Shown here: piece by piece, positions 1 to 21,720 of the stretch
Numbering within the stretch: position 1 is the stretch's first letter
How the letters are laid out: every line of letters starts with the position of its first letter
IMG/VR virus record: IMGVR_UViG_3300030104_002097
Coordinates: 1-21,720 of that record
Strand: one strand, 5' to 3'
Origin: a virus
DNA length: 21,720 nucleotides
Program-made: the position numbers and the translations under genes
The notes under the pieces: generated by a model
Told to the model about the DNA's origin: nothing
The model's input: only the letters and a program-made list of their open reading frames with translations
Databases searched by the model: none

Positions 1-152
1 TCTGCAGGTTCCAGACCAATAGAGCCATAGGCACCTACGGTATAAGTACCATCTGCATCTGATGCATTAATTGTGTAGTGAAGAGTATTGATCATTCCAG
101 TAGCAAGAATGCGATCACACTGAACAACATTCCAGGTATAAGTATTAGACAT
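1..152 (-). CDS. Partial small cyanophage hypothetical protein (5' end only)
   Basis: Seen: an open frame starts with ATG at 152 and runs off the left edge after 50 codons with no stop. It begins MSNTYTWNVVQCDRI and continues through a polar, threonine/tyrosine/glycine-rich stretch (HYTINASDADGTYTVGAYGS). No signal peptide or membrane segment is visible in this part. Context: it follows the tail fibre by 56 bases on the same strand, so it is likely in the next late gene group. From memory, short proteins opening with a similar Tyr-Thr-Trp-x-Val motif are frequent hypothetical genes of marine cyanophages; I cannot confirm the match here. Function unknown. The reading frame is secure, but the full length is unknown because the 3' part is outside the window. 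Confidence 0.7.
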   Translation of the reverse strand, partial: MSNTYTWNVVQCDRILATGMINTLHYTINASDADGTYTVGAYGSIGLEPA

Positions 153-175
153 AATTAAAGAGTGTTTGTTTTTTC

Positions 176-196
176 AAAAGGTCCGCGTTGCCACGG
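176..196 (-). terminator. Possible weak terminator after the tail fibre gene
   Basis: On the minus strand, just after the tail fibre stop, CCGTG-GCAA-CGCGG can form a 5-bp stem (one G-T pair) closed by a GCAA tetraloop. It is followed after two bases by a run of only four T. It lies between the fibre and the next ORF, where a transcript end would be plausible. The short stem and short T run make it weak. Confidence 0.35.
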
Positions 197-208
197 GGCG
201 GTTTACTG

Positions 209-3200
209 TCAACCAGCTTCAAGAGTTGCAACTTTGTCTGATAGTTCAGCCACAGCACCTAGAAGTTTCATAATTAGAGCATCCTGGCTAATGCCCTTGT
301 AGCTGTCATCTAGTTCTTCATAAGTAGCAGGTGTAACGTTACCCTCTTCGTCAGTAGTTTCAGGAGTTAGCTCTTTGCCTTGCTTAGTACGAGGAATCGT
401 CTTGACAATGCCAGGGCAGACTTCTTCAGCCTCCTGTGCAATTAGACCAAGAAAGCGCGTGTCTTTATCGGCAACAGGTGAATCATCAGTCCAATCCCAA
501 TTTCGCAGTCGATTACCAAGAGCAGTTACGTCAGCAAGCTGAGAGTTTGCATTAGTAATGTTTTCTTTAAAGCGTTGATCTGAGCTAGTGACATAACTTG
601 AAGCTGTTACGGAACCAGTAAATACGCCTTGTCCGTTACCATATAGCAAGATTGCAGTGTTACCTACATTGACTCCACCAGCATTAACTGTGCTGACAAA
701 TGTAGCCTCTCCAGCGTCAGTGATTGCAGAGGTTTCTGCACCATTACTATAAGCATGACCTCTAAAAAGTTTGCCACTAGCTTGCACAGCAATAGCTCCA
801 CCGGCGTCAAGAATTCCAACGCCTGTAACGTTTGTATTGTTTGGCGCTTGACCAAAAACAGCCGAGCCATCTACATTTATGGCCGACGTGTTAGTTGTTC
901 CGTAGTAACCAGCGAATATCGTTGCAGATGCACCAAAAGCACTATTTCTTTGAGAAACTATTCCACCTGTACCACCAAGAAACACGCCATCAGTGTCTGA
1001 TGAAGTGTTAAATGGTCCTACAGTTACATTCCCTGAGGTGTCGATTCGCATCCGCTCGGCTCCACTGGTGCCAAAACCTAGGTAATCATCAGAATGACCG
1101 TAAGCTATAAATCCTCTAAGTCCGCCTGCTGCATCATTGAAAACAAGTTGCCCAAAGCTAGATGTACCTGACTTAATAGTCATTCCACTATTGCCAGTGC
1201 TATTAATAACTAAATCATTAGCAGCAGACCAACCATCTCCGGTAGGATCTGTGCTGCCAATCCCAACATTTCCTGAGTTGAGGATTCGCATTGCCTCGGT
1301 GTTGTTAGTGCCAAAAACTACGGGATAGTTTTCATAATTCCATAGATACATAGTGTTGCCACCCCAGTTTCCAACGAAACCTCCCTGACCAGAACCAGTG
1401 CCTGTATTGGGATTTTGGAATAATACTGCCGTACCAAGTGTTGAACTATAAAGATTTAAAGACGCCACACCTGCAGTCGATCCGCCCGTTTGAATCCTGC
1501 CCGCGCTGTCGATTCGCATCGACTCACTAAAGGAAATGTCTGCGTTAGCAGAGCCCGAACCAGCATGTTCAAACAATATTGCGCCTTGAGTAGAATTAAA
1601 CTTAATTCTTGCTGCAGCGTCGGTATATTTATATTTATAAGTACCACCGGAATGACGATAGAAATTATGACCAATCTGTGTATCCGCAGTAGCAGTCTCT
1701 ACGTTGTAACTGGTTAGTGATCCGCCAGCGCCGAATTGCATTACATCGTATGTACTGTGAAGCGAGCTATTGGCTAAATCGTTTAAGCCAGTTTTTTTAA
1801 GAATTAGGTTTGTTTTTGCACTATCGGCAATGTGAATATTACCGTCAGGCGACGATGCCCCAATGCCAACTTTGCCCGAGCTGTCGATACGCATCCGCTC
1901 AGAGCCATTATTATAGAAAAGCATATTTCCTGCTTCTCTATTATTGATATAAGCATCTAGTCCAAACTCAAGAATGCTAAACCCATCGCTAGCACCTGTG
2001 CCAGTAGTAGAATTTTGTAGATAAATATAGGGCTGCGTAGCATTATAGATCTCAAATGTTGTATTTAGCGTAGTTTTACCAATCCCAACGTTGCCCGAGC
2101 TGTCGATTCGCATCTGGTCACTGGTACCGCCAGTGCCAAGCGACAACTCGCCGGTTGCAAGTGCATTTATTTCAAAAACATTAGTGGTTGCATTTTTAAA
2201 TTCAAGCTGAGCTGTATTTGCACCAGTAAATCGAGCAATACTGTTTCCTGAAGATTCCTTAACTTCAAGTTTATGACCAGGATTAGTTTCACCAATGCCT
2301 AAATTACCGCTAAATTCAGCATTACCAGTAGTAGCAAAAAGGTCAATCGTATGGGAGTTTAGGTTTAGATCACCGCTAGTATTAAATATTGCTTTACCAC
2401 CAGAGAAAGAGGCAGTGCCATCAGTAAACAGTTGAGTTTCATTGACTCCGATTGATAAAGTACCGGTCATACTATCACCGGTTCTGTTTACATAACGGTC
2501 ATCTCTTAATGGACCAACTAAGACCCAACTACGAGTACTTGAATCATCATAAAGAACATAAAGGTTCTGATCAGTAGTATTGAACCAAAGAGTACCGTTC
2601 TTAAAGTCATCTACATTAGGTGTAGTAGCTTGTTGAAGAGTAATCTGTTGATACCTGTTATCTCCATTAGAAGCAAAGTAGGATACATAAATCCAGTTTT
2701 GATTTGCTTTATCCCATAGTACTTTTGTAGAGATTCCCGAATCCCAATAGACACCAGTCACTGGGTCTTCACCAGTACCAGCACCAGCTTTTGGTGGCAT
2801 AAGAGGGATTTCAGGGTTAGCTCCTTCCAAACCAGTGGAATCAGTAACCTCATAACCCTTCAAGTTTTCAGGATCAGTCGCTGCAACAATATCTAACGCA
2901 GCTACGTTAGCAACTTGAACAAATTGAATATTGTTGTTTAGCAAGGCAAGGATAGTATCAATTAATCCTTCAAGCCTATCAATATCATTCTCATGATTTT
3001 CATCAGATGTCAAAGCTTCTTGAACAGCAAATAGTGTCTGATCAAAGTTTTGGTTGACATCACCAGCTCTAAACGGCGAACCAGCTAAGAAAGTAACTTC
3101 ATTGCTTGATACATCAGTTTCACGGTAAATCCTAACTGTAGAATCTACAGGAATACCTGTTGCTAATGTAACATTAGTGCCTGAAACAGAAACAACAGTC

Positions 3201-3325
3201 CAGGCAACTTTATCTACCTCCGCTTTTACATCAGAAGTTGTCATGTAATAAGGCGGTGTCCAAGTGATAACAAAGTTTGTTTCATTAGGACTGGTGGTAG
3301 TAAAGATATTTTGTGCGTAACTCAT
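209..3325 (-). CDS. T7-like tail fibre protein (gp17-like) with S74 chaperone domain
   Basis: Receptor-binding fibre of the virion, 1038 aa (T7 gp17 is about half that). Residues 1-130 (MSYAQNIFTTTSPNETNFVI..., GSPFRAGDVNQNFDQ) look like the T7 tail-fibre N-terminal anchor that binds the tail. Around 280-292 is the fibre motif RTGDSMTGTL. The middle holds five to six copies of a MRIDSSGNVGIG-like motif. The C-terminus is an intramolecular chaperone/peptidase S74 domain: Ser915 and Lys920 in SDQRFKENI match the self-cleaving Ser-Lys dyad of endosialidase-type fibres, followed by FLGLIAQEAEEV and a final coiled coil (LLGAVAELSDKVATLEAG). Inference: the chaperone trimerises the fibre and is cut off. 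The start ATG overlaps the stop of the upstream gene (ATGA), with AGG about 10 bases upstream. Confidence 0.93.
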   Translation of the reverse strand: MSYAQNIFTTTSPNETNFVITWTPPYYMTTSDVKAEVDKVAWTVVSVSGTNVTLATGIPVDSTVRIYRETDVSSNEVTFLAGSPFRAGDVNQNFDQTLFAVQEALTSDENHENDIDRLEGLIDTILALLNNNIQFVQVANVAALDIVAATDPENLKGYEVTDSTGLEGANPEIPLMPPKAGAGTGEDPVTGVYWDSGISTKVLWDKANQNWIYVSYFASNGDNRYQQITLQQATTPNVDDFKNGTLWFNTTDQNLYVLYDDSSTRSWVLVGPLRDDRYVNRTGDSMTGTLSIGVNETQLFTDGTASFSGGKAIFNTSGDLNLNSHTIDLFATTGNAEFSGNLGIGETNPGHKLEVKESSGNSIARFTGANTAQLEFKNATTNVFEINALATGELSLGTGGTSDQMRIDSSGNVGIGKTTLNTTFEIYNATQPYIYLQNSTTGTGASDGFSILEFGLDAYINNREAGNMLFYNNGSERMRIDSSGKVGIGASSPDGNIHIADSAKTNLILKKTGLNDLANSSLHSTYDVMQFGAGGSLTSYNVETATADTQIGHNFYRHSGGTYKYKYTDAAARIKFNSTQGAILFEHAGSGSANADISFSESMRIDSAGRIQTGGSTAGVASLNLYSSTLGTAVLFQNPNTGTGSGQGGFVGNWGGNTMYLWNYENYPVVFGTNNTEAMRILNSGNVGIGSTDPTGDGWSAANDLVINSTGNSGMTIKSGTSSFGQLVFNDAAGGLRGFIAYGHSDDYLGFGTSGAERMRIDTSGNVTVGPFNTSSDTDGVFLGGTGGIVSQRNSAFGASATIFAGYYGTTNTSAINVDGSAVFGQAPNNTNVTGVGILDAGGAIAVQASGKLFRGHAYSNGAETSAITDAGEATFVSTVNAGGVNVGNTAILLYGNGQGVFTGSVTASSYVTSSDQRFKENITNANSQLADVTALGNRLRNWDWTDDSPVADKDTRFLGLIAQEAEEVCPGIVKTIPRTKQGKELTPETTDEEGNVTPATYEELDDSYKGISQDALIMKLLGAVAELSDKVATLEAG
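1020..2310 (-). repeat. Degenerate MRIDSSGNVGIG-type repeats inside the tail fibre gene
   Basis: The fibre shaft carries the motif as MRIDSSGNVGIG, MRIDSSGKVGIG, MRIDSAGRIQTG, MRILNSGNVGIG and MRIDTSGNVTVG, plus a partial GNLGIG copy. At DNA level this is a recurring block close to CTGTCGATTCGCATC on the plus strand, near 1038, 1283, 1506, 1880 and 2100. Spacing is irregular (roughly 220-380 bases) and the sequence between copies is unrelated. These are protein structural repeats in a beta-rich shaft, not a CRISPR array. Such near-identical blocks could recombine and swap fibre modules. Confidence 0.85.
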
Positions 3326-6300
3326 TTAAATTTACCTAGTTCTTGTAGTTCTTGTTGTGTTTTTTCGGCAATAGAGTAAGCCTTGCTTGGATCACCAGCC
3401 TTCATAGCGTTATCAATCAGTTTTTTACCAGTAATTTTTTGTGCAATAGTCGGATATGTTTCGTACATTCTATTTTCAGCAATCTTTTTAGCATCTTGTA
3501 CTAAACGATTAAGCCTAACTACTACGGGAAGCTTTTTAGTATCAGGTTGAAGCTCATCGTATGTCTTACCAGTAGACAACTCAGCACGAACAATATCTAA
3601 TTGATCATTATATTTTTTGTTAAACATCATTCCACTACCACCGGGCTCACCACTACCGTAAATCTTTTTCCAGATCTGTTGTTCACCAATATATCTAGAC
3701 ATGATATTACGTTCTTGAGCACTATACCTATGTGTACCGGTTGTATCTGTAAGCAGTGAAGTTGAAAGATCTAGTCCAGAGTTGTTAATCCATTCACGCC
3801 ATGGCTCAATAGACTGTGTAACCGGTATAGGGTTAACAGCATTCATGATACGAAGTATAGGATTATCAATTTCATTGACAGGATTACCTGTCCACCAATC
3901 AATTTTATCAGGTACAGTCAAATTGACACCTGGAATACGGCTACCAATATAGTTTTGAAGATCATTGTAAATCTCTTTATTAGCATTATCAAGGGCTTTA
4001 GCAAGTACACCTTGTCCACTAGACATAGGAATTGCCATACGTGCAGTGTTAGTTAGGAAGCGTTGCATAGCAGCGTCATCACCGGAACCAACCCATGCCA
4101 CAAGAGGTTCAATACCTGTTAAAGGTGTAGAGCTAGCAAAGGCTTGAGTAGTAGTCCAGATTAACTTCTGCATTAAGTCTTGCTTGAATGGCTCAGAGAT
4201 GTCATTAGCGTAATAACTAAGATCACCAATGATTGTAAGCATAGGATCAAGAGGAATAATACCTGCATATGAAACCCAGTTACCACCAAGATTAATTGTT
4301 TTTGGTTTCCAACCAGGAGTACTCATCAAAGCATTACGTGCCTTCTTATCTCTAGGATAATTACCTCGGATATTACCTTGTAGACCATAACCTGCCATAG
4401 CAGATACAATCATGCCACCTGTAGCTACACGACCAAGATACTCATTCTTCAGATTATCTACAATCTTAAATTTATCGGGATCATTAATATCAATATTATG
4501 CAGTGTCATTACTTCATCGATCTGCTCAGGAGTCTTAGCGTAAAGAGTCTTGGCATATCGGTTACTATTAGGAAGCAAACTAAATGGTGTATAACTAATC
4601 ATCTTCCGCATACTATTTAGAGAAGTACTTGGGAACATAATTGCATACTGCATAGCAGGATACTTACTAATTAATGCACCAAGGTTTTGTGCTAAAGCAT
4701 TTTCCTCATTAAGTGCTATATCTCTAGCTTGACTATTTAAATAATCACTCTTAATTAGGTTAGTTTTAGGATCAAATACCTGTTCAAAGTTCTTACGTTG
4801 AGCTTCCAATACCTTGACATCATTCATCCTCATACCTGCTGTATAAGCATCGTCGTATGCCTTAAATTTAGATGCCATAGATGCTGTCATATACGTAGAC
4901 ATAGCATCAATACCAATCATAAGGTTGGTGCCATAACGCATAAATGGACTAAGAGAAGCTTGATAGTTACCTTGTGTCCAGCGTAACATTGCAAGACTAC
5001 CTAAATCATTTTTCTTGGTAAACTCCTCACCCATACGGTCAAGAACTTCCATCTTGCCTCTTATAGAACGTGCATAATCGTGATCTTTACGCATCAATTC
5101 AATGAATTGCTCAGGATCATGAGTAGCTTTTCTGAATGTCTGCCATCCATAAGTCAATGCACGACCAATAGTGTCTCGTTCTACTGCAAAAGCATAAGCA
5201 CCTTTCCGTAGTGCACTAAAATCACCACCTAAAGCACCACGTACTCCAGCACCAATCATATAATCAACAGGTTTAAGTGCAAGACTAGAGAACGCACCAA
5301 CAGCAGCTCTACCAGCAGATAAACCAGACAGTACATTGTTATAAAGAACACCCCAAAGACCTTCACTAAAGGCATTACGCCCATCCTTACCGGACTTCAA
5401 CATACCCATTGGCGATAGTTGTTGTTTAGCCCATGCATTAACCGCAGCCATACCTGTTACTTTACCTTCAGTAAGGTCATAGGCAAGTATCAATGTTCTT
5501 GCAGATTCAATATCAGTCTCTTTAAGCAGTTTAAGTTCTCTATGGAAGTTCAATGCAGATTCATGATTTTTTTTTGCATGTTCTGTAAACTGTGCAGCTA
5601 GTTGTTCAGCATTAGGTTTACGCTCCCACCAACCAAAATTACGAAGTGAAAAAGAACTACTATATTTAGCAATACTATATTCTTCAGAAAGGAATTTAAT
5701 CTTATCAATAATGGTTTCCATAACAGCATCTTCGTCTACCTGACCCTTGAATACTCTCATGGCATCTGTATAGACACTAATTTCCTTTGCTGTTGTTTCA
5801 ATAGCTCGTGCTGACATAGCAGCAATATCTTCTCCTAAAAATTCCTTAGAAAGATATTTAATTGCTTTACCTACGTCAGGCAAGGCAGCATCGTTTAATT
5901 GATTAACACTTAAAGATCTAGTTATAAGCTTTTCATATTTATCAGGCATTAAGGCTTCTCGAAGCATATCGACATCCCGAGCTTGAACAATCTCAGTAAA
6001 TAGATCTAAAGCATTCTCTTTCATCTGCTTGTAGGTAAATCTATAACCATCAACAATTGCACTGTATTTACCTGCTGCTCTTTGGTCCTCAAGGAGTGCA
6101 CGGACTTGCATACGGGAATTCGTATCAAGCTCCAGACCCTTCTTCATCATTGGGTAGGTAAGAAGTGGTGGTGGTAGTCCTTCGGACACGCCTGAGCGGA
6201 TTGCAGCGATGTCTGCGGCGTTCCTAGCGACGTTTGCACGTGGAATAGATTGCCTTGGTCTCGATGCAGCATCACCAAGTTGTGATTGAATATCAGGATC

Positions 6301-7440
6301 GAAGGTATCTAGATTGGGATTCTGTTGAAGCTTTATCGCGCCAACTTCATCAGTTTGCCAAGTACGACTGGCATCCATTTCCTGCACATAACTAGCCAAA
6401 GGATCAGTTGTAGCGTTAGACCTACCAGTATTAAAATATGCCTTATACAGAGCACCTTGCTCTTCCAATAGCATATCTCTCCGGGAAATCAGATCATCAA
6501 CTCCTACTCCATTAACAGCTTCAATTTCATCTGTAAGCTGCATGATCTCCTCATCCAATTCCTGTGTTCTAAATACAGTATCTGGATCAGGATTTTCTCT
6601 CATCTTGATCTGTTTAAAGGTAGCAGCTTGTTGATCTCTAGGTTCAAACCAACGCATTATTGGTTTACCAGCAGACAGTACGTAACCAATAGCATCACCA
6701 ATGATCGAGAGACCACCGGCTTCCATCATCAATTTACGTCTGCGTACTTCAGGGCTGTCATCGTCCATGACTTGAATAGCCTCCGGCATTTTTAATCCAA
6801 GAGGTCTATTAATCTTTTCTAGAAAGTCATCAATACCACGTACAATACCTTCATCACGTTCTGAATAATCAGAGAATCCAGCAATAGCAACGTCTAATGT
6901 TCCAGCAATACCAGCTGTAGCAAGACCTTGAGTGACCTTACCGCCATTAATAGCAGCAGTAGCTCTAGTACCAAGTGGTCCAGATACTACTGCAGCTGCA
7001 ACACTAGGAACAATGACTGAAGCCACATCCCTAGCAGCTTGTGTATTTGGGTTTTTAAATCTAGTAGCTTCGTCATAGGCATCATCAATCTTGGCACCAA
7101 TGCCAGGAATTTTTCCTACGACATCCATACCAAAATCAATTAAACCCCTTGGTAAAAGGTTGTCATAAAAAGATCCCATCTCTTCGGCATCTTCTTTTGA
7201 CACACCTTTGAACTCAAGTTTATTACTTTGAGTAGGTTGTTCTTGTGTAGGTGGTTGTTGTACTTGTTCTGTAGGTTGCTCAGGTGCCTCAGTAGGAGCC
7301 TCCGTAGAGGCTACCTTTCCATCAGGACCTGGACGACCTGGTTCGACATTAGGACCTTGATAGGTACCATCTGTCATGTTTGCTCGATATTCCCTTAGTT
7401 GACGTTCGTCATCGTAAGTCGTGTGGTCAAATGGGTTCAT
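3322..7440 (-). CDS. Internal core/ejection protein, gp16-like
   Basis: At 1372 aa it is close to T7 gp16 (about 1318 aa) and sits in the gp16 position between the gp15-like protein and the fibre. Residues about 30-72 are a Pro/Thr/Glu/Gln-rich disordered tract. Residues about 140-180 (VASVIVPSVAAAVVSGPLG...) and 690-735 (LWGVLYNNVLSGLSAGRAAVGAFSSL...) are Ala/Gly-rich hydrophobic segments that could insert into membrane, as expected of an ejected channel protein. Known in T7: gp16 is ejected with the DNA and carries an N-terminal lytic transglycosylase. I see no transglycosylase-like segment at this N-terminus; a hydrolase-like domain is instead in the upstream protein. The start ATG is 12 bases after the upstream stop and lacks a clear ribosome binding site. 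Its stop overlaps the fibre start. Confidence 0.82.
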   Translation of the reverse strand: MNPFDHTTYDDERQLREYRANMTDGTYQGPNVEPGRPGPDGKVASTEAPTEAPEQPTEQVQQPPTQEQPTQSNKLEFKGVSKEDAEEMGSFYDNLLPRGLIDFGMDVVGKIPGIGAKIDDAYDEATRFKNPNTQAARDVASVIVPSVAAAVVSGPLGTRATAAINGGKVTQGLATAGIAGTLDVAIAGFSDYSERDEGIVRGIDDFLEKINRPLGLKMPEAIQVMDDDSPEVRRRKLMMEAGGLSIIGDAIGYVLSAGKPIMRWFEPRDQQAATFKQIKMRENPDPDTVFRTQELDEEIMQLTDEIEAVNGVGVDDLISRRDMLLEEQGALYKAYFNTGRSNATTDPLASYVQEMDASRTWQTDEVGAIKLQQNPNLDTFDPDIQSQLGDAASRPRQSIPRANVARNAADIAAIRSGVSEGLPPPLLTYPMMKKGLELDTNSRMQVRALLEDQRAAGKYSAIVDGYRFTYKQMKENALDLFTEIVQARDVDMLREALMPDKYEKLITRSLSVNQLNDAALPDVGKAIKYLSKEFLGEDIAAMSARAIETTAKEISVYTDAMRVFKGQVDEDAVMETIIDKIKFLSEEYSIAKYSSSFSLRNFGWWERKPNAEQLAAQFTEHAKKNHESALNFHRELKLLKETDIESARTLILAYDLTEGKVTGMAAVNAWAKQQLSPMGMLKSGKDGRNAFSEGLWGVLYNNVLSGLSAGRAAVGAFSSLALKPVDYMIGAGVRGALGGDFSALRKGAYAFAVERDTIGRALTYGWQTFRKATHDPEQFIELMRKDHDYARSIRGKMEVLDRMGEEFTKKNDLGSLAMLRWTQGNYQASLSPFMRYGTNLMIGIDAMSTYMTASMASKFKAYDDAYTAGMRMNDVKVLEAQRKNFEQVFDPKTNLIKSDYLNSQARDIALNEENALAQNLGALISKYPAMQYAIMFPSTSLNSMRKMISYTPFSLLPNSNRYAKTLYAKTPEQIDEVMTLHNIDINDPDKFKIVDNLKNEYLGRVATGGMIVSAMAGYGLQGNIRGNYPRDKKARNALMSTPGWKPKTINLGGNWVSYAGIIPLDPMLTIIGDLSYYANDISEPFKQDLMQKLIWTTTQAFASSTPLTGIEPLVAWVGSGDDAAMQRFLTNTARMAIPMSSGQGVLAKALDNANKEIYNDLQNYIGSRIPGVNLTVPDKIDWWTGNPVNEIDNPILRIMNAVNPIPVTQSIEPWREWINNSGLDLSTSLLTDTTGTHRYSAQERNIMSRYIGEQQIWKKIYGSGEPGGSGMMFNKKYNDQLDIVRAELSTGKTYDELQPDTKKLPVVVRLNRLVQDAKKIAENRMYETYPTIAQKITGKKLIDNAMKAGDPSKAYSIAEKTQQELQELGKFK

Positions 7441-7452
7441 AATATTTGTCTA

Positions 7453-10400
7453 TTAGAATGAAAATCTCTTGCCATTAGGTAATTCAATAATCGATTTATA
7501 ACCAGCTTCAGTGGGATAACCACCAATGACACGTGCACCATTTTTAAGGTGCAAGGTCTGACCATTGCGAGTAACATGACTCCATCCAAGATGTTGTGAA
7601 GTTCTATACTTTCTTGGTGCATTAAAACTAAGTTCTTCAGATCGCTTACCTTTACCGTAGAATTTATCTGTTATTTCTCCAAGTCTATCCATACCAGCAT
7701 TAGGATCAGCAATTTCAACATACTTATCAATTGACTCAGATGGATTAACTGTAGTCTCAGTTGATTGATTTAAAGTAGAAGCAACAGTTCTAACAGTTGA
7801 AGACATTCCATTAGGATTTAAAGACTGAGGACCTGTATATTCTTGAATCAGATCATCGGGGTTATATCCCATACCTTCTAGAATAGTTAGTATTTTGGAT
7901 TCATATTGTGGATCAGTGGCATAGCCAGCACCTTTAATAGCTTTAATAGCTTGTCTATAAGTTTGTGCCTCTGCAAATCCAGGTGCGTTATTAACCCATT
8001 CAGTTAAAGCTTGAGCAGATTGAAGAGGAGTATCATAGTTTTCAAATACTGAATCCTCTTTAACCCATTTACCATCAATAAACTCATCAGCACCCTTTAA
8101 AAAAGTACCTTGACCTGTCCTACTCTTAATGTTAAACAGAGCATTAGAACCATGAACAGTAGCCCCTCTACCAGTCTCTAAAGCCCACATAGCAGCTGCC
8201 AGAGGAGGAGCTTTAAACTTGGCAATTTGAGCTAAACTCATAACATCTTGTTCACCGTCAATACCACTTCGGACAGTACCTACTGCATTACCAGTACCAA
8301 TAATCGCTGCATTTATCCTTGCAGCTGTAGGTTGTGCTAGTAACTTTTTAAGCTTAGGACTTACCTCAGCAACTTCGACTAATTTATCGAAAGCACCCGG
8401 CTCAATTTTTTGGTCAATTTTTGCAGCCTGTAGTTGTTGGTTAATGACTTCATATGGCAATTTATTAGTCATCGAAGCTATTTGATTAACCCATGGTGTG
8501 TATTCAATCATTCTTCCATTTGCAATATCACCTTCGATGTCCGCTAAATACCTATTACTTAGGTATACGTTTGTGGACAAGAGGTTTGGATTTTGATTAA
8601 TATCTTTTATTTGCTGTTGAGTATTAGTTGCCTGAGCAATAGAGTAATTGCCTGATGAAAAATATTTGACATAACCTTGTGTACCGTTAGCTTCATCAGC
8701 AGGAACAACATAGAAAGGGTTACTCGGATCATTTATACCGTAAGTTACATAATCCACTGTGTCCTTACGTGCTTCTACATGCCTTGCCTGAACATCTAAA
8801 TGAGGTTTCTCTGTTTTTAGTTGGTCGAATCTATCAACGTAATAATCACCAATTTCAGTTTTAGCCCAATTAACACTAGGATGAACAACACTACCAATAT
8901 CTTGTTTGTCTAATTTCAGCAGGATTATACTTAATCCATCTTTTTCCACATCTTTTCGGTTGTAACCTTCTTTGCTAGGATCAGACGAATTAAAGTTATC
9001 AACATAGCCTAATAGCTCCTCACGTTGATCTTTAGACAACCAGTTCATATTTTGTTGCACAGTAAGAGCCTTTAAATCACCATTAATACCAGCTTTTTGT
9101 AATTCAAGGAAAGCAGATTCTTTATCAAGATTGGCACTATCATCAACACCAAAGTTATCTACAATGTCAGTAACTTCTTTTAAAATAGTAGGCTTGTTTT
9201 TATATGCATAAAGCATCGCTTGTTTGATTTGATTAGTTTCCGATGGAGTAATTCTACTATCTTCCAAAGCAGCAGCCATTAACCTATTAACATCTTCTTT
9301 AGCAGCTGACATCTCCTCTTGTTCACGTTGAGCTTCAAATTTCCTCTGACGCTCCCTAATGGTTTTATTGAGGATATTCAGTGATTCACTGCTTTTAATT
9401 GATTGAAGAGGTACTGGTTTACCTGATGTATTCAATACAAGTGCTTGCTCATTAAGGAAGTGAGCTACAGCATCAAGATTCTTGTCAAAAACTCCACTTT
9501 CTATTTGTGATTGAAACTCAGGTAAAACAATACTATCCCTAATAAAAGCATAGTCAGGTAAACCTTTTTCATTACTATACTTACCAGGGTTTTCAGCAGC
9601 CCATCTAGCAGTTAAAGTAGAAATAGTATTACGACTACGAGGATCAAATGGTTTAGTAACAGCTGAATAAAGTTCTTGCTGCATATATCGAGACTGCCTG
9701 GCTTCTGCCATGACACCCCTTTCTTCATCCAGAGCAGCTTCAGAAGTTGCTAATGCTCGATTAGTATATGATTCAGCTACATCGTAAAAATTTCTAACGA
9801 GAAATTCAGCACTAATTCCATTAGGCTTACCGTCTTTACCTTTATTTAAACCAAGTTGTTCGACAGTTTCGTTGATTAATGCCTTATAACCTTGAGCAGC
9901 AATTTCACCACCACGTCGTTTAGCTTCATCTAGAGTTAGTTTAAGTGGTTCGTTAGTTACAGGATCATAAAGTGTATATTTAAAATCTTTATTGACAGCA
10001 GCTATATCCTCTATGTTTGCAGCATAATGGTTAAGTTTTACTCTTTGTAAACCAACAGCAAGGCTTCCAAAAGCCGTTCGTCTGGTTGGTTCGACAGCAT
10101 TGTTACCAACATATGGTGCTTGAGTATTAGCAATAGCGTTTACAGAAGCATCACTCGCACTTAAAGTGGCTTCCTTTACATCCATAAAACCGTATTCAAT
10201 ACGTTTTTGTTCTGGTGTCATCCCGTTTAAACGTATCACTTCTGCCTTATGGGCATTATTTTCCTTTATCTCCTCATCTTTCTTGGCTTCGTCAATAAAT
10301 TTTTTCCCTAGAGTTTGAGAGAAATCTGACAAACTCTTCAAGAACTCAGCAGATTGCCTTCTTTGTGTTTCAAGATTAGCAATATTAGTTTCATCATTTC

Positions 10401-10650
10401 TAAGAACAGCATCTTGATACTGTTGTCTGAATCCACTTTGAAGTTGAAAATTACTATCACGTATAGCTTGTTCATCACGAAGCTTTTGCCTCATGACTTC
10501 CATATAGCTACGTTGTTGTTGTTGTAGTTGGTCGAAATAACGATTTTCTCCTTGACGCTCCTCTTCTCTAGCTTGAAGAATCTTACGGGAGCGTCCTAAA
10601 TCAGGAGTAAATTTAAAGGAGCCGTAGCTCCCGAATGATTGATAAGACAT
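7453..10650 (-). CDS. Internal virion protein, gp15-like, with C-terminal glucosaminidase-like domain
   Basis: 1065 aa, longer than T7 gp15 (about 747). Residues 18-75 are charged and glutamine-rich (FDQLQQQQRSYMEVMRQKL), probably coiled coil, and most of the protein is helical and soluble-looking. Residues about 800-930 resemble the FlgJ/glucosaminidase family of peptidoglycan hydrolases: AAMWALETGRG with candidate catalytic Glu825, then SNALFNIKS, the strand-rich KWVKEDSVFENYDT, SAQALTEWV, and YATDPQYESKILTIL. That order (helix with Glu, N-L-F-x-I-K, F-x-x-Y, YATDPxYxxKI) is characteristic. About 130 further residues follow, ending in beta-like IIELPNGKRFSF. Inference: it opens the peptidoglycan during DNA ejection, a job done by gp16 in T7. 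The gap to the upstream gene is 21 bases with no clear ribosome site. Confidence 0.82.
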   Translation of the reverse strand: MSYQSFGSYGSFKFTPDLGRSRKILQAREEERQGENRYFDQLQQQQRSYMEVMRQKLRDEQAIRDSNFQLQSGFRQQYQDAVLRNDETNIANLETQRRQSAEFLKSLSDFSQTLGKKFIDEAKKDEEIKENNAHKAEVIRLNGMTPEQKRIEYGFMDVKEATLSASDASVNAIANTQAPYVGNNAVEPTRRTAFGSLAVGLQRVKLNHYAANIEDIAAVNKDFKYTLYDPVTNEPLKLTLDEAKRRGGEIAAQGYKALINETVEQLGLNKGKDGKPNGISAEFLVRNFYDVAESYTNRALATSEAALDEERGVMAEARQSRYMQQELYSAVTKPFDPRSRNTISTLTARWAAENPGKYSNEKGLPDYAFIRDSIVLPEFQSQIESGVFDKNLDAVAHFLNEQALVLNTSGKPVPLQSIKSSESLNILNKTIRERQRKFEAQREQEEMSAAKEDVNRLMAAALEDSRITPSETNQIKQAMLYAYKNKPTILKEVTDIVDNFGVDDSANLDKESAFLELQKAGINGDLKALTVQQNMNWLSKDQREELLGYVDNFNSSDPSKEGYNRKDVEKDGLSIILLKLDKQDIGSVVHPSVNWAKTEIGDYYVDRFDQLKTEKPHLDVQARHVEARKDTVDYVTYGINDPSNPFYVVPADEANGTQGYVKYFSSGNYSIAQATNTQQQIKDINQNPNLLSTNVYLSNRYLADIEGDIANGRMIEYTPWVNQIASMTNKLPYEVINQQLQAAKIDQKIEPGAFDKLVEVAEVSPKLKKLLAQPTAARINAAIIGTGNAVGTVRSGIDGEQDVMSLAQIAKFKAPPLAAAMWALETGRGATVHGSNALFNIKSRTGQGTFLKGADEFIDGKWVKEDSVFENYDTPLQSAQALTEWVNNAPGFAEAQTYRQAIKAIKGAGYATDPQYESKILTILEGMGYNPDDLIQEYTGPQSLNPNGMSSTVRTVASTLNQSTETTVNPSESIDKYVEIADPNAGMDRLGEITDKFYGKGKRSEELSFNAPRKYRTSQHLGWSHVTRNGQTLHLKNGARVIGGYPTEAGYKSIIELPNGKRFSF

Positions 10651-10671
10651 AAAATTTGTTTAATAAAACTA

Positions 10672-12867
10672 CTAGCTCCACTCAATAGCAGCTAAATCAC
10701 TAGCAAAGTTAGCAATAGCACCTGCATATTGAACTCCACCATGCTCACCTTTTATTGGTTCCGGTAGCTTTTGCGGTTTATGCTCGTCTGTAAGCTCAGG
10801 ATATAATGTTCTAGGATATGAAATAGGCTGTGGAGGATCAGGTGCTAGTACAGGTTCAGGCATTAAAGCCTTATCAGCTGTTACATCTGCTGAATATCTA
10901 TCAAGAGCTATTTGTCCTTCACTTGCAAGTTTAGCTTGTTGAGCAGATTGAAGTGATGCCTGATATTGATCTTCAATCATCTGATCTTGTTTACCAAGAC
11001 GAGCCCTTTCCCTTTCAACATCAGCTGCAGTATCATTATATTTACGCATTGCAGAGTCATGAACTTCTTGTGCAGCTTGATAAGCAACATTATAATTTTG
11101 TGTAGCAAAATCTTTCTGTTGATTAAGGGTTCCAGTTTCGCGGCTATAGGAATTCAATTGTTGCTGTAAATTTTCTGCCAATAAATTCTGTTCAGCAGAT
11201 AGTGAATTAAAAGCATTGGTAAATTTATCATTTACATAAACAGCTTGTTGGTAAGCCTGATCATTACGCAAGGCTCTACCTTCAGTCAAGTCACCAATGG
11301 CTTGAGTAGATGATTGCTTGGTTTGACCAATAGTTAGACCAGACATTTCAGCAGCCTGATCAATCTTTCTTTGTGTATTTGATTCTTCTTTAGCTAATGT
11401 GTCTTTAGCTTGTGCTTTTTCAGCAGTGAACATCTTTGTAAGCTGTTCTTTTTCAGCACCTGCCTGAGTAATTCTAAGATCCTTTGTTACTTCTGCTCTA
11501 CCAAGCAAAGCATTTTGCTCTAACTTTTTACGATTAGTAGTATCAGTTTGAAGACCAAAGCGTTTGTTTATATCAGCTGTTTTACGGGTAATATCTTTAA
11601 CTTTAGAATCAAAGTTTTCCTTGCCACGTAAAATAGCATCAGTAAGTTGTGCACTTTGCCTACCAGCAGCAGATAATACACTATTAATTGATCTAGCAGC
11701 ACTAGCTCCTTTACGTCCTTGAGCATTAATCTGCCCTGATTTCACAAGTTGATCAATACGATTAGCTTCTTGTTTAAAAGATTGAGCGGCACGGTTTTGT
11801 TCATATTGTAATCTTGTTTGTTCAAGTTCAAAGCCAAGATCATTGATGCCAGAATCACGACTTAAAAGATTATATCGTTGCTCATCAGTAAGCTGAGCAA
11901 TTTTTTGTTCAGTTTGTAGTTTAGTACCAGAAAATTCATCTTCAATCAAAGCTTTTCTTTGCTCAATAGATAAATTATCACCTTCATTTTTGATGCCAAG
12001 TCGTTCAATAAGTTGATTAGTAGCTAGGGTTTGATCACTTAAGTCACCCTCAAGACTACCAGTAGTTTGCTGCAACCTTAGATTTTCAAGTGCAACCTGT
12101 TGGTTAGTTTGTAACTGATTGCGGTAGATAGCATTATCAGTATTTAAGTCATCTGTTGCTTTACCTTGATCCAACAGCATCAACTGTTCATCACGACCAG
12201 TTCTTGATGCATTAACACGCTCTTGTATCTGAGCATTCTGCAGATCAGCAATAGTCTGAGCTTCACCAGCCTGCTCTCTGATCATCTCCAGACCATAATT
12301 AGCCTTGTCATAGGATTGATCCCTTACACGGAGGGCTTCGGTCTCTGCTAATGTCTCTTGCATCAATGCATCATCAATAGCAGTTTGGCTTTGGTCCAAC
12401 CTAGTCACCAATGAATTATATTGACCTAGTTGATTTAACAGTTGTTCCTGATTTTGAAAACCAAGAGCAGTTTGTTGGTCATTATATTTCTGCTGAGTTT
12501 GAGCTAAAGCTAGTGCTTCAAGATCTGCATTGATACTTTTTTGTGTTAGGTTATCTTCAGCAGAAAGTCTATAAGCTTCCTTTTTAGCTTCAAAATCAGC
12601 AGTATTTTGTGCTACTTGAAAATTATAATTGTTTAAATCGTTTGTTTCTCTGAATTGAAGTTCATTCTCATTGTTTGCCTTAGCAAGTGCAATAGTAGCG
12701 ACTTGCTGGTTAAATGCACTTTCACGTTCAGTATTCTGAAACTCTGTATTCATTAAAGCACTTTTATGCTGAGCCTCAATAATTTTGTCTGCATTATCAG
12801 CGTCTGAAGCTCCTTGAAATAAATTTAGTCCGAGGCCAATGCCTGCTAAAATAACTCCTGGATCCAT
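10672..12867 (-). CDS. Internal virion protein, gp14 position, long coiled coil
   Basis: 731 aa in the T7 gene 14 position, but nearly four times the size of T7 gp14 (196 aa). Residues 4-20 (GVILAGIGLGLNLFQGAS) form a glycine-spaced hydrophobic helix able to enter a membrane. Residues about 25-650 are almost continuous Gln/Ala/Leu/Glu-rich helix with coiled-coil character and no recognised enzyme motif. Residues about 668-710 are proline-rich (PEPVLAPDPPQPISYPRTLYPEL), followed by a short tail. Known in T7: gp14 is ejected and forms the outer-membrane part of the channel. The N-terminal helix fits that, but assignment rests mainly on position. The start has a good site, AGAGG, about 8 bases before the ATG, inside the end of tail tube B; the intergenic gap is 3 bases. 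Confidence 0.72.
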   Translation of the reverse strand: MDPGVILAGIGLGLNLFQGASDADNADKIIEAQHKSALMNTEFQNTERESAFNQQVATIALAKANNENELQFRETNDLNNYNFQVAQNTADFEAKKEAYRLSAEDNLTQKSINADLEALALAQTQQKYNDQQTALGFQNQEQLLNQLGQYNSLVTRLDQSQTAIDDALMQETLAETEALRVRDQSYDKANYGLEMIREQAGEAQTIADLQNAQIQERVNASRTGRDEQLMLLDQGKATDDLNTDNAIYRNQLQTNQQVALENLRLQQTTGSLEGDLSDQTLATNQLIERLGIKNEGDNLSIEQRKALIEDEFSGTKLQTEQKIAQLTDEQRYNLLSRDSGINDLGFELEQTRLQYEQNRAAQSFKQEANRIDQLVKSGQINAQGRKGASAARSINSVLSAAGRQSAQLTDAILRGKENFDSKVKDITRKTADINKRFGLQTDTTNRKKLEQNALLGRAEVTKDLRITQAGAEKEQLTKMFTAEKAQAKDTLAKEESNTQRKIDQAAEMSGLTIGQTKQSSTQAIGDLTEGRALRNDQAYQQAVYVNDKFTNAFNSLSAEQNLLAENLQQQLNSYSRETGTLNQQKDFATQNYNVAYQAAQEVHDSAMRKYNDTAADVERERARLGKQDQMIEDQYQASLQSAQQAKLASEGQIALDRYSADVTADKALMPEPVLAPDPPQPISYPRTLYPELTDEHKPQKLPEPIKGEHGGVQYAGAIANFASDLAAIEWS

Positions 12868-12870
12868 AAG

Positions 12871-15060
12871 TCATCCTCTTTGATAAAATCTAGGTGCATA
12901 TTGTCCTTCCCATGACATTTTATTTAAAGAAGCAGGGAAGGGTGAATTACTAAAGATTCTAAATCTAAAGAATTCATTTCTTCTGTAAATAGGTACTGTA
13001 AATAGCACTTTCTGAAAGATAGGTAAGTCATCAGTAATGTAAGACTCAGAGTAAGTAACAGAGTTTACATCAGTATAATTAAAAGTATTGTCTATATCAG
13101 TAATCCGAAAGTCTACTGAACCAGAATCCTGGAAAGAAAATTTGTATCTTGATACGATTAAGGATGCAGTGTAATCAGAGCCAGCTGAGGCTCTCATATA
13201 AGTAGTAGGTAAATCATAGATCATTTCATATCTATAACCTAAAATAAAATTAGCCTGATCAGCTGTCCGATCACCAGGTGTTGTAAATGTACCGTTTGAC
13301 TGAACAGTAAGCGAAAACAACATACCTCTACTATCTGAACTGGAAGTACCAGAAATTGAACTTAGTACTATAATAGGTTCGTACTCAGTGCTATCAATAA
13401 CTGGATAGGTAGAAGAAGGTGTAATAGTAGTGATGTCAGTTGTTGCGTCATAAGCAACTGAGGTTATATCTTTCGTCCATATATCTAAATAAGGACCAAT
13501 GCCAGTGAACGTAGCATTAGTTGTATCTTTATTTAAAAGAAGATCAGCATCTGCCGACTCGTTTAAAGGAGCACTTGTTACTACAAGCTTATTATCTGTT
13601 GATAAGACCGTAAAAATATTATCAGCATTAAATACACAACTGATGACATTACCTGGCAGCTTCCATTTAAACCATGCATTCATAAGTCTTTGCTGTCCTT
13701 CAACATGAGTTTTAAAGAACCACATGTATTCTTGGTTACTATCAGAAAGAACTATAAATTTGTTCTGTGGATTAGCGTATAAGTTATTAACAGTAGATGG
13801 TACATATTCAGGAGCTAATCTACTAGCTTCAGTAACCATAGGATCATTCTCCATACCTCTGGTGATCATCATCAAGGTACGAGTGAAATTGGCTGATTTA
13901 TTTATGTAGTAAAACTCTTCTCCACATTCAACTGGTGGAATTATAGGATCTAGTTCGTAGTTGCTAATTGATTTAATAATCGCAGTCTGTGGTGTTACGA
14001 CGCCTTGATCTGCAAACAGCATGAACTGTTCATTATTACTAAACAGAACTAACCCCTGAGCGGCTGGAAGGACGCTTGTAAGCAGGATGGACCGAACACT
14101 AACAGCGTTCAAATCAACAGGGTCAGAGGCGATTAGAACCTGTGCAGACTTCGCATAGAAGTTAACGGCTTGATTACCTGCATTGATATAGTCAGGTCTA
14201 AGAGATGCTGAAAGAATTACATTGGCATTAGATAGAAAACCAATCCTATTGAAATATGAGAAACAATCTTGAATAGTTTGGTTGACAAAGCTAGGATGTG
14301 GATTAGTTTCATTATCACCTACTTCTCTGTCAACATAATTAGCTTCTTCAAAAGTAAATTCAGTAGCCGAAATTTTACGAAGTACGTGAGGAGCAGTCCA
14401 GTTATTAAACCCATCAGTAATGCCAGGTTTGGCTACTTCTGTCCAGGCATCATTGATATACTGAACGTAGTAATCATCCTTATCAGTATCTTTAGAGTTG
14501 ACAATCTGGTAAACAGTAGTGGTAGGAATAGATGTAGTTGGTAGATCTGCATAAGTAGATACACGTACTACAGTTGCAGCAGGAGTAGTTGTCGAACTTT
14601 CGGTTACAACTTTAGATCTGTTGAGAATAATATTAGATTTTTCTACTGTCAATACCTTATAATTATCTCTATTTGAACCGCTTAGATATGTATTACCAGC
14701 AGATCCATCACTATGTGCAGGGAAGTTAACTGTGCATGCAGTGCCATTAAAATCCCAGATCTTTATATCACCATAAGCAGTGATAGTATTAGAACTATCT
14801 ACAGTAGCCGGTATGATTACACCAAAATATGGCTCTTCATCTTGTCTAATAATTGAAAACCAAAAACCATTTCCACCTTCCGCAGCTGTAATACCAGGTA
14901 GAGTAAATAGATATTTGGTTCCAACTCGTTTCTGTAGACCGAAGGTTATATCCGGTACACCATTCTGAATCTCATTCAAAAACCCTGGAGCCATTTCGAC
15001 TTCAGATTGTTGAGAGACACCTTGGATAAATGTTGGAATAGTTTGTGTTACTGCTGCCAT
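12871..15060 (-). CDS. Tail tubular protein B (gp12-like, nozzle)
   Basis: 729 aa versus about 794 for T7 gp12. It begins MAAVTQTIPTFIQGVSQQ, the typical opening of T7-family tail tube B proteins (IPNLIQGVSQQ-like), followed by LNEIQNGVPDITFGLQKRVGTKYL, another family hallmark. The remainder is beta-rich with many Thr/Ser/Asn/Tyr residues and ends in GQYAPRFYQRG. Known role: six copies form the tail nozzle through which DNA leaves and to which the fibres attach. Its ATG shares one base with the stop of tail tube A (TAATG), so the two are probably translationally coupled and made in matched amounts. Confidence 0.93.
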   Translation of the reverse strand: MAAVTQTIPTFIQGVSQQSEVEMAPGFLNEIQNGVPDITFGLQKRVGTKYLFTLPGITAAEGGNGFWFSIIRQDEEPYFGVIIPATVDSSNTITAYGDIKIWDFNGTACTVNFPAHSDGSAGNTYLSGSNRDNYKVLTVEKSNIILNRSKVVTESSTTTPAATVVRVSTYADLPTTSIPTTTVYQIVNSKDTDKDDYYVQYINDAWTEVAKPGITDGFNNWTAPHVLRKISATEFTFEEANYVDREVGDNETNPHPSFVNQTIQDCFSYFNRIGFLSNANVILSASLRPDYINAGNQAVNFYAKSAQVLIASDPVDLNAVSVRSILLTSVLPAAQGLVLFSNNEQFMLFADQGVVTPQTAIIKSISNYELDPIIPPVECGEEFYYINKSANFTRTLMMITRGMENDPMVTEASRLAPEYVPSTVNNLYANPQNKFIVLSDSNQEYMWFFKTHVEGQQRLMNAWFKWKLPGNVISCVFNADNIFTVLSTDNKLVVTSAPLNESADADLLLNKDTTNATFTGIGPYLDIWTKDITSVAYDATTDITTITPSSTYPVIDSTEYEPIIVLSSISGTSSSDSRGMLFSLTVQSNGTFTTPGDRTADQANFILGYRYEMIYDLPTTYMRASAGSDYTASLIVSRYKFSFQDSGSVDFRITDIDNTFNYTDVNSVTYSESYITDDLPIFQKVLFTVPIYRRNEFFRFRIFSNSPFPASLNKMSWEGQYAPRFYQRG

Positions 15061-15704
15061 TATCTTGCAAGTGCTTGGTAAGGTTCATAGCTTTGATACC
15101 AATTACCTTCATCGTTATAGCCATGATAATAACGACGAATTTGTTGTGTTTCATATTCAAGAGCATAGGCTTTAACCTGTGCTTCTTGTTGTTGCAACAT
15201 AGATACTTGTACTTGATCACCAGTAGTACGCTGAGCAAACATTGTTGATGCTCTAGCAATAATATATGATTGAACAGTAACTGGAATGTTTACATAGTCA
15301 TGGAACCAAACGATGTCACAACAAGGTTTGTCAGTCCAAATAAATGTATGACTAATAATGTCATATAGTTTTCTGACAACAGAACCTGTTGGGGAGACAG
15401 AATCTCTTGATCGAAGTACTGCTCTCTTATTAGCGTTTTCTGCTTTATCAGGAGAAAGCATACATTGAAGCATTCCTTCAGGTACATCAACAGTACCGTC
15501 AGAATTTAATGCCATAGAGTAATGATATTCTTTATTGAAAGTCCATCCTTCAGCCTGCACATCCCTAGACACCTGCATAAGGGTGTCATAAGCAATTGCA
15601 ACGTCCGGGTTGGATTGTTCAAGGGTTGTGACAGGAGCTTGTCCAATACTTTGGAGCATCTGGTTGACAGCATTAAGCTCACTTTTAGATTTAGATAGAG
15701 TCAT
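15060..15704 (-). CDS. Tail tubular protein A (gp11-like, adaptor)
   Basis: 214 aa, close to T7 gp11 (196 aa), directly upstream of tail tube B. The helical N-terminus (SELNAVNQMLQSIGQAPVTTL) is characteristic of the family: an Asn-x-x-L-x-x-I-G-x-x-P-V helix-turn. It continues with the expected EGWTFNKEY segment (W-x-F-N) and a C-terminal helix rich in Gln/Glu/Tyr. Known role: twelve copies form the adaptor ring between portal and nozzle. It is the first gene after the terminator at 15730-15754. Its ATG is preceded by a small hairpin (15706-15720) rather than a clear ribosome binding site. Confidence 0.92.
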   Translation of the reverse strand: MTLSKSKSELNAVNQMLQSIGQAPVTTLEQSNPDVAIAYDTLMQVSRDVQAEGWTFNKEYHYSMALNSDGTVDVPEGMLQCMLSPDKAENANKRAVLRSRDSVSPTGSVVRKLYDIISHTFIWTDKPCCDIVWFHDYVNIPVTVQSYIIARASTMFAQRTTGDQVQVSMLQQQEAQVKAYALEYETQQIRRYYHGYNDEGNWYQSYEPYQALAR

Positions 15705-15705
15705 A

Positions 15706-15720
15706 TGAGATTAGTTCTCA
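15706..15720 (-). promoter_or_regulatory. Small hairpin just upstream of the tail tube A start
   Basis: On the minus strand TGAGA-ACTAA-TCTCA forms a 5-bp perfect stem with a 5-base loop that ends one base before the ATG of tail tube A. It could hide or tune the start, or mark a processing site. It is short, so chance is possible. Confidence 0.3.
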
Positions 15721-15729
15721 ATAAGGAAT

Positions 15730-15754
15730 AAAAAAAAAGGCTCCCGAAGGAGCC
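15730..15754 (-). terminator. Strong rho-independent terminator between capsid and tail genes
   Basis: Reading the minus strand, GGCTCC-TTCG-GGAGCC gives a perfect 6-bp, GC-rich stem with the very stable UUCG tetraloop, followed directly by nine T (15738 to 15730). No T run follows on the plus strand, so it acts on minus-strand transcription only. It sits after the capsid group and before tail tube A, the same relative place as T-phi in T7, where partial read-through makes capsid mRNA more abundant than tail mRNA. Confidence 0.93.
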
Positions 15755-15765
15755 CGTTATTATTA

Positions 15766-15984
15766 TCAGGAACGATCCACAGCGGGAGCGTCAGCCTCCT
15801 GACCATTGCCATAGGCAAAGCGGAGACTTCTGGTGAAGCTGGATACAGAAGATGCAGCTACAGCAGATCCATAGCCACGCTGTGAGCGTGCTACAGAAGC
15901 CCGAATGGCAGCATCGCCACCACTCACGGCATAGTTATCGCCAGCGACTCCATTGTCGCCGGCAGAAGATACAGGGTTTGCCAT
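15766..15984 (-). CDS. Small Ala/Ser/Gly-rich protein downstream of capsid
   Basis: 72 aa, beginning MANPVSSAGDNGVAGDNYAVSGGDAAIRASVARSQ. It is rich in Ala, Ser and Gly, with a basic stretch (ARSQRGYGS, TRSLRF) and no membrane segment. I do not recognise the family. It is the last gene before the terminator at 15730-15754, so it is co-transcribed with the capsid gene and probably made in quantity. A minor head protein or head decoration protein is possible from position alone. The gap to the ORF upstream is 13 bases and there is no clear ribosome binding site. Confidence 0.72.
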   Translation of the reverse strand: MANPVSSAGDNGVAGDNYAVSGGDAAIRASVARSQRGYGSAVAASSVSSFTRSLRFAYGNGQEADAPAVDRS

Positions 15985-15997
15985 AATAAATTTCTAA

Positions 15998-16147
15998 TTA
16001 AGCAGTACGTCCAGCTTCAATACCAAAGAAAGGATCTTGAGTAGATGAAGCAACGGGATTTGTAGGTTTTACATTGCGGTCCTTATCTTGGCAAGCAACA
16101 GAAGGATCGATAACCTTACGTGCTGATGTTCCAGGTGTAGCAGGCAT
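15998..16147 (-). CDS. Small ORF directly after the capsid gene (49 aa)
   Basis: A 49-aa frame starting MPATPGTSARKVIDPSVA and ending DPFFGIEAGRTA. It starts 8 bases after the capsid stop. A good ribosome binding site, GAGGT with 5-base spacing, lies across the capsid stop codon (AGC TGA GGT ATAAC ATG), which supports real translation. It is polar and probably flexible with no domain I recognise. It shares the capsid transcript and lies upstream of the terminator, so a head-related accessory role is possible. Confidence 0.7.
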   Translation of the reverse strand: MPATPGTSARKVIDPSVACQDKDRNVKPTNPVASSTQDPFFGIEAGRTA

Positions 16148-16155
16148 GTTATACC

Positions 16156-17244
16156 TCAGCTATAAGAAACAGAATCAGCAGCCCACAGCTCAATAGCAGC
16201 GGCGGGGTTCAGTGTTCCAGCACCCATGGCAAGACGACCAACAACGATGTCACCTTGATACATGGTGCGAACATCAGATCCAGTGGTCTGGACTTGAGGT
16301 CCGATGGCTTCCACAACAGCAGCAGCATCCTTCTGATAAATCAGACCAGCGTGCTTACTGAAGTCACCACCATAGAAGTTGTTCTCACCAGCAACAGCAG
16401 AAACGTTGCCACCACTCAGCATGAAGGGCAGGTTGTTAGAACGCTTGATAGAGATACCAGCGATTTCATACAGACCTTCACCACTGTTCAGGTTGCCCTG
16501 AGTGTTGCCATAGTCACGATTCAAGATATTGGTATCAACTTGAGATACGAGTGCATAGTACTGACGTGGTGACAGTACAGCGAAACGACCTTCGCGGGGT
16601 ACATTCTTTTCATCAAGGATTGAAGCAGCTTCATAGAAGCCGTCAACCAGTGCTTGAGCATTGAACTCTTTGTTAGCACCAAGAGCGATGGTAGAACCAC
16701 CAGGCTCAGGACCAGGTGCAGCAGTCACAGGGTGTGCTTCGCGTGCTGCCAGAGCGACAGTACGGAAGATCTTCTTGTCATAAGCTTCAGCCAGAGCATA
16801 TCCAATCTTCTTGGAGATCTCAGAACGAAGGGAATAATGAGCAAGAGTTTCATCCAGGTCATAAACGAAAGCTGAGGAAATCAGCAGGTCATCCATGACG
16901 ATGGTCTTCTCTGCCACCGGGGGATCACCACTACCTAGGATTGGAGTTCCAGGTGTGTGGTATTCCGCCTGCATGCGACCAGTGAAGATGAACTGCATAG
17001 ACTTACCGTTACGGAGCTGACGGTTCTGGACCGTGCCCTTAGCGATACATGCAGATTCATAAGCCTTGAACATCTCACCACTAAACAGTTTGAGGTACAA
17101 GGCATACTTTCCAGTATCTACACCCGGCTGATAACCAGGAGTCGTTGCGTTTGAAGCTGTGGAAAGTGCAAGTTGTGGGCTAGAGTTAATCGAACCCAAC
17201 GGAGTTGAAGTACTATTTGGAGGAGTACCAGCAGTAGCAGTCAT
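16156..17244 (-). CDS. Major capsid protein (gp10-like)
   Basis: 362 aa, near T7 gp10A (345 aa), with the T7-family capsid pattern. A flexible Thr/Ser/Pro-rich N-arm (residues 1-40) is followed by ALYLKLFSGEMFKAYESACIAKGTV, SMQFIFTGRMQAEYHTPG, the E-loop-like IVMDDLLISSAFVYDLDE, YALAEAYDKKIFRTVALAAREAH, GRFAVLSPRQYYALV, and a C-terminal domain containing VGRLAMGAGTLNPAAAIELW. It forms the icosahedral shell together with the scaffold. The ATG is preceded by six A and has no visible Shine-Dalgarno sequence, which is odd for a very highly expressed gene. The 172-base leader in front of it is rich in palindromes. No frameshift extension of the gp10B type is evident. Confidence 0.93.
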   Translation of the reverse strand: MTATAGTPPNSTSTPLGSINSSPQLALSTASNATTPGYQPGVDTGKYALYLKLFSGEMFKAYESACIAKGTVQNRQLRNGKSMQFIFTGRMQAEYHTPGTPILGSGDPPVAEKTIVMDDLLISSAFVYDLDETLAHYSLRSEISKKIGYALAEAYDKKIFRTVALAAREAHPVTAAPGPEPGGSTIALGANKEFNAQALVDGFYEAASILDEKNVPREGRFAVLSPRQYYALVSQVDTNILNRDYGNTQGNLNSGEGLYEIAGISIKRSNNLPFMLSGGNVSAVAGENNFYGGDFSKHAGLIYQKDAAAVVEAIGPQVQTTGSDVRTMYQGDIVVGRLAMGAGTLNPAAAIELWAADSVSYS

Positions 17245-17416
17245 TTTTTTAAAGAGGTATAATTTGCAAGGATCCTCTATCGCGATAGAAGTTATTCAGT
17301 TGTAATATTGTTTTCGGTTATCACCCACCGAACCGGTTCGGCAATAGACGTATCCTCGGAAGGGATCTAAAGCCAAAGATTGACGGGAGGACTTGCACCT
17401 CCCTGTGAGCTTTTAC
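17245..17416 (-). promoter_or_regulatory. Palindrome-rich noncoding leader of the capsid gene
   Basis: The longest gap between genes in the window holds a series of inverted repeats: TGAG/CTCA (17406-17419, touching the upstream stop), GGGAGG-7 nt-CCTCCC (17385-17403), the perfect 14-mer CCGAACCGGTTCGG (17328-17341), the perfect 14-mer TCTATCGCGATAGA (17276-17289) and AGGATCCT (17269-17276). None is followed by a T run, so these are not terminators. In T7 the capsid gene has its strongest late promoter and an RNase III-processed leader here. By analogy this region likely holds a phage promoter and/or processing site. I could not identify a promoter consensus. Confidence 0.5.
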
Positions 17417-17524
17417 TCAGCCAATTTCTTTGTAAACCACACCTCGATAACGCAAAGCATCAACGTAATAACGCTGAGCTTTTTTCTTTTGGTTAGCGAG
17501 GAAACGAATGAGATTCATAGACAT
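17417..17524 (-). CDS. Very small basic ORF with YRGVxY motif (35 aa)
   Basis: A 35-aa frame from ATG 17524: MSMNLIRFLANQKKKAQ, then RYYVDALRYRGVVYKEIG. A second in-frame ATG is at codon 3. The C-terminal LRYRGVVY resembles the short YRG-V-x-Y motif of cyanobacterial DUF4278-type proteins; this is recalled, not searched. The protein is strongly basic (about nine Lys/Arg). An AGGT-like site lies about 9 bases upstream. It is the last of five micro-genes ahead of the capsid leader. Function unknown. The motif and its packing into the micro-gene row argue against chance. Confidence 0.6.
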   Translation of the reverse strand: MSMNLIRFLANQKKKAQRYYVDALRYRGVVYKEIG

Positions 17525-17541
17525 TGTTAGTACCTAGTAAT

Positions 17542-17563
17542 CCATGCCCCGTTCCATGCATGG
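17542..17563. repeat. Inverted repeat CCATGC/GCATGG between two micro-genes
   Basis: CCATGC at 17542-17547 and GCATGG at 17558-17563 could pair as a 6-bp stem around a 10-base loop. The right arm is itself inside the perfect palindrome CCATGCATGG (17554-17563). It lies in the 42-base gap between the 54-aa and 35-aa ORFs, upstream of the palindromic capsid leader. Role unknown. Confidence 0.5.
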
Positions 17564-17566
17564 TAA

Positions 17567-17731
17567 TTATGCGTCTAAGGTGGACTCAAGTACCAACTTA
17601 TTGAATTCATATTCAAGATATGCTATTGCTTCTTGTTCAGATGGATGACCACCTGCCCATTGATTTCTATACAGACGCAAAGCATCACGTATAATAATAG
17701 CAGAATCAGTTGTACATTGTATGTTCCACAT
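17567..17731 (-). CDS. Small cyanophage hypothetical protein (54 aa)
   Basis: 54 aa from ATG 17731: MWNIQCTTDSAIIIRDALRLYRN, then QWAGGHPSEQEAIAYLEYEF and NKLVLESTLDA. Helix, a W-x-G-G turn, helix. The pattern R-D-A-L-R-L-Y-x-x-x-W-x-G-G-x-P-x-E-Q recalls small conserved cyanophage proteins of unknown function; this is memory, not a search. The frame stays open up to a TTG at 17779, but that start would overlap the preceding gene by 29 bases and its extra residues are not needed for the motif, so ATG 17731 is chosen. No strong ribosome binding site is seen. Soluble, no signal peptide. Confidence 0.65.
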   Translation of the reverse strand: MWNIQCTTDSAIIIRDALRLYRNQWAGGHPSEQEAIAYLEYEFNKLVLESTLDA

Positions 17732-17750
17732 AGATGAACGTACTAGATAA

Positions 17751-17909
17751 TTATTCTGGAAGTAGATTGGTTTTAACAAGTGCTACTGCAGCATCGTCAA
17801 GAGTGTTATCAGTAGACTTAGCGTAAGCACTAAGGAGATCAATAACAAGTTTCTTTACCGAAGTAGAAGTTAAAAATGCAAATAGAATTGGTTTAATAAG
17901 GGTGATCAT
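17751..17909 (-). CDS. Small ORF with N-terminal hydrophobic helix (52 aa)
   Basis: 52 aa from ATG 17909: MITLIKPILFAFLTSTSVKKL, then VIDLLSAYAKSTDNTLDDAAVALVK and a short tail. Residues 3-16 are hydrophobic and could lie on or in the membrane; the rest is an amphipathic helix ending acidic. The ATG overlaps the upstream stop by 4 bases (ATGA), indicating coupling to the membrane/coiled-coil ORF upstream. From memory, similar proteins with IKPILxAFL and TDNTLDDxA occur in many cyanophages without known function. A holin or membrane accessory role is a guess from the hydrophobic helix and partner gene. Confidence 0.68.
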   Translation of the reverse strand: MITLIKPILFAFLTSTSVKKLVIDLLSAYAKSTDNTLDDAAVALVKTNLLPE

Positions 17910-18130
17910 GATAGAGCCTTGTCTAATTTGTCTTCAATACGGATCATGTGTCCTTCGACTCGATCTAAAGCAACTTGGAAAGTATTTTTACTAACGTAAT
18001 CTTCAGCAACTCTAAGTTCAAACACATCAATTCTTTGATCCAATTCGTGCACACGGGTGTAAAGTGAACGAATAAGTACACTGAAGCCGGTTGCCATTGC
18101 AACACCCACAGGGATCAGTGTTTCTATCAC
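17906..18130 (-). CDS. Single membrane segment plus coiled-coil protein (holin/spanin candidate)
   Basis: 74 aa. The start is GTG at 18130, inside the overlap GTGA with the upstream stop. Residues 4-22 (TLIPVGVAMATGFSVLIRS) form one membrane-spanning helix. Residues 27-73 (VHELDQRIDVFELRVAEDYVSKNT..., IRIEDKLDKAL) are a heptad-like charged coiled coil. This one-helix-plus-coiled-coil plan is found in small phage lysis-associated proteins and in many uncharacterised cyanophage proteins. There is no lipobox or Cys, so it is not an o-spanin. Its coupling to the next ORF, which also has a hydrophobic helix, suggests a pair acting at the membrane. Lysis is an inference only. Confidence 0.68.
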   Translation of the reverse strand: MIETLIPVGVAMATGFSVLIRSLYTRVHELDQRIDVFELRVAEDYVSKNTFQVALDRVEGHMIRIEDKLDKALS

Positions 18131-18315
18131 GCGACTCTCTCGGTAGCAGCAGGGCTAACAGCAACACATTGAGTGTTAGCTTCAACCTTATCAGCTGTGT
18201 AATCAGGGGAGTCAGAACTACCAACAGTGCTTGTAAACATTGCATCACCGGTAGTATTAACTGCATACGTTACTGCACTAATTGCAGACGTATAGTTGCT
18301 AAGTGAAATAGCCAT
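18127..18315 (-). CDS. Small hypothetical protein downstream of psbA (62 aa)
   Basis: 62 aa, MAISLSNYTSAISAVTYAVNTTGDAMFTSTVG..., rich in Ala, Ser, Thr and Val with one Cys, and no convincing membrane helix. It starts 45 bases after the psbA stop and its stop overlaps the next gene's GTG start by 4 bases, so it heads the micro-gene row. Upstream is an AT-rich spacer with the palindrome ATTCTAGAAT and no clear ribosome binding site. I do not recognise the family. The tight overlap downstream is the main support for it being real. Confidence 0.62.
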   Translation of the reverse strand: MAISLSNYTSAISAVTYAVNTTGDAMFTSTVGSSDSPDYTADKVEANTQCVAVSPAATERVA

Positions 18316-18360
18316 TTTATTCTAGAATTAAAAGGAATTTAAATGGGTGGTATTAACACA

Positions 18361-19440
18361 TCAGCCGATAGCTGGTGCTTTGAGTGCAAAAGGCACTACA
18401 TTATTAGCAGCCAAATCGAGTGGGAAATTATGTGCATTTCTTTCATGCATAACTTCCATGCCAAGGTCGGCTCGATTAAGAATGTCTGCCCATGTATTGA
18501 TTACATGACCATCACCTGAAACGATTGACTGGTTGAAATTAAAACCATTTAAGTTAAAAGCCATGGTGCTAACACCAAGGGCAGTGAACCAGATGCCAAC
18601 AACCGGCCAAGCAGCCAGGAAGAAGTGAAGGCTACGGCTATTGTTGAACGAAGCGTATTGGAAAATGAGACGACCGAAGTAGCCATGAGCTGCAACGATG
18701 TTGTACGTCTCTTCTTCTTGTCCAAATTTATATCCATTGTTATGTGATTCAGATTCTGTGGTTTCACGTACGAGTGAAGATGTAACCAAAGAGCCGTGCA
18801 TAGCACTAAATAGAGAACCACCGAACACTCCAGCAACGCCCAACATATGGAAGGGGTGCATAAGAATGTTGTGCTCTGCCTGAAAAACAAGCATAAAGTT
18901 GAACGTACCGGAGATACCGAGCGGCATACCGTCAGAGAAGGATCCCTGACCGAATGGGTAGACAAGAAACACGGCAGAGGCTGCAGCCACAGGTGCGCTG
19001 TAAGCAACGCAGATCCAGGGGCGCATCCCTAGTCGATAACTAAGTTCCCATTCTCGTCCCATGTAAGCGAAGATACCGACAAGGAAGTGGAACACAACCA
19101 GTTGGTAGGGACCACCGTTGTAGAGCCATTCGTCGAGGCTACCTGCTTCCCAGATTGGGTAGAAGTGTAAGCCGATTGCATTGCTTGATGGTACAACGGC
19201 GCCGGAGATAATGTTGTTTCCGTACAGGAGTGATCCTGCGACTGGTTCTCTAATTCCATCGATGTCAACTGGGGGTGCGGCTATAAAGGCAATAATGAAA
19301 CAAGTGGTTGCTGCGAGTAAACATGGAACCATGAGTACACCGAACCAACCTACATAAAGACGGTTATTTGTGGACGTCACCCACTCGCAGAACGAATCCC
19401 ATGGGGTATTCTGCTGTTGAAGTGTTGTTGTTGCGACCAT
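18361..19440 (-). CDS. psbA: Photosystem II D1 reaction-centre protein (phage-borne)
   Basis: Full-length D1, 359 aa. With its partner D2 it binds the pigments and cofactors of photosystem II in the thylakoid membrane. All key residues are present: TyrZ Tyr161 and His190; manganese-cluster ligands Asp170, Glu189, His332, Glu333, His337, Asp342 and Ala344; chlorophyll/iron ligands His198, His215 and His272; QB-site Phe255, Ser264 and Phe265. Residue 130 is Glu, the form linked to high-light D1 in cyanobacteria. The 15-residue C-terminal extension after Ala344 ends ALKAPAIG but begins ANNVVPF, unlike the usual A-E-S-T-P-V. Known: cyanophages carry psbA to keep photosynthesis going while infection stops host synthesis of short-lived D1. 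It sits between a barrel-like gene and micro-genes, with 45-base spacers on both sides. Confidence 0.99.
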
Positions 19441-19485
19441 AATTAAATTTGAAAATTAAACCAACCCACCCACCACAAAATTAAT
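19441..19485 (-). promoter_or_regulatory. psbA leader with G-rich motif and no Shine-Dalgarno
   Basis: The 45-base gap before psbA is AT-rich except for GGTGGGTGGGTTGG on the coding strand (19461-19474), four G-tracts in 14 bases, centred about 27 bases before the ATG. The last 20 bases before the ATG are only A, T and one C, so there is no normal ribosome binding site. The G block could fold as a two-layer quadruplex or bind a regulator. No promoter box is evident. Confidence 0.45.
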
Positions 19486-19845
19486 TTAGAACTTGTAGGT
19501 TACACCTACTTTAGAACCGATGCTGAGTTCATTAACATCAAACTCTTTGTCTTCGGTTAGAAAAGATACTTCACCATAAAGGTTCAGATCAGTTGACAGG
19601 TCCGTACCAAATCCCAGCTTGCCGGAGTACTCAGTAGAACCTTCAGCATCTTTTGTAGATATAAAGGCAGGACCACCTTGAACATAAATACCACTACCAA
19701 ATTCATAACCAGCGTGGACTTCAGTTAGACCAGAGCCAAATTGAGAATCCCTGTAAGAGGCGTTGTTCTCGATGTTTGCATAGGGTCCAGCAACTGCCGG
19801 AGCAGCAATGGACAGGAGGATACCAGTAGCAATAATAGATTTCAT
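19486..19845 (-). CDS. Secreted outer-membrane beta-barrel-like protein
   Basis: 119 aa. Residues 1-19 (MKSIIATGILLSIAAPAVA) are a clear Sec signal peptide with an A-V-A cleavage site before GPYANIE. The mature part alternates polar and hydrophobic residues in strand-sized pieces (VHAGYEFGSGIYVQGGPAF, YSGKLGFGTDL, LNLYGEVSFL, IGSKVGVTYKF) and ends in aromatic Phe, the usual sign for outer-membrane barrel assembly. About 100 residues would give four to six strands, so it may oligomerise or be a minimal barrel. From memory, similar porin-like proteins recur in marine cyanophages; no virion role is proven. It lies just upstream of psbA and probably shares its transcript. There is no clear ribosome site before the ATG. 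Confidence 0.75.
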   Translation of the reverse strand: MKSIIATGILLSIAAPAVAGPYANIENNASYRDSQFGSGLTEVHAGYEFGSGIYVQGGPAFISTKDAEGSTEYSGKLGFGTDLSTDLNLYGEVSFLTEDKEFDVNELSIGSKVGVTYKF

Positions 19846-19864
19846 TTAAATGATTAATTAGGGT

Positions 19865-19957
19865 TTACTTTTTTTTAGTTGTTGATTTTTTAGTTGTTGA
19901 TTTTTTAACAGGAGGACGTCCTTTCTTTGTTCCGTATGTACCAGGTCCGTAGGGCAT
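19865..19957 (-). CDS. Lysine-rich 30-residue peptide
   Basis: 30 aa from ATG 19957: MPYGPGTYGTKKGRPP, then a tail of two KKSTT repeats ending KKK. Eleven of the 30 residues are Lys or Arg, so it is very basic, and GRPP recalls AT-hook-like minor-groove binders. Short peptides opening M-P-Y-G-x-G-T-Y-G-x-K-x-G-R-P-P are, as I remember, widespread in cyanophages without known function; that supports this being a gene despite its size. It starts 2 bases after the scaffold stop. Nucleic-acid binding is an inference from charge. The repeat tail comes from a 15-base tandem duplication. Confidence 0.72.
   Translation of the reverse strand: MPYGPGTYGTKKGRPPVKKSTTKKSTTKKK
19871..19900 (-). repeat. 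Two perfect 15-bp tandem repeats
   Basis: On the plus strand TTTTTTAGTTGTTGA occurs twice in a row (19871-19885 and 19886-19900), followed by a partial third copy (TTTTTTA). It encodes the KKSTT repeats of the lysine-rich peptide, so copy number can change without breaking the frame. Confidence 0.95.
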
Positions 19958-19959
19958 AA

Positions 19960-20730
19960 TTAAAAATCGATATTTGAACGTGAAAGTTTCTCCATTACTT
20001 CCTGCCTATAAGCAGGATCAGAGTCGTACTTAGCATCCTTCATAGCTCGGACAACTGCAGCCTGACTCTTGAATACATCTTTACTCTCAGGTCTTGGAGA
20101 ACGACCTGTAAGCAACTTACCTTCAACGCCTTCTGAACTCGCATAACGAGCTTGTAAGGCTTGAACTGCAAAGAAGATAGATGCACGGTCTCCACTCTCG
20201 ATTACTCGATCAAACATGGAGACCTCTTCTTTGTTGAATGATTTCTGTGCCCACTCAACCATAGTCTTATATGACTTTTCACCACCTACCATTTCCTTGA
20301 CGCTATTAATATCAGCCTGTGTAATATCACCTTTAGGCTTTTGACTTTGTTTACTACGAGCGTCAAGGTAAGCATCAGCTAGATCAGATTTACTCATGTC
20401 TTCCAATTTGTTTTGGATAGACTCAGAGAATCCTTTTTTATCACTCTGTGATTCTTCCCACAAAGCATCAAAAAAATTTACTTCTTGTTCTTGTGGTTCT
20501 TCTTTAGTAGCTTCTTCTTTTGCTGGTGCTTCTTCTCGTTCACCATTACTGAACTTAGATTGCAATTCAATATATGCTTTCTCTAAAGCTTCAGCATCTT
20601 TATATTTACCAGCTAGCAATTGCTCTTGCTGTTCTGCAATCCGTTCACCTACTGCAAGACTATCTTGTTCATCAGCAGTAAGTTCACCTCCTTCAGGAGC
20701 TTCGGATGCATCATACGTCAGTGTAGCCAT
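19960..20730 (-). CDS. Capsid assembly scaffolding protein (gp9-like)
   Basis: 256 aa. The protein is acidic and helical: N-terminal MATLTYDASEAPEGGELTAD, then the T7 scaffold hallmark AGKYKDAEALEKAYIELQSKF (residues about 38-58), a Glu/Lys-rich low-complexity stretch (about 60-85), and a helical C-terminus (SDPAYRQEVMEKLSRSNIDF) that should bind capsid subunits. Known role: it guides shell assembly and leaves before DNA packaging. The start is set at ATG 20730 because GAGGAG lies 5 bases upstream. An in-frame GTG two codons earlier (20736) would place that site too close. The first 20 bases overlap the preceding small ORF. Confidence 0.9.
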   Translation of the reverse strand: MATLTYDASEAPEGGELTADEQDSLAVGERIAEQQEQLLAGKYKDAEALEKAYIELQSKFSNGEREEAPAKEEATKEEPQEQEVNFFDALWEESQSDKKGFSESIQNKLEDMSKSDLADAYLDARSKQSQKPKGDITQADINSVKEMVGGEKSYKTMVEWAQKSFNKEEVSMFDRVIESGDRASIFFAVQALQARYASSEGVEGKLLTGRSPRPESKDVFKSQAAVVRAMKDAKYDSDPAYRQEVMEKLSRSNIDF

Positions 20731-20950
20731 TAGCACTCCTCACTTTCAAATTACCAAGTCCAACCGAATCCACATAATTGGTAGAACGTCCGAGGGTGGG
20801 GTTACCAATCTTTGGTTTCGGTGCATACTTATTTGGATTACCTGCATTACCAAGTGAACGTTCTTCTTGTGTAGGAGGAAGTTCTGCTTGACTTTGTTCA
20901 GGTGTTTTACTCTTACGAGTTCTTTTAGTTGGTTTAGTTTCTTCTGTCAT
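20711..20950 (-). CDS. Small basic protein between portal and scaffold
   Basis: 79 aa: MTEETKPTKRTRKSKTPEQSQAE..., with a lysine/arginine cluster at residues 6-15, a Pro/Gln/Glu linker, then Gly/Asn-rich GNAGNPNKYAPKPKIGNPTLGRS and a short C-terminus. It appears disordered with no membrane segment. Its ATG overlaps the portal stop (ATGA), and it overlaps the scaffold start by 20 bases, so all three are translated as a unit. This suggests a role in head assembly, possibly at the portal or with the scaffold. I do not recognise a named family. Confidence 0.78.
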   Translation of the reverse strand: MTEETKPTKRTRKSKTPEQSQAELPPTQEERSLGNAGNPNKYAPKPKIGNPTLGRSTNYVDSVGLGNLKVRSANGYTDV

Positions 20951-21720
20951 TGTTGTGCTTGCATTTGCATTTGTTGCTGCTGATCGAGCTGAGCAAATTG
21001 TCCAGCTTGCTTAGCCATCTCCATATCAATGGCTGAGTTCTGAGCAGCTTGTTGTTCTTGTTGCTGATCTTGCATACTCTTAACAAGGTTCAAAGTATCG
21101 ATACCCATTGCAGCGGCTAGTCGTTTAATTGCTTCATCACTATTAATGAACTTCATCATTGCCTCAGGTCCAAGGGTTCCAGCAACAGTAGTCATGAAGT
21201 TAGTTAATGCTTCACGATCCATGCCTCGACCAACACCATTAAGACCAGCAATAATTGTAGGTTTAACAAAGTCTTTTGGTATTTTAGGAATAGACTTTGC
21301 TTTAGTAAGCATTGACATCTTACGATTTAAATACGGAACCAAGAACTCAACAGTAAGCAGACTAAATAATCCACCTAGCTGCTGCTCTAGTTCCATCTGT
21401 GTCATACGTACTTCTTCAGCAGTAGTACGTTCACTATTTCTTACCTGAAGAACCATGAATGCTTCAGCTAATCGCTTTTCCAGTACTTGCATCTGTTGTG
21501 CAGCAGTCTGGAAGTCAGCTCCTTTACCTACTTGAACAACACCAATGTCCTCAGGTCTACCTTGGACAATGGCACCGTTCCTAGCTTGAGCCAGAGTCTG
21601 TGGTTTAGTGGTGCTTGAAGGGGATACAACAAAGACAACTTTAGCTGCTGCTGCAGAGCCTTCTACGAGTGCCTGAGAGAGTGCTTCGAGTGACTTGAGA
21701 TCACCCATAAACTCTTCTAC
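20947..21720 (-). CDS. Portal/head-tail connector (gp8-like), C-terminal part
   Basis: The frame is open to the right edge, so the N-terminal half is outside the window; 257 residues are seen. The segments KVVFVVSPSSTTKPQTLAQA, FQTAAQQMQVLEKRLAEAF, TAEEVRMTQMELEQQLGGLFSLLTVEFLVPYL and IVQGRPEDIGVVQVGK match the C-terminal half of T7-family portals, including the T-A-x-E-V-x-x-x-x-E-L-E-x-x-L-G-x-x-x-S stem helix. The end is a glutamine/methionine-rich tail (about 35 residues with long Q runs) that probably forms the barrel/crown or is disordered. Twelve copies make the DNA entry ring. The stop overlaps the next ATG (ATGA). Confidence 0.93.
   Translation of the reverse strand, partial: VEEFMGDLKSLEALSQALVEGSAAAAKVVFVVSPSSTTKPQTLAQARNGAIVQGRPEDIGVVQVGKGADFQTAAQQMQVLEKRLAEAFMVLQVRNSERTTAEEVRMTQMELEQQLGGLFSLLTVEFLVPYLNRKMSMLTKAKSIPKIPKDFVKPTIIAGLNGVGRGMDREALTNFMTTVAGTLGPEAMMKFINSDEAIKRLAAAMGIDTLNLVKSMQDQQQEQQAAQNSAIDMEMAKQAGQFAQLDQQQQMQMQAQQ

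Follow-up and report, generated by a model that had tools for sequence, protein, structure and literature searches.

Pfam family PF24653 (Phage_OMP) has described members in cyanophages of two kinds. In cyanomyoviruses the cluster DUF680 (PhCOG173, T4-GC 241) belongs to this family and adjoins nrdC, phoH or pstS, not psbA. In PMC3686209, DUF680 (PhCOG173), which may be a pstS-side paralogue, appears with PstS on the list of cyanophage genes that are over-represented at BATS, where phosphate is low. ORF224 of S-TIM4, labelled a nutrient-response gene by its authors, was not listed as particle-associated. On Synechococcus WH8102 the gene acquired 13 mutations, many of them disrupting, with a summed frequency of ~100% in each population, while no mutations arose on two Prochlorococcus hosts; no homologue is reported in the three host strains of that study (PMC6224464). 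Two peptides of S-SZBM1_90 were detected in CsCl-purified particles (PMC9146016), and published accounts of particle association therefore differ between relatives. Taken together, the S-TIM4, S-SZBM1 and BATS data favour a dispensable protein with a value that depends on host and condition. In the T7-like cyanophages S-TIP37, S-SBP1 and S-RIP2, a protein of the same family is encoded immediately 5' of psbA between the scaffold and capsid genes.

The latter arrangement is also that of the locus analysed here. The window, a 21,720-base virus record, is a T7-like cyanophage as judged from psbA, the T7-like head genes and the nearest isolates, which are cyanophages. The features of the window are as follows.

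19486..19845, minus strand: gene for a 119-residue Phage_OMP (PF24653, PHROG 417) precursor, here termed OMP (open reading frame and profile matches)
19789..19845, minus strand: predicted signal peptide, residues 1-19, with the cleavage motif AVA/GPY (residue pattern in 50 relatives)
19489..19788, minus strand: predicted mature barrel domain, 100 residues, ~10.7 kDa (AlphaFold model and relatives)
19489..19512, minus strand: C-terminal beta-signal K112-x-G114-x-x-Y117-x-F119 of the BAM recognition type (50/50 relatives)
18361..19440, minus strand: psbA, photosystem II D1 (PHROG 182, E 8e-197), 45 nt downstream of OMP
19960..20736, minus strand: scaffold or head assembly gene, upstream of OMP (PHROG 1052, E 1e-48)
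20947..21720, minus strand: portal (head-tail adaptor) gene, C-terminal part, cut by the end of the window (PHROG 449, E 9e-77)
16156..17244, minus strand: major capsid protein gene, downstream of OMP (PHROG 267, E 4e-80)

The head-gene block thus runs portal, scaffold, OMP, psbA, small genes, major capsid and tail tubes. The original prediction had placed a 119-residue reading frame directly upstream of psbA among head genes; its coordinates were confirmed, and the strand, which it left unstated, is minus, with the ATG at 19845, the stop codon ending at 19486 and psbA starting 45 nt past that stop codon. A plus-strand reading of 19486-19845 is full of stops and was rejected. Comparison with five close relatives gave a dN/dS of ~0.2 for the OMP gene, indicating that it is constrained by purifying selection. 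Between the scaffold and OMP genes lies a 30-residue, very basic reading frame beginning MPYGPGTYGTKKGRPPVKK (19957-19865, minus strand), which is also present in two related loci (L002 and L007). No tRNA was found in a search of the window.

The protein matched PF24653 over nearly its full length (residues 2-119 on model positions 3-122; E 1.8e-29, 102.9 bits against a cut-off of 27) and PHROG 417 with an E-value of 3.7e-27; the latter was also matched by 50/50 relatives. The same Pfam family was assigned by hmmscan to S-TIM4 ORF224 and S-SZBM1_90 (both with E below 1e-28) and to P-HM1_228, and P-SSM7_232 was related by tblastn. A tblastn search with OMP (E up to 0.01) returned 466 records, all carrying organism names of Synechococcus, Prochlorococcus, cyanophage, marine virus or uncultured phage. 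These profile and database matches identify the window gene as a member of a cyanophage-specific family, with which it has in common the full-length match, signal peptide, C-terminal Phe and restriction to cyanophages, and from which it differs in sequence divergence only. Identity is below 60% to all annotated phages, ~38-42% to the S-SBP1 and S-RIP2 copies and 92% to the nearest IMG/VR contig; the S-TIP37 copy has diverged. Novelty of the protein is not supported: both the family and the outer-membrane-barrel reading are already catalogued in Pfam, the latter in the family name, and the reading itself contains nothing new. In one related locus (L043:6001-6373) the OMP gene is split into two frames of 68 and 77 residues, because either the copy is disrupted or the sequence contains an error.

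The distribution of OMP next to psbA was evaluated in 53 T7-like loci, 46 of which reach far enough to show what follows the OMP gene. In 43 of the 46, psbA is located 37 to 520 nt downstream; the other three contain no psbA before the capsid gene. The same order is found in the isolates S-SBP1, S-RIP2 and S-TIP37 and in a MedDCM fosmid. The pairing is common in T7-like cyanophages but not obligatory. In the regions read, psbA of P-SSP7, S-CBP3 and S-CBP4 occupies the same place but OMP is missing, Syn5 has neither gene, and OMP follows psbA, in reversed order, in NATL1A-7, NATL2A-133 and P-SSP10. Among myoviruses, OMP adjoins nrdC and phoH in P-SSM7, P-HM1 and S-TIM4 and hli genes in others. 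In S-TIM5, S-H68, S-SCSM1 and Bellamy it occurs in tandem with a second PF24653 copy, OMPb, followed by pstS, at these positions:

L088:2998-4897: OMPa-OMPb-pstS
L091:3944-5835: OMPa-OMPb-pstS
L105:2998-4910: OMPa-OMPb-pstS
L106:2998-4935: OMPa-OMPb-pstS

The original prediction of a host-remodelling cassette with psbA consequently stands as a partnership in T7-like contigs (43/46) and is too specific otherwise, given psbA without OMP in three phages, the reversed order, and the myovirus genes beside pstS, nrdC or hli.

The signal peptide, called from the residue pattern in the alignment and not from a dedicated predictor, comprises K2, a hydrophobic stretch to residue 15 and an A17-x-A19 cleavage motif in which A19 is invariant among the 50 relatives. 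Also invariant in this alignment are P21, Y22, N24, E26, N28, G46, Q56, G58, P59, Y90, G91, E92, K112, G114 and F119. All 50 relatives end in the pattern polar-x-G-x-x-aromatic-x-aromatic, the terminal Phe being F119. The AlphaFold model computed from the same alignment has six strands (residues 20-30, 38-48, 53-63, 70-82, 87-96 and 108-117) with a pLDDT of 83, most strand regions being above 85. A second model with one of the shortest relatives as query has the same six strands (pLDDT 80); its alignment consists of reordered rows largely overlapping with the first, and both models are monomers. One face of the predicted strands is polar and conserved (N24, E26, N28, E42, H44, Q56, K76, Y90, E92 and K112). 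The mean hydropathy difference between faces was 2.72 versus 1.21 expected, and alternation as strong occurred in 2 of 20,000 within-strand shuffles of the family profile and in 36 of 20,000 of the single sequence, in a test not fully independent of the model from which the strand limits were taken. The clean Sec signal peptide, strand-like alternation and C-terminal Phe noted in the original prediction were thus all borne out, the last as an invariant residue within the beta-signal.

In Foldseek searches of the PDB, model one matched OmpX and OmpA best, and the high-ranking matches of model two included OMPLA, BAM-bound EspP, OmpX and designed transmembrane barrels, although with either model no PDB match had an E-value below 0.001 and none fell below 0.06. 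The family profile matched no PDB sequence. Similarity to PF13505 (OMP_b-brl) was weak and sub-threshold, in 15 of 50 relatives, and weak similarity to Porin_4 was also found. The eight-stranded OmpX and OmpA transmembrane domains, the best PDB folds for model one, have in common with OMP an amphipathic meander, a polar core and a beta-signal; OMP differs in its six predicted strands and 100 residues and in the lack of a significant sequence or fold E-value. No natural six-stranded outer-membrane barrel is known, the known natural minimum being eight strands. The models, being below that minimum, point either to an unusually small plugged barrel as monomer or to a six-strand unit that oligomerises. 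Monomer prediction thus yielded six amphipathic strands and mostly outer-membrane folds, and soluble folds of the avidin type were matched as well. The earlier proposal of an outer-membrane-type beta protein is supported by PF24653, weak PF13505 similarity, the beta-signal and the fold matches; "outer-membrane" is here a designation from sequence, by which insertion of OMP in that membrane is strongly indicated.

The explanation preferred here, given about an even chance, is that OMP is a cyanophage-specific outer-membrane protein which remodels the outer membrane of the infected cell, pays on some hosts and under some conditions only, and is no structural part of the particle. The precursor would be made together with psbA during the head-gene phase, late timing being taken from position only. 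Sec would export it with cleavage after Ala19, and BAM would insert the mature protein in the outer membrane, where six-stranded units would either assemble into an oligomer or each form an unusually small closed barrel whose polar core is plugged. There OMP may alter permeability or nutrient entry, phosphate being the best candidate. The fold E-values, the fact that no natural barrel of six strands is known, the presence of S-SZBM1_90 in particles and the absence of a Pho box at the window gene count against this explanation.

The main rival, considered unlikely, is superinfection exclusion, in which a barrel in the outer membrane would hide or disturb a phage receptor on the infected cell such that later phages or released progeny fail to adsorb. 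The location suggested by PF24653 and the beta-signal, the confinement of the family to cyanophages in the collections searched, and the loss in S-TIM4 on WH8102 only, as expected of a surface-acting protein, are all consistent with exclusion, which would equally explain host dependence. However, profile searches covering PHROG and Pfam gave no match resembling any known exclusion protein, and the conserved residues are in strands, not in long surface loops. Exclusion genes are often early, whereas OMP is among late head genes.

That OMP is a minor part of the virion, such as an accessory protein of the tail or capsid, is improbable. Although the gene is between the scaffold and capsid genes and S-SZBM1_90 was recovered from CsCl particles (PMC9146016), its two peptides could also derive from membrane vesicles that co-purified, the S-TIM4 homologue is dispensable and listed as not particle-associated (PMC6224464), and a signal peptide with an outer-membrane beta-signal is not in favour of such a role. 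A similarly low probability is given to a small-molecule-binding protein of the periplasm with a soluble beta-barrel of the avidin or lipocalin type. It would account for shwanavidin and avidin among the model-one fold matches (probability up to 0.87, TM 0.52) but not for the outward-facing hydrophobic side, the beta-signal pattern in 50/50 relatives, the weak PF13505 and Porin_4 similarity or the model-two matches, which are dominated by outer-membrane proteins. Least probable is a role in lysis, with OMP weakening or piercing the outer membrane as infection ends. Although OMP is exported and in a presumed late region, no holin or endolysin genes adjoin it in the neighbourhoods read, disrupted S-TIM4 copies became widespread on one host, and P-SSP7 and Syn5 are without OMP in the region read.

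Within the preferred explanation of outer-membrane remodelling, the phosphate link rests on the neighbours of relatives, one a separate paralogue, and not on the window phage. Of 129 leader-bearing OMP loci of other cyanophages among the matches listed, 25 have pstS no more than 1.2 kb downstream. Of 21 loci, 10 have Pho-box-like CTTAN7CTTA repeats ahead of the paralogue OMPb, versus ~14% in shuffles; the 200 nt upstream of the OMP gene in the window contain no Pho box.

In a tree of 77 relatives, built on an alignment of ~105 columns and with many forks unresolved, the window gene falls in a supported set (100/99) in which T7-like phages are mixed with another lineage. This lineage (L010-L018 and L093) carries a family A DNA polymerase, a tyrosine integrase and an HNH-like gene, and contains the closest non-T7 relatives of OMP. 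Mixing of the two in one supported set suggests that the gene has moved between phage lineages. A host origin was rejected: the single genome_contigs match, a contig of a Puniceicoccaceae MAG (L093), looks viral because it has the integrase, the HNH-like gene and other small genes in common with phage contigs L010-L018. The genome_contigs scan for hosts used one short pattern, and host absence is thus not proven.

The OMP genes of S-H68, S-SZBM1, S-CAM9, S-T4 and Bellamy are preceded by CATCTGYGGGTAAYCATTCCRCAAGTAA and an upstream hairpin, of which S-SCSM1 has a variant. The positions of this structured 5' leader are:

L091:3868-3946, plus strand: structured 5' leader
L092:3917-3997, minus strand: structured 5' leader
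L102:2923-3000: structured 5' leader
L103:2921-3000: structured 5' leader
L106:2920-3000: structured 5' leader
L108-L284: IMG/VR loci with the structured 5' leader

The leader consists of a variable, compensating stem with a GUCGA loop followed by the CATCTGYGGGTAAYCATTCCRCAAGTAA hairpin. Sites were collected from IMG/VR by a scan with two core patterns, each giving at least 120 stretches; conservation of the core was selected by the pattern and is no evidence. Among the matches listed, 180 of 182 sites are directly before an OMP gene, the other two being cut by the locus end. Of the 97 distinct leaders among those matches, 90 have an upstream stem of at least 5 Watson-Crick pairs, versus ~12% in shuffles; 43 different 5' arms occur in this stem, mostly with the GUCGA loop, and together with the retained pairing indicate compensation outside the searched core. 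One pair of the second hairpin is changed on both sides in 26 of the 97, a change that the pattern allowed without forcing. RNAalifold recovered the second hairpin only, since MAFFT misaligns the variable first stem, which was evaluated with a separate script. No Rfam 15 family matched at the leader, and in scans it was absent from the window and the T7-like loci.

As far as the sources show, four things are new: the prediction of six strands, the counts of gene neighbours, the linking of what was found in S-TIM4 and S-SZBM1 to this family, and the RNA leader. A broader proposal, tentative at best, is that OMP is a virus-only outer-membrane protein of several cyanophage lineages, smaller than any known natural barrel, with six strands closing only as an oligomer; it would serve as a general device refitting the infected cell's outer membrane and in many other carriers be governed by a dedicated, uncatalogued RNA leader. 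If OMP does refit the host outer membrane, viruses would change the nutrient exchange or phage admission of abundant ocean photosynthesisers during infection. The sweep of broken copies in S-TIM4 is a measurable fitness effect that makes a direct test possible, and the leader of the relatives is a second handle on when OMP is made.

A glutamine-II riboswitch candidate is located between psbA and the capsid gene of the window (17541-17589, minus strand), scoring 20 bits, below the 33-bit cut-off; in three relatives (L007:8108-8161, L095:4621-4685 and L096:3573-3629) the scores were 41, 37 and 59 bits. The CATGGAACGG core recurs between psbA and the capsid gene in most T7-like loci that reach there. 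The window site is followed by a 35-residue reading frame (17524-17417), an arrangement known from the Downstream-peptide motif (PMC2864571). In NATL1A-7, NATL2A-133 and P-SSP10 the OMP gene is ~100 nt after the glutamine-II riboswitch site.
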